From Conchocele bisecta (taxonomy: Eukaryota; Mollusca; Bivalvia; Lucinida; Thyasiridae): a stretch of DNA of 64,000 bases. This document shows, in pieces, positions 1 through 64,000 of the stretch; the first letter of the stretch is position 1; each line of letters begins with the position of its first letter. Location of the stretch: NCBI GenBank assembly GCA_029237695.1, contig CM055271.1, positions 32,856,462 through 32,920,461 on the forward strand, written 5' to 3'. The notes under the pieces were generated by a model. The model saw only the letters and a list, made by a program, of their open reading frames with translations, ran no database searches and was not told the origin of the DNA. Position numbers and translations under genes: made by a program.

Positions 1-978
1 ACAACTGACGATCCGATGAGAGAGTAATACCGTTTTACCGCGTATCCAATGTTTAAATATACATCGTTATTTTGTATGACTTTCGTAGTTTTTACGAGAA
101 ATTCAAACCGTTTCCAATTATTGGGGAAAATAATATCATGATTTAGACACCCCCGTTTCACTAAGCAGCGGCTTTACTCAGGGAATGGGATCACACGGTC
201 TATTGTTTACACTGGATTAATGGCGGCCCCCATGAGATCTCGGGTAAATCTTATTTTTAAAATAATACGACTGTGGTTTCTTCCTTTTAGTGATGACCAT
301 GTTCTAAAGCCGTTAACACTTATTTAGCAGCAATATTTATGTAGTTAGTCTGAACATTCTGCAGAGAAATATGAATAGGACGGAATCGAGCGTTGTTTAT
401 TTAAACTTAGTCATGTTCATATGCACAGGTCAAAATTATGAACTGAAAATGGCGCTTTTTGTGACAGAAATAACCGTACGCGACGAATAAAAAAAATATT
501 TTGTTATAAATATCACATAATTGCGAACAGCGGGTAGCATCTACTGTTTTAATAATATGCATACATATTGTAATTAATGTTTACTAGTGATATACTTATG
601 AATGATATACGATACTATGGTTTACTCCAACACTATGTTTTAAGGCTGTGTGATTTGCCTCAATATAAGCTGGATTAATTAATACTTATATTCATGCCTT
701 CATATTGAACATCAATACATTTAAAAATATACAAAAATATTACTTAAAGGGGTATCGATATGACTACATTTTAATAATATAAAAATGAAATTAAAATACA
801 CATTACAATCGCTTACAACATAAGTTATTGATCGAAAATAGTCACTGCATCGTGACCTATTTGACCGCATTACCTATTGCAACGGGTTAACCTCATCATA
901 AACCCCTGTTTTACATAGTAACTGGGGGTTATAGTGAGGTATGCTCGCTAATACAATGTTTGCGTAATGTATGTTTAA
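1..978. other. AT-rich sequence with no recognised gene
   Basis: I see no convincing exon, RNA gene or repeat boundary here. The stretch is AT-rich with scattered stops in all frames. I looked for the missing upstream SLC44A exons (first helix and start of the extracellular loop) and did not recognise one. Confidence 0.5.
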
Positions 979-1133
979 TCAACACAACGCTGATTTATCT
1001 ATCTGGAAGGAGTAAAAGCCACCCACATTATTTCGACATCCTCGTTTATTTTTTATATGTTTTGTAACCAACACAACACTGATTTATCTATCTGCAGGGA
1101 TAAGATCGTACCTGCATTATTTTGACATCCTCC
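979..1133. repeat. Direct duplication of about 65 bp, two copies
   Basis: Positions 979-1044 and 1071-1133 are diverged direct copies. Both contain CAACACAAC, then TGATTTATCTATCTG, and end near ATTTTGACATCCTC or ATTTCGACATCCTC. The second copy overlaps the 3' end of the exon-like stretch on the - strand and its putative splice donor. The first copy therefore looks like a decaying duplicate of that exon end plus intron. Confidence 0.6.
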
Positions 1134-1270
1134 AATGCACGAAGGTGGGCATAGCTGCCATCGCGACCGGCTGCCCCACTCCCGCTGTAAGTAGTCACTG
1201 GTGTATTATTATTTGGCCCATAGCCAAGGTGTGTGGGATCATGTGGTTTCTGAACCCGATTTTCTGACAT
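1112..1270 (-). CDS. Possible first coding exon of an unrecognised gene
   Basis: On the - strand an ATG at 1270 opens a 53-codon stretch beginning MSENRVQKPHDPTHLGYG. The middle is rich in Asn, Thr, Ser and Gly, and it ends in ALEDVKIMQ. It runs straight into a plausible donor, CAG followed by GTACGA, with the intron beginning at 1111. Codon use looks protein-like and the stretch is not part of a recognisable transposable element. The N-terminal half is low complexity and probably disordered; the end could begin a helix. I do not recognise the family. The gene would run leftward out of the window, opposite to SLC44A. It could also be a chance open stretch: the only support is the ATG, the composition and the donor. 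Confidence 0.35.
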
Positions 1271-1462
1271 GATGTAACATGTGACGTAATTTTTACAGAA
1301 GATTTTCATTAAATTCTTCCTAACAAACGAAGAGAGTTTGATGATATGTAGCGCACCAAATACGATGAAATATATGTTTTATGAGTGCTCTGAAAGTTAT
1401 TTACCATAACTTATAACTTTCACAAAGAATCGAGTACAGTTTATTTCTTACATTTACATACT

Positions 1463-2029
1463 CTACTGTCTGTTCCACGTTTTTCTGCCAACAAACTTTT
1501 GGCTATTAAACACATGAAATATTAAATATTAAAAATATTTAAATGTAAGTAATTTTTCATCAATAACAAAAAAGTCGACCTCCACAATTGTTTTTCTTTG
1601 ATGAAATTCCATCAAATATTGATTTTATAGGGAAAAAAACGATTTTTCTATGGGAATTTAACATGGGGAGAAAAGAGGTGGAAGTGCTGGGGAGGAGACA
1701 AAACGAAAAAATTTGGAAATTGACTCCGAAACCTGGCTAGATAGCTTGGAAATGATGTAACTAAGAAAACAAGTTAGATCTTGAAAATCGGTCCACAAAT
1801 CAAAAATTATTTTAAAAAATCTGTTTTTAGCCCCCATGTTAATTTCCCGTAGGAAAATATTTTTTTTCGCAATAAAATCAATATTTGACGGAAATTCATA
1901 AAATAATTTTTTTTGGGGAGGGTGACTTTTTTGTTATTCATGAAAAATACTTATATTTAAATATGTTTAAGATTTAATGTGTTTAATGGCCAAAAGATCG
2001 TCGGCAGCAAAACGTGGAACAGATAGTAG
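1463..2029. mobile_element. 567-bp inverted-repeat element (MITE)
   Basis: The ends are matching inverted repeats: CTACTGTCTGTTCCACG on the left, and the complement of CTACTATCTGTTCCACG on the right. The interior is also largely self-complementary, for example a stretch containing CAAATATTGATTTTAT and its inverse. There is no coding capacity. A shorter relative with the same ends (CTACTGTCTGTTTCAC) lies at 40007-40411. This is a non-autonomous DNA element; the superfamily is not assigned. Confidence 0.75.
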
Positions 2030-2570
2030 TTTTTATGTACAGTTACAGTAACCGATTGTTCGTCAAAACGACAGAATTATGAGATTAAAGCCGCCTCTAC
2101 AATAAAGAAAAACGTGTACCGCATTTGCTGCGGTATATTTGAAAAAAAAAAAAATTCCATTAGAATTCAGGGTAGGGGGGTGGGGTTGGGTGGGGACTTC
2201 TTAATTGAAAGATAGTTTTTTTATTGATTTCGCAATAGCACCATTTGTTTTTTTCGTCGGCCAAGTGGGCTGGGGAGACGGCTAGGTGGGTCCGGCGGTA
2301 TGATGCCCTCCGAAATTTTATTTTGCTATGAGCGTTATGGTGCATTTTTAGAGCAAAAAAAATATCTTACTCGCCAAATTATTAGGGGGGCGCGTGCCGG
2401 GTTTTCCCCTATGTGAATCCGCCCTTATCTACTGTAATCACATCTAAAAAACATGACGTCACGCCGTTCGGAAACACGTGATCCCACACCTTGTACAGCA
2501 GTGGCCCCGCCTCTCAATCAATGGGATGCTTTATGTAATAGTGATCCCCCAGGATGAAGGGCATGTACCT
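2030..2570. other. Unassigned spacer
   Basis: No gene or clear element was recognised. It includes A- and G-rich runs near 2140-2190. At 2562-2570 there is the sequence GCATGTACCT, which resembles the right end of the TTAA-flanked R element described at 18786. Confidence 0.4.
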
Positions 2571-2784
2571 TTAACCCTTTCAATGCTGAATTAAATTTTG
2601 TCGTCTGCTGTTTATTTTTTTTGTTCCACTTGTCTTATCACAAACATGATTTGACAGCATTTTAGAATCATTTCCAATGGAAATGATTCTAAAGTGCTGT
2701 CAAGCCATGTTTTTTATTGAGAAAGAAGACAAAATATAAAAAACTGCAGACGACAATTTTTGTTTCCTGCATTCTAAGGGTTAA
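2571..2784. mobile_element. TTAA-flanked foldback MITE (FB family), copy 1
   Basis: The copy is bounded by TTAA on both sides, with CCCTTT and AAGGG just inside. The centre is a hairpin around TTTCCAATGGAAA flanked by TTAGAATCA and TGATTCTAA. The outer arms carry GTCGTCTGC and GCAGACGAC. TTAA target duplication and CCCTTT ends are typical of piggyBac-type non-autonomous elements. Other copies lie at 3837, 21003, 21320, 43399 and, interrupted, around 30590-32466. Confidence 0.8.
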
Positions 2785-3749
2785 TGTTTACCGGTTTTGT
2801 AACAGAAATGCGTTAACGTTATTGTTTTTTCACAATATCTCTTTAACCCCTTGCCAGACATTGATAATATTTCACATCAAATGTTTGTCTAGGGATAATG
2901 CTTCACTACGCACACCTCCACATCCAAATTATCAAGGTCAAGGTCATTTTTTTACTTGTAATGTTCACTGGTTTTGTAACAGAAATACGTTAAAGTTATT
3001 GTTTTTTTTCACAATATCTCTTTAAAACCCCCTTGCCAGACTTTGTAATAATTTTTCACATCAATGTTTGTCTAAGCATGATGCATCATTATGCACACCC
3101 CCCACAACATCCAAAATTCTCAAGGTCAAGGTCATTTATTTACTTGTAAATGTTCACCGGGATTTTTGTACAGAAATGCGTTAAAGTTATTGTTTTTTCA
3201 CAATATCTCTTTAACCCCATTGCCAGACATTGAAATAAATATTTCACATCAATGTTTGTCTAGGGATGATGCTTCATTACGCACACCCCCCACATGCAAA
3301 TTCTAATGGTCAAGGTCATTTTTTATTTACTTGTAATGTTCACCGTTTTTGTAACAGAAATGCGTTAAAGTTATTGTTTTTTCACAATATCTCTTTAACC
3401 CCTTTCCAGACATTGATAATATTTCACATCAATGTTTGTCTAGGGATGAAATGCTTCATTACGCACACCCCCACCCCCCACATCCAAAGTCTGAAGGTCA
3501 TGGTCATTTATTTACTTGTAATGTTCACCGGTTTTGTAACAGAAATGCGGTTAAAGTTATTGTTTTTTCACAATATCTCTTTAACCCCTTTCCAGACATT
3601 GATAATATTTCACATCAATGTTTGTCTACGGATGATGCTTCATTATGCACACCCCCACATCCAAATTCTCAAGGTCATTTATTTACTTGTAATGTTCACG
3701 GTGAAATGCCTCGGCAGGCGCGACACCGCTTCCGTGGCGGAATTCTTGT
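2785..3749 (+). mobile_element. Tandem-core element, 5' truncated, 173-bp family
   Basis: About five and a half copies of a roughly 173-bp unit are present. Each has TTTTGTAACAGAAATGCG, CACAATATCTCTTTAA and the box AAGGTCAAGGTCA. The 3' end is intact: GGCGCGACA, a small CCGC-TTCCGT-GGCGG hairpin and the terminus AATTCTTGT. The 5' hairpin end is absent; the unit starts right after the FB element. The complete relative is at 16410-17624. Confidence 0.75.
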
Positions 3750-3836
3750 TAGTCCACCTCATCATCTTGTTTTTATCCACAACTTTTTCACAATAAAGTC
3801 AATATTTCAACAAATTTCATGAAGGGTCAGCCTTAA

Positions 3837-4030
3837 TCCATATAATGCTGATTTACTTTTTTTCGCCTACTATTTCTTTTCATTTTCCATTTTTCTCATC
3901 AAAAAATGCTTTGACAACACATTAGAATCATTTCCATTGGAAATGATTCTAAAGTGCTGTCAAACCATTTTTTCATTGAGAAAGAAGACAAAATATAAAC
4001 CAACAGTAGACAACAATTTACGTTAATGGG
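3837..4030. mobile_element. FB foldback MITE, copy 2
   Basis: The copy is flanked by TTAA at 3833-3836 and 4031-4034. The central hairpin TTTCCATTGGAAA and its flanks match the other FB copies, but the outer arms are more diverged. Confidence 0.75.
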
Positions 4031-4221
4031 TTAAATTTGGTAAATAGAGGATCCATTTAATGTAGATTTAAGAAACGAGTCGTACAGTTTATGTACCGTA
4101 ATGAGCAACAAATTTACCAAAGTTTCGTAGCCACGTTTCCAAAATTTACAATTTTTCCATAAATGGCGTCAAAAGTTGACAAGTTTTTTTTGCTTTATTT
4201 ATAAAATATGTTGTAAATTTT

Positions 4222-4295
4222 GTAAACGTATTTAATGAAATTGCGCAGATGTCCGAAGGTACAAAATAACATGGCATGTCTCACATGCCTATCAA
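4222..4295. repeat. Intron repeat end bordering the 84-bp array
   Basis: This stretch contains TTTAATGAAATTGCGCAGATG followed by TCCGAAGGTACAAA and ATGGCATGTCTCA. It is closely matched just upstream of the SLC44A exon at 56011 (55950-55998) and twice, inverted, at 47763-47978. It looks like one arm of a dispersed foldback element. Confidence 0.65.
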
Positions 4296-4298
4296 TGT

Positions 4299-7200
4299 AG
4301 CTGTCCGTTGGATTACTACGTGTATGTACAGATGGAAACGAAAGTGACGGCATATACCAATGTATTGTAGGTTTGTGTTGTGAGCTGTCTGTCGGATTAC
4401 TACGTACATGTATGTACAGACAGAGATGAAAGTGACGGCATGTACCAATGTATTGTAGGTTTGTGTTGCGAGCTGTCTGTCGGATTACTACGTACGTGTA
4501 TGTACAGACAGAGATGAAAGTGACGGCATATGCCAATGTATTGTAGGTTTGTGTTGCGAGCTATCTGTCGGATTACTACGTACATGTATGTACAGACAGA
4601 GATGAAAGTGTCGGCATATACCAATGTATTGTAGGTTTGTGTTGCGAGCTGTCTGTCTGATTACTACGTGTATGTACAGACAGAGATGAAAGTGTCGGCA
4701 TATACCAATGTATTGTAGGTTTGTGTTGCGAGCTGTCTGTCGGATTACTACGTACGTGTATGTACAGACAGAAGATGAAAGTGACGGCATATACCAATGT
4801 ATTGTAGGTTTGTGTTGCGAGCTGTCTGTCTGATTACTACGTGTATGTACAGACAGAGATGAAAGTGACGGCATATACCAATGTATTGTAGGTTTGTGTT
4901 GCGAGCTGTCCGTCAGATTACTACGTGTATGTACAGACAGAGATGAAAGTGACGGCATATACCAATGTATTGTAGGTTTGTGTTGCGAGCTGTCCGTCAG
5001 ATTACTACGTGTATGTACAGACAGAGATGAAAGTGACGGCATGTACCAATGTATTGTAGGTTTGTGTTGCGAGCTGTCCTTCAGACTACGACTTGTATGT
5101 ACAGACCGAGACGAAAGTGAGTGCATATACCAATGTATTGTAGGTTTGTGTTGCGAGTTGTCCGTCGGATTACTACGTGTATGTACAGACATAGATGAAA
5201 GTGACGGCATATACCAATGTATTGTAGGTTTGTGTTGCGAACTGTTCATCAGACTACTACGTGTATGTACAAACGGAGATGAAAATGACGGCATATACCA
5301 ATGTATTGTAGGTTTGTGTTGCGAGTTGTCCGTCGGATTACTACGTGTATGTACAGACAGAGATGAAAGTGACGGCATATACCAATGTATTGTAGGTTTG
5401 TGTTGCGAGCTGTCTGTGGATTACTACGTGTATGTACAGACAGAGATGAAAGTGACGGCATATACCAATGTATTGTAGGTTTGTGTTGCGAGCTGTCTGT
5501 CGGATTACTACTGTATAGTACAGCTGAGATGAAAGTGACGGCATATGCCAAAGTATTGTAGGTTTGTGTTGTGAGCTGTCTGTCGGATTACTACGTGTAT
5601 GTACAGACAGAGATGAAAGTGACGGCATATACCAATGTATTGTAGGTTTGTGTTGCGAGCTGTCCGTCGGATTACTACCTGTATGTACAGACGGAGGCGA
5701 AAGTGACGGCATATACCAATGTATTGTAGGTTTGTGTTGCGAGCTGTCCGTCGGATTACTACCTGTATGTACAGACGGAGGCGAAAGTGACGGCATATAC
5801 CAATGTATTGTAGGTTTGTGTTGCGAGTTGTCTGTCAGATTACTACGTGTATGTACAGACTGAGATGAAAGTGACGGCATATGCCAAAGTATTGTAGGTT
5901 TGTGTTGTGAGCTGTCTGTCGGATTACTACGTGTATGTACAGACAGAGATGAAAGTGACGGCATATACCAATGTATTGTAGGTTTGTGTTGCGAATTGTC
6001 CATCGGATTACTACCTGTATGTACAGACGGAGGCGAAAGTGACGGCATATACCAATGTATTGTAGGTTTGTGTTGCGAGCTGTCCGTCGGATTACTACCT
6101 GTATGTACAGACGGAGGCGAAAGTGACGGCATATACCAATGTATTGTAGGTTTGTGTTGCGAGCTGTCCGTCGGATTACTACCTGTATGTACAGACGGAG
6201 GCGAAAGTGACGGCATATACCAATGTATTGTAGGTTTGTGTTGCGAGTTGTCTGTCAGATTACTACGTGTATGTACAGACAGAGATGAAAGTGACGGCAT
6301 ATACCAATGTATTGTAGGTTTGTGTTGCGAGTTGTCCATCGGATTACTACCTGTATGTACAGACGGAGGCGAAAGTGACGGCATATACCAATGTATTGTA
6401 GGTTTGTGTTGCGAGTTGTCTGTCGGATTACTACGTGTATGTACAGACAGAGATGAAAGTGACGGCATATGCCAAAGTATTGTAGGTTTGTGTTACAAAA
6501 TGTCTGTCGGATTACTACGTGTATGTACAGACAGAGATGAAAGTGACTGCATATACCAATGTCTTGTGGGTTTGTGTTGCGAGCTCTCCGTCAGATTACT
6601 ACGTGTGTGTAAAGACAGAGATGAAAGTGACGGAATATGCCAATGTATTGTAGGTTTGTGTTACGAAATGTCTGTCGGATTACTACGTGTATGTACAGAC
6701 AGAGATGAAAGTGACGGCATATACCAATGTATTGTAGGTTTGTGTTGCGAGTTGTCCGTCGGATTACTACCTGTATGTACAGACGGAGGCGAAAGTGACG
6801 GCATATACCAATGTATTGTAGGTTTGTGTTGCGAGCTGTCTGTCGGATTACTATGTGTCTGTACAGATGGAGGCGAAAGTGACGGCATATGCCAATGTAT
6901 TGTAGGTTTGTGTTGCGAGTTGTCCGTCGGATTACTACTTGTATGTACAGACAGAGATGAAAGTGACGGCATATGCCAATGTATTGTAGGTTTGTGTTAC
7001 GAAATGTCTGTCGGATTACTACGTGTATGTACAGACAGAGATGAAAGTGACTGCATATACCAATGCATTGTAGGTTTGTGTTACGAGCTCTCCGTCAGAT
7101 TACTACGTGTATGTACAGACGGAGACGAAAGTGACGGCATATACCGATGTGTTGTAGGTTTGTGTTGCGAGCTGTCTATCGGATTACTACGTGTGTGTAC

Positions 7201-10200
7201 AGACAGGGACGAAAGTGACGGCATATACCAATGTATTATAGGTTTGTGTTGCGAGTTGTCCGTCAGATTACTACGTGTATGTACAGACGGAGATGAAAGT
7301 GACGGCATATACCAATGTATTGTAGGTTTGTGTTGCGAGCTGTCTGTCGGATTCCTACGTGTATGTACAGACAGAGATGAAAGTGACGGCATATGCCAAT
7401 GTATTGTAGGCTTGTGTTGTGAGCTGTCTGTCGGATTACTACGTGTATGTACAGACAGAGATGAAAGTGACGGCATATACCAATGTATTGTAGGTTTGTG
7501 TTGCGAGTTGTCCGTCGGATTACTACCTGTATGTACAGACGGAGGCGAAAGTGACGGCATATACCAATGTATTGTAGGTTTGTGTTGCGAGTTGTCCGTC
7601 GGATTACTACGTGTATGTACAGACAGAGATGAAAGTGAGTGCATATACCAATGTATTGTAGGTTTGTGTTGCGAGCTGTCCTTCAGACTACGACTTGTAA
7701 GTACAGAGAGAGACGAAAGTGAGTGCATATACCAACGGAGATGAAATTGAAGGCATATGCCAATGTATTGTAGGTTTGTGTTGCGAGTTGTCCGTCGGAT
7801 TAATACGTGTATGTACAGACAGAGATGAAAGTGACGGCATATGCCAATGTATTGTAGGTTTGTGTTGCGAGCTGTCTGTCGGATTACTACGTGTATGTAC
7901 AGACAGAGATGAAAGTGACGGCATATACCAATGTATTGTAGGTTTGTGTTGCGAACTGTCTGTCGGATTACTACGTGTATGTACAGACAGAGATGAAAGT
8001 GACGGCATATACCAATGTATTGTAGGTTTGTGTTGCGAGCTGTCCGTCGGATTACTACGTGTATGTACAGACAGAGATGAAAGTGACGGCATATACCAAT
8101 GTATTGTAGGTTTGTGTTGCGAGCTGTCCATCGGATTACTACGTGTATGTACAGACAGAGATGAAAGTGATGGCATATACCAATGTATTGTAGGTTTGTG
8201 TTGCGAGCTGTCCGTCGGATTACTACATGTATGTACAGACGGAGACGAAAGTGACGGCATATACCAATGTATTGTAGGTTTGTGTTGCGAGCTGTCCGTC
8301 TGATTACTACGTGTATGTACAGACGGAGACGAAAGTGACGGCATATACCAATGTATTGTAGGTTTGTGTTGCGAGCTGTCCATCGGATTACTACGTGTGT
8401 ATACAGATGGAGACGAAAGTGACGGCATATACCAATGTATTGTAGGTTTGTGTTGCGAGCTGTCTGTCAGATTACTACGTGTATGTACAGACGGAGACGA
8501 ATGTGACGGCATATACCAATGTATTGTAGGTTTGTGTTGCGAGCTGTCCGTCGGATTACTACGTGTGTTACAATACAGATGGAGACGAAAGTGACGGCAT
8601 ATACCAATGTGTTGTAGGTTTGTGTTGCGAGCTGTCCATCGGATTACTACGTGTGTGTACAGACAGGGACGAAAGTGACGGCATATACCAATGTATTGTA
8701 GGTTTGTGTTGCGAGCTGTCCTTCAGACTACGACTTGTATGTACAGACGGAGACAAAAGTGAGTGCATATACCAATGTATTGTAGATTTCTGTTGCGAAC
8801 TGTTCATCAGACTACTACGTGTATGTACAAACGGAGATGAAAATGACGGCATATACCAATGTATTGTAGGTTTGTGTTGCGAGTTGTCCGTCGGATTACT
8901 ACGTGTATGTACAGACAGAGATGAAAGTGACGGCATATACCAATGTATTGTAGGTTTGTGTTGAAAGCTGTCTGTCGGATTACTACGTGTATGTACAGAC
9001 AGAGATGAAATTGACGGCATATGCCAATGTATTGTAGGTTTGTGTTGTGAGCTGTCTGTCGGATTACTACATGTATGTACAGACAGAGATGAAAGTGACG
9101 GCATATGCCAATGTATTGTAGGTTTGTGTTGCGAGTTGTCCGTCGGATTATTACCTGTATGTACAGACGGAGGCGAAAGTGACGGCATATACCAATGTAT
9201 TGTAGGTTTGTGTTGTGAGCTGTCCATCAGATTACTACGTGTATGTACAGACGGAGACGAAAGTGACGGCATATACCAATGTATTGTAGGTTTGTGTTGC
9301 GAGTTGTCCGTCAGATTACTACGTGTATGTACAGACAGAGATGAAAGTGACGGCATATACCAATGTATTGTAGGTTTGTGTTGCGAGTTGTCTGTCAGAT
9401 TACTACCTGTATGTACAGACAGAGATGAAAGTGATGGCATATACCAATGTATTGTAGGTTTGTGTTGCGAGTTGTCTGTCGGATTACTACGTGTATGTAC
9501 AGACAGAGATGAAAGTGAGTGCATATACCAATGTATTGTAGGTTTCTGTTGTGAACTGTTCATCAGACTACTACGTGTATGTACAAACGGAGATGAAAAT
9601 GACGGCATATACCAATGTATTGTAGGTTTGTGTTGCGAGTTGTCCGTCGGATTACTACGTGTATGTACAGACAGAGATGAAAGTGACGGCATATACCAAT
9701 GTATTGTAGGTTTGTGTTGTGAGCTGTCTGTCGGATTACTACATGTATGTACGGACAGAGATGAAAGTGACGGCATATGCCAATGTATTGTAGGTTTGTG
9801 TTGCGAGTTGTCCATCGGATTACTACCTGTATGTACAGACGGAGGCGAAAGTGACGGCATATACCAATGTATTGTAGGTTTGTGTTGCGAGTTGTCCGTT
9901 GGATTACTACCTGTATGTACAGACGGAGTCGAAAGTGACGGCATATACCAATGTATTGTAGGTTTGTGTTGCGAGTTGTCCGTCGGATTACTACCTGTAT
10001 GTACAGACGGAGGCGAAAGTGACGGCATATACCAATGTATTGTAGGTTTGTGTTGCGAGCTGTCCGTCAGATTACTACGTGTATGTACAGACGGAAACAA
10101 AAGTGACGGCATATACCAATGTATTGTAGGTTTGTGTTGCGAGTTGTCCGTCGGATTACTACCTGTATGTACAGACGGAGATGAAAGTGACGGCATATAC

Positions 10201-11080
10201 CAATGTATTGTAGGTTTGTGTTGCGAGTTGTCCGTCAGATTACTACCTGTATGTACAGACGGAGACGAAAGTGACGGCATATACCAATGTATTGTAGGTT
10301 TGTGTTGCGAGCTGTCTGTCAGATTACTACCTGTATGTACAGACAGAGATGAAAGTGACGGCATATACCAATGTATTGTAGGTTTGTGTTGCGAGTTGTC
10401 TGTCGGATTACTACGTGTATGTACAGACAGAGATGAATGTGACAGCATATACCAATGTATTGTAGGTTTGTGTTGCGAGTTGTCTGTCGGATTACTACGT
10501 GTATGTACAGACAGAGATGAAAGTGACGGCATATACCAATGTATTGTAGGTTTGTGTTGCGAACTGTCCGTCGGATTACTACGTGTATGTACAGACAGAG
10601 ATGAAAGTGACGGCATATACCAAAGTATTGTAGGTTTGTGTTGCGAGTTGTCCGTCGGATTACTACGTGTATGTACAGACAGAGATGAAAGTGACGGCAT
10701 ATACCAATGTATTGTAGGTTTGTGTTGCGAGCTGTCCATCAGATTACTACGTGTATGTACAGACAGAGATGAAAGTGACGGCATATACCAATGTATTGTA
10801 GGTTTGTGTTGCGAGCTGTCCATCAGATTACTACGTGTATGTACAAACGGAGATGAAACTGACGGCATATACCAATGTATTGTAGGTTTGTGTTGCGAGT
10901 TGTCCGTCAGATTACTACGTGTATGTACAGACAGAGATGAAAGTGACGGCATATACCAATGTATTGTAGGTTTGTGTTGCGAGCTGTCTGTCAGATTATT
11001 ACCTGTATGTACAGACAGAGATGAAAGTGACGGCATATACCAATGTATTGTAGGTTTGTGTTGCGATCTGTCAGCCTCAG
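4299..11080. repeat. Tandem array 1: about 81 copies of an 84-bp unit
   Basis: The unit contains GTAGGTTTGTGTTGCGAG, CTGTCNGTC(A/G)GATTACTAC, GTGTATGTACAGAC, GATGAAAGTGACGGC and ATATACCAATGTATT. Units differ by scattered substitutions. The length is a multiple of three and the consensus lacks stops in one frame on each strand, so long apparent ORFs (28-residue repeats CCELSVGLLRVC... on +, HKPTIHWYMPSLSS... on -) arise on both strands. Several are broken by TGA or indels, which argues against translation. The last unit shades into the SLC44A exon at 11081. A short hairpin, CTGTCTGT pairing with ACAGACAG, occurs in many units. Confidence 0.95.
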
Positions 11081-11205
11081 ATTACGTACTAGTAGTGTAC
11101 AGACTCACTTTAAAAGTGTTGGCTGGTACAGCCTCGACAGCCGACTATGAGAAGATGATCTGTAAGAATGGAGTTAATCCAAAGACGATTATGGAAACCC
11201 TGGGT
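11081..11205 (+). CDS. SLC44A (choline transporter-like) exon 1 of window, loop region
   Basis: This exon encodes a stretch ending ADYEKMICKNGVNPKTIMET then LG, followed by a perfect donor GTAAGT at 11206. It aligns with the extracellular loop of vertebrate CTL2 after its CPDRYLTYL segment: an acidic/aromatic stretch, then a Cys, then a short region before the DCPA motif. The phase at the donor is 0, which fits the next exon at 18696. The acceptor is uncertain. CCTCAG before 11081 and GTACAG before 11132 give the same frame, and the first lies in the degenerate last unit of array 1. CTL proteins are multi-pass membrane transporters of choline and related cations at the plasma and organelle membranes. 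The gene symbol is withheld because the paralogue cannot be decided. Confidence 0.7.
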
Positions 11206-11287
11206 GTAAGTTGGGACACTTTGTTATTGGCGGCTGGTTGGGAGCATGCGAAGAGTACATTTAATGGCGGGATTCATCCTTACTGGA

Positions 11288-11652
11288 GTGGGTGGCAGGT
11301 GTAAGCATGCGATTGGTAATTTAACAATCTGGATTCATTGTTACTGGAATCCCTGCCAGAGACCTGGTTTGGCCCTCAGATACATCATTGGTATTCTTGT
11401 ATGTGAGAGTTGAATTTGGATATAACCCTATTACTTTTATGGGAAAGGGTCAAGTGACTTTGGTGTGGTATGGACCTGGCACCAGGTCATGTTATTCTAA
11501 TTTCAGGGCTGAAAATTATTTATTTCGATGTAAATATTACGTTTTGGTTTTGCCCCCAATGAAACGGGTTGAATGCGGGATCGAACCCGTTAGTCCGACT
11601 TTAAATGGCCTTAGCTATTGACAGGCCATTAAACATCATTAAACAAACAAAG
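11288..11652 (+). mobile_element. SINE-like retroposon, AAAC tail
   Basis: It starts GTGGGTGGCAGGTG, contains a GGTCAAGTGACTTTGGTGTGG block and a promoter-like GGGATCGAACCCG, and ends GGCCATTAAACATCATTAAAC then AAACAAAG. Related copies are at 39219-39662 (complete), 35288-35475, 22149-22375, 18140-18245 and 30150-30265. Similar sequence also lies just before it (11227-11287) and after it (11655-11703), so a target duplication cannot be called safely. Confidence 0.6.
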
Positions 11653-13766
11653 ATATCATCCTTACTGGAATCCCAACATCCCTGGTTTGACTCTCGGGGT
11701 ACATTTTTAGCTCGCCTGCACGAAGTGCATAAGAGCTTAGGGCATACCCCCGGCGGCGTCGTTTATTTCATAAACTTAACGTTGGGTAAATGTCTTATAA
11801 CTTCTGTTTCCTTTCATGGAACACCTTGATATTTCATACATGCATTCCTCAGATGACCCTCTATCATGCTGTAGCTAATCCATGACCCACCACCCAACGC
11901 TAACCCCAAGGTCAAGGTCACAAACTTAGCACATTTATAAACTTAACATTGGGTAAATGTCTTATAACTTCTGTTTCCTTTCATGGAACACCTTGATATT
12001 TCATACATGCATTCCTCAGATGACCCTCTATCATGTTGTAGCAAATCCATGACCCACCACCCAACCCTTACCCCAAGGTCAAGGTCACAAACCTAGCACA
12101 TTCATAAACTTAACGTTGCGGTAAATGTCTTATAACATCTGTTTCCTTTTATGGAACACCTTGATATTTCATACATGCATTCCTTAGATGACCCTCTATC
12201 ATGCTGTAGCACATCCACGACCCACCACCCCAAGGTCAAGGTCACAAACTTAGCATGTTCATAAACTTAACGTTGGGGTAAATGTTGTGTAACTTCTGTT
12301 TGTTTGCAGGGAATGCCTTCATATTTCATACATGCATCATCTGCTGACCCTCTATCATGCTGTAACAATTCCACGGTCCACCACCCAACCCTTACCCCAA
12401 GGTCAAGGTCACAAACTTAGCATGTTCATAAACTTAACGTTGGGGTAAATGTTGTGTGACATCGGTTTATTTACAGGGAACGCCTTCATATTTCATACAT
12501 GGATTCATCTGATGATACTCTATCGTGATATTGCAAATCCATGACCCACCGCCCATCCCTTACCCCAATGTCATGGTCACAAACTTAGCACATTCATAAA
12601 CTTAATGTTTGGGTAAATGTCTTATAACACCTGTTTTCTTTCATGGAACGCCTTGATATTTCATACATGCATTCCTCAGATGACCCTCTATCATGCTGTA
12701 GCAAATCCATGACTCGCCACCCAATCCTTACCCCAAGGTCAAGGTCACAAACCTAGCACATTCATAAACTTAACGTTGGGGTAAATGTTGTGTAACTTCT
12801 GGTTATTTACAGGGAATACCTTCATATTTCATACATGCATTCATCTCATGAAACTATATCGTACTATAGCAAATCCATGACCCACCTACCACCCCTTTCC
12901 CCGAGGTCAAGGTCACAAACTTAGCACATTCATAAACTTAAAAATAACGTTGGGGTAAATGTCTTATATTATCTGTTTCCTTTCATGGAACGCCTTGATA
13001 TTTCATACATGCATTCATCTGATGATACTCTATTGTGCTATAGCAAATCCATGACTCACCCCTTACCCCAAGGTCAAGGTCACAAACTCAGCACATTCAT
13101 AAACTTAACGTTGGGGTAAATCTCTTATAACATCTGTTTTCTTTCATGGAACGCCTTGATATTTCATACATGCATTCCTCAGATGACCCTCTATCATGCT
13201 GTAGCAAATTCACAACACACCACCCAACCCTTGCTCCAAGGTCAAGGTCACAAACTTAGCATGTTCATAAACTTAACTTTGGGGTAAATGTTGTGTCACT
13301 TCTGTTTCTTTACAGGGAACGTTTTGATATTTCATACATGCATTCATCTGATGATCCTCTATTGTGCTACAGCAAATCCATGACCCCCCCCCCACTTCTT
13401 TCCCCAAGATTAACATCATAAACTTAACGTTGGAGTAAATGTATTTTTATAACTTTTGTTTCTTTACAGGGAACACATTGATATTTCACACGTGCATTCA
13501 TCTGATGAAACCCTATCGTGCTACAGCAAATCCATGACCCACCCTCTACCCCTTTCCCCAAGGTCGAGGTCACAAACATAGCACATTCATAAACTTAACG
13601 TTGGGGTAAATGTCTTAACATCTGTTTCCTTTCATGGGACGCCTTGATATTTCATACATGCTTTCATCTGATGAAACTCTATCGTGCTATAGTGAATCCA
13701 TGACCCACCGCCCACCCCAAATGTCTTATAACATCTGTTTCCTTTCATGGAACCCCTTGATATTTA

Positions 13767-14699
13767 TACCCTCCCCCCCCCCCCCCCCCCCCCCCCCCCC
13801 GCAACGAAGTTGTGGGGGGGGGCATACTGGAGTCAGCTCGTCCGTCCGTCCATCCAAGTTTCCGTGTTTCCGTCCGTCACAAAACTTAACAATTGTAAAT
13901 TTCCTTTTAACTTCTTTTCCCCTTTGCGGAAATCTTTCATATTTTACCCGCCCCTTCTCTGACACTCATACATCATTCTGCAACAAACCTATGACCCCCA
14001 TTTATGCCAGGGGTCAAGGTCACGGACTTAGAAACTTAGAAAAAAACGAAAACTTAACAATTGTAAATTTCCTTTTAACTTCTCTTTCCCTTTGTGGAAA
14101 TCTTTCATATTTTACCCGCCCCTTCTCTGACACTCATACATTATTCTGCAACAAACGTACGACCCCCATTTATGCCAGGGGTTACGGTCACGGACTTAGA
14201 AACTTAGAAAAAAAAAGAAAACTTAACAATTGTAAATTTCCTTTTAACTTCTCTTTCCCTTTGCGGAAATCTTTCATATTTTACCCACCCCTTCTCTGAC
14301 ACTCATACATCATTCTGCAACAAACCTACGACCCCCATTTATGCCAGGGCTCAAGGTCACGAACTTATAAACTTAGAAAAAAACTAAAACTTAACAAATG
14401 TAAATTTCCTTATAACTTCTCTTTCCCATTGCGGAATGCAGTGATATTTTACCCGGCCCTTCTCTGACACTCATACATCATTCTGCAACAAACCTACAAC
14501 CCCCATTTATGCCAGGGGTCAAGGTCACAGACTTAGAATGTCTAGTTTGCTTTTTTCAACTGGAACCACCATCCTACTCTCCATATGTGCTGACATAGTC
14601 TTTTATCTGAAAATGATAGTATGCGAGCTGGAATTCATTCTAGGTCAGGGTTGACGCGGGGGGGTATTCCGTAAGCCCCCGCTTACTGACAAATCTAGT
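13767..14699 (+). mobile_element. Nested tandem-core element E3 (poly-C 5' end)
   Basis: It is inserted in the E2 core. The 5' end is TACCCTCCCCC with a long C run, then GCAACGAAGTTG and a G run forming a hairpin, then a GTCCGTCCGTCC microsatellite. The core has four units of about 175 bp containing AACTTAACAATTGTAAATTTCC and GGGGTCAAGGTCACGGAC. The 3' end is GCGGGGGGGTATTCC, a CCCCCGC stem, and AAATCTAGT. The end arms are complementary (TACC-CCCCCC and GGGGGGGTA). Confidence 0.75.
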
Positions 14700-15285
14700 T
14701 CATACATGCATTCCCACGACCCACCACCCAACCCTTACCCCAAGGTGAATGTCACAATCTTAGCATGTTCATAAATGTTGTGTAACTTCTGTTTATTTGC
14801 AGGGAATGCCTTCATATTTCATACATGCATTCATCTGCTGACCCTCTATCATGCTGTAACAAATCCACGATCCACCACCCAACCCTTACCCCAAGGTCCA
14901 GGTCACAAACGTAGCATGTTATAAACTTAACGTTGGAGTAAATGTTGTGTAACTTCTGTTTCGGTACAGGGAACGCTTTGATATTTCATACATGCATTCA
15001 TCTGATGATCCTCTGTTGTGCTACAGCAAATCCATGACCCACCTCCCACCCCTTTCCCCAAGGTCGAGGTCACAAACATAGCACATTCATAAACTTAACG
15101 TTGGGGTAAATTTCTTATAACATCTGTTTCCTTTCATCGAACACCTTGATATTTCATACATGCATTTCTCAGATGACCCTATATCATGCTGTAGCAAATC
15201 CACAACCTATCACCCAACCCTTACCCCAAGGTCAAACTCACAAACTTAGCATGTTCATAAACTTAACGTTGGGGTAAATGTTGTT

Positions 15286-17674
15286 ACGCCCCCGTGGCTT
15301 ATAATTTCTGTTTCCTTGCTTGGATCTGCTTGAAATTTCACACACGCATTGCTCCAATGGTCCTCTACCGCCCTGTGACAAATCCACATTCGTCCCGCCC
15401 CCACTAAGCCCAGGGTCAAGGTCACAGACTTGGTGCATTCGAAACCTAAACGCTGGGTAAATGCCTTATAATTTCTGTTTCCTTGCTCCGATCTGCTTCA
15501 CATTTCACACACGCATTGCTCCAATGGTCCTCTGCCACCCTGTGACAAATCCACATTCGTGCCGCCTCCGCCAAGCCCAGGGTCAAGGTCACAGACTTGG
15601 TGCGTTCGAAACCTTAACGCTGGGTAAATGCCTTATCATATCTGTTTCCTTGCTCGGATCTGCTTCACATTTCACACACGCATTGCTCCAATGGTCCTCT
15701 GCCATCCTGTGACAAATCCACATTCGTGCCGCCCCCGCCAAGCCCAGGGTTAAGGTCACAGACTTGGTGCGTTCAAAACCTTAACGCTTGGTAAATGCCT
15801 TATAATTTCTGTTGCTTTGCTCGGATCTGCTTCACATTTCACACACGCATTGCTCCAATGGTCCTCTGCCACCCTGTGACAAATCCACATTCGTGCCGCC
15901 CCCGCCAAGCCCAGGGTCAAGGTCACAGACTTGATGCGTTTGAAACCTTAACGCTGGGTAAATGCCTTATAATTTCTGTTGCTTTGCTCGGATCTGCTTC
16001 ACATTTCACACACGCATGCTCCAATGGTCCTCTGCCACCCTGTGACAAATCCACATTCGTGCCGCCCCCCGCCAAGCCCAGGGTCAAGGTCACAGACTTG
16101 GTGCTTGAAACCTTAACGCTGGGTAAATGCCTTATAATTTCTGTTTCCTTGCTCGGATCTGCTTCACATTTCACACACGCATTGCTCCAATGGTCCTCTG
16201 CCACCCTGTGACAAATCCACATTCGTCCCGCCCCCGCCATGCCCAGGGTCAAGGTTACAGACTTGGTGCGTTTGAAACCTTAACGCTCGGGTAAATGGCT
16301 TATAATTTCTGTTTCCTTGCTCGGATCTGCTTCTCATTTCACACACGCATTGCTCCAATGGTCCTCTGCCACCCTGTGACAAATCCACATTCAAATATGC
16401 CTTGTTTTTGTCGCGCCTGCTTTAGCAGAGGCGCGACTATAGTCGTCGTATTTTCCGTCATCGTCGTCCGTGTCGTCCGCGTCGTCGTCCGCGTCGTCCG
16501 CGTCGTCCGCGTCTTCCGGTTTTTTTGTAAGGCAAATGCATTAAAGTTATTGTTTTTTCACAATATCTCTTTAACCCCTTGCCAGACATTGATAATATTT
16601 CACATCAATGTTTGTCTAGGAATGATGCTTCATTACGCACACCCCCACATCCAAATTTTGAAGGTCAAGGTCATTTATTTCCTTGTAATGTTCACCGGTT
16701 TTGTAACAGAAATGCGTTAAAGTTATTGTTTTTTCACAATATCTCTTTAACCCCTTGCCAGACATTGATAATATTTCACATCAATGTTTGTCTACGGATG
16801 ATGCTTCATTACGCACACCCCCACATCCAAATTCTCAAGGTCAAGGTCATTTATTTACTTGTAAGTTTCACACGGTTTTGTAACAGAAATGCGTTAAAGT
16901 TATTGTTTTTTCACAATATCTCTTTAACCCCTGCCAGACTTTGATAATATTTCACATCAATGTTTGTCTAGGGATGATGCTTCATTACGCACACCCCCAC
17001 ATCCAAATTCTCAAGGTCAAGGTCATTTATTTACTTGTAATGTTCACCGGTTTTGTAACAGAAATGCGTTAAAGTTATTGTTTTTTCACAATATCTCTTT
17101 AACCCTTGCCAGACATTGATAATATTTCATATCAATGTTTGTCTAGGGATGATGCTTCATTACGCACACCCCCACATCCAAAGTCTGAAGGTCAAGGTCA
17201 TTTATTTACTTGTAATGTTCACCGGTTTTGTAACAGAAATGCATTAAAGTTATTGTTTTTTCACAATATCTCTTTAACCCCTTTCCAGACTTTGATAATA
17301 TTTCACATCAATGTTTGTCTAGGAATGATGCTTCATTACGCACACCCCCACATCCAAATTTTGAAGGTCAAGGTCATTTATTTACTTGTAATGTTCACCG
17401 GATTTGTAACAGAAATGCGTTAAAGTTATTGTTTTTTCACAATATCTCTTGAACCCCTTTCCAGACATTGATAATATTTCACATCAATGTTTGTCTACGG
17501 ATGATGCTTCATTACACACACCCCCACATCCAAATTCTGAAGGTCAAGGTAATTTATTTACTTGTAATGTTCACGGTCAAATGCCTCGGTAGGCGCGACA
17601 CCGCTTCCGTGGCGGAATTCTTGTCTTTGGCTGCCAGCGGGGGCATTCGTGTGCCGACGGGCCACATTTCTAGT
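15286..17674 (+). mobile_element. Nested tandem-core element E4 (166-bp family)
   Basis: It is inserted in E2 after AAATGTTGTT. About seven units of 166 bp carry TTATAATTTCTGTTTCCTTGC, TGCTCCAATGGTCCTCT and CCCAGGGTCAAGGTCACAGAC. The 3' end, GCGGGGGCATTCGTGTGCC then CACATTTCTAGT, lies at 17636-17674, after the E5 insertion. The 5' hairpin seems shortened to ACGCCCCCG. A fuller relative with an intact ATGCCCCCGC start is at 59061-59760. Confidence 0.75.
16410..17624 (+). mobile_element. Nested tandem-core element E5 (GTCGCGCCTG family), complete
   Basis: It is inserted in E4 after TTTTT. The 5' hairpin is GTCGCGCCTGCT pairing with AGCAGAGGCGCGAC, followed by a GTCGTCCGCGTC microsatellite at 16440-16510. 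Six units of about 173 bp are the same family as 2785-3749. The 3' end is AGGCGCGACACCGC, a stem GGCGG and AATTCTTGT. This is the innermost member of the nest. Confidence 0.85.
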
Positions 17675-18139
17675 TTAACTTCTGTTTCTTTACAGGGAAC
17701 GCTTTGATATTTCATACATGCATTCATCTGATGATCCTCTATTGTGCTACAGCAACCCCTTTCCCCAAGGTCACAAACTTAGCACATTCATACATGCATT
17801 CCTCATGTGAATAGCTATCATGCTGTCGAAAATCACCAACTTAGTGCGTTCATAAACTTAACGTTTGGTTAAATTTTGTTTTACTTCTGTTTTCAGGGAG
17901 CGCATTGATATTTCATACATGCATTCATCTTAATATGCTATATTATGCTATAGCAAACCCACGACCCACCTTGCACCACTGACCCCAATGTCAATGACCA
18001 CCGCACTCCCCTTAACCCAAGGTCAATTATATATAATATTCATGTTTTTTTATGCAACTGTGCCAAGTTTGAGTGAAGGCTGCCAACAGGCGAGCTTCGT
18101 TGTCTTCTGACAACTCTTGTTGTCTCTGATACGAGAGAG

Positions 18140-18245
18140 TGGAGCCTGGTTATACACATTATAAAAGTAATAAGATTAGTACTAATTATATTACTTTTGA
18201 GGTGTGACAGGCCATTAAACACCATTAAGTAAATAAATAAATAAA
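18140..18245 (+). mobile_element. SINE-like fragment
   Basis: It contains TATAAAAGTAATAAGATTA and the tail region GACAGGCCATTAAACACC, ending in a TAAA repeat. It matches the 3' half of the retroposon family at 39219. Confidence 0.5.
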
Positions 18246-18289
18246 TTGTACACTTTGAATCATACACATGTATGTGACTGTCACTGGCT

Positions 18290-18600
18290 TATAGGTTTTG
18301 CGGCCAGTGTATATTCAGATTAGCCTGCATCGGCAAAGTCTGATCAGGATCTGCATTGGTAGTCATTCCATCAATGAAACACACATATTGCTACTAACGA
18401 GGAACATAAATCGGAGAAATGGGGCTTATGGGTTTTGCAACCAGTGTAGATCCAGATCAGCCTGTGCATCCGCACAGTCTGATCAGGATCTGCACTGGTC
18501 GTCATTCCATCAATGAAACACCCATATTGCTACTAATGAGGAACATAAATGGGAGAAATGGGGCTTATTGGTTTTGCGACTTCTTCCAAGCAATATGGCT
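18290..18600. repeat. Hairpin repeat, two tandem copies of about 125 bp
   Basis: Each copy has the palindromic core GATCCAGATCAGCCTGTGCAT opposed to CAGTCTGATCAGGATCTGCAC and ends with an ATGGGAGAAATGGGGCTTA-like stretch. Related copies occur at 30430-30560, 32480-32660 and 35676-35770. The end motif CCCATTTCTCCAGTCAC recurs at 18655-18672, just before an SLC44A acceptor, and in every unit of the 76-bp array. Confidence 0.65.
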
Positions 18601-18695
18601 AGTTACCAGGCAACAGGTTTGTGAAATTTGATCAGCAGCTGCACTTGTCACAAATCCCCATTTCTCCAGTCACAAATTATTTGTTGTTATTTCAG

Positions 18696-18765
18696 GCATC
18701 GACAGTGAAGTCGGAATTGATAGACTCTGAAAAATGCGCTGCCTACTATGTACCCACACGTAGCC
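18696..18765 (+). CDS. SLC44A exon 2 of window, DCPA-like loop segment
   Basis: The exon follows TTGTTGTTATTTCAG and ends before GTAAGT. It encodes ASTVKSELIDSEKCAAYYVP then TRS, plus one base. The KCAAYYVP segment corresponds to the conserved D/E-CPA-x-x-(I/V)P segment of CTL proteins, whose Cys lies in the disulphide-rich first loop. Incoming phase 0 matches the exon ending at 11205. The single trailing C joins TG at 39695 to make Leu, giving the L-V-G-R-C-I-P continuation. At 70 bp it is easily missed, but both splice sites and both phases agree. Confidence 0.85.
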
Positions 18766-18785
18766 GTAAGTCATGAACTAATTAA

Positions 18786-20998
18786 TGGTACATGCCCACT
18801 CGGTAGGCACAAACTGTTCTTTATAGGAATTAAATAAATGTGTCCCTATTCCACCAGTTACAGTGCAGTCTCCGTTTTTGTTCCACCGTAGACAACACTT
18901 GCAAACTCAACGCGAACGCAACACGAACGCAACGGTTTGCTGTAGCGTTGTATACGTTGTTTAAATGTATAATACGGTTCGTACACGTGTAATACACATT
19001 GTCAAACCGTTTAGTTTAAAAGCGTTGTATACGTTGTTTAAACGTATAATACGGTTCGTACATGTGTAATACACATTGTCAAACCGTTTAGTTTTAAAGC
19101 GTGTAATACGTTAAGCTTCAAGGCGTATAACACGCTTTGGCGTATACATATGTAGCGAGGTGAAAGAGTGAAAGCGTGTAGCTATATGAAAGCGTTGAAA
19201 CGTGTACAACGGTTACACGTTTTAACGCGAATACCTGTTCGGCCCCGATCGCTTCGAGGCGTCCTTGTTTCGTCCTTTTTAAAATATCGCGAATACATAC
19301 CCTCAGATCGAGTTCAAAGTACATCGGCGGTGTGATTTAGCACTTCAATTGATCCCTAATCCCTGATGCCTAATGAGTCACGCTTTTAACACGACAGATG
19401 TACCTTGTCGTTTATCAAAATGTTTGCGAATTGTAGATCACGTGAGCCGCTCACCAGGATCTGCGGCATTCCTACGTACATTGTACATTTTTATATACAC
19501 AAAAATACCCCTAATACAGCGTAATGTAACAGTTCCTAACTTAATAGGAATAGCCCGGGCCGATAGTCCGGTGTCAGTTACTTGGGGTTAAATATTACGA
19601 ACATCAGATAAACACAGTGCATGGTTTCTTTATTTTATTTTAACGTCATCAGAAATGGCGAGTCTAGGAACTCTTGTATCTTTACGCTGAAGCCAGTCTA
19701 TTTCAGTCACTAATCCGCTATACACCTGTCCCACGCGTGTGTTAAGAAAAATTGATATTTGGAGAAACTGAATACACAGCGAGCTGCACACTGGTTTAAC
19801 ACGGATATGGCCCGCGGATATGTGTCATAAATTACTTGATGGTCAAAACCGGTAAATTTACAAGGTTTATAACGAAATAGCAGCAGACTGGCAATTTTTC
19901 TCGGACCGATTTTTAAGACTAGTTTTCAAATCAAATTCAATCGTCTGAGAGTTCAAAAATCGGTCCAGAACCGGAAAACTGAAAATTTTAGAAGCCCTGC
20001 AGTCTAGAAGTATATATACACACACGAAGAACGATCTGAGCATGCGCATTCTACGCGATACACGGTTGGCATACCAAAACGTGTAATGCGTTAAAACCCG
20101 TGGAAACGTGTTATACGTATAACACGGTTTCATCTGTACGGTGCTGTGTAAATGTAGAAGCGTGTAACCGTTCAAAGAAAAAGCGTTAAATGTTTAAACG
20201 GTTTAACCTTAGCTTGATAGCGTTAAATCGTTTACGGTTTACCTTGCGTTGTATACGCTACACGTTATACGTTTACAACCGTTGTACACGGATTACACGC
20301 TTTTGAAACTCAATGCGTTGTTTACAACCGTTGTATACGTTTACAACCGTTGTACACGGATTACATGCTTTTGAAACTCAATGCGTTGAACACGGTTTGT
20401 TCGACTTTCGCGCATGCGCAAGAGTGGGGAAACGCAACGCATGGCCGAAAACGTATTACACGTAGACGACACACGGTTTGAAACGCAACTAACGGAAACT
20501 CCACGGATACGCAACGCACAACACTTTGTACACGTATAAACCCGGAATATTTTGACAGAAACGACTGTGTAGAAAGTACGAGTGCCCCCTATACAGATAT
20601 AATCTCTTAGTAATATTTATTTTACTGATAATGACACGCGGTCATGTATCAGGCTATTTTCATATGCAAATGAGGCATGATATTTTTTAATTATTTATAC
20701 TACATGTAATTAAATGTGTCACCTGAAAAAAAAATATTTTCGACAGATTATAAAGTTTGATCATTGCACATCAAAAAATAAATAGAGAGAATAAATAGTA
20801 ATGTTCGTTAACATTTTAAAGAAACACTGTTATCGCTCCTGATATCAGTGTGGAAAAATTACGTCTGATATAAAATGTATAATAATGCCAATCAATTTGT
20901 GGGGTAATGGTGAATGAATTTTTATTTTGGCAGAAAATGTCTCAGATAATGTCTCTGATATAAAGAACATTTAGTGCCTACTGAGTGGGCATGCACCT
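18786..20998 (+). mobile_element. R element copy 1, TTAA-flanked, split by the 1.7-kb repeat
   Basis: The terminal inverted repeats read GGTACATGCCCACTCGGTAGG at left and CCTACTGAGTGGGCATGCACC at right. TTAA lies outside both, at 18782-18785 and 20999-21002. Without the insertion at 18860-20568 it would be about 500 bp. It has no coding capacity and is non-autonomous, with TTAA preference like piggyBac-type elements. Confidence 0.75.
18860..20568. mobile_element. Unclassified 1.7-kb repeat P, copy 1
   Basis: It starts ACAGTGCAGTCTCCG and ends GACAGAAACGACTGT, so the last five bases are inverted copies (ACAGT/ACTGT). The interior is full of short GTTGTATACGTTTACAACCG-like palindromic motifs. 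A central block, for example GAAATGGCGAGTCTAGGAAC, is conserved in the second copy at 22507-24253. No credible protein was found. It sits inside R element copy 1. Confidence 0.7.
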
Positions 20999-21002
20999 TT
21001 AA

Positions 21003-21210
21003 TTCTTAGATCGCTACACACAACAATTGTCGTCTGCTGTTGCTTTTATATCTTGCCTTGTTTCTCAATAAAACATGGTTTGACAGCGCTTCAGAATCAT
21101 TTCCGATGGAAATAATTCTGAAGTGGCGTCAAAGCATGTTTTTGATGATTAAATGGAAAATAGAAAATAAACAGCAGACAACAAAAAATTAAGATAGCGG
21201 TGTAAGGGTT
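21003..21210. mobile_element. FB foldback MITE, copy 3
   Basis: The copy begins directly at the TTAA that ends R element copy 1. The central hairpin TTTCCGATGGAAA, with CTTCAGAATCA and the outer GTCGTCTGC/GCAGACAAC arms, matches the family. The right TTAA is degraded. Confidence 0.7.
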
Positions 21211-21319
21211 ATACAAACTGCCTGACTCTACGCTGGTTGTAACGTGACAACATACACCTTTACCAGCTGGTGGCCCACTTGTGTCATATCCTGGTGGCTT
21301 AACTAGGAATTAAACTTAA

Positions 21320-21560
21320 CCCTTAGACCCCTATCTTATTTTTTTTGTCGTCTGCTGTTATTTTCTATTTTCCATTTTTATCATCAAAAACATGCTTTGA
21401 CAGCACTTTAGAATAATTTACAACATGCTTTGACAGCACTTCAGAATCATTTCCAATGGAAATGATTCTGAAGTGCTGTCAAAACATGTTTTTATTGAGA
21501 AATAAGGCAAGATATAAAAACAACAGCAGACGACTATTGTTGTGAGTAGCAGTCTAAGGG
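21320..21560. mobile_element. FB foldback MITE, copy 4
   Basis: TTAA flanks are at 21316-21319 and 21561-21564, with terminal CCCTTAG/CTAAGGG arms. The left arm carries a short internal duplication of the GCTTTGACAGCACTT segment. Confidence 0.8.
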
Positions 21561-21634
21561 TTAACCATTTAACACATTTCTTGTTGTTGACAGAAACATT
21601 TTCTGATGGAATGCTGAAATATCATTGTGTTTAT

Positions 21635-22004
21635 CAGAGCTCAAGATAAGTTTTGTATCTAAAGAGTATTATACCCCTAGTTTTCAAATTCAATGTGTAT
21701 TTTACTTTTACAAATGTATAAGTATTGATTTTCTCCCTTATTAAAGAGGGAACAAATGATAAAAAATAAAACAAATTTAAAAATTCACTTATTTGAGCTG
21801 TAAAAAGCAAACAGTGTTTGATTTTTGCAGTTCAACTAAGTAAATTTTCAAATTTATTACAATATTTTCACTACTCAATTTGAAAATCAATGCATATTTT
21901 CACATTGCTGTGAGTATTTTGTACTCCCACTTTTGATAATCAATGCGTATTCTGCTAAAATAAGTGCGTAAAATACGCCAATACGCACCTTATCTGGAGC
22001 TCTG
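21635..22004. mobile_element. hAT-type non-autonomous element, CAGAGCTC ends
   Basis: The ends are CAGAGCTCAAGATAAG and CTTATCTGGAGCTCTG, inverted copies of each other. The interior has inverted AT-rich blocks and no ORF. The same end family occurs at 48611-49009 and 63370-63769, with a fragment at 44286. CAG ends are usual for hAT elements; the 8-bp target duplication is not clear here. Confidence 0.6.
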
Positions 22005-22148
22005 GTTTATGTTATATTAATGTGTAGTGTTGTTACCACTCATCTTCAATAATTGTGTTTGTTGTACTACTGTTTGGAAAAATGGGACGTATTATGTATT
22101 CACTTCCTGTGGGTGGTTTTTCTGCAGTTTGTCCATTCAATAACTAAA

Positions 22149-22375
22149 GTGGGTGGCAGATGGCAGCATGTGATGGGTAATTTAATGTTTGGGGTTCATC
22201 CTTACCGGAATTCTCACATACGTCTTTGGCATTTTGTATGTGACAGTTGAATCTGGTTATACCCCTTATGTGAGTATTACGTTTATTCATAATCCTATTT
22301 GAGGGGAAGGTGCTTTGGTGTGGTATGGAACTGGCACCAGGTCAGGTTATTCAGGGTGGAACATATTTTTTCTCG
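22149..22375 (+). mobile_element. SINE-like fragment
   Basis: It starts GTGGGTGGCAGATGGCAGC and contains GGTGCTTTGGTGTGGTATGG. It matches the first two thirds of the retroposon at 11288 and lacks the AAAC tail. Confidence 0.5.
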
Positions 22376-22506
22376 ATGTAAGTATCAGAATTTTTCAATG
22401 TAAAATTAGTTTCTGTGAGTACTTACCTGTTATATGTTGCTATATAGCTTCTATTGGGGCTACCCATTCCGAATACAATTTATTGACCCGCACCTAGTCT
22501 GCACTT

Positions 22507-24253
22507 ACAGTGCAGTCTCCGTTTTTGTTCCACCGTAGACAACACTTGCAAACTCAACGCGAACGCAACGCGAACGCAACGCGAACGCAACGGTTTGCTG
22601 TAGCGTTGTATACGTTGTTTAAACGTATAATACGGTTCGTACACGTGTAATACACATTGTCAAACCGTTTAGTTTAAAAGCGTTGTATACGTTGTTTAAA
22701 CGTATAATACGGTTCGTACACGTGTAATACACATTGTCAAACTGTTTAGTTTTACACCGTGTAATACGTTTAGCTTCAAGGCGTATAACACGCTTTGGCG
22801 TATACATATGTAGCGAGGTGAAAGCGTTGAAACGTGTACAACGCTTTACCTGGAAGCGTGTAGCTATATGAAAGCGTTGAAACGTGTACAACGGTTACAC
22901 GTTTTAACGCGAATACCTGTTCGGCCCCGATCGCTTTGAGGCGTCCTTGTTTCGTCCCTTTTAAAATATCGCGAATACATACTCTCAGATCGAGTTCAAA
23001 GTACATCGGCGGTGTGATTTAGCACTTCAATTGATCCCTAATCCCTGATGCCTAATGAGTCACGCTTTTAACACGACAGATGTACCTTGTCGTTTATCAA
23101 AATGTTTGCGAATTGTAGATCACGTGAGCCGGCTCATCAGGATCTGCGGCATTCCTATGTACATGTACATTTTATGTACACAAAAATGACCCGTAATACA
23201 GCGTAATGTAACAGTTCCTAACTTAATATGGAATAGCCCGGGCCGATAGTCCGTGTCAGTTACTTGGGGTTAAATATTACGAACACAGATAAACACAGTG
23301 CATGTTTTCTTTATTTTATTTTAACATCATCAGAAATGGCGAGTCTAGGAACTCTCGTATCTTTATGCTGAAGCCAGTCTATTTCAGTCACTAATCTGCT
23401 ATACACCTGTCCCACGCGTGTGTTAAGATTAATCGATACTTGGAGAAACTGAATACACAGCGAGCTGCACACTGGTTTAACACGGATATGGCCCGCGGAT
23501 ATGTGTCATAAATTACTTGGTGGTCAAAACCGATAAATTTACAAGGTTTATAGCGAAATAGCAGCCGACTGGCAATTTTTCTCGGACCGATTTTTAAGAC
23601 TAGTTTTCAAATCTCAATCGGTCTGAGAGTTCAAAAATCGGTCCAGAACCGGAAAACTGAAAATTTTAGAAGCCCTGCAGTGAGTCTAGCATATATGGCC
23701 CAAAATCCGCACCTTTGGTTTAGGGTTAGGGTTACTATATAGTGGTTACAAATGGACATCTGTGTGCACAGGTGCGGATTTTGGGACGTATCTAAAGTAT
23801 ATATACACACACGAACGATCTGAGCATGCGCATTCTACGCGATACACGGTTGGCATACCAAAACGTGTAATGCGTTAAAACACGTGGAAACGTGTTATAC
23901 GTATAACACGGTTTCATCTGTACTGTGCTGTGTACATGTAGAAGCGTGTAAACGTTCGTCAAAGAAAGCGTTAAATCGTTTAAATGATTTACCTTAGCGT
24001 TGTATACGTTTACAACCGTTGTATACGTTTACAACCGTTGTACACGGATTACACGCTTTTGAAACTCAATGCGTTGAACACGGTTTGTTCGACTTTCGCG
24101 CATGCGCAAGAGTGGGGAAACGCAACGCATGGCCGAAAACGTATTACACGTAGACGACACACGGTTTGAAACGCAACTAACGGAAACTCCACGGATACGC
24201 AACGCACAACACTTTGTACACGTATAAACCGTTACCCGGACAGAAATAACTGT
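22507..24253. mobile_element. Unclassified 1.7-kb repeat P, copy 2
   Basis: This is nearly identical over long stretches to 18860-20568, with the same ACAGTGCAGTCTCCG start and CAGAAATAACTGT end. It differs by an 88-bp inverted-repeat insertion at 23698-23785 and small indels. Comparison with the uninterrupted sequence at 30040-30070 (inverted) shows it was inserted between CACTTA and CACCTGTCC. Confidence 0.7.
23698..23785. mobile_element. 88-bp inverted-repeat insertion with telomere-like motif
   Basis: The terminal arms are CCCAAAATCCGCACCT and AGGTGCGGATTTTGGG, perfect inverse copies. The interior has TTTAGGGTTAGGGTT. It is absent at the matching position of repeat P copy 1 (around 20005), so it is a later insertion. 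Confidence 0.7.
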
Positions 24254-24417
24254 ACATGTACACCTGTCCCATCCCATATTGCATATCAACCGCGCACGGG
24301 AGACTTCCTCTTTGCGATAGAACAAATCTCTCACCTTGCGGGGTGGGAGGCGGGTGTCAAATACATATAACAGGTAAGTACTCACAGAAACTAATTTTAC
24401 ATTGGAAAATTCTGATT

Positions 24418-24447
24418 TCTGTATCATACTTCCCTGTTATATGTTGC
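24418..24447 (-). repeat. DIRS-like inverted terminal repeat, left
   Basis: The sequence TTTCTGTATCATACTTCCCT followed by GTTATATGTTGCT is repeated in inverse orientation at 30107-30136. Confidence 0.65.
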
Positions 24448-24589
24448 TAGAATTTGTCTCCAAGGCGGGAAGGTAAGGTGATACCGAAACCAGAAAAATA
24501 AATTAATTCGCTCTGTGAATACTTAACCTAGGATCAATAAATTGACTCACCAAACAACTTGTAGACTAGACCCGGGCACCGTCTGAGCA

Positions 24590-24632
24590 GCGCCCCCCCC
24601 CCCCCCCCCACGCCCCCCCCCCCCCCCCCCCC
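24590..24632. repeat. Poly-C tract
   Basis: Two runs of about 18-20 C residues are separated by a short ACG. Length is likely unstable and possibly misassembled. Confidence 0.8.
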
Positions 24633-25454
24633 CTCTTTTTCTGCTCCCAGAAGATAACTGAGCCGCCAGCTAAGTCTTCTGGTCTGCTTGAGTACTGTCC
24701 CCAGTCGCAGTTTCACACACACTGAATGTGACTAACTCATATCATGTTAGCGCCATGTCATACACACTGTTGTGCCTCACATCTAAGACTCACAGTATCT
24801 ACACTGACCCTTGGCCATGTCCACAAGTCTCTTAAAGTTCTAACCCACATTACTTACAAATAGTAATGCTAACATAAAATACCCTATGCATATTGACAAC
24901 CACATACTATCAATAATTACAAAACATGGTATTCATGACCCTGGATGAATGATTATGTGTTTTCAAGTGTCATGATACCTAGTACCGTTAGCACCCGGAG
25001 CACAGGGAACTCACCGTTACCCTCTCCGGACCTCACAATCATTGGTAAGCACACACAACTGCACACATTATAGTAAAATATGTATCCAGACTGGCATAAC
25101 CAGTCATGTGTAATCAAGAAAACAATCTACGAAAACTTTCCAGGCACAAAACTTGAACTAGCTGATAACTAGAACGTTTTGTACTGCCAATGTGAATATA
25201 CCACCAATTTGTTATCCTGGACTAGATCCACTGGCCCAGAATAACAACAGGCTCCAAAAGTGAGCCTTTTATACATGCTTTGCACCCGCGACAACCCTGC
25301 CAGCCGCGACTAGGGGATCCAATGTGTAAATATCTGCGCTCTGCGCCGTCAGTGTGTGTATGTGAAAGTGATAAAAGTGGAATGAGACTTCCCGGATGCC
25401 GCTTCCATTATCTTATCCCCAGGATCACTCCATAGAGGAACTCAGAGGAGGTAA

Positions 25455-26045
25455 ATACTGCTCCGACCTCATGGGCATCGATTATAACCTCATGAGCCCT
25501 TAACCGAATTGGCTCGATATGCTCTGCGTGTTGCGAGAGATATCCATCTGTAAACTGACGCTTTGGATAGAACCTAATTACCCACGCATGGAATAAAAAA
25601 TCCAGTGCCTACCTCTCATTGGTTAGTCATTGAGATGTAGTGCCTAATTCACCTGCCAGGGAATAGCGTGTTTTCCGTCTCGGTAAAATTTGGTAGGTTC
25701 GTGCTGGGCGAGAGATAAATTCATATTCTGGATCAGTGCGAATGAATTTAATCTATTGACATTGTTGTTGTTATTAACCGGAAGCATGTGCTTTTACCAA
25801 GTTAAGATACGACAATTTTACATTATAGAATACGTAAAGTATATAATGTCACAGATAACCGACTCGATTTGGACAGGCCTAGGATCACGAACGGTCGGGT
25901 ATGCCTACCTGGGACCCGAGCCTTAGCAAGGAACCCAGCTTCGCAACCATAGTAACGGAATCATTATCCAAGCCAGATTCTGAGTCACCATGTACAGGCC
26001 GCGTAATTCCCGCCGCCTTTTCGCCGAAGCGAAAACGAGGAGTAA
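25455..26045 (-). pseudogene. Tyrosine recombinase catalytic domain, degraded
   Basis: On the - strand, LLVFASAKRRREL followed by RGLYMVTQNLAW (25990-26045) matches the first catalytic block of DIRS/Ngaro recombinases (LFLIALASARRRSEL type), which holds the first Arg. DAHEVGAVFTSSEFLYGV (near 25420-25480) matches the H-E-V-R block. The second catalytic Arg is replaced by Gly here, and stops follow soon after. The protein cannot be active. Confidence 0.7.
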
Positions 26046-26231
26046 CCCATTCTTGACTGATCAATCAAAATAGGGAAGCTGTCACATGGGCTCATACTGA
26101 TCTTTCGTTAACGCCCATATAACCACTGTTAGATTCCCTTTAGGTTAACTATTCTAGCTACTGGTCTTTCTCTAGTGAAGAATGAAATCATCGCCTATAA
26201 CTGGGGTCTGAACGTATGATACATATCGGCA

Positions 26232-26450
26232 CTAAAGTGAACTTGAAACAGCTGGCCAATGCCTACATGTATCCCTTCCTAATCGACGCTGACGATTTCG
26301 TTTCATCGAACAATTACTAAGGAAATCGCCCATTTCGCCTACAGCTGGACTGACTGGATTAATTTGCCTTAACTTACAGCAATTAACACAGACCTCCCAT
26401 TCGCGTCTTAGCATGCAGTAGCAAAATGACTTTGCCTGTGCAATGATTGC
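26232..26450 (-). pseudogene. Tyrosine recombinase N-terminal (core-binding) region, degraded
   Basis: The - strand reads YCMLRREWEVCVNCCKLRQI then NPVSPAVGEMGDFL. After a frame change it reads LFDETKSSASIRKGYM and, after a stop, ALASCF. This is the W-x-x-F-x-x-W-C / P-V-x-x-V-x-x-F-L / S-x-S-T-I-x-G-Y-x-S-A-L pattern of DIRS-type recombinases. A frameshift and stops separate the two halves. Confidence 0.75.
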
Positions 26451-26999
26451 TGCAGCTAGCCGCGAAAATTTGTCCTTTCTGATTACTTCCAGACGTGAAG
26501 AATCAGAACGAGCGTATTCACATGAAGTGTTCCCCCTGCATGCTGTGACAGAAACTTGGGAAACACTGGAATGCCCACCGGATGGTACACTAGACGCTCC
26601 AGTATGCTGGAGAACCAACTTGTCATTGGCCAGCATGGTGCCACTAGTGTGACCCGAATTTACTGATTGTGGAAATGCTTCCCCGTATACTCATTTCCAT
26701 GAGACGGACATGCGCCCTCCGCCTATGCCCTCGAGTCCAGAACTGGAGACACATACATTGGGATCTGATTGTCCATCATGGTCGTAAGCAGACTCAACCA
26801 GGTGTGGCTCTACCTGTTGATAACCGCGTTGGTCACTGTCCTTGACAGTGACCCCTCGACAGGTAGTCCACAATACATTGGTAGACGACCTACACCACAT
26901 ATCTGCCTCTGAATTCAATACCCCTAGCAGCTAAAATAGCCCCCTGGCTGGTAGTTGAAGTGGATACACAGCTTTGAAGATCACTCGCAACATCATGTC

Positions 27000-27430
27000 A
27001 ACTCTGTACCTGTCGGCACTGTCCAAGTGTACCCTGACTATCCCCAGCCTGGTAAGGAAACTCATCCCTACGTATCAGATGTCCTGTTTCGGTACTACCG
27101 GTAGTTCCGACATCTCTATGTTCGGCATGAGACCCAACCCCGTGATAAGATCCCAGAACACACGCAGCTTGAGTAGCAGTGTGTCTCTGGACTGATCGTG
27201 CAGGAGCCAGTCGTCCAAGTATTGAAGTATGCAATAACACACGGTCTGGACTCTGCCGAGATTACCTCTATTAGATTACCTCTATTAGTTTTGTGAACAC
27301 CCTAGGAGCCATGGCTATTCTGAAGGGTAGGACACAAAACTGCTATACCATGCCTTGCGAGTGAAAGCTTAGAAAGTTTCTGGACGCATGGCATATCGAT
27401 ATATGAAGATAACCTTCCTGTGGTTCGATG
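27000..27430 (-). pseudogene. DIRS-like reverse transcriptase fragment
   Basis: The - strand reads FCVLPFRIAMAPRVFTKLIE, then after a short gap VCYCILQYLDDWLLHDQ, then WDLITGLGLMPNIEMSELP and QDI-stop-YVGMSFLTRLG. These are the LPFG-x-s-x-APR-x-FTK, YLDDW catalytic and G-x-x-x-N-x-E-K-S / Q-x-YLGM blocks of DIRS reverse transcriptases. YLDDW is encoded at 27206-27220. The stop is TGA at 27075-27077. LPFG is LPFR here, and a 16-bp duplication near 27262-27290 disturbs the frame. Confidence 0.85.
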
Positions 27431-27673
27431 GAGACTGCCCAATCGTTGACTCTAATAGTCCGACGTATCGATCGAGCCGTTTCTATCTAGAAATGATCTG
27501 TTTGTTGGTACAACAAACAGCCCGCTGTAGAAGCTCGGAGATTGCCAATCTCTGATGCGTGTAGCGCCCCTCTGGGAGCCCCACCCTATTGGGGCTGTAT
27601 AGGTGTTATGGGTTGCTTAAAGCTACCCGTTACCTCACTCGCTGGGTTAGGAGAAGGGGATGTTGAAGCTTGC

Positions 27674-27961
27674 TTATGTCCCCTTTCCAGCCCGAGTTGC
27701 GCTTCTATAAGCGAACCGCTTGGCTAAAGAGGCCACTGATAGTCTCGCTAACTGCTGACTCTGTCTTACTGTAGAGTCAACAGCAGTCACCTGAGAACAT
27801 ATGTTTCCAAACAGATTCGTGGCCTGAAGGGATGCTTCCCGAAGGAGATCCCTTCCCTGTATCGTAAGAATGGACGCCGTAGCTAACGTAGCTAACGTAG
27901 CTAACGTGGCGTCGCTCCTCAACAGAACCATGTCTGCCGACATAGTCAGAGAAGTAGCCAT
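27674..27961 (-). pseudogene. Possible DIRS gag-like fragment
   Basis: A - strand stretch includes MVLLRSDATLATLATLATAS, then a Leu/Arg-rich run, then ATNLFGN. Its position upstream of the reverse transcriptase and the LR-x-D-A-x-L and LFG motifs fit DIRS gag proteins, but similarity is weak. It contains a short GTAGCTAAC triplication at 27880-27908. Confidence 0.4.
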
Positions 27962-29104
27962 GATATGCCTGGTCGCCCTGACTGACTACTGAAACAGCGA
28001 CTCCAATGCTCTGTCGTCATTCACCTCAATGGTCGCTCTGGCCTTGCACAAAACAAGTCCGTGCCTTATGGAACTAAGCCTTGGATACTCCCATCTCTGA
28101 GCCTCCTTTTCCAAGGCCGAATACTCTAGGAGCCAAGTTTATGTAAGCATAACCTAATACTTGAGCGCCTGATGTGCCAGAAAGGTATTGGGCTTAAGAA
28201 ATCCAACTTAGTTTTGGGGTCAAACCCTGTGCCAGATCAATTCCTCTAACAGAGCTCCTACAGGTGGGGCAGAGGCAGTCTAGGCCTACCCTTGAAAGCA
28301 GTAACCTAGTCTACTTCACACAGAGACTTGGCCCTTGGCACCTGCGCAGGTTAAACAGGACCACTATCCTGAGACAGATACTGGTATACCGAAGCTACTG
28401 CCTCCGGATAAGAAGGGGCACTGTTCTCCACAGATACACTAGCTGCTGAGACCAGTCCTGAGTCCTCTATCACTATATGACTCCCAGTGTGCATCCTGTC
28501 TTCCCCACCTGATGCCATCAGAGGATTTTAACATTCACCCGTACCGGTGAAGTGCCCTTTTCCTCTGACAAGCCTGGTGCATTTTGTCTTATGAAATTCA
28601 CCATCATCTAGCCGAATGTCTTAACCTATTGCGCCACGAAGCCCACATTATCATCTGATCATGACCTTGATCTATGTCTGCTATGCCTATGACGACGTCT
28701 ATGATCGTACCTCCGACACGACCTAGAATGTCGTTTGTGTTTCATGGATATACAATCCCGCGGCCTGGTAGACGAGCTACTGGAAGTATACCTAGCTCTC
28801 TTCCTACTAGACCCGAATCTACCCGTCCTGATCAACGAGTCTGTGCGCCCTCCTGTCTGACGTCATCAGACTCACCTCAGGACTAATACAGTATGTCGGT
28901 AGGCCAATGTCCTTTACCGTTACCCTGTTGTATATCCATAACATTGAACAGATATTCCGCTGAAAACGGCGTGGTCAAGACCAGTGTCGCCGTTATCAGT
29001 GGCTATATTTGACACTTCTGTTGACCGGAGGAATACGCTTGCATTCCACCGAGGCGCGCCCAATTGGATTTGCGTGTACTATACCCACATCGCCTATCCC
29101 CTTC

Positions 29105-29400
29105 AATCTACCTGCCCCGTGTCCGGTGTTCTTGCTCAGTGGTTAGCTAATAACCCAGAGCAGAACTAGTGTCCGGTGTCCGGCGTTCTTGCTCAGTGGT
29201 TAGCGTATAACCCAGAGCAGAACCGGTGTTCGTGCTCGGCGGTTAGCGTATAAACCAGAGCAGAACTGGTGTCTGGTGTTCTTGCTCAGTGGTTAGCGTA
29301 TAACCCAGAGCAGAACTGGTGTCCGGTGTCCGGTGTCCGGTGTCCGGTGGCCGGTGTCCGGTGTCCTTACTCAGTGGGTAGCGGACCACCCAGAGCAGAA
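29105..29400. repeat. Degenerate tandem repeat, about 60-bp unit
   Basis: Four to five units contain GTGTCCGGTGTTCTTGCTCAG, TGGTTAGCGTATAACC and CAGAGCAGAAC. The last is expanded with repeated GGTGTCC hexamer-like motifs. It lies inside the 5' side of the DIRS relic. Confidence 0.75.
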
Positions 29401-30106
29401 CTAGCGACGTTGGATGTCTCAGTCGTAAGAGATACCCTGCCACTATTCGGACTCGGACTTGGCGTGGACTCAGAAACAGTCTTTAGTTTCTGAATCTTGC
29501 CGAAAACCGACTGGTGTCCGGTGTCCAGTGTCCAAGGCCTGAGACAAGCCCGGTTTCTCATTAGAGCAACCGTTATGTCTAGCAACAACGGAAACAAATT
29601 ATCTCATGAGAATCACAAGTTCCCGTTTTGTGACCACCACCAAATTTCCTGACCCGAACTGGGTTTATGTTTCCCTTAGCCCATTAGTGAAGTGGTACGG
29701 AAAACCTATTCAAATATCGAACGAGACAAAGTCGAAAAAAAAATAGGAACGTCCGACAATAGGAAAATCTCGAAGTTCGCGCCCTGTGGCCACACTAAGA
29801 AAAAAAAACTCTAAATACTTTCAAAATGAAATATTTTCGACTAGCAACTTATAGAAATGAATAGCCCACACTCTATTACAGAAGATATTGCCTACTTACG
29901 GACAATAACCATGAATAGAGTATATAAAACAGCCAAACGAAAATGAGCACCAAAAAGGATACTTTCACGCCAGCCGTCCGAAGCCAAGAGGAAGTCTCCC
30001 GTGTGCGCATGCGCGGTCGATATGGGATGGGACAGGTGTAAGTGCGGACTAGGTGCGGGTCAATAAATTGTATTCGGAATGGGTAGCCCCAATAGAAGCT
30101 ATATAG

Positions 30107-30136
30107 CAACATATAACAGGGAAGTATGATACAGAA
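30107..30136 (-). repeat. DIRS-like inverted terminal repeat, right
   Basis: AGCAACATATAACAGGGAAG followed by TATGATACAGAAA is the inverse of 24418-24447. The similarity to the 22.38-22.51 kb segment continues to the left, to about 30050. Confidence 0.65.
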
Positions 30137-30149
30137 ATTCTGTTCTGAT

Positions 30150-30265
30150 TGGATTTTCCCCCCAATGCAGCAGGTTAAAATGGGATTGAACCCGTTGGCC
30201 TGGCCTTACATGACCTTAGCTGCTGATAGGCCATTAAACACCAATAAACAAACAAACAATAACTA
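30150..30265 (+). mobile_element. SINE-like 3' fragment
   Basis: It contains GGGATTGAACCCGTTGGCC, GACCTTAGCTGCTGATAGGCC and the tail ATTAAACACCAATAAAC with AAAC repeats. It matches the end of the retroposon at 39219-39662. Confidence 0.6.
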
Positions 30266-30323
30266 AAGTTCTACTTGACATATTGTAATCAAATGATGGA
30301 TCATGGTGCATGGAGCCTCTATG

Positions 30324-30385
30324 TGGATTTACATTTATTGAGCATAGGCTGCAAACGTAGCCTATGCTCAATAAATGTAAATCCA
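30324..30385. repeat. Perfect 27-bp hairpin
   Basis: The arms 30324-30350 and 30359-30385 are exact inverse copies (TGGATTTACATTTATTGAGC and on), with an 8-base loop GCAAACGT. A diverged relative is at about 39888-39935. Confidence 0.8.
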
Positions 30386-31902
30386 ATAAATGATGAACTA
30401 CTATGTTTCTACAGATTGGCTGACTGCACAAATGTTTTGAGATCTGTAGATCCAGATCAGCATATGCATCCATACAGTGTGATCAGGATTTGCACTGATC
30501 GCCATTCTACCAATGAAATAATCACAAACACCCCACCCATTTCTCCAGTCACTGAGCCACAAATGGTGGATTCAATAGAATTCGGGAAACAAAAATTGTC
30601 GTCTGCAGTTTTTGTCTCGCCCGCGAAGCGGAAAGCGAGACATAGGTTTTGCTTTTCCGGAGTCGTCGTCGTCGTCGTCGTCGTCATCGTCATCATTCAA
30701 TGTTAAGTTTTCGTGTTACGGTCATTACTTCAACACCTTATCAGCTACAGTCATCAAACTTTATACATACCTTTACTATGATATGTAGATGAATATAGGA
30801 CTATTAAAAAAAAATCCGGGCTCCAGGGTCAAGGTCAAACTCTATTTCTTTCTATGCTACAAACTGAACATTAATGCATGAAGACCTGTTTTCTCGTGCG
30901 CTCTGTACACCTTACCTGTTGAGAGAACAATAGCCTTCTCCAGTTGAACACTTCTGCATGTGCAAGCATGTGCAAATTTCCAGCTTGACCACTAAATGTC
31001 CAGCTAAATTATTACAGGTAATTTATACAGGTAAATTATTATACCTGGGTATTACATTTCCGTAAACTGTGTTGACAATATTGTGGCAATATGTGACCTG
31101 TGCAGATATGATATGTAGATACATAATAGGACTATTATAAAAATTCTGGGCTCCAGTAGCGAGCATTATTTTTTTGTTAATTTTTAAACTTTTTTTTTTT
31201 AAACTTTTTTTCCATTTTTAGCCAGGTTTTTTTGGGGAAAAAATCCATGCTATTGGATTGGCGAAAGCCAGGCGGGCGGGCGGGCGGCGTTCACAATCGA
31301 TGTTAAGTTTTCGTGTTTCAGTCCATTTCTTTGTTACTGTAACACATAGGACCAACAAACTTTCACAGCTTCATAACCAAGGGGTGCCCACCACATATCA
31401 CTATCCAACATGTTACCTTTTTGAACTTGACCCATTTTTTCCGCGCAGTCGATGTTAACTTTTCGCGTTTACAATGTTAAGTTTTCGTGTTTAAGTCCAT
31501 TTCTTTGGTACTGTACCACCTAGGACCACCAAACTTTCACAGCTTCATAACCAAGGGGTGCCCACCACATACAACTATCCAACATGTGACCATTTTTTTT
31601 ACCTTCACCTATTATTTCTACGTAATTGACTTAGCCATTTTCAACGTTAACTTTTTAACGTACGTCTGGTTAAAGTTTTTTGGTTAAAATTTTTCGTTAT
31701 ACTATATCTCTGCAACTGCTTCGCCCATTACCTTGAAACTTTACATGGGTGTTTATCATCATCCATATTTTCATTCTACCCACCAACCGTGCGGCCCCTG
31801 TGCCCAATGTCAAGGTCAAATTACTTAGATTTTTGTGTGTACTATATCTCTGCAACTGCTTCACCCATTACCTTGATACTTCACATGGGTGTTTATCATC
31901 AT

Positions 31903-32058
31903 TGTCGCGCCCGCTTGCGGAAAGCGCGATATAGTCGGCATTTTGGCATACGTCCGTCCGTCAGTATGTCCGGTTAAAGTTTTTCCATCTACTATATCTC
32001 TTTTTTTTAGTGTCCATGCCTCGCCCCAAGACGCGACATGCAGGCCACGGCCATCTAG
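31903..32058 (+). mobile_element. Short nested element E9 (GTCGCGCCCG family)
   Basis: The 5' hairpin GTCGCGCCCGCTTGCGG/AAAGCGCGA is followed by CGTCCGTCCGTC. Almost no core remains before the 3' end GACGCGACATGCAGGCCACG, then GCCATCTAGT. Only the two ends are left, as at 48397-48540. Confidence 0.65.
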
Positions 32059-32154
32059 TCTCGTTTCTTGTTTTTTTTTCAATTTTTTTTTCCAATTTTG
32101 TCTAGTAGCATAATGTCGTAAGTGCTATATACCGACTATTATCATATACTAAAA

Positions 32155-32218
32155 CAATTATTGACTAGTGAGCCATAGAATATAATCTGATATTCTATGG
32201 CTCACTAGTCAATAATTG
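32155..32218. repeat. Perfect 29-bp hairpin
   Basis: The arms 32155-32183 and 32190-32218 are exact inverse copies (CAATTATTGACTAGTGAGCC and on) around the loop AATCTG. It lies in E8 close to its 3' end. Confidence 0.85.
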
Positions 32219-33239
32219 TATAATATGTTCGGGCCAGTGAAAATTGCTTTGTGGCCCAGGCTCGAGGTCAAGGCGGCGGGACAAGGCGAGACATTTGATT
32301 CCGCAGAATTCTTGTTTATATTTTGTCTTCTTTCTCAATAAAAAACATGGTTTGACAGCACTTTGGAATCATTTCCATTGGAAATTATTCTAAAATGCTG
32401 TCACAGCATGTTTGTAATATTTAGACAAGTGGAACAAAAAATAAAACAGCAGACAACAAAATTTAATAGATTGGATGACTGTACAAATATCCAGATCAGT
32501 CTGTGCATCCGTACAATCTGGTCAGAAACTATACTGTTCGTGATTCAATCAATGACACCATCATAAATGTCCCATTTCTCCAGTCACAGCTATATTTTTT
32601 GTTACCGGTGTACATCCAGATCAGTCTGATCAGGATCTACACAGGTCACCGTTCCATCAATAAAATTTTCGCCATAAGGCCATATAATTTCGCCATAATC
32701 ATGATAATGGCCATTAGCTAGTTCTTTCTCTGTTAAGTGTCCGTGTGGAGGTAGGTTTTGAAAGTGGTCCTGTGAAAAAACAAACACAATGTGTATGCTA
32801 TTTTATACTATTTACAGGTGAAGTAATATGAAAACTGATTGGGGGACTTGTCCAAGTATTAAATCCGTTCATATATGTCCATTTAAATTTTTTTTCTAAG
32901 GTTTGCTGTTTACAGAAAAAAATAATTTGAGCATGCATATTGGGTGTCATTTTTGGGTAAAACTATTAAATTAGTGCATAAATTGTAGTAATTTTGAAAA
33001 CATTATTTCTGCCAACTGTTTCGAGACTTAATACCGAAAATTGGATAACACGTTGATTTAAAAAAAATGCTGAAATCTGGACAAAGTTTTATTAGATAGA
33101 CACCAAACCACCTGCTTATATTTACACATATAACTACAGAAACATGTATGTAAGTCGCCACGACTGAGTCGTAAAATAGCATACAGCGTTACCGCCGCCA
33201 TACGTCCCGTACGTCCCGTATGTCCAAAGTGAGTATGTA

Positions 33240-34690
33240 CGTCACAATACATTTAGCTTATTGTAACTTCTTTTTCTTTACACGGATCTGCTTGATATTT
33301 CATACACACATTGCTCTCATAGTACTCTACCACCCAATGAAACATTCACAATCATCCTGCCCCCACCAAGCCCAGGGTCAAGGTCACATCTTTGGTGAGT
33401 TCGAAACATTGATGTCAATGCCTTATATGTTTTGTTTGCATCCACGAATCTGCTTAATATGTCACACATGTGTCGCTCCAATGGTTCTCTACTGCCCTGC
33501 AACAAACCAAGATCGTCCCGCCCCCGTTAAACAAAATGTCAAGGTCACATACTTGGCGTTTCCCAAACCTTAACGCTGGGGTAAATAACTTATAAGTTTG
33601 GTTTCCTCGCACGGATCTGCTTGATATTTCATACACACTTTGTCCTAATGCTCTCTACCATCCACTGACAAATTCACAATCATCCGGCCGACTCTAAGCC
33701 CAGGATGAAGGTCACATACTTGGTGAGTTTGAAACCCTGATGCTTGGGTCAATCCTTATATGTTTTGTTTGCATGCACGAATCTGCTTAATATGTCATAC
33801 ACGTGTCGTTCCAATGGTTCTCTACCGCCCTGCAACAAACCACGATCGCACCGCCCGCGTTAAACAGGGTCACATACCTTAACTTTCGGATAAATAACTT
33901 ATATGTTTGATTTCCTCCCACGGATCTCCTTGATATTTCAAACATACATGTACATTGCCCCAATGCCCTCTATCACCCACTGACAGTTTCACTATTGTCT
34001 CGCCCCCACTAAGCCCAGTGTCAAGGTCACATACTTGGTGAGTTCGAAACCTTGATGCTTGGATAAATGTCTTATATGTTTTGTTTGCATGCACAAATCT
34101 ACTTAATATGTCACACACAATCATGTCATTCCAATGGTTCTCAACCGCCCTGGAGCAAACCAATATCGTCCCGCCCCGTCAAACAGAAGGTCAAGGTTAC
34201 ATACTGGGCGCGTCCCAAACCTTAACGCTCGGGTAAATTTATATATTTTCGGTTTCTCCGCACGGATCTCTTGATATTTCATACACATATTGCCCTAATG
34301 CCCTCTAACACCCACTGCCAGATTCACAACCGCCACACCACCAAGAAACCCCAGGTCAAGGTCATATACTTGGTGCGTGCGAAACCTTGACGCTTGGGGT
34401 CAATGAATCTAAGTTTTGTTTCCTTTCACCAATCTACTCCATATTTCACCAACATATTTGCTTCAATCATCCTCTACTGCAGTGTAACACAGTAACACAT
34501 TCACAATTGTTCCCCCCCCCACTCTCCCCCTCCCCACGGAATGACCCAAATGTCCAGGTCAAACACGTAGTTCTTTCAAAACCTTAACGCTCGGGTATAT
34601 GTCTTACAATTTCCGTTTTGCTGAACAGATATGCTTGTTGCATGCTCCAATGGTCCTCTGTCGTCGTGTGACAAGTCTAAGTTCAAATTC
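33240..34690 (+). repeat. Diverged tandem-core array, about 165-bp units
   Basis: Eight to nine diverged units contain CGGATCTGCTTGATATTTCA or CGAATCTGCTTAATATGTCA, TCCAATGGTTCTCTACCGCC and GGTCAAGGTCACATAC. Alternate units differ, suggesting an older two-unit higher-order repeat. Neither terminal hairpin is preserved. It is a relative of the 166-bp family. Confidence 0.7.
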
Positions 34691-35195
34691 TGCCTATCAT
34701 TTCACGAGAAAAAGTCGTTTCACGATTTTGACATTTTTACAGCGGTCATCTTGGATTAGGCAATGACTCCAAATTGATCAATTTTATAATGCTTTCATGC
34801 AAATATCATCACTGTGATTGATAAACGCATACCCGTGATCGCATTCACTGGTTATGAATGAAAAAATTAATAACGGCCTGTCGACAACCGTCCATGTGGA
34901 GAGAACTGCCCCAAAATTACAACTTTCCTACCATCCGACACATACAAAATTATGTTCATTTGAAAATATATTGTAATTTATTTTGTTAGTATATCTTTGG
35001 TCAGTTGGTATTTAAAAAAATATTCCTGTTTTTAGCGATTTCCGTATTAAATTTTCTGTATTAAATTTGTACTTTTATCTCAAAAAATGTCACCCGGGAG
35101 ATCTGGTTTATTTTTTTATTTGAAAAGACGTACTTGGCAATATATTATCAAAAGTTTTATGTAATACAGTATCATTCAATAGTGTTTTTGCAATA
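34691..35195. other. Unassigned AT-rich spacer
   Basis: No exon, RNA or element boundary was recognised. Confidence 0.4.
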
Positions 35196-35200
35196 TTTTT

Positions 35201-35287
35201 GTCGCGCCCGCTTGCGGAAAGCGCGATATAGTCGACACTTTGGCGTACGTACGTACTTTAACCGGACACACGTACGTACGTACGTAC
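35201..35287 (+). mobile_element. 5' end of a GTCGCGCCCG-family element
   Basis: After TTTTT the hairpin GTCGCGCCCGCTTGCGG/AAAGCGCGA is followed by a run of GTACGTAC repeats. No core or 3' end follows, because the retroposon-like sequence begins at 35288. Confidence 0.65.
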
Positions 35288-35475
35288 GTGTGGGTGGTGG
35301 TCGGGCGAACGAGACGGCGTAAATTAACGGTAGGGGTTCCTCCTTATAGGAATCACGATTTGCCTGGTTTGGCCCTCAGGTACGTTCTTTGGCTCTTTTG
35401 TTACCTGGGAGTTGAATTGGGTTATTGCCGATTATAAAAGTAGTAAGATTATTACTGATCCTACTGCTTTTGGGT
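35288..35475 (+). mobile_element. SINE-like retroposon, 5' part
   Basis: It is very close to the start of 39219-39662 (GTGGGTGGTGGTC(T/G)GGCGAACG), including TATAAAAGTAGTAAGATTATT. It stops at TGCTTTTGGG, where other sequence begins. Confidence 0.65.
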
Positions 35476-35820
35476 TGTGTTGCAGAGACTTGCGGGTTGG
35501 CTGCATTTTTCACGTAACTGCCCTGGCCTACTCATCCACAAATGGAGCCACTACGATGATGAATGGACCACTGTGTTTCTATATATTGGATTGTATCTAT
35601 GAATTAGATAACTGTACAAATATTTACAGTTGTGGGTCGGTGTGTTTCGTCCTTCTACCTGCTATATGTGACTGTGACTGGAGAAATGGGGATTATTGGT
35701 TTTGTGACTAGTGTAGATCCAGATCAGCCTGTGCATCCGCAGTCTGATCAGGATTTACACTGTTTGTCATTCCATCCAGCGCCATTTCTGTAATATATCT
35801 ATAGATTAGATGACCGTATA

Positions 35821-36015
35821 AAGTGAAAGTGAAAGGGTTTAACGTCTCAGCAGCAGCTAAGGTCATATAGAGACGGGACCACAGTTTAAAGTCTCATCCG
35901 ACAGACCAGTGGGATGGAAATACTATTAAAGTATTTTTGATGCCCAAGACAAGGTTTGAACCCACAATCTCCGGATTGGAAGTCAGGTGTTCTAACCCCG
36001 AGGCCAAAATCCATC
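35821..36015 (-). mobile_element. tRNA-related SINE, antisense fragment
   Basis: GGTTTGAACCCACAATCTCC followed by GGATTGGAAGTCAGGTG and TTCTAACCCC looks like the inverse of a tRNA-derived head. The B-box-like GGTTCAAACC and an anticodon-arm-like segment lie on the - strand. The other end, GAAAGGGTTTAACGTCTCAG, resembles SINE tails or cores common in molluscs. Confidence 0.55.
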
Positions 36016-36027
36016 CCAGATGACCGT

Positions 36028-39000
36028 ATAAATGTTTTCAGTGGTGGGTCGCTGTATTCAATCACAAATGCCCCATTTCTCCAGTCACTCGGCCACAACT
36101 TGTGTGAATTATTTCAGTGGTGGGTCACTGTATTCAATCACAAATGCCCCATTTCTCCAGTCACTCGGCCACAACTTGTGTGAATTATTTCAGTGGTGGG
36201 TCTCTGTATTCAATCACAAATGCCCCATTTCTCCAGTCACTCGGCCACAACTTTTGTGAATTATTTCAGTGGTGGGTCGCTGTATTCAATCAAAAATGCC
36301 CCATTTCTCCAGTCACTCGGCCACAACTTGTGTGAATTATTTCAGTGGTGGGTCACTGTATTCAATCACAAATGTCCCATTTCTCCAGTCACTCGGCCAC
36401 AACTTGTGTGAATTATTTCAGTGGTGGGTCGCTGTATTCAATCACAAACCTCCCATTTCTCCAGTCACTCGGCCACAACTTGTGTGAATTATTTCAGTGC
36501 TGTGTCGCTGTATTCAATCACAAACGCCACATTTCTCCAGTCACTCGGACACAACTTGTGTGAATTATTTCAGTGGTGGGTCGCTGTATTCAATTACAAA
36601 CGCCCCATTTCTCCAGTCACTCGGACACAACTTGTGTGAATTATTTCAGTGGTGGGTCGCTGTATTCAATCACAAACACCCCATTTATCCAGTCACTCGG
36701 ACACAACTTGTGTGAATTATTTCAGTGGTGGGTCGCTGTACATATTCAATCACAAACGCCCCATTTCTCCAGTCACTCGACCACAACTTGTGTGAATTAT
36801 TTTAGTGCTGGGTCGCTGTATTCAATCACAAACCTCCCATTTCTCCAGTCACTCGGCCACAACTTGTGTGTATTATTTCAATGGTAGGTCGCTGTATTCA
36901 ATCACAAACGTCCCATTTCTCCAGTCACTCGGCCACAACTTGTGTGAATTATTTCAGTGCTGGGTCACTGTATTCAATCACAAACGCCCCATTTCTCCAG
37001 TCACTCAGCCACAACTTGTGTGAATTATTTCAGTGGTGGGTCGCTGTATTCAATCACAAACGTCCCATTTCTCCAGTCACTCGGCCACAACTTATGTGAA
37101 TTATTTTAGTGGTGGGTCGCTGTATTCAATCACAAACCTCCCATTTTTCCAGTCACTCGGCCACAACTTGTGCGAATTATTTCAGTGGTGGGTCGCTGTA
37201 TTCAATCACAAATGCCCCATTTCTCCAGTCATTCGGCCACAACTTGTGTGAATTATTTCAGTGGTGGGTCGCTGTTTTCAATCACAAACGCCCCATTTCT
37301 CCAGTCACTCGGCCACAACTTGTATGAATTATTTCAGTGGTGGATCGCTGCATTCAATCACAAACGCCCCATTTCTCCAGTCACTCGGCCACAACTTGTG
37401 TGAATTATTTCAGTGCTGGGTCGCAGTATTCAATCACAAACACCCCATTTAGCCAGTCACTCGGCCACAACTTGTGTGAATTATTTCAGTGGTGGGTCGC
37501 TGTATTCAATCACAAACCTCCCATTTCTCCAGTCACTCGGCCACAACTTTTGTGAATTATTTCAGTGGTGTGTCGCTATATTCAATCACAAACCTCCCAT
37601 TTCTCCAGTCACTCGGCCACAACTTGTGTGAATTATTTCAGTGCTGGGTCACTGTATTCAATCACAAACGCCCCATTTCTCCAGTCACTCGGCCACAACT
37701 TGTGTGAATTATTTCAGTGGTGGGTCGCCGTATTCAATCACAAATGTCCCATTTCTCCAGTCACTCGGCCACAACTTGTGTGAATTATTTCAGTGGTGTG
37801 TCGCTATATTCAATCACAAACCTCCCATTTCTCCAGTCACTCGGCCACAACTTGTGTGAATTATTTCAGTGGTGGGTTGCTGTTTTCAATCACAAACGCC
37901 CCATTTCTCCAGTCACTCGGCCACAACTTGTATGAATTATTTCAGTGGTGGGTCGCTGTATTCAATTACAAACGACCCATTTATCCAGTCACTTGGCCAC
38001 AACTTGTGTGAATTATTTCAGTGGTGGGTCGCTGTATTCAATCACAAACGCCCCATTTCTCCAATCCCTCGGCCACAACTTGTGTGAATTATTTTGTTGC
38101 TGGGTCGCAGTATTCAATCACAAACGCCCCATTTAGCCAGTCACTCGGCCACAACTTGTGTGAATTATTTCAGTGCTGGGTCGCTGTATTCAATCACAAA
38201 CTTCCCATTTCTCCAGTCACTCGGCCACAACTTGTGTGAATTATTTCAGTGGTGGGTCACTGTATTCAATCACAAACCTCTCATTTCTCCAGTCACTCGG
38301 CCACAACTTGTGTGAATTATTTCAGTGGTGGGTCGCTGTATTCAATCACAAACCTCCCATTTCTCCAGTCACTCGGCCATAACTTTTGTGAATTATTTCA
38401 GTGGTGTGTCGCTATATTCAATCACAAACCTCCCATTTCTCCAGTCACTCGGCCACAACTTGTGTGAATTATTTCAGTGGTGGGTCACTGTATTCAATCA
38501 CAAACGCCCTATTTCTCCAGTCACTCGGCCACAACTTGTGTGAATTATTTCAGTGCTGGGTCGGTGTATTAAATCACAAACGACCCATTTCTCCAGTCAC
38601 TCGGCCACAACTTGTGTGAATTATTTCAGTGCTGGGTTGCTGTATTCAATCACAAACGCCCCATTTCTCCAGTCACTCGGCCACAACTTGTGTGAATTAT
38701 TTCAGTGCTGTGTCGCTGTATTCAATCACAAACGCCCCATTTCTCCAGTCACTCGGCCACAACTTGTGTGAATTATTTCAGTGCTGTGTCGCTGTATTCA
38801 ATCACAAACGCCCCATTTCTCCAGTCACTCGGCCACAACTTGTGTGAATTATTTTCAGTGCTGGGTCGGTGTATTCAATCACAGGTGCCCTATTTCTCCA
38901 GACACTCGGCCACAACTTGTGTGAATTATTTCAGTGCTGGGTGGCTGTATTCAATCACAAATGCCCCATTTCTCCAGTCACTCGGCCACAACTTGTGTGA

Positions 39001-39218
39001 ATTATTTCAGTGCTGTGTCGGTGTATTCAATCACAAACGCCCCATTTCGCCAGTCACTCGGCCACAACTTGTGTGAATTATCTCAGTGCTGGGTCGCTGT
39101 ATTGAATCACAAACGCCCCATTTATCCAGTCACTCGGCCACAAATTATGTGATTTATTTCAGTGGTGGGTCGCTGTATTCAATCACAAACGCCCCATTTC
39201 TCCAGTCACTCGGCCACA
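36028..39218 (+). repeat. Tandem array 2: about 42 copies of a 76-bp unit containing a splice acceptor
   Basis: The unit is CCCCATTTCTCCAGTCACTC, GGCCACAACTTGTGTGAATT, ATTTCAGTGGTGGGTCGCTG, TATTCAATCACAAACG. The part GTGTGAATTATTTCAG followed by TGGTGGGTCG is the same as the acceptor and first exon bases of the SLC44A exon at 39695. Each copy therefore repeats a 3' splice site plus about 10 matching bases of exon. The unit length leaves remainder one on division by three, so the frames rotate and the short staggered ORFs are artefacts. Most units are over 90 percent identical by eye; the right part is slightly more diverged. Confidence 0.95.
39207..39218. repeat. 12-bp target duplication, left
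   Basis: CACTCGGCCACA is repeated at 39663-39674 on the other side of the inserted retroposon. It belongs to the last 76-bp unit. Confidence 0.85.
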
Positions 39219-39662
39219 GTGGGTGGTGGTCTGGCGAACGAGACGGCGTAAATTAACGGTATAGGTTCCTCCTTATAGGAATCACGATTTGCCTGGTTTG
39301 ACCCTTAGGTACGTTTTTATCTTTGGCTCTTTAGTTACCTGGGAGTTGAATTGGGTTATTGCCCATTATAAAAGTAGTAAGATTATTAACGATCCTACTG
39401 CTTTTGAGAGGGGCCAAGTGATTCTGGTGTGGCGAGGACCTGGCATCAGATCAGGATTATTCTGATTTCAGGGCTATATATATAGTTTTGTTATTGTAAA
39501 TATTCAGTTCTGATTTTGGGATTTTCCTCCCATTTGTGCATGTACTTGAACATGTACATGTACTTGTACAGGTAATATAAGGGATTTAGTACTAAACCCA
39601 TTGACCTGGCCTTAAATGACCTTAGCTGTTGATAGGCCGTTAAACCCCAACAAACAAACAAA
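39219..39662 (+). mobile_element. Complete SINE-like retroposon in the last unit of array 2
   Basis: This 444-bp insertion starts GTGGGTGGTGGTCTGGCG and ends GATAGGCCGTTAAACCCC, followed by CAACAAACAAACAAA. It is flanked by the 12-bp duplication CACTCGGCCACA. An A-rich AAAC tail plus a target duplication show retroposition. It separates the array from the final half-unit that forms the real exon acceptor. Confidence 0.85.
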
Positions 39663-39694
39663 CACTCGGCCACAACTTGTGTGAATTATTTCAG

Positions 39695-39833
39695 TGGTGG
39701 GTCGGTGTATACCGTCCTTCTTCTTGGACATAGCCGAAAAAGTGAGTCAGCTGAATTCCACTGATGGTGGGGTAGGACTGACCAACATGGATGGCACAGA
39801 GATCAATGGCAACAACATGGAGGAGGGCAGCTA
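39695..39833 (+). CDS. SLC44A exon 3 of window, end of extracellular loop
   Basis: The acceptor is GTGAATTATTTCAG and the donor is GTGAGT at 39834. The exon encodes VGRCIPSFFLDIAEKVSQLN, then STDGGVGLTNMDGTEI, then NGNNMEEGS. L-V-G-R-C-I-P, formed with the previous exon, matches the A-x-R-C-(F/L)-P motif of CTL proteins. NST is an N-glycosylation sequon, consistent with a luminal or extracellular position. It starts with two bases that finish a Leu codon and ends with TA that joins C at 44101 to give Tyr. The first 18 bases are shared with the 76-bp repeat unit. Confidence 0.9.
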
Positions 39834-39982
39834 GTGAGTCACCATTGTACTCTTCTTTTTCTTTTATTTGAAATTCAGTGCGTATTCATTTATTGAGCAA
39901 TAATATTGTTCAATAAATGTAAATCCATCAATTAAAATTTCCGGCCCCCAGGACAGCAGTTTGTTTTTCACTACTTGTTATC

Positions 39983-40950
39983 ATACCCCCGGCATACAGG
40001 GGGTATATACCGTCTGTTTCACGAAACCTGCCCAAATTCTTTTATGATAATATTAAATTTTATCAAAATATAAGAGTGATCCTTCTTTTTATTTCGTAAA
40101 ATTTTGTCCAATATTGATTTTATTGTGAAAAAACAATTTCCCCATTGGAATTTATTTTTCTAATTTCAGAAATAGTGGACCGATTTTCAAAATTTAACTT
40201 TTTGTTTTCTTTGTTAGATAATTTCATAGCTATCTAGCCAGGTTTCGGTGTCAATTTTTGTAATAAAATCAATATTTGACTAAATTTCACAAAATAAAAA
40301 GAAGGCTCATTCTTAAATTTTGATAAAATTTAATTTTATCAAAAAAATACTTGTTTTTGCATGGTTTATATGGCTGTAAAATTCGGGTAGGTTTTGTGAA
40401 ACAGACAGTAGTTTTCGTCATTCCGTCCGTTCGTCCGTCCGTTCGTCAGTCCATTGGTCTGTCCGTCCATCTCATGTGCGTTAAAGTCGGATTGACTTCA
40501 AACTTCATATATTTCCTTATCATCATCTATATTTTCATTCCATTTAAAAAAAAAGGTACATATTATGTTTTACGGCGGGGTGGGCAGCAGGCAGTCGGGC
40601 GGCGGACAGAAAAACTGCATAGTTTGTATACACTACTTCTCTGAAACCGTTCATTCAATCGATCTGAAACTACACACATGTCTACTACACATATTGAAGA
40701 TGTGCACCTTGGTGTTTTTATGCAGAAAAAATATAACCTTTCTAACATAGCCATTTTTCCTACATTTGTGTATACAATTCTATATAGGGTACAGAGTTTG
40801 TGTACACAACTCCTCTGAAACAGTTCCGTCATTTGATCTGAAATTATACACATGTATTCTACACATATTGAAGATGTGTACCTTGGTGTTTTTATGCCGA
40901 AAACATATATTTTAGCAAAAATATCACCTTTTTAGCTTAGCCATTTTTTC
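39983..40950 (+). mobile_element. Tandem-core element E7, 5' end and core
   Basis: The 5' hairpin CATACCCCCGGCATACAGGG, then GGTATATACC, is split by an inverted-repeat MITE at 40007-40411. GTCCGTTCGTCCGTCC microsatellite sequence follows. Two core units of about 205 bp (40600-40950) share CATATTGAAGATGTG(C/T)ACCT and TTGGTGTTTTTATGC. No 3' end was recognised before the next element. Confidence 0.55.
40007..40411. mobile_element. Inverted-repeat MITE, related to 1463-2029
   Basis: The ends are GTCTGTTTCACGAAACCTGCC and the inverse of GTCTGTTTCACAAAACCTACC. The interior has inverted AATATTGATTTTATTGTG / AATAAAATCAATATTTGAC blocks shared with the element at 1463. Confidence 0.75.
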
Positions 40951-40959
40951 TACATTTTT

Positions 40960-42179
40960 AGCTCGCCTGCACGAAGTGCAGAAGAGCTTATGGCATAACC
41001 CCGGCGTCGTCTGCGTCCACAAACTTAACGTTGGGGTAAATGACTTATAACTTCTGTTTCCTTTCATAGAACACCTTGTTATTTCATACATACATTCCTC
41101 AGATGACCCTCTATCATGCTGTAGCAAATCCATGACCAACCCACCCAACCCTTACCCCAAGGTCAAGGTCACAAACTTGGCACATTCATAAACTTAACGT
41201 TCAGTAAATGTCTTATAACTTCTGTTTCCTTTCATGGAACACCTTGTTATTTCATACATGCATTCCTCAGATGACCCTCTATCACGCTGTAGCAAATCTA
41301 TGACCCACCACCCAGCCTTTACCCCAAGGTCAAGGTCAGAAACTTGGCACATTCATAAACTTAACATTGGGTAAATGTCTTATAACTTCTGCTTCCTTTC
41401 ATGGAACACCTTGTTATTTGATAAATGCATTCCTCAGATGACCCTCTATCATGCTGTAGCAAATCCACAAGCCACCACCCAACCCTTACCCCAAGGTCAA
41501 GGTCACAAACTTAGCATGTTCATAAACTTTACATTGGGGTAAATGTTGTGTAAGGTCTGTTTCTTTACACTTTTAACGCTTTGATATTTCATACATGCAT
41601 TCATGTGATGATCCTCTATTGTGCTACAGCAAATCCATGACCCACCCCACCCCTTTCCCCAAGATCAACATCATAAACTTAACGTTGGAGTAAATGTCTT
41701 TTTATAACTTCTGTTTCTTTACAGGGAAGACCTTCATATTTCATACATGCATTCATCTGATGATACTCTACATGTATTGTGCTACAGCAAATCCATGACC
41801 CACCCCCCCACCCCTTTCGCCAAGGCCAAGGTCACAAACTTAGCACATTTATACATGCATTCCTCATGTGAATAGCTATCATGCTGTAGAAAATCACCAA
41901 CTTAGTGTGTTTATAAACTTAACGCTGGGTTAAATTTTGTTTTACTTCTCTTTTCAGGGAGCGCATTGATATTTCATACATGCATTCATCTTAATATGCT
42001 ATATCATGCTATATCACATCCACAACCCACCTTCCACCACTGACCTCAATGTCAAGGTCCACCGCACACCCCTTATCCCAAGGTCAAGTTATATAATATT
42101 CATGTTTTTTATACAACTGTGACAAGTTTGAATGAAGGCTGCCAACAGGCGAGCTTCGTTGTCTTCTGACAACTCTTGT
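40960..42179 (+). mobile_element. Tandem-core element of the E2 family, uninterrupted
   Basis: The 5' end AGCTCGCCTGCACGAAGTGC and 3' end CAGGCGAGCTTCG, then GACAACTCTTGT, match E2 at 11709-18120. About six and a half 167-bp units lie between, with CCCCAAGGTCAAGGTCACAA. The copy shows the size (1.2 kb) expected without nested insertions. Confidence 0.85.
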
Positions 42180-42181
42180 TT

Positions 42182-43394
42182 GATGTGCAATGATCATACT
42201 TTATAATCTGTCGAAAATATGTTTTCGGGTGACGCATTTATTAGTATAAATAAGTAAAAAATATCATGCCTAATTTGCATATGAAAATAGCCTGATTATA
42301 GTAACAACCGCGCGTCACTATCAGTAAAATAAATATTACCGAATGATTATATATGTATAGCAGTGCCACTCGTAAGCTTTAGAACTTGTGGAATAGTGAC
42401 ACAATTATTAGAGTTGGGTATCGCCGGAAAAAACTTATCGCGATACGTATCATGATAGTCGGGACGTATCACGATACGTATCACGATAGCATCGCGGATT
42501 ACTCTGATAACCAGTTACACTGCTTTTGTACTGTGCAGCCAAAGTTGTGTACCATACATAGTTGTTGTGTGGTGTTTAACACTGTTTATAATTAGTTGTA
42601 TGCATGTTCTACTCGTTTTTCCTTAATACAAAATAGATCAATTAGTTATATTGCATAATTAATTGGCCTCCAGACGGTTTTCAAATAATAAAAAAATGCC
42701 CGTGGACAGAAAGAGGTGGGGCTGTGGTGAGGGGGTGGAGGGTGCTTGGGTAGGGAGGATTGAAAGTCTAGTGTCTCAAAAAAAGATCGCTAAATACACA
42801 ATACTCAATAATAATGATGCAGCTCAATTTGATTGATAATAACGTTGTGATTTGGAGTTGAATTTTTTTTATTATTATGTTTTTTATTGAATTGTTGAAC
42901 ATATATTTAAAATGAATCTACAAGGACGCACAAACACACAGAGGTATCATTAAACAACAATTTTGCACTTTAATTTTACACCAAAAATGGCCAGTTCTAC
43001 TGTAACGCTGCCTTTTTCGATGTGGAAGTGAAAAAAAAATGGTCGCGAAAACCCATGACACGGCTCATGTTGCGAACTTCCGGTTTGATATGAGGTTAAT
43101 AAAAAAAATGCCATCAACTGCGCACAAGCCAAACGGTTCAATGAAGTGTTTTTTGTGCACATTAATGATTGTTAAAGAAACTGTCGATGTCCTAGGATGT
43201 CGAATCCAGAGGTTCCTATAAAAATCACTATCGATAGTTGGCAGTGTATCGCGATACATGTATCGTGAAGATATGTACCTCAATCTATCGATGCATCGAT
43301 ACTATCGGTCCACCACTAACAATTATACACTTACCGGTATCTAATTCCTATGCAGAACATTTTGTGCCTACTGAGTGGGCATGTACATGTACCT
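42182..43394 (-). mobile_element. R element copy 3, right half, with a hAT insertion
   Basis: The sequence from TGATGTGCAATGATCATAC to CCTACTGAGTGGGCATGTAC matches the corresponding half of R copy 2 (46846-47108). TTAA follows at 43395. The left half is missing; E2-family sequence lies there instead. A 910-bp hAT-type element interrupts it. Confidence 0.65.
42409..43318. mobile_element. 910-bp hAT-type non-autonomous element with 8-bp target duplication
   Basis: The ends TAGAGTTGGGTATCG and the inverse of TAGTGGTGGACCGATAG are imperfect inverted repeats. ACAATTAT is duplicated at 42401-42408 and 43319-43326. Eight-base duplications and TAG-x-G-x-TGG ends are characteristic of hAT elements. 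Both ends are rich in TATCGCGATACGTATC palindromes. No transposase was recognised. Confidence 0.8.
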
Positions 43395-43398
43395 TTAA

Positions 43399-43602
43399 CC
43401 CTTAGAATGCGGGAACGAAAATAATCGTCTGCTGACAATTCATAGTTTGTCTTTTCTCTCAGTAAAAACATGGTTTGGCAGTATTTTAGAATCATTTCCA
43501 ATGGAAATGATTCTAAAGTGCTGCCAAACCAAGTTTTTGATGAGAAAAATGGAAAAATAAAAAATATTCAGCAGACGACAAATTAATTCAGCATTGTAAG
43601 GG
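43399..43602. mobile_element. FB foldback MITE, copy 5
   Basis: It is flanked by TTAA at 43395-43398 and 43603-43606. The central TTTCCAATGGAAA hairpin is intact. It directly abuts the end of R copy 3, as copy 3 abuts R copy 1. Confidence 0.8.
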
Positions 43603-43619
43603 TTAAGTACCCTATATCT

Positions 43620-43690
43620 CTATTGTGCCCACTGGGACCATCAAGTACCTCAGCGGGCACATTTCTGGACACGACCATCTAGTTTTTAAG
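43620..43690 (+). mobile_element. Orphan 3' end of a tandem-core element
   Basis: CAGCGGGCACATTTCTGG, then ACACGACCATCTAGTT, has the same layout as the other 3' ends. The matching 5' arm (TGTGCCCGC type) was not found in the window. Confidence 0.5.
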
Positions 43691-43730
43691 TTAAATAGAA
43701 ATTAAACAGATTTGTTAAGAGTTCAATATC

Positions 43731-43771
43731 ATTTTACTTGTGTGCCTATTTCAGCTACCTGGCCAAGTATT
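43731..43771 (+). repeat. Decayed copy of an SLC44A exon start and its acceptor
   Basis: TTTACTTGTGTGCCTATTTCAG followed by CTACCTGGCCAAGTA matches 44086-44115, the acceptor and first bases of the exon at 44101. The similarity then stops. It is a partial duplication about 350 bp upstream of the real exon. Confidence 0.7.
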
Positions 43772-44100
43772 TTTTATCATGTTTTACTGCGAACAAAATT
43801 AAATTAAAAATAAACACCAGACGACAAAATTTAAATCAACATTGTAAGAGTTAGCGTATTTATTCTAATAGTTGCCCCCTCTCTAATAGTAGCCCACCTC
43901 CATATTTGCGTTTTAAATATGTTATTTTCACATACAAAAGCCATTTAAAACTTTGTAACTTTGTTTTAAATGTCTTTTGCATGTGAAAATAACATACTTT
44001 GATCCTATTTTCCACGTTTTGATCCCCACAAATTGCATAGCCCCGGGGGCGTTTATTAGAATAAATACGGTAACTAACATTTTACTTGTGCCTATTTCAG

Positions 44101-44184
44101 CTTCCTAGCCAAGTTTTACCAGGTTAAGGAATACGGAGAGTTGATATTCAAAGATGTCGTCAACTCCTGGTGGCTCATACTGGC
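44101..44184 (+). CDS. SLC44A exon 4 of window, into membrane helix
   Basis: The acceptor is TGTGCCTATTTCAG and the donor is GTATGT. It encodes FLAKFYQVKEYGELIFKDVV, then NSWWLIL, with one base before and two after. The FKD-x-x-x-SWW-x-IL segment matches the IFED-x-x-x-SW(Y)W-I(I/L) motif that opens the second helix of CTL proteins. Phases fit both neighbours: TA+C on the left, GC+G on the right. Confidence 0.9.
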
Positions 44185-44932
44185 GTATGTATATCATCGT
44201 AATCAATACAGACGAGCCATGAGGCGTCGTACCTTATAAGATGTGCGAGTTGTCATGAAAAATGAGTACAAAGACTGTGATCTCAGTGCTCCAGATAAGG
44301 AATTAGTAATTGGGTATTGTCACTCCATCATGTCTTAAGCAATTGGGTAAAATAAAATACGTACATTGAATCAGAGGCGCTTCTGGAAGTTTCAGTAATT
44401 GTTGTTGTTGTTGTAACCACGTGATCATGCACCTTGAACAGGTTGATTACATAAAATGGACTTTCACAGTGTATTACACAGTGTATTAAATATATATCAT
44501 AATACACTAGTGTAATTCATGTCACGTGATCAATACAACTTCTGTGTATGATGCTGTGCTTATGCAATATATAGAATCTAACATTTGTGTTGATTGAATT
44601 TGATATTTATTAAACTGGTTGGCTGGTTTCATAAGAAACTCGACACAGCTTCATTTGTTAAGGCCATAGCAAGTTCTTCCTCTGTTAAGCGTCCACATGC
44701 GGGTAGTTTATGAATGTGGTTCTATGAAAAAAAAAATAAAAAAATGTGTATGCTATTTTACACTATTTACTGGTGAAGTAATATGAAAATTGATTTGGGA
44801 CTTGTCTAAGTTTTAAATCCATTCATGAATAGAGTGTTTTCTTATTATTTTGCGGCAATTTAAATTTATGTTAAAAACTTCAAACCTTTGCACACGCAAA
44901 GGGTTGAGGAATAAATAAACTTGTTGAATTAA

Positions 44933-45198
44933 AGGTACATGCCCACTCAGTAGGCACAAAATGTTCTTTATATCAGAGACATCAGCTGAGACATTTTCAG
45001 GCAAAATAAACATTCATTCACCATAACCCCATGTATTGATTGGCATTATTATACATTTTATATCCGACGTCACTTTCCACACTGATATCAGGGGCAATAA
45101 ACGTGTTTCCTTAAAATGTTAACGGATATTACTGTTTATTATCTGTATTCATTTTTAGCTCGACTATTCGAAGAATAAGTAGACCTTATGTTGTCACC

Positions 45199-45230
<32 letters not shown>

Positions 45231-47108
45231 ACCGTCACGCCTTGGTTAAGGTTTTTAGTCAACCTTGTATATGGAATACTACTGGCCCTACACCCACCAT
45301 ACTTGGACAACTTCATCTCCTAGTGATGTACATCAATAACCCCGATCTATATTTGACCTTGACCTACATTTCCTCTTGAATTACTTAGTTAATTCCCCTT
45401 GGTTAAGGTTTTTAGTCAACCTTGGTTAAGGTTTTTATTCAAGCTTGTACATGGAATACTATTTTGCATACAGACACCATACTTGGACAACCTTTTCTCA
45501 TAGGGATGTACATCAATAACCCCTGGTCTATATTTGACATTGACCTACATTTCCTCTTCAATTACTTAGTTAATTCCCCTTGGTTAAGGTTTTTAGTCAA
45601 GCTTGTATATGGAATACTCCTGGCCCTACACCCACCATACTTGGACACCTTCATCTCCTAGGGATGTACATCAGTAACCCCTGATCTATATTTGACCTTG
45701 ACCTACATTTCCTCTTGAATTACTTGGTTAATTCTCTTTGGTTAAGGTTTTTAGTCAACCTTGTATATGGAATACTCCTGGCCCTACACCAACCATACTT
45801 GTACAACTTTATCTCCTAGTGATGTACATCAACAACCCTGACCTAATATTTTGACCTTGACCTAACATTTAACCTTGAATTACCTAGTTAATTCCCCTTG
45901 GTTAAGGTTTTTAGTCAACCTTGGTTTAAGGTTTTTAGTCAAGCTGTACTGGAATACTATTGTGCATACAGACACCATACTTGGACAACCTTTTCTCATA
46001 GGGATGTACATCAATAACCCCTGATCTATATTTGACCTTCACCTACATTTCCTCTTCAATTACTAGTTAATTCTCTTTGGTTAATGTTTTTAGTCAACCT
46101 TGTAGATGGAATACTCCTGGCCCTACACCAACCATACTTGGACAACTTCATCTCCTAGTGATGTACATCAACAACCCCTGACCTATATTTCACCTTGACC
46201 TACATTTAACCTTGAATTAATTAGTTAATCCCCCTTGGTTAAGGTTTTTAGTCAACCTTGGTTAAGGTTTTTAGTCAAGCTTGTATATGGAATACTATTG
46301 TGCATACAGACACCATACTTGGATAACTTTTTCTCGTAGGGATGTACATCAATAACCCCTGACCTATATTTTACCTTCACCTACATTTAACCTTGAATTA
46401 CTTGGTTAATGTTTATAGTCAAGCTTGTATATGGAATACTCCTGGGCCTACATCAACCATACTTGGACAACTTCATCTCCTAGTGATGTACATCAATAAT
46501 CCCTGACCTATATTTGACCTTAACCTACTTTTATCCTTGGATTACTTAGTTATTTCCCCTTGGTTAAGGTTTTTAGTCAAGCTTCTACATGGAATACTCC
46601 TGGGCCTACAGCAACCATACTTGGAAAACTTCATCTCCTAGTGATGTACATCAATAACCCCTGACCGATATCTGGCATTGACCTACATTTAACCTTGAAT
46701 TACTTACTTAATTTCCTTTTGGTTAAGTTTTTAGTCAACCTTGGTTAAGGTTTTTATGCAGGCCGCAGCCACCTTGTTTGTCAAGCTATGTGTACATCGA
46801 CAACCCTCGTAGTCGAGCTATGCTGTTCTCCTACAGCTCTTGTTTGATGTGCAATGATCATACTTTATAATCTGTCGAAAATATTCTTTTTGCGGTGATG
46901 CATTTAATTAGTATAAATAATTAAAACATGTCATGCCTCATTTGCATATGAAATTAGCCTGATACCACCGCTCGTCACTATCAGTAAAATAATCATTTCT
47001 AAATGTTTATATCTGTATATATGTATAGAACTGATGGAATAGTGACACAATTACACTTATTTAATTGCTATAAAGAACAGTTTGTGCCTACTGAGTGGGC
47101 ATGTACCT
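44933..47108 (-). mobile_element. R element copy 2, TTAA-flanked, split by element E6
   Basis: The left end is AGGTACATGCCCACTCAGTAGG (TTAA at 44929) and the right end is the inverse, with TTAA at 47109-47112. A tandem-core element of 1.7 kb occupies 45157-46843. The R halves match copy 1 in inverse orientation. Confidence 0.8.
45157..46843 (+). mobile_element. Tandem-core element E6 (AGCTCGACTA family)
   Basis: The 5' end after TTTTT is AGCTCGACTATTCGAAGAAT, then AAGTAGACC, followed by a GGCGTCGGCGTC microsatellite (45203-45236). About nine to ten units of roughly 160 bp contain CTTGGTTAAGGTTTTTAGTC, CACCATACTTGGACAACTTC and TTTGACCTTGACCTACATTT. The AAGGTCA box is in the opposite orientation to the other families. 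The 3' end is TAGTCGAGCTATGC, TTCTCCTACAG and CTCTTGT. AGCTCGACTA and TAGTCGAGCT are exact complements. Confidence 0.85.
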
Positions 47109-47112
47109 TTAA

Positions 47113-47176
47113 AGGTACATGCCCACTCAGTAGGCACAAACTGCTTAGTATAGGAATTTTGAGTGGGCATGTACCG
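47113..47176. mobile_element. 64-bp miniature R element
   Basis: TTAA, then AGGTACATGCCCACTCAGTAGG, a short middle, then GAGTGGGCATGTACCG and TTAA at 47177. Both R ends are kept with almost nothing between. It sits directly beside R copy 2 and shares its TTAA. Confidence 0.7.
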
Positions 47177-47319
47177 TTAAATATATATCATAATACACTA
47201 GTGTAATACATGTCAGGTGATCAGTACAACTTCTGTGTATGATGCTGTGCTTATGCAGTACATAGGATCTAACATTTGTGTTGATTACATTTGATATTTA
47301 TTAATGGAACTAATTCTCA

Positions 47320-47560
47320 AGTGCTGTCAAAGCATGTTGTAAATCATTCTAAAGTGCTGTCAATGCATGTTGTAAATCATTCTAAAGTGCTGTCAAGGCA
47401 TGTTTTTGATGATGAAAATTGTAAATCATTCTAAAGTGCTGTCAATGCATGTTGTAAATCATTCTAAAGTGCTGTCAAGGCATGTTTTTGATGATGAAAA
47501 TGGAAAATAGAAAATAAACAGCAGACAACAAAAAATTAAGATAGCGATGTAAGGGTTAAT
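47320..47560. repeat. Rearranged FB half-elements in tandem
   Basis: TAAATCATTCTAAAGTGCTG, then TCAA(T/G)GCATGTT, is repeated five times with alternating spacing. It ends in the usual FB right arm with GCAGACAACA and GGGTTAA. It looks like tandem duplication of the right half of an FB hairpin. Confidence 0.65.
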
Positions 47561-47584
47561 AAAGCGCGAATAATCATGTTTCAG

Positions 47585-47697
47585 GTGTCTTGGTGGAGCG
47601 ATGGTCTTCTGTTTCATCTGGATCGTCCTGCTGCGTTGGATCGCGGGAATCATGGTCTGGTTTTCGATTATAGCTTTCCTCGGCGTCTGGTCATACG
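47585..47697 (+). CDS. SLC44A exon 5 of window, RW(I/L)AGIMVW membrane segment
   Basis: The acceptor is CATGTTTCAG and the donor is GTGAGT. It encodes CLGGAMVFCFIWIVLLRWIA, then GIMVWFSIIAFLGVWSY. LLRWIAGIMVW is almost the same as LLRFLAGIMVW in vertebrate CTL2. It covers the end of one helix, a short turn and the next helix. The first G finishes an Ala codon and the last G joins CA of the exon at 56011, again Ala. It is the best-conserved exon in the window. Confidence 0.95.
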
Positions 47698-47762
47698 GTG
47701 AGTACCGAAATAGTCGGACACGATGTATCCTGGGGAACACATGTACATATGACACGCCATAT

Positions 47763-47978
47763 GAGTTTGTACCTTCGGACATCTGCATAATTTCATTAAA
47801 TACAAAATTTACAATATTTTTCATAAATAAATTCAAAAGGTGACAACATTTTCAGAGTGCATCCGGATTTATATTCCTCATGTACTCTGAACATTTTGGC
47901 AATTTATAACTTTCGATGCCATATATGGAAAATATTTCATGAAATTAAGCAGATGTCCGAATGTACAAAATCACATGT
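47763..47978. repeat. Foldback repeat just inside the intron
   Basis: TTTGTACCTTCGGACATCTGC on the left is inverse to GCAGATGTCCGAATGTACAAA on the right, with inverted AATTTCATTAAAT/ATTTCATGAAATT inside. The same arm sequence occurs at 4222-4295 and 55950-55998. Confidence 0.65.
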
Positions 47979-48039
47979 GTAAGTGCACACACGAACGAAC
48001 ACGACAGGTTGGAAGTGCACTTACACGTGGCGTGTCTCA

Positions 48040-48265
48040 TACTCACAATGTTCATGGTCTGATTGATGCTTGTAGCTTTTCCTCGGTGTCTTGTCATTCG
48101 GTGGGTACCGCAATCACCCAAACTAGTCAGAGACAATTTATCCTGGGGCACACATGTACATATATGGTTCTCACAATGTTTATGGTCTGGTTGACGCTTG
48201 TGGCTTCTTTGGCGTCTGGTCATTCGGTGAGTACTGCAATCACCCGAAATTGTCGGACACTATTG
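48040..48265 (+). repeat. Two decayed tandem copies of the exon 5 3' end and donor
   Basis: 48047-48160 and 48172-48265 each resemble 47650-47745: ATGGTCTGGTT, a GCTT block, GGCGTCTGGTCAT and CGGTGAGTAC. The second copy keeps an intact CGGTGAGT donor; the first has GGTGGGTA. They lack the first half of the exon and have different reading, so they are not usable exons as they stand. Confidence 0.75.
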
Positions 48266-48396
48266 TTGCATTCAACAAGATTGAGAAATAACAAAAATAA
48301 AATATTTAATAAATTTCTTGCCCGTAAAGGTGTATTCCGAAAGAAAGGGGTTAAACATCTGTATGATTAATGTGGATGGGTTTCATTGTCATTTTT

Positions 48397-48540
48397 GTAG
48401 CGCCCTCTTGCGGACAGCGTGATATAGTCGGCACATTGGCGTACATACGTACGTTTGTCTGGGTTAGAATTGTTGTTAAAGTTTTTCTGTATACTATCAA
48501 AGCCTCGGCGGGTGCGACATGAGGGTCGCAGCCATCTAGT
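48397..48540 (+). mobile_element. Minimal 144-bp tandem-core element without a core
   Basis: The 5' end GTAGCGCCCTCTTGCGG/ACAGCGTGA is followed by a GTACATACGTACGT microsatellite. It leads almost directly into the 3' end CGGCGGGTGCGACATGAGGG, then AGCCATCTAGT. It may represent the minimal unit before or after core expansion. Confidence 0.7.
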
Positions 48541-48610
48541 TTCTGATTAAAATGTATACCGGTAGTTATGATTGCAACATACAATTTCATGTCTTGGAGG
48601 GCTCTGCATC

Positions 48611-49009
48611 CAGAGCTCCAGATAAGCTGCGTCTTTGCTTAAATGCCCAATTAAAATTGCCAAAAACCTAATTGAAATCAGCGAGTATCAAAAAGCAATA
48701 ACAATTTTGTGGTACCTTTATCATGCTGCAGAAAACAATAAACATACCACAAATATAGCATATTTTTCTTATTTTCCATGAAAACACATCTTGGTATTTC
48801 ATTAGAATTGTCTCCAAGGAGAAATTTCTAATGAAATGTCAAGCAAGACATGTTTTGATTTCGAAGCAAACTATTCAATAATTGCTGTCTGTTGATGTGT
48901 AAACAGTAGTGTGATTTTATTGTACCCAATTCAAATTTTGAAATACGCAATTGCTTCAGAAATGATGGAGTGAAAATACTCGATAACTAATTCCTTATCT
49001 AGCGCCCTG
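48611..49009. mobile_element. hAT-type MITE, CAGAGCTCC ends
   Basis: The ends CAGAGCTCCAGATAAG and the inverse of CAGGGCGCTAGATAAGG bracket an AT-rich interior that is the inverse of 63370-63769, including a TTTCATTAGAATTGTCTCC hairpin. Flanking TGCATC occurs on both sides but does not give a clean 8-bp duplication. Confidence 0.65.
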
Positions 49010-49035
49010 TTGCATCTGTTTGAATTACAGTGGAA

Positions 49036-52000
49036 CAACTCTGAGTCCGGTTTAGAGAGGTTCCATTGTACGGTGAGGTTCCCAGATTGTCCATTGTAGA
49101 GAGGTTCCACTGTACGGGGGCCTCCCAGATTGTCCATTGTAGAGATGTTCCACTGTACGGGGGCCTCCCAGATTGTCCATTGTAGAGATGCTCCACTGTA
49201 CGGGGGCCTCCCAGATTGTCCATTGTACAGAGGTTCCACTGTACGGGGGCCTCCCAGATTGTCCATTGTAGAGATGTTCCACTGTACGGGGGCCTCCCAG
49301 ATTGTCCATTGTAGAGAGGTTCCACTGTACGGGGGCCTCCCAGATTGTCCATTGTAGAGATGTTCCACTGTACGGGGGCCTCCCAGATTGTCCAGTGTAG
49401 AGATGTTCCACTGTACGGGGGCCTCCCAGATTGTCCATTGTAGAGAGGTTCCACTGTACTGGGGCCTCCCAGATTGTCCAGTGTAGAGATGTTCCACTGT
49501 ACGGGGGCCTCCCAGATTGTCCAGTGTAGAGATGTTCCACTGTACTGGGGCCTCCCAGATTGTCCAGTGTAGAGATGTTCCACTGTACGGGGCCGCCTCC
49601 CGATTGTCCATTGTAGAGATGTTCCACGTACTGGGGCCTCCAGATTGTCCAGTGTAGAGATGTTCCACTGTACGGGGGGCCTCCCAGATTGTCCAGTGTA
49701 GAGATGTTCCACTGTACTGGGGCCTCCCCGAATTGTCCAGTGATAGATGTTCCACTGTACGGGGGCCTCCCAGATTGTCCATTGTAGAGAGGTTCCACTG
49801 TACGGGGGCCTCCCAGATTGTCCATTGTAGAGATGTTCCACTGTACGGGGGCCTCCCAGATTGTCCATTGTAGAGGCTCCACTGTACGGGGGCCTCCCAG
49901 ATTGTCCATGTAGAGATGTTTCCACTGTACGGGGGCCTCCCAGATTGTCCATTGTAGAGAGTTCCACTGTACGGGGGCCTCCCAGATTGTCCAGTGTAGA
50001 GATGTTCCACTGTACGGGGGCCCTCCCAGATTGTCCCAGTGTAGAGAGGTTCCACTGTACGGGGGCCTCCCAGATTGTCCAGTGTAGAGATGTTCCACTG
50101 TACGGGGGCCTCCCAGATTGTCCAGTGTAGAGAGGTTCCACTGTACGGGGGCCTCCCAGATTGTCCAGTGTAGAGAGGTTCCACTGTACGGGGGCCTCCC
50201 AGATTGTCCATTGTAGAGAGGTTCCACTGTACGGGGGCCTCCCAGATTGTCCATTGTAGAGAGGTTCCACTGTACGGGGGCCTCCCAGATTGTCCATTGT
50301 AGAGAGGTTCCACTGTACGGGGGCCTCCCAGATTGTCCAGTGTAGAGATGTTCCACTGTACTGGGGCCTCCCAGATTGTCCAGTGTAGAGATGTTCCACT
50401 GTACGGGGGCCTCCCAGATTGTCCATTGTAGAGAGGTTCCACTGTACGGGGGCCTCCCAGATTGTCCAGTGTAGAGATGTTCCACTGTACGGGGGCCTCC
50501 CAGATTGTCCATTGTAGAGATGTTCCACTGTACGGGGGCCTCCCAGATTGTCCAGTGTAGAGATGTTCCACTGTACGGGGGCCTCCCAGATTGTCCAGTG
50601 TAGAGATGTTCCACTGTACGGCGGCCTCCCAGATTGTCCAGTGTAGAGATGTTCCACTGTACGGGGGCCTCCCAGATTGTCCATTGTAAAGAGGTTCCAC
50701 TGTACGGGGGCCTCCCAGATTGTCCATTGTAGAGATGTTTCACTGTACGGGGGCCTCCCAGATTGTCCATTGTAGAGATGTTCACTGTACGGGGGGGGCC
50801 TCCCAGATTGTCCAGTGTAGAGATGTTCCTCCACTGTACGGCGGCCTCCCAGATTGTCCAGTGTAGAGATGTTCCACTGTACGGGGCCTCCCAGATTGTC
50901 CATGTTAGAGAGGTCCACAGTACGGGGGCCTCCCAGATTGTCCAGTGTAGAGAGGTTCCACTGTACGGGGGCCTCCCAGATTGTCCAGTGTAGAGAGGCT
51001 CCACTGTACTGGGGCCTCCCAGATTGTCCATTGTAGAGAGGTTCCACTGTACGGGGGCCTCCCAGATTGTCCAGTGTAGAGAGGCTCCACTGTACTGGGG
51101 CCTCCCAGATTGTCCAGTGTAGAGAGGTTCCACTGTACGTGGGGGCCTCCAGATTGTCCAGTGTAGAGATGTTCCATTGTACTGGGGCCTCCCAGATTGT
51201 CCAGTGTAGAGAGGTTCTACTGTACTGGGGCCTCCCAGATTGTCCAGTGTAGAGATGTTCCATTGTACTGGGGCCTCCCAGATTGTCCAGTGTAGAGATG
51301 TTCTACTGTACTGGGGCCTCCCAGATTGTCCAGTGTAGAGATGTTCCATTGTACTGGGGCCTCCCAGATTGTCCAGTGTAGAGAGGTTCCATTGTACTGG
51401 GGCCTCCCAGATTGTCCAGTGTAGAGAGGTTCTACTGTACGGGGGCCTCCCAGATTGTCCAGTGTAGAGAGGTTCCATTGTACGGTGAGGTTCCCAGATT
51501 GTCCAGTGTAGAGATGTTCCACTGTACGGGGGCCTCCCAGATTGTCCATTGTAGAGAGGTTCCACTGTACGGGGGCCTCCCAGATTGTCCAGTGTAGGGA
51601 TGTTCCACTGTACTGGGGCCTCCCAGATTGTCCAGTGTAGAGATGTTCCACTGTACGGGGGCCTCCCAGATTGTCCATTGTAGAGAGTTCCACTGTACGG
51701 GGGCCTCCCAGATTGTCCAGTGTAGAGATGTTCCACTGTACGGGGGCCTCCCAGATTGTCCATTGTAGAGATGTTCCACTGTACGGGGGCCTCCCAGATT
51801 GTCCAGTGTCCAGGTAGAGAGGTTCCACTGTACGGGGGCCTCCCAGATTGTCCAGTGTAGAGAGGCTCCACTGTACTGGGGCCTCCCAGATTGTCCAGTG
51901 TAGAGAGGTTCCACTGTACGGGGGCCTCCCAGATTGTCCAGTGTAGATGTTCCATTGTACTGGGGCCTCCACCATTGTACGTGTAGAGATTCTACTGTAC

Positions 52001-55000
52001 TGGGGCCTCCCAGATTGTCCATGTAGAGTGTTCTACTGTACTGGGGCCTCCCAGATTGTCCAGTGTAGAGATGTTCCATTGTACTGGGGCCTCCCAGATT
52101 GTCCAGTGTAGAGAGGTTCCATTGTACTGGGGCCTCCCAGATTGTCCAGTGTAGAGAGGTTCTACTGTACGGGGGCCTCCCAGATTGTCCAGTGTAGAGA
52201 GGTTCCATTGTACGGTGAGGTTCCCAGATTGTCCAGTGTAGAGATGTTCCACTGTACGGGGGCCTCCCAGATTGTCCATTGTAGAGAGGTTCCACTGTAG
52301 GGGGTCGCCTCCCGATTGTCCAGTGTAGAGATGTTCCACTGTACTGGGGCCTCCCAGATTGTCCAGTGTAGAGATGTTCCACTGTACGGGGGCCTCCCAG
52401 ATTGTCCATTGTAGAGATGTTCCACTGTACGGGGGCCTCCCAGATTGTCCAGTGTAGAGATGTTCCACTGTACGGGGGCCTCCCAGATTGTCCAGTGTAG
52501 AGATGAACCATTCCTGTACTGTACTGGGGGCCTCCCAGATTGTCCAGTGTAGAGAGTTCCACTGTACGGGGCCTCCCAGATTGTCCATTGTAGAGATGTT
52601 CCACTGTACGGGGGCCTCACAGATTGTCCATTGTAGAGATGTTCCACTGTACGGGGGCCTCCCAGATTGTCCATGTTCCACTGTACGGGCGCCTCCCAGA
52701 TTGTCCAGTGTAGAGATGTTCCACTGTACGGGGGCCTCCCAGATTGTCCAGTGTAGAGATGTTCCACTGTACGGGGGCCTCCCAGATTGTCCAGTGTAGA
52801 GAGGTTCCACTGTACGGGGGCCTCCCATATTGTCCATTGTGAGAGTCACTGTACGGGGGCCTCCCAGATTGTCCAGTGTAGAGAGGTTCCACTGTACGGG
52901 GCCTCCCAGATTGTCCCAGTGTAGAGATGTTCCACTGTACTGGGGCCTCCAGATTGTCCATTGTAGAGATGTTCCACTATTACGGGGGCCTCCAGATTGT
53001 CCCAGTGTAGAGATGTTCCACTGTACGGGGGCCTCCGGGGCCCAGATTGTCCATGTAGAGATGTTCCACTGTACAGGGGGCCTCCCAGATTGTCCATTGT
53101 AGAGATGTTCCACTGTACGGGGGCCTCCCAGATTGTCCATTGTAGAGATGTTTCACTGTACGGGGGCCTCCCAGATTGTCTAGTGTAGAGATGTTCCACT
53201 GTACGGGGGCCTCCCAGATTGTCCATTGTAGAGAGGTTCCACTGTACGGGGGCCTCCCAGATTGTCCATTGTAGAGATGTTTCACTGTACGGGGGCCTCC
53301 CAGATTGTCTAGTGTAGAGATGTTCCACTGTACGGGGGCCTCCCAGATTGTCCAGTGTAGAGTTCCACTGTACGGGGCCTCCCATATTGTCCATTGTAGA
53401 GGTCCACTGTACGCCTCCCAGATTGTCCAGTGTAGAGATGTTCCACTGTACGGGGCCTCCCAGATTGTCCAGTGTAGAGAGTTTCCACTGTACGGGGGCC
53501 TTCCCATATTGTCCATGTAGAGATGTTCCACGTATGGGGCCTCCCAGATTGTCCAGTGTAGAGATGTTCCACTGTACGGGGGCCTCCCAGATTGTCCATT
53601 GTAGAGATGTTCCACTGTACGGGGGCCTCCCAGATTGTCCAGTGTAGAGATGTTCCACTGTACGGGGGCCTCCCAGATTGGTCCATTTGTAGAGATGTTC
53701 CACTGTACGGGGCCTCCCAGATTGTCCATTGTGAGATGTTCCACTGTACTGGGGGCCTCCCGATTGTCCAGTGTAGAGAGGTTCCACTGTACGGGGCCTC
53801 CCAGATTGTCCATTGTGAGATGTTCCACTGTACGGGGGCCTCCCAGATTGTCCTGTAGAGAGGTTCCACTGTACGGGGGCCTCCCAGATTGTCCAGTGTA
53901 GAGAGGTTCCACTGTACGGCGGCCTCCCAGATTGTCCATTGTGAGAGGTTCCACTGTACTAGGAAAGCCTCCCAGATTGTCCATTGTAGAGATGTTCCAC
54001 TGTACGGGGGCCTCCCAGATTGTCCATTGTAGAGATGTTCCACTGTACGGGGGCCTCCCAGATTGTCCATTGTAGAGAGGTTCCACTGTACGGGGGCCTC
54101 CCAGAGTGCCCAGTGTAGAGATGTTCCACGGTACTGGGGCCTCCCAGATTGTCCATTGTAGAGATGTTCCACTGTACGGGGGCCTCCCAGATTGTCCAGT
54201 GTAGAGATGTTCCACTGTACGGGGGCCTCCCAGATTGTCCAGTGTAGAGATGTTCCACTGTACGGGGGCCTCCCAGATTTTCCATTGTAGAGATGTTCCA
54301 CTGTAAACAGGGGGCCTCCCAGATTGTCCATTGTAGAGATGTTTCACTGTACGGGGCCTCCCAGATTGTCTAGTGTAGAGATGTTCCACGTACGGGGGGC
54401 CTCCCAGATTGTCCATTGTAAGAGGTTTTCCACTGTACGGGGCCTCCCATTGTCCCATTGTAAGATGTTTCACTGTACGGGGGCCTCCCAGATTGTCTAG
54501 TGTAGAGATGTTCCACTGTACGGGGGCCTCCCAGATTGTCCAGTGTAGAGAGGTTCCACTGTACGGGGGCCTCCCATATTGTCCATTGTATGGGAGTTCC
54601 ACAGTACAGGGCCTCCCAATTGTCCCAGTGTAGAGATGTTCCACTGTACGGGGGCCTCCCAATTGTCCATGTAGAGAGGTTCCACTGTACGGGGGCCTCC
54701 CATATTGTCCATGTAAGAGATGTTCCACTGTACTGGGGCCTCCCCGATTGTCCAGTGTAGAGATGTTCCACTGTACGGGGCCTCCCAGATTGTCCATTGT
54801 AGAGATGTTACCACTGTACGGGGGCCTCCCAGATTGGCCAGTCTAGAGATGTTCCACTGTACGGGGCCTCCCAATTGTCCATTGTATGAAGATGTTCCAC
54901 TGTACGGGGAACGGGGGCTCCCAGATTGTCCATTGTAGAGATGTTCCACTGTACGGGGCCCTCCCAAATTGTCCATGTAGAGAGGTTCCACTGTACGGGG

Positions 55001-55945
55001 GCCTCCCATTGTCCATTGTAGAGATGTTTCACTGTACGGGGGCCTCCCAATTGTCCAGTGTAGAGAGGTTCCACTGTACTGGGGGCCTCCCAATTGTTCA
55101 TGTAGAGAGGTTCCACTGTACGGGGGGCCTCCCAGAATTTGTCCATTGTAGAGTTCCACGTACGGGGGCCTCCCAGATTGTCCATTGTAGAGATGTTTCA
55201 CTGTTACGGGGGCCTCCCAGATTGTCCATTGTAGAGAGGTTTCACTGTACGGGGCCTCCCAGATTGTCCATTGTAGAGATGATTTCCACGGTACGGGGCC
55301 GTCCCAGATTGTCCAGGTGTAGAGGTTCCACTGTAACGGAGGCTCCCAGATTGTCCAGTGTAGAGAGGTTCCACTGTACGGGGCCTCCCAGATTGTCCAT
55401 TGTAGAGATGTTCCACTGTACGGGGCCTCCCAGATTGTCCATTGTAGAGTTCCACTGTACGGGCCTCCCAGAATTGTCCAGTGTAGAGAGGTTCCAACAG
55501 TAACGGGCCTCCCCGATTGTCCATTGTGAAAGATGTTTCCACTGTACGGGGCCTCCCAGAAATTGTCCATTGTAGAGAGGTTTTCCACTGTACGGGGCCT
55601 CCCAGATTGTCCAGTGTAGAGATGTTCCACTGTAACGGGGGCCTCCCAGAATGTCCAGTGTAGAGAGGTTCCACTGTAAGGGGCCTCCCAGATTGTCCAT
55701 TGTAGAGATGTTTCACTAGTAGGGGGCCTTCCCAGATTGTCAGTGTAGAGAGGTTCCACTGTACGGGGCCTCCCAGATTGTCCATTGTAGAGATGTTCCA
55801 CTGTACGGAGGCCTCCCAGATTGTCCAGTGTAGAGAGGTTCCACTGTACGGGGGCCTCCCAGATTGTCCATTGTAGAGATGTTCCAATGTACGGGGGCCT
55901 CCCAGATTGTCCATTGTAGAGATGTTCCACTGTAATGTTCCACAT
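49036..55945. repeat. Tandem array 3: about 160 copies of a 43-bp unit
   Basis: The unit is GATTGTCCA(T/G)TGTAGAGA, (T/G)GTTCCACTGTACGGGGG, CCTCCCA. The - strand consensus has no stop in any frame, so ORFs of up to 967 codons with the motifs MDNLGGPRTVEPLYNGQSG and SGTSLHWTIWEAPVQWN appear. The 43-base period makes them cycle through all three frames, which marks them as artefacts. The left half is nearly free of indels; from about 52.3 kb rightward many one- or two-base indels appear. The array lies in the SLC44A intron before the exon at 56011. Confidence 0.95.
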
Positions 55946-55949
55946 TTAA

Positions 55950-55998
55950 TGAAATTACTCAGATGTCCAAAGGTACAAATTCACATGGCATGTCTCAT
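55950..55998. repeat. Foldback-arm copy between array 3 and the exon
   Basis: TTTAATGAAATTACTCAGATG, then TCCAAAGGTACAAA and ATGGCATGTCTCA, matches 4229-4290. It leaves only 12 bases before the acceptor of the exon at 56011. Confidence 0.7.
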
Positions 55999-56010
55999 TT
56001 ATTGTTGCAG

Positions 56011-56145
56011 CAACCTACTACTCATTTGATCGCTACTTCACCTTGAACGACAGCGAAGCTCCAGACCAGGAATATGGAGTAGCCCCGGCCTTCTCTGGCG
56101 AGTTCTCGTATTATCTCACCCTCAAGAAAACCTGGCTCGCATTTG
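56011..56145 (+). CDS. SLC44A exon 6 of window, TWLAF segment
   Basis: The acceptor is TTTATTGTTGCAG and the donor is GTAAGT. It encodes TYYSFDRYFTLNDSEAPDQE, then YGVAPAFSGEFSYYLTLKKT, then WLAF. Y-L-x-L-(K/R)-x-TWLAF is the CTL-family signature between the third and fourth helices. The loop before it is somewhat longer than in vertebrate CTL2. It begins with CA, completing Ala from the previous exon, and ends with a single G completed by GG at 63847 (Gly). Confidence 0.95.
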
Positions 56146-56170
56146 GTAAGTATTTCCGTCTTTCAGTCAC

Positions 56171-56335
56171 AGGACATTTTGTGAGGCTTAGCTCACATTT
56201 TGTGAGTCGTACCTCACATTTTGTGAGGCTTAGCTCACATTTTGTGAGTCGTACCTCACATTTTGTGAGTCTTAGCTCACATTTTGTGAGTCGTACCTCA
56301 CATTTTGTGAGGCTTAGCTCACATTTCGTGATTCT
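56171..56335. repeat. Short tandem array after the donor, 42-bp unit
   Basis: About four copies alternate CACATTTTGTGAGGCTTAGCT and CACATTTTGTGAGTCGTACCT. It begins only about 25 bp after the exon's donor. Confidence 0.85.
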
Positions 56336-56508
56336 TACTGCTGTTTCGAATTGTGGAATCTTGTTATGTCACAGTGTGTGACAAGAGAGAGTATACATGG
56401 CCACGGGACTCAAACCCAGAACCTCCTGTTTGCCGAACAATAAATTGAACTAACTAGGCACAGACACACACTCCTGCGGTATATATAGCAACCTGCATAC
56501 ATGAATAA

Positions 56509-56640
56509 TGATTTAAAAGGCATATCAGGATTGTTTGAAAAAATATTAAAAAAATAAAAATGTGTTTCATCATGGCCCTGTGTAAAGTAGTTTATTTGAA
56601 GATATATGACAATTGTAGGACGGCTGACTTTTTTTTCTCG

Positions 56641-56683
<43 letters not shown>

Positions 56684-57545
56684 TGTTTTTATCATGGCCC
56701 AGTGTAAAGTGGTTTAATTGAAGATATGACGCTACACTGTTGTGTTGTTTCAATTTTCACCGATATCGGTACATAAGTATCAGATTTTGCGTTCAACAAG
56801 ATAGGAAATCTGATATTTATGTATCTATATGGGTAAAAATAGAAACAACCCGGCGGTCCTAGTATCATTATATACAATCGAGCACCAGTATCTCGAACAT
56901 CAGTATCTCGATGATTCAGAATTATATCCTTATTTGTTTAATATAAATTTCCTCGGCTATCTCGACCATTCCTATCTCGTATATGTTCTCTATCTCGACT
57001 GTTCATTCTGTCCTCTCCGTATAAAAATAAGTTCAAATCTCTTTGCTATCTCGATCACATAAATGCTTGGATAAATCATTTAAGTGCCTGGCTGCCAAGA
57101 TCGATTTGGTTGACACTAATTTTCCAAACATTTCCAAACATTCACACCTACCTCAGGTTGTTTGCTTAATTAGTCTACCTGGATATATTTGAGCGTTTGT
57201 CACGATTCATTAAGCATATGAAGCTGGTCATTTACGCAAGTCACTGAGACGCCACCTTGTAATGTTGATTATCTTACTACCTTTGGTCATTAGTTAATTT
57301 GTGAGTTTACTTGTGGTGTAATGGGTAAAAAGATTTCAGATTGTTCGCAAAAATATTCGACCATGTCACTTAATCACTATCTCGAACCTAGTCCTATCTC
57401 AACTATATGGACGAGCTCCCTTCGACTTCGAGATACTGGTGATCGACTGTATCTTCAAGTAAACCACTTTACACAGGCCTATGATGAAAATACATTTTTA
57501 TTTTTTATAGTATTTTTTAAAAAAATCCTGATATGCCCTTTTAAT
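56509..57545. mobile_element. Inverted-repeat element of about 1 kb
   Basis: 56513-56608 and 57455-57545 are inverse copies of about 90 bp (AAAAGGCATATCAGGATT and its complement; TGTGTAAAGTAGTTTA and its complement). A second partial copy of the arm follows a 40-base poly-A at 56647. The centre repeats TATCTCGA-type octamers (56875-57060). No coding capacity was seen. Confidence 0.6.
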
Positions 57546-57587
57546 ATTCTGAGTTTATTATGCCAGTTAGCAATTGTTTCAAATTTC

Positions 57588-57680
57588 GCCTTTTTTCTCA
57601 ATGAAAACATTGTTTGACAGCTCTTTAGAATCATTTCCAGGAAATGGTTCTAAAGTGCTGCCAAACCATGCTTTTGTAAG
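57588..57680. mobile_element. FB foldback MITE fragment
   Basis: The central TTAGAATCATTTCCAGGAAA hairpin with TTTGACAGCTCT and AGTGCTGCCAAACC arms is present, without the TTAA ends. Confidence 0.6.
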
Positions 57681-57789
57681 TATTGACGCAAAATAACAAT
57701 TCTGTGTCACAAATGCCAATGCTGACTCCAAGGTTTCCATTTTAAAATGATGGGTTTTCAACATTTTCATTAAATGTACGCAAGTCTAT

Positions 57790-58955
57790 TACGTTTTGGC
57801 CGAATGCTTAATATTTCACACATGCATTCCTGTAAGGCTCTACTACCATGATGTGCCAAATCCACGACCGTCCAGCCCCCGCTGATCCCAAGGTCAAGGT
57901 CAAATACTTAGTCTCTGTACAAAACTTAACATCAGAGAAATATTGTTATAACTTCTATTTCCTTCATCTAAAATGCTTAATATTTCACACATGCATTCCT
58001 GTAAGGCTCTACTACCATGCTGTGCCAAATCCACGACCGTCCAACCCCCCTTGATCCAAAGGTCAAGGTCAAATACTTAGTTTTTACAAAACTTAACATC
58101 AGAGAAATATTGTTATAACTTCTATTTCCTTCATTTAAAATGCTTAATATTTCACACATGCATTCCTGTAGGGCTCTACTACCGTGCTGTGCCAAATCCA
58201 CGACTGTCCAACCCCCGCTGATCCCAAGCTCAAGGTCAAATACTTAGTCTCTTTACAAAACTTAACATCAGAGAAATATGTTATAACTTCTATTTCCTTC
58301 ATCTAAAATGCTTAATATTTCACACATGCATTCCTGTAAGTCTACTACCATGCTGTGCCAACTCCACGACCGTCCAACCCCGGCTGATCCGAAGGTCAAG
58401 GTCAAATACTTGGTCTCTTTAAAAAACTTAACATCAGAGAAATAAGTTATAACGTCCTATTTCCTTCGTTGAAAATTCTTAATATTTCACTCGTACATTC
58501 CTCTAAGGTTGTACTATCATGCTGTGACAACTCTACGACCGTCCAACCCCCGCTGATCCCAAGGTCAAGGTGACATACTTAGTCTCTTTACAAAACTTAA
58601 CATCAGAGAAATATGTTATAACTTATATTTCTTTCATCGAAAATTCTTAATATTTCATGCATGCATTCCTCTAAGGCTCTACTATCATGCTGTGACAAAT
58701 CCCCGCTGATCTCAAGGTCAAGATCACATACTTAGTCTCTTTACAAAACTTAACATCAAAGAAATTGGTTATAACTTCTATTTCCTTGCTCGGATCCGCT
58801 TCACATTTCACACACACATTACTCCAATGGACCTCTACCACCCTGTGATAAATCCACGTTCGTGCCGCCCCCACTAAGCTCAGAGTCAAGGTCACAAGCC
58901 CATACACTTGGATTTTTCTTTTTTTACATATTTAGGGGTACCAGGGCGCTCTAGT
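57790..58955 (+). repeat. Tandem-core array, about 175-bp unit
   Basis: Six units contain CTTAATATTTCACACATGCA, TGCTGTGCCAAATCCACGAC, AAGGTCAAGGTCAAATACTTA and AACTTAACATCAGAGAAATA. The last unit merges with a piece of the 166-bp family at 58790-58900. A possible 3' terminus GGGCGCTCTAGTT is at 58948-58955. The 5' hairpin is missing. Confidence 0.7.
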
Positions 58956-59060
58956 TATTTCTAAGTTAATGAAGTATTCCTCTGAATCATTAAAGCAAAC
59001 ACATCTAGGAACTATATTTTGTAACGGCTGCTCCATAAATTCAATTTTGTAACCATTTTT

Positions 59061-59760
59061 ATGCCCCCGCCACCGAATGGTGAGGGGGGCATATAGTGTT
59101 ACCGGCATCCGTACGTACGTACGTACGTCCCGAAACCTTAACGCTGGGTAAATGGCTTATAATTTCTGTTTCCTTGCTCGGATCTGCTTCACATTTCACA
59201 CACGCATTGCTCCAATGGTCCTCTACCGCCCTGTGACAAATCCACATTTGTCCCGCCCCCGCTAAGCCCAGGGTCAAGGTCACAGACTTGGTGCGTTCGA
59301 AACCTTAACGCTGGGTAAATGGCTTATAATTTCTGTTTCCTTGCTCGGATCTGCTTCACATTTCACACACGCATTGCTCCAATGGTCCTCTATCGCCCTG
59401 TGAAAAATAAACACATTCGTCCCGCGCTAAGCCCAGGGTCAAGGTCACAGACTTGGTGCTTTCAAAACCTTAACGCTGGGTAAATGGCTTATAATTTCTG
59501 TTTCCTTGCTCGGATCTGCTTCACATTTCACACACGCATTGCTCCAATGGTCCTCTACCGCCCTGTGACAAATCCACATTCGTCCCGCCCCCGCTAAGCC
59601 CAGGGTCAAGGTCACAGACTTGGTGCGTTCGAAACCTTAACGCTCGGGTAAATGGCTTGACACCTAACAAGCTCGTATGGCTTATAAACCAAAATATGCC
59701 ACCTCGTTTTCTTTGGCTGCCAGCGGGGGCATTCGTGTGCCGACAGGCCACATTTCTAGT
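59061..59760 (+). mobile_element. Tandem-core element E11 (ATGCCCCCGC family), complete
   Basis: The 5' end ATGCCCCCGCCACCGAATGG, then TGAGGGGGGCATA, forms a hairpin. GTACGTACGTACGTCC follows. Three and a half units of the 166-bp family follow, with CCCAGGGTCAAGGTCACAGAC. The 3' end is AGCGGGGGCATTCGTGTGCC, then CACATTTCTAGT. TGCCCCCGC and GCGGGGGCA are exact complements. It shows the intact form of E4. Confidence 0.85.
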
Positions 59761-59860
59761 TAATATAAATGTCCAGAATCCATTTATCACAAGTTATATC
59801 TAACCAATACGTGTAATTATCTGAAATCTTTCCAGCTATAAAAAATTCAGGCTTGTTTTT

Positions 59861-62523
59861 GTCCCGCCTGCTTTAGCAGAAGCGGACATAGGCATAGCTT
59901 TTCCGTCGGCGTCGGCGGCGTCGGCGGCGTCGGCGGCGTCGGCGGCGTCGGCGGCGTCGGCGGCGTCGGCGGCGTCGGCGGCGGCGTCAACATTTCACGT
60001 TAAGTTTTTGCATTTAGGTCAGTTTCCAGAAAACTATAACACCTACGACCTCCATACTTGGTATACATCAACACTGTGGTGTAACCATCTCACACAGAGG
60101 GAGCCCATGTGACCTTGACCTAATTTTCATGATTGATTGACCTACTTTTCACATGCATTCAACGTTAAGTTTTTGCGTTTAGCTCTGTTTCTAAAACTTA
60201 ATGCTCAGGTTAATTTATTGTAACTTCTGTTTTCCTCACTTGAATGCTTTAATATTCCATACATACATTTGTAACAACATCCCACATCATTCTACAGAAA
60301 GTCCATGTTGCCCGCTAACCCCAAAGGCCAAGGTCACTGACTTACAAATTTCCGTGTTTGGAAAAGTTAACGCTCAGTTTATGCTTTAATATTCCATACA
60401 TGCATTTGTAACAACATCCCGCATCATTCTACAGAAAGCCCATGATGCCCGCTAACGCCAAAGGTCAAGGTCACTGACTTAGAAATTTCCGTGTTTGGAA
60501 AAGTTAAGGCTCATTTTATGCTTTAATATTCGTTTTGAAAAGTTAACGCTCAGTTTATGCTTTAATATTCCATACATGCATTTGTAACAACATACCGCAT
60601 CATTCTACAGAAAGCCCATGATGCCCGCTAACGCCAAAGGTCAAGGTCACTGACTTAGAAATTTCTGTGTTTGGAAAAGTTAACGCTCAGTTTATGCTTT
60701 GATATTCCATACATGCATTTGTAACAACATCCCGCATCATTCTACAGAAAGCCCATGGTGCCCGCAAACCCCAAAGGTCAAGGTCGCTGACTTAGAAATT
60801 TCTGTGTTTGGAAAAGTTAACACTCATTTTAATGCTTTAATATTCCATACATGCATTGTAACACATCCCGCATCATTCTACAGAAAGCCCATGATGCCCG
60901 CTAACGCCAAAGGTCAAGGTCACTGACTTAGAAATTTCTGTGTTTGGAAAAGTTAACGCTCAGTTTATGCTTTGATATTCCATACATGCATTTGTAACAA
61001 CATCCCGCATCATTCTACAGAAAGCCCATGTTGCCCGCTAACCCAAAAGGTCAAGGTCACTGACTTAGAAATTTCCGTGTTTGGAAAAGTTAGCGCTCAG
61101 TTTATGCTTTAATATTCGTTTTGAAAAGTTAACGCTCAGTTTATGCTTTAATATTCCATACATGCATTTGTAACAACATACCGCATCATTCTACAGAAAG
61201 CCCATGATGCCCGCTAACGCCAAAGGTCAAGGTCACTGACTTAGAAATTTCTGTGTTTGGAAAAGTTAACGCTCAGTTTATGCTTTGATATTCCATACAT
61301 GCATTTGTAACAACATCCCGCATCATTCTACAGAAAGCCCATGTTGCCCGCTAACCCAAAAGGTCAAGGTCACTGACTTAGAAATTTCCGTGTTTGGAAA
61401 AGTTAGCGCTCAGTTTATGCTTTAATATTCCATACATGCATTTGTAACAACATCCTGCATCATTCTACAGAAAGCCCATGGTGCCTGCAAACCCCAAAGG
61501 TCAAGGTCGCTGACTTAGAAATTTCCGTGTTTGGAAAAGTTGTTAACGCTCAATTTATGTATGCTTTAATATTCCATACATGCATTTGTAACAACATCCC
61601 GCATCATTCTACAGAAAGCCCATGGTGCCCGCAAACCGCAAAGGTCAAGGTCGCTGACTTAGAAATTTCCGTGTTTGGAAAAGTTAATGCTCAGTTTATG
61701 CTTTAATATTCCATACATGCATTTGTAACAACATCCCGCATCATTCTGCAGAAAGCCCATGGTGCCCGCTAACCCCAAAGGTCAAGGTCACTGACTTAGA
61801 AATTTCCGTGTTTGCAAAAGTTAACGCTCAGTTTATGCTTTAATATTCCATACACTGCATTTTTTGTAACAACATCCCGCATCATTCTACAGAAATCCCA
61901 TGGTGCCTGCTAACCCCAAAGGTGAAGGTCACTGAATTAGAAATTTGCATGTTTGCAAAAGTTAACGCTCAGTTTATGCTTTAATATTCCATACATGCTT
62001 TTGTAACAACATCCTGCATCATTCTACAGAAAGCCCATGGTGCCCGCAAACCCCAAAGGTCAAGGTCGCTGACTTAGAAATTTCCGTGTTTGGAAAAGTT
62101 AACGCTCAGTTTATGTTTTAATATGCCATATATGCATTTGTAACAACATCCCGCATCATTCTACAGAAAGAAACCCATGGTGTCCGCTAACCCCAAAGGT
62201 CAAGGTCTCTGAATTTAGAAATTTCCATGTTTTGGAAAAGTCAACGCTCAGTTTATGCTTTAATATTCCATATATGCATTTGTAACAACATCCCGCATCA
62301 TTCTACAGAAAGCCCATGGTGCCCGCTAACCCCAAAGGTCAAGGTCACTGACTTACAAATTAACGCTCAGTTTATGCTTAAATATTCCATACATGCATTT
62401 ATAACAACATCCCGCATCATTCTACAGAAAGCCCATGTTGCTCACTAACCCCAAGGTTATTACAAGCTCCATATATACTATCAAACTGCGCCAGGCGGGA
62501 CATTTTGCTCCGCGGAGCTCTTG
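59861..62523 (+). mobile_element. Tandem-core element E10 (GTCCCGCCTG family), complete
   Basis: The 5' end after TTTTT is GTCCCGCCTGCTTTAGCAGA, then AGCGGACA. A long GGCGGCGTC microsatellite follows (59908-59990). A first core type has GTGACCTTGACCTA (inverted box) near 60110. About 15 units of roughly 136 bp follow, with CAGTTTATGCTTTAATATTC, ATTTGTAACAACATCCCGCA and CCAAAGGTCAAGGTCACTGAC. The 3' end is CCAGGCGGGACATTTTGC, CGCGGAGCTCTTGT. GTCCCGCCTG and CAGGCGGGAC are exact complements. A roughly 600-bp higher-order duplication is visible (60530-61080 against 61120-61400). Confidence 0.85.
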
Positions 62524-62609
62524 TTTAAAGAGACCAACCGCATAGTTACTGTGCCATCATCAACTGCAGTTCTTTGTTCTAATATTTGCGGCCGCGCCTC
62601 CCTCTTCTG

Positions 62610-62891
62610 TAGCCGATTTCACCAACATTGCAAAGTATACTTTTCTAGCAAAGTATACTTTGAGGGAGTAATCATTTATTTTTCCTGAAATGCATTATTT
62701 CATATAAAACTAACAAATGCATATATTTGATGATTAAAAGTATGCAGAATTATTATAATGAATTTATAACATTATCACAGCCAATTATCAGTGTAATACA
62801 AATGAATAAATTTATCCTAAAATTGAAAATTTCTCCCTCAAAGTATACTTTGCTAGAAAAGTATACTTTGCAATGTTGGTGAAATCGGCTA
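62610..62891. mobile_element. MITE with near-perfect 55-60 bp inverted ends, TA-flanked
   Basis: GCCGATTTCACCAACATTGC, then AAAGTATACTTTTCTAGC and AAAGTATACTTTGAGGGAG, are repeated in inverse at the right end (62832-62889). Both ends are bordered by TA, as for Tc1/mariner-type insertions. The interior is AT-rich. The near identity of the arms suggests recent insertion or strong foldback. Confidence 0.8.
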
Positions 62892-63369
62892 CTGGTTTTT
62901 CTGTTGTTGCGGATACTGAGAGCGACAATGCTTCTCTAAAAAAGAACCACATTTTTCAGTGAAATCCTTGTTGTAATGTCCTTGTTTTGGCTTAAGGGCA
63001 TGTGATGGTAATTTTCTGTTTTTTTGTGACTGTTGATATACAATTTCACTACCCAGTTTGTTTGTTTCCGACAATGTTTTCATCTGCTGGTTTGAATCAT
63101 CACCAACAGAAACTCGGATGCAGGTGTTTTTGTGCTGCACAGTTTGCGATACTGTTGTGAGACAGTATGATCTGAAGGACCAGAGACCGCCAACAGTCAC
63201 AAAGTTTTGTATAAAAAAAAGTTGCCCTCAGTCCCCGCAGTGTAAGAAGGGCTTTTGTTCCACCGTTGAACACAAATTCATCAACAGTTCCGAACACTCG
63301 TGTATTAAATCTGTGCACAATTATGATAAACCATGTTGACAGTAAATGGAAATGAAGAAACAAACAGCA
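62892..63369. other. Single-copy stretch of unknown nature
   Basis: This is one of the few non-repetitive stretches in this intron. A + strand frame (63058-63339) is Cys-rich (CCTVCD, KKSCPQSPQCKKGFC). A - strand frame (63200-62889) reads KTLSETNKLGSEIVYQQSQ and on. Neither has clear splice sites or a family I recognise. It could be a captured gene fragment or plain intron. Confidence 0.35.
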
Positions 63370-63769
63370 CAGGGCTCCAGATCAGGAATTAGTAATTGAG
63401 TATTGTCACTCAATTATTTCTGAAGCAATTGGATATTTAAAAATTTTAATTGGGTAATATAAAATCACACTACTGTTTACACATCAACAGACAGCAATTA
63501 TTGGATAGTTTGCTTCGAAATGAAAACATGTCTTGGCATTTCATTAGAATTGTCTCGTTGGAGACAAGTCTAATGATATACCAAAATGTGTTTTCATGGA
63601 AAATAAGAAAATATGCTATATTTGTGGTCTGTTTATTGTTTTCTGCAGCATGATAAAGGTACCACAACATTTTTATTGCTTTTTGATACTCGCTACTTCT
63701 GATTTAAATTGGGTTTTTGGCAATTTTAATTTAGTATTTAAGCAAATATGCAGCTTATCTGGAGCCCTG
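63370..63769. mobile_element. hAT-type MITE, CAGGGCTCC ends
   Basis: The ends CAGGGCTCCAGATCAGG and CTTATCTGGAGCCCTG are inverted repeats. The interior matches 48611-49009 in inverse orientation over its full length. It lies about 80 bp upstream of the last SLC44A exon in the window. Confidence 0.7.
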
Positions 63770-63846
63770 ACATCAGATGACAACAAAATTAATTTAGCAT
63801 TGTAAGTGTTAAGTCATCTGATATTCTGTATATTCTCTACCATCAG

Positions 63847-63946
63847 GGTGTATTTGTGGGATACTGTTGGCAATCTTCCTCCTGGTTTTCCTGTTCATCG
63901 TGAGTAGAATCTGCATCGCCATTGAGTTGATCAAGGAGTCCAGCAG
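63847..63946 (+). CDS. SLC44A exon 7 of window, helix plus CIAIELIKE motif
   Basis: The acceptor is TCTACCATCAG and the donor is AG followed by GTACAG. It encodes CICGILLAIFLLVFLFIVSR, then ICIAIELIKESS. A long hydrophobic helix is followed by the amphipathic R-(I/V)-x-IAI-x-LIKE-(A/S)-SR motif, a hallmark of SLC44A proteins. GG at the start completes Gly from the preceding exon. It ends with two bases of an Arg codon. The next exon, expected to continue towards the conserved C-terminal half, lies beyond 64000. Confidence 0.9.
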
Positions 63947-64000
63947 GTACAGTAAATAATAATAATAGACTTTATTTTAAGAGGGTTACATATTTTGTTT

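Follow-up and report, generated by a model that had tools for sequence, protein, structure and literature searches.

A splice-acceptor border repeated in tandem about forty times beside exon 2 of an SLC44A-like gene of Conchocele bisecta

Studies of how the spliceosome picks one of several identical 3' splice sites usually work with a few competing copies. NAGNAG tandem acceptors, for example, lie a few bases apart and are chosen between at the second step of splicing. In the human CBS gene, a 31-bp repeat was reportedly associated with enzyme activity by Lievers et al. in 2001, and 3' splice site selection at 844ins68 is said to have been addressed by Romano et al. in 2002. The 31-bp variable number tandem repeat (VNTR) of CBS, designated c.1444_1467+7(16_21), occurs in 16-21 copies across a splice donor, as set out in the portion of PMC2630376 that deals with this gene. 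In 844ins68, according to the same portion of that paper, the intron 7/exon 8 junction is duplicated and splicing strongly favours the more distal copy; the site is called a 'donor' there (PMC2630376).

Here we describe a natural gene of Conchocele bisecta with about 40 near-identical acceptors before one exon, together with a paralogue in which about 50 acceptors lead up to the exon without a spacer. The nearest precedent for such a border array is human CBS, and no prior report of an acceptor-border array was found in open-access papers. Like the CBS VNTR, whose unit by its name takes in 24 exonic and 7 intronic bases, the array is a tandemly repeated splice border offering many copies of one site; it differs from the VNTR, as described in that portion of PMC2630376, in lying at an acceptor and not a donor and in having about 42 copies instead of 16-21. 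A second array of the same gene pair, which spans the donor of exon 6 with a 31-bp unit in about 33-35 copies, is the closer match to the VNTR. With 844ins68 our locus shares a tandemly duplicated intron/exon junction and competing sites, two of them in the allele as that paper presents it (PMC2630376), although 844ins68 has one extra copy and no array, and its sequence context and species are different. NAGNAG acceptors are likewise neighbouring 3' splice sites in competition, whereas here the units are 76 bp long and each has its own intron end. The locus offers a strong natural test of whether splicing consistently prefers the acceptor closest to the exon body.

The window, which is the whole stretch of DNA analysed (64,000 nt), corresponds to C7:32856462-32920461, and the genome searched comprises 1.89 Gb. 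Contig C7 carries four SLC44A genes inside ~700 kb: gene A in the window (+ strand), gene B at about 33.07-33.10 Mb (- strand), gene C at about 33.30-33.33 Mb (+ strand) and gene D at about 33.49-33.56 Mb (+ strand). Genes A and D are segmental duplicates whose main blocks are 88-97% identical. The window gene belongs to the SLC44A/CTL2 group by its Choline_transpo Pfam domain and its relatedness to CTL2. Exons 3-6 of gene A joined to exon 7 of gene D matched PF04515 (Choline_transpo) at 6.3e-32, and among the best 120 of 2162 matches to the joined A/D partial protein the top relatives were choline transporter-like proteins of heterodont bivalves (Mactra, Mercenaria, Dreissena and Mya), with CTL2 of Mercenaria and Mya among the named ones. 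A 69-aa two-exon peptide used alone returned 0 Pfam families and 0 solved structures, and an Rfam scan of the window returned 0 matches.

All exons of the window gene lie on the + strand. The upstream exon ASTVKSELIDSEKCAAYYVPTRS (18696..18765, donor GTAAGT at 18766) was recognized by its reading frame and by alignment to CTL2 orthologues. Exon 2 of the CTL2/SLC44A-like gene, LVGRCIPSFFLDIAEKVSQLNSTDGGVGLTNMDGTEINGNNMEEGS, occupies 39695..39833 with a GTGAGT donor at 39834, and is flanked by introns of 20,929 nt and 4,267 nt. It is followed by a phase-compatible exon FLAKFYQVKEYGELIFKDVVNSWWLIL at 44101..44184 (end read by eye), by exon 3 CLGGAMVFCFIWIVLLRWIAGIMVWFSIIAFLGVWSY at 47585..47697, by exon 4 at 56011..56145 and by exon 5 at 63847..63946, the ends of the last three also having been read by eye. 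The phase of exon 2 fits both neighbors, and the joined peptide around it aligns to CTL2 orthologues. The start of exon 2 encodes LVGRCIPS. Across 11 aligned mollusc orthologues, ten from bivalves and one from a gastropod, chosen from the 120 matches listed, the G, R, C and P of this peptide never vary. Only two clear matches to exon 2 were found in the genome, in genes A and D, with no other match below E 8, and no counterparts were found in genes B and C. Judged by these alignments, exon 2 is real and older than the array; since the peptide at its start is conserved in 11/11 orthologues aligned, the array copied the exon.

The array itself occupies 36042..39218 on the + strand. Tandem Repeats Finder (TRF) reported 41.8 copies of a 76-bp unit over 36036-39218 with 93% matches, which places it among head-to-tail minisatellites with units of 10-100 bp; like splice-border repeats of the CBS type, it adjoins the exon and has a unit that straddles an exon-intron junction. 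Each unit begins with the first 18 nt of the exon, continues with about 38 nt that are shared with a dispersed repeat, and closes with the last 20 nt of the intron, AG included. The original prediction held that the unit repeats the 3' splice site and first bases of the exon at 39695, and this is confirmed: 28/42 decoys are identical to the real acceptor over the final 20 bases of the intron, and 17/42 over all 23 bases compared (20 intron and 3 exon). It also counted about 42 decoys. A unit-by-unit alignment does place 42 unit starts between 36042 and 39163, but an intact AG precedes only 40 of them. Judged by sequence, these decoys are no weaker than the real acceptor. Units differ from one another by substitutions, with almost no indels, and the mean difference is 7.2% among 41 full units. 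The left edge carries a different acceptor, ATGTTTTCAG (36032..36041, + strand), with which the paralogous array also opens.

At its right edge, the last unit is cut by a retroposon-like dispersed repeat of 444 bp with an AAAC-rich tail (39219..39662, + strand). The insert is bounded by two copies of CACTCGGCCACA (39207-39218 and 39663-39674), a 12-bp target duplication of the array's own sequence, and joining its flanks restores one continuous unit that runs into the exon at 39695-39833. The rest of the last unit, at 39663..39694 (+ strand; C7:32896124-32896155), matches the unit at 32/32 positions (E 2.5e-7 genome-wide). The array thus does end as a half-unit as predicted; that this half-unit is the functional acceptor of exon 2, giving an exon that starts at 39695, is something that we infer from sequence.

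A search of the genome with the consensus unit gave 113 matches among the best candidates, with full units at two places only. The second place, C7:33497201-33501295, lies 605 kb away and runs without an insert into exon 2 of gene D. Sixteen other matches among the best candidates were partial and mostly covered the unit middle, which is unlike a dispersed satellite with full units at many unrelated loci. The D array has 55 unit starts, 50 of them with an intact AG. Units differ by 7.8% on average within D (36 clean full units) and by 8.3% between A and D. Since both arrays begin with the same left-edge acceptor, the array is older than the split between A and D. The real acceptor of D has one change, and none of the 55 D decoys equals it, while 29/55 equal the real acceptor of A.

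It had been proposed that most decoys would splice out of frame. The effect is stronger than that: with splicing from 18765, a premature stop lies ahead of the donor for 40/40 intact-AG decoys of the window and for 50/50 of gene D, where the phase was set from the upstream exon of A. The decoy stops begin 78 nt or more before the exon ends, and none of the decoy readings stays open in either gene. Use of the nearest decoy would give a 218-nt exon in D and a 671-nt exon in A, the latter because of the 444-bp insert. By these readings the conserved protein comes only from the exon-proximal acceptor. The original prediction also offered disruption by the retroposon as a means of favouring the last acceptor. 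Gene D corrects this: its exon 2 is open although no such insert precedes it, so that the insert, as far as sequence can tell, is not needed.

The passages of PMC9225289 on site choice give as a rule that, where introns are long, preference goes to the sites that lie nearest to each other across the exon. For near-equal 3' sites they report that upstream preference is significantly reduced in genes with long introns, and a reversal for 3' sites is not stated there (PMC9225289). An unaided win of the last among 40 sites is not guaranteed, since the preference is reported in those passages as reduced, not reversed. There was no sign of RNA structure hiding the decoys in the one three-unit stretch folded, which did no better than shuffled sequence (z 0.62).

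The acceptor array of exon 2 is not a one-off, as there are four border arrays in the SLC44A cluster, three of which emerged when the paralogues were compared. Genes A and D carry the donor-border array after exon 6 (period 31; 32.7 copies in A and 34.7 in D). Gene C has an acceptor-border array before exon 6 (period about 56; 11.3 copies, with units mostly of 56-57 bp), and genes B and C have one before exon 5 with a compound unit of about 128 bp. In genome searches, each of these sister arrays was matched only at its own SLC44A genes among the best candidates. By reading frame, the working site of each is the one nearest the exon body. Decoy GTAAG sites of the exon-6 donor array, taken over the 1,150 bp that follow, give a stop in 32/32 cases in A and 30/30 in D. 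Of decoys matched by pattern, 9/9 in B and 10/10 in C give a stop at the exon-5 acceptor arrays, and 7/8 do so at the exon-6 array of C, the remaining one staying open with 60 nt added. The exons of B and C beside their arrays stay open. Gene B, with one match, retains the exon-6 border as a single copy, so that the B/C pair presents a border amplified in one copy and single in the other. Across this splice site of B, the intron end TTGTTTATTCTTT and the exon GTGTTTATGCTATTT share an imperfect short direct repeat at a spacing of 57 bp, against the 56-57 bp of most units in C, and we read it as the seed of the border duplication there.

How often arrays would meet exon borders by chance was estimated by placing arrays of period at least 20 and length at least 150 bp at random against the recognized exons (7 in A, 10 in D, 4 in B and 4 in C). 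Arrays cover 14-36% of the four gene stretches. Partial overlaps of an array with an exon were expected at 0.40, 0.72, 0.19 and 0.15 in A, D, B and C, respectively, and observed at 1, 2, 1 and 2; the count for A leaves out the window array, since the retroposon cuts it off from the exon. With D and C as independent representatives, 4 overlaps were observed against 0.87 expected (Poisson 0.012), or 3 against 0.87 (Poisson 0.057) without the 76-bp array that started the analysis. No listed exon was wholly covered by an array, against 0.4-2.6 expected, although a swallowed exon could escape recognition. These small numbers, one case of which was given beforehand, are suggestive of borders being amplified somewhat above chance. 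More cautiously read, this genome, rich in satellites, occasionally amplifies a border, and such borders survive because one intact copy remains beside the exon body. In 3-kb loci of other SLC44A genes on contig C4 (L001, L005, L006 and L008), there were few repeats with a unit of at least 15 bp and none resembling a border array when positions were compared by eye.

We consider it likely that the array is a minisatellite born within the gene by tandem duplication of its intron-exon border, tolerated without a function of its own, with splicing picking the site nearest the exon body. The predicted growth by border duplication is supported by the peptide conserved in 11/11 orthologues, by full units lying, among the best candidates, only beside the copies of exon 2, and by the single-copy paralogue of the gene C array. 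First, copying of the exon 2 start (about 18 nt) and of the intron end, together with a fragment of an older dispersed repeat, would have produced a direct repeat. Unequal exchange or slippage between copies may then have built the 76-bp array, segmental duplication would have carried it along with the gene, and the retroposon would have entered the window copy later. The pre-mRNA would present about 40 competing 3' splice sites, among which the spliceosome would join the exon end at 18765 to 39695. The proposed reason is exon definition: in long introns an exon would be defined across itself, and the acceptor nearest the donor, backed by the exon body, would win, with nonsense-mediated decay presumably destroying mis-spliced products. 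The duplicated intron 7/exon 8 junction of human CBS, the layout of the sister arrays and the unexpanded state in gene B speak for this account; the gene C decoy that stays in frame, the low variation of intron ends and the missing exons 7-10 speak against it.

Those missing exons are also a point in favour of a rather unlikely alternative, in which the SLC44A copies are no longer needed and are decaying, leaving their borders free to amplify. For gene A, the search for exons 7-10 came up empty across the 114 kb examined, 34 kb of which lie past exon 6, and no Pfam match was obtained from C7:32936683 to C7:33069401, whereas exons 7-10 are present in D. Because these exons were not found and homology between A and D stops at the 31-bp array, gene A may be a truncated copy; the lack of exons 7-10 also means that it may make no normal product. 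In exon 6 of D, a conserved segment is interrupted by indels of 7 nt and 2 nt, although these could be assembly noise. Against decay, exon 2 is open in both A and D despite 21 gap columns between the copies, A and D have intact exons 3-5 that hardly differ from each other, and the exons of B and C are open beside their own arrays. Gene D is the better gene for tests, despite its odd exon 6 and a first exon for which only a weak match to 18696-18765 was found (C7:33489184-33489246, E 1.36).

It is more doubtful still that the decoys are a retained regulator, which would capture spliceosomes, divert transcripts into decay-prone RNA and let array length tune transporter output. The array has been kept in both paralogues with intact AGs at 40/42 and 50/55 units, every decoy product with an intact AG carries a stop, and the CBS 31-bp repeat has a reported association with enzyme activity. 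The acceptor part is also the least variable part of the unit, with 2.2% (A) and 1.8% (D) variation in the intron end compared to 4-7% elsewhere. This hints weakly that acceptors in the units may be conserved, but the signal, with permutation p values of 0.08 (A) and 0.02 (D) by frequency, fails by distinct variants (0.31 and 0.08). Moreover, arrays differ between paralogues and between exons, the occurrence of three sister arrays elsewhere on exon borders points to a mutational process of a general kind, and the folded three-unit stretch had no structure beyond chance.

Two further possibilities are very improbable: that an existing satellite provided the exon with its acceptor and opening codons, as the near identity of unit and border and the roughly 38 bp shared with a dispersed repeat might suggest, is already contradicted by the conservation of the border-encoded peptide in ten bivalves and one gastropod and by the restriction of full units, among the best candidates, to the vicinity of exon 2; and an assembly artefact, to which the abundant one-base indels in part of the D array (C7:33499134-33500033) and in the exon-6 array of C, both of which look noisy, would point, is at odds with a window array that varies by substitution with almost no indels, with array boundaries that recur 605 kb away beside a different exon body and without a retroposon, and with the intact 12-bp target duplication.

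Origin by border duplication might extend beyond this cluster. It is tentatively hypothesized, as an idea that we hold to be rather improbable, that exon borders are recurrent minisatellite seeds in this genome, where short direct repeats that an intron end and its adjoining exon have in common would make the border duplicate and give rise to a class of tandem-acceptor and tandem-donor arrays. Exon definition and RNA decay would nearly hide such arrays from selection, and their length may modulate splicing of individual genes. Within the cluster, recurrence means that a splice border has been multiplied dozens of times without loss of the exon reading frame, which bears on the birth of intronic satellites.

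Other repeats surround the array. At 35630..35682 on the + strand lies one more copy of the exon-2 start, degenerate but preceded by an AG (TTTACAG, then TTGTGGGTCGGTGTGTTTCGTCC), and an inverted piece of the dispersed repeat comes after it; on the intron side, this copy aligns with the array's left edge at a score of 62, compared to 32 for the best of 300 shuffles. Left of the array a further dispersed repeat has inserted at 35822..36017 (no strand assigned), tRNA-SINE-like by eye and bounded by 14-bp direct repeats at 35808-35821 and 36018-36031. Near full-length relatives of the 444-bp insert were found at three other loci (L017, L022 and L028) in the 276 kb examined.

In the SLC44A cluster on C7, splice borders are also tandemly repeated at exons other than exon 2. 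Upstream of exon 6, gene C carries a 56-bp acceptor-border array (C7:33314246-33314894), whereas its counterpart in gene B is an acceptor border in single copy (C7:33077553-33077623), and a short direct repeat lies across the splice site in this pair. Genes B and C represent the states before and after expansion of the border, respectively. The exon-5 acceptor border, GGTTACAG/GAATCATC, is repeated within compound arrays in both gene C (C7:33298709-33299966) and gene B (C7:33099147-33101052).

Donor borders are repeated in the segmental duplicates A and D, in both of which exon 6 lies directly 5' of a 31-bp tandem array of its own donor border. This array comprises approximately 33 copies in gene A, beyond the window (C7:32936666-32937690), and approximately 35 in gene D (C7:33535738-33536839). 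Homology between A and D stops inside the 31-bp array, and transporter exons 7-10 of gene A were not found in the 34 kb from C7:32937690 onward. Past exon 6, gene A may be a truncated duplicate or the product of a mis-join.

Exon 2 of A (window 39695-39833) and that of D (positions 1296-1437 of locus L024) are identical at 108 of 132 aligned bases, with 21 gap columns, and both are open despite this divergence. Over the 108 intron bases immediately 3' of exon 2, the two genes agree at 107 positions; the left flank of the array shows only 88% identity. This pattern may reflect right-side conversion, or a loop that is evolving fast. The middle of the D array (C7:33499134-33500033) contains many one-base indels, unlike its ends, and these are possibly assembly noise.

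The dispersed-repeat tail CCCCATTTCTCCAGTCAC also occurs at the 3' end of the intron that precedes the upstream exon (window 18640-18695), no more than 60 bp from the AG of that intron, and a putative acceptor near position 4300 of another locus, L021, resembles this intron end. Two other large minisatellites occupy the window, namely an 84-bp repeat of approximately 81 copies (4299-11104; two TRF rows) and a 43-bp repeat of approximately 160 copies (49045-55934; TRF).
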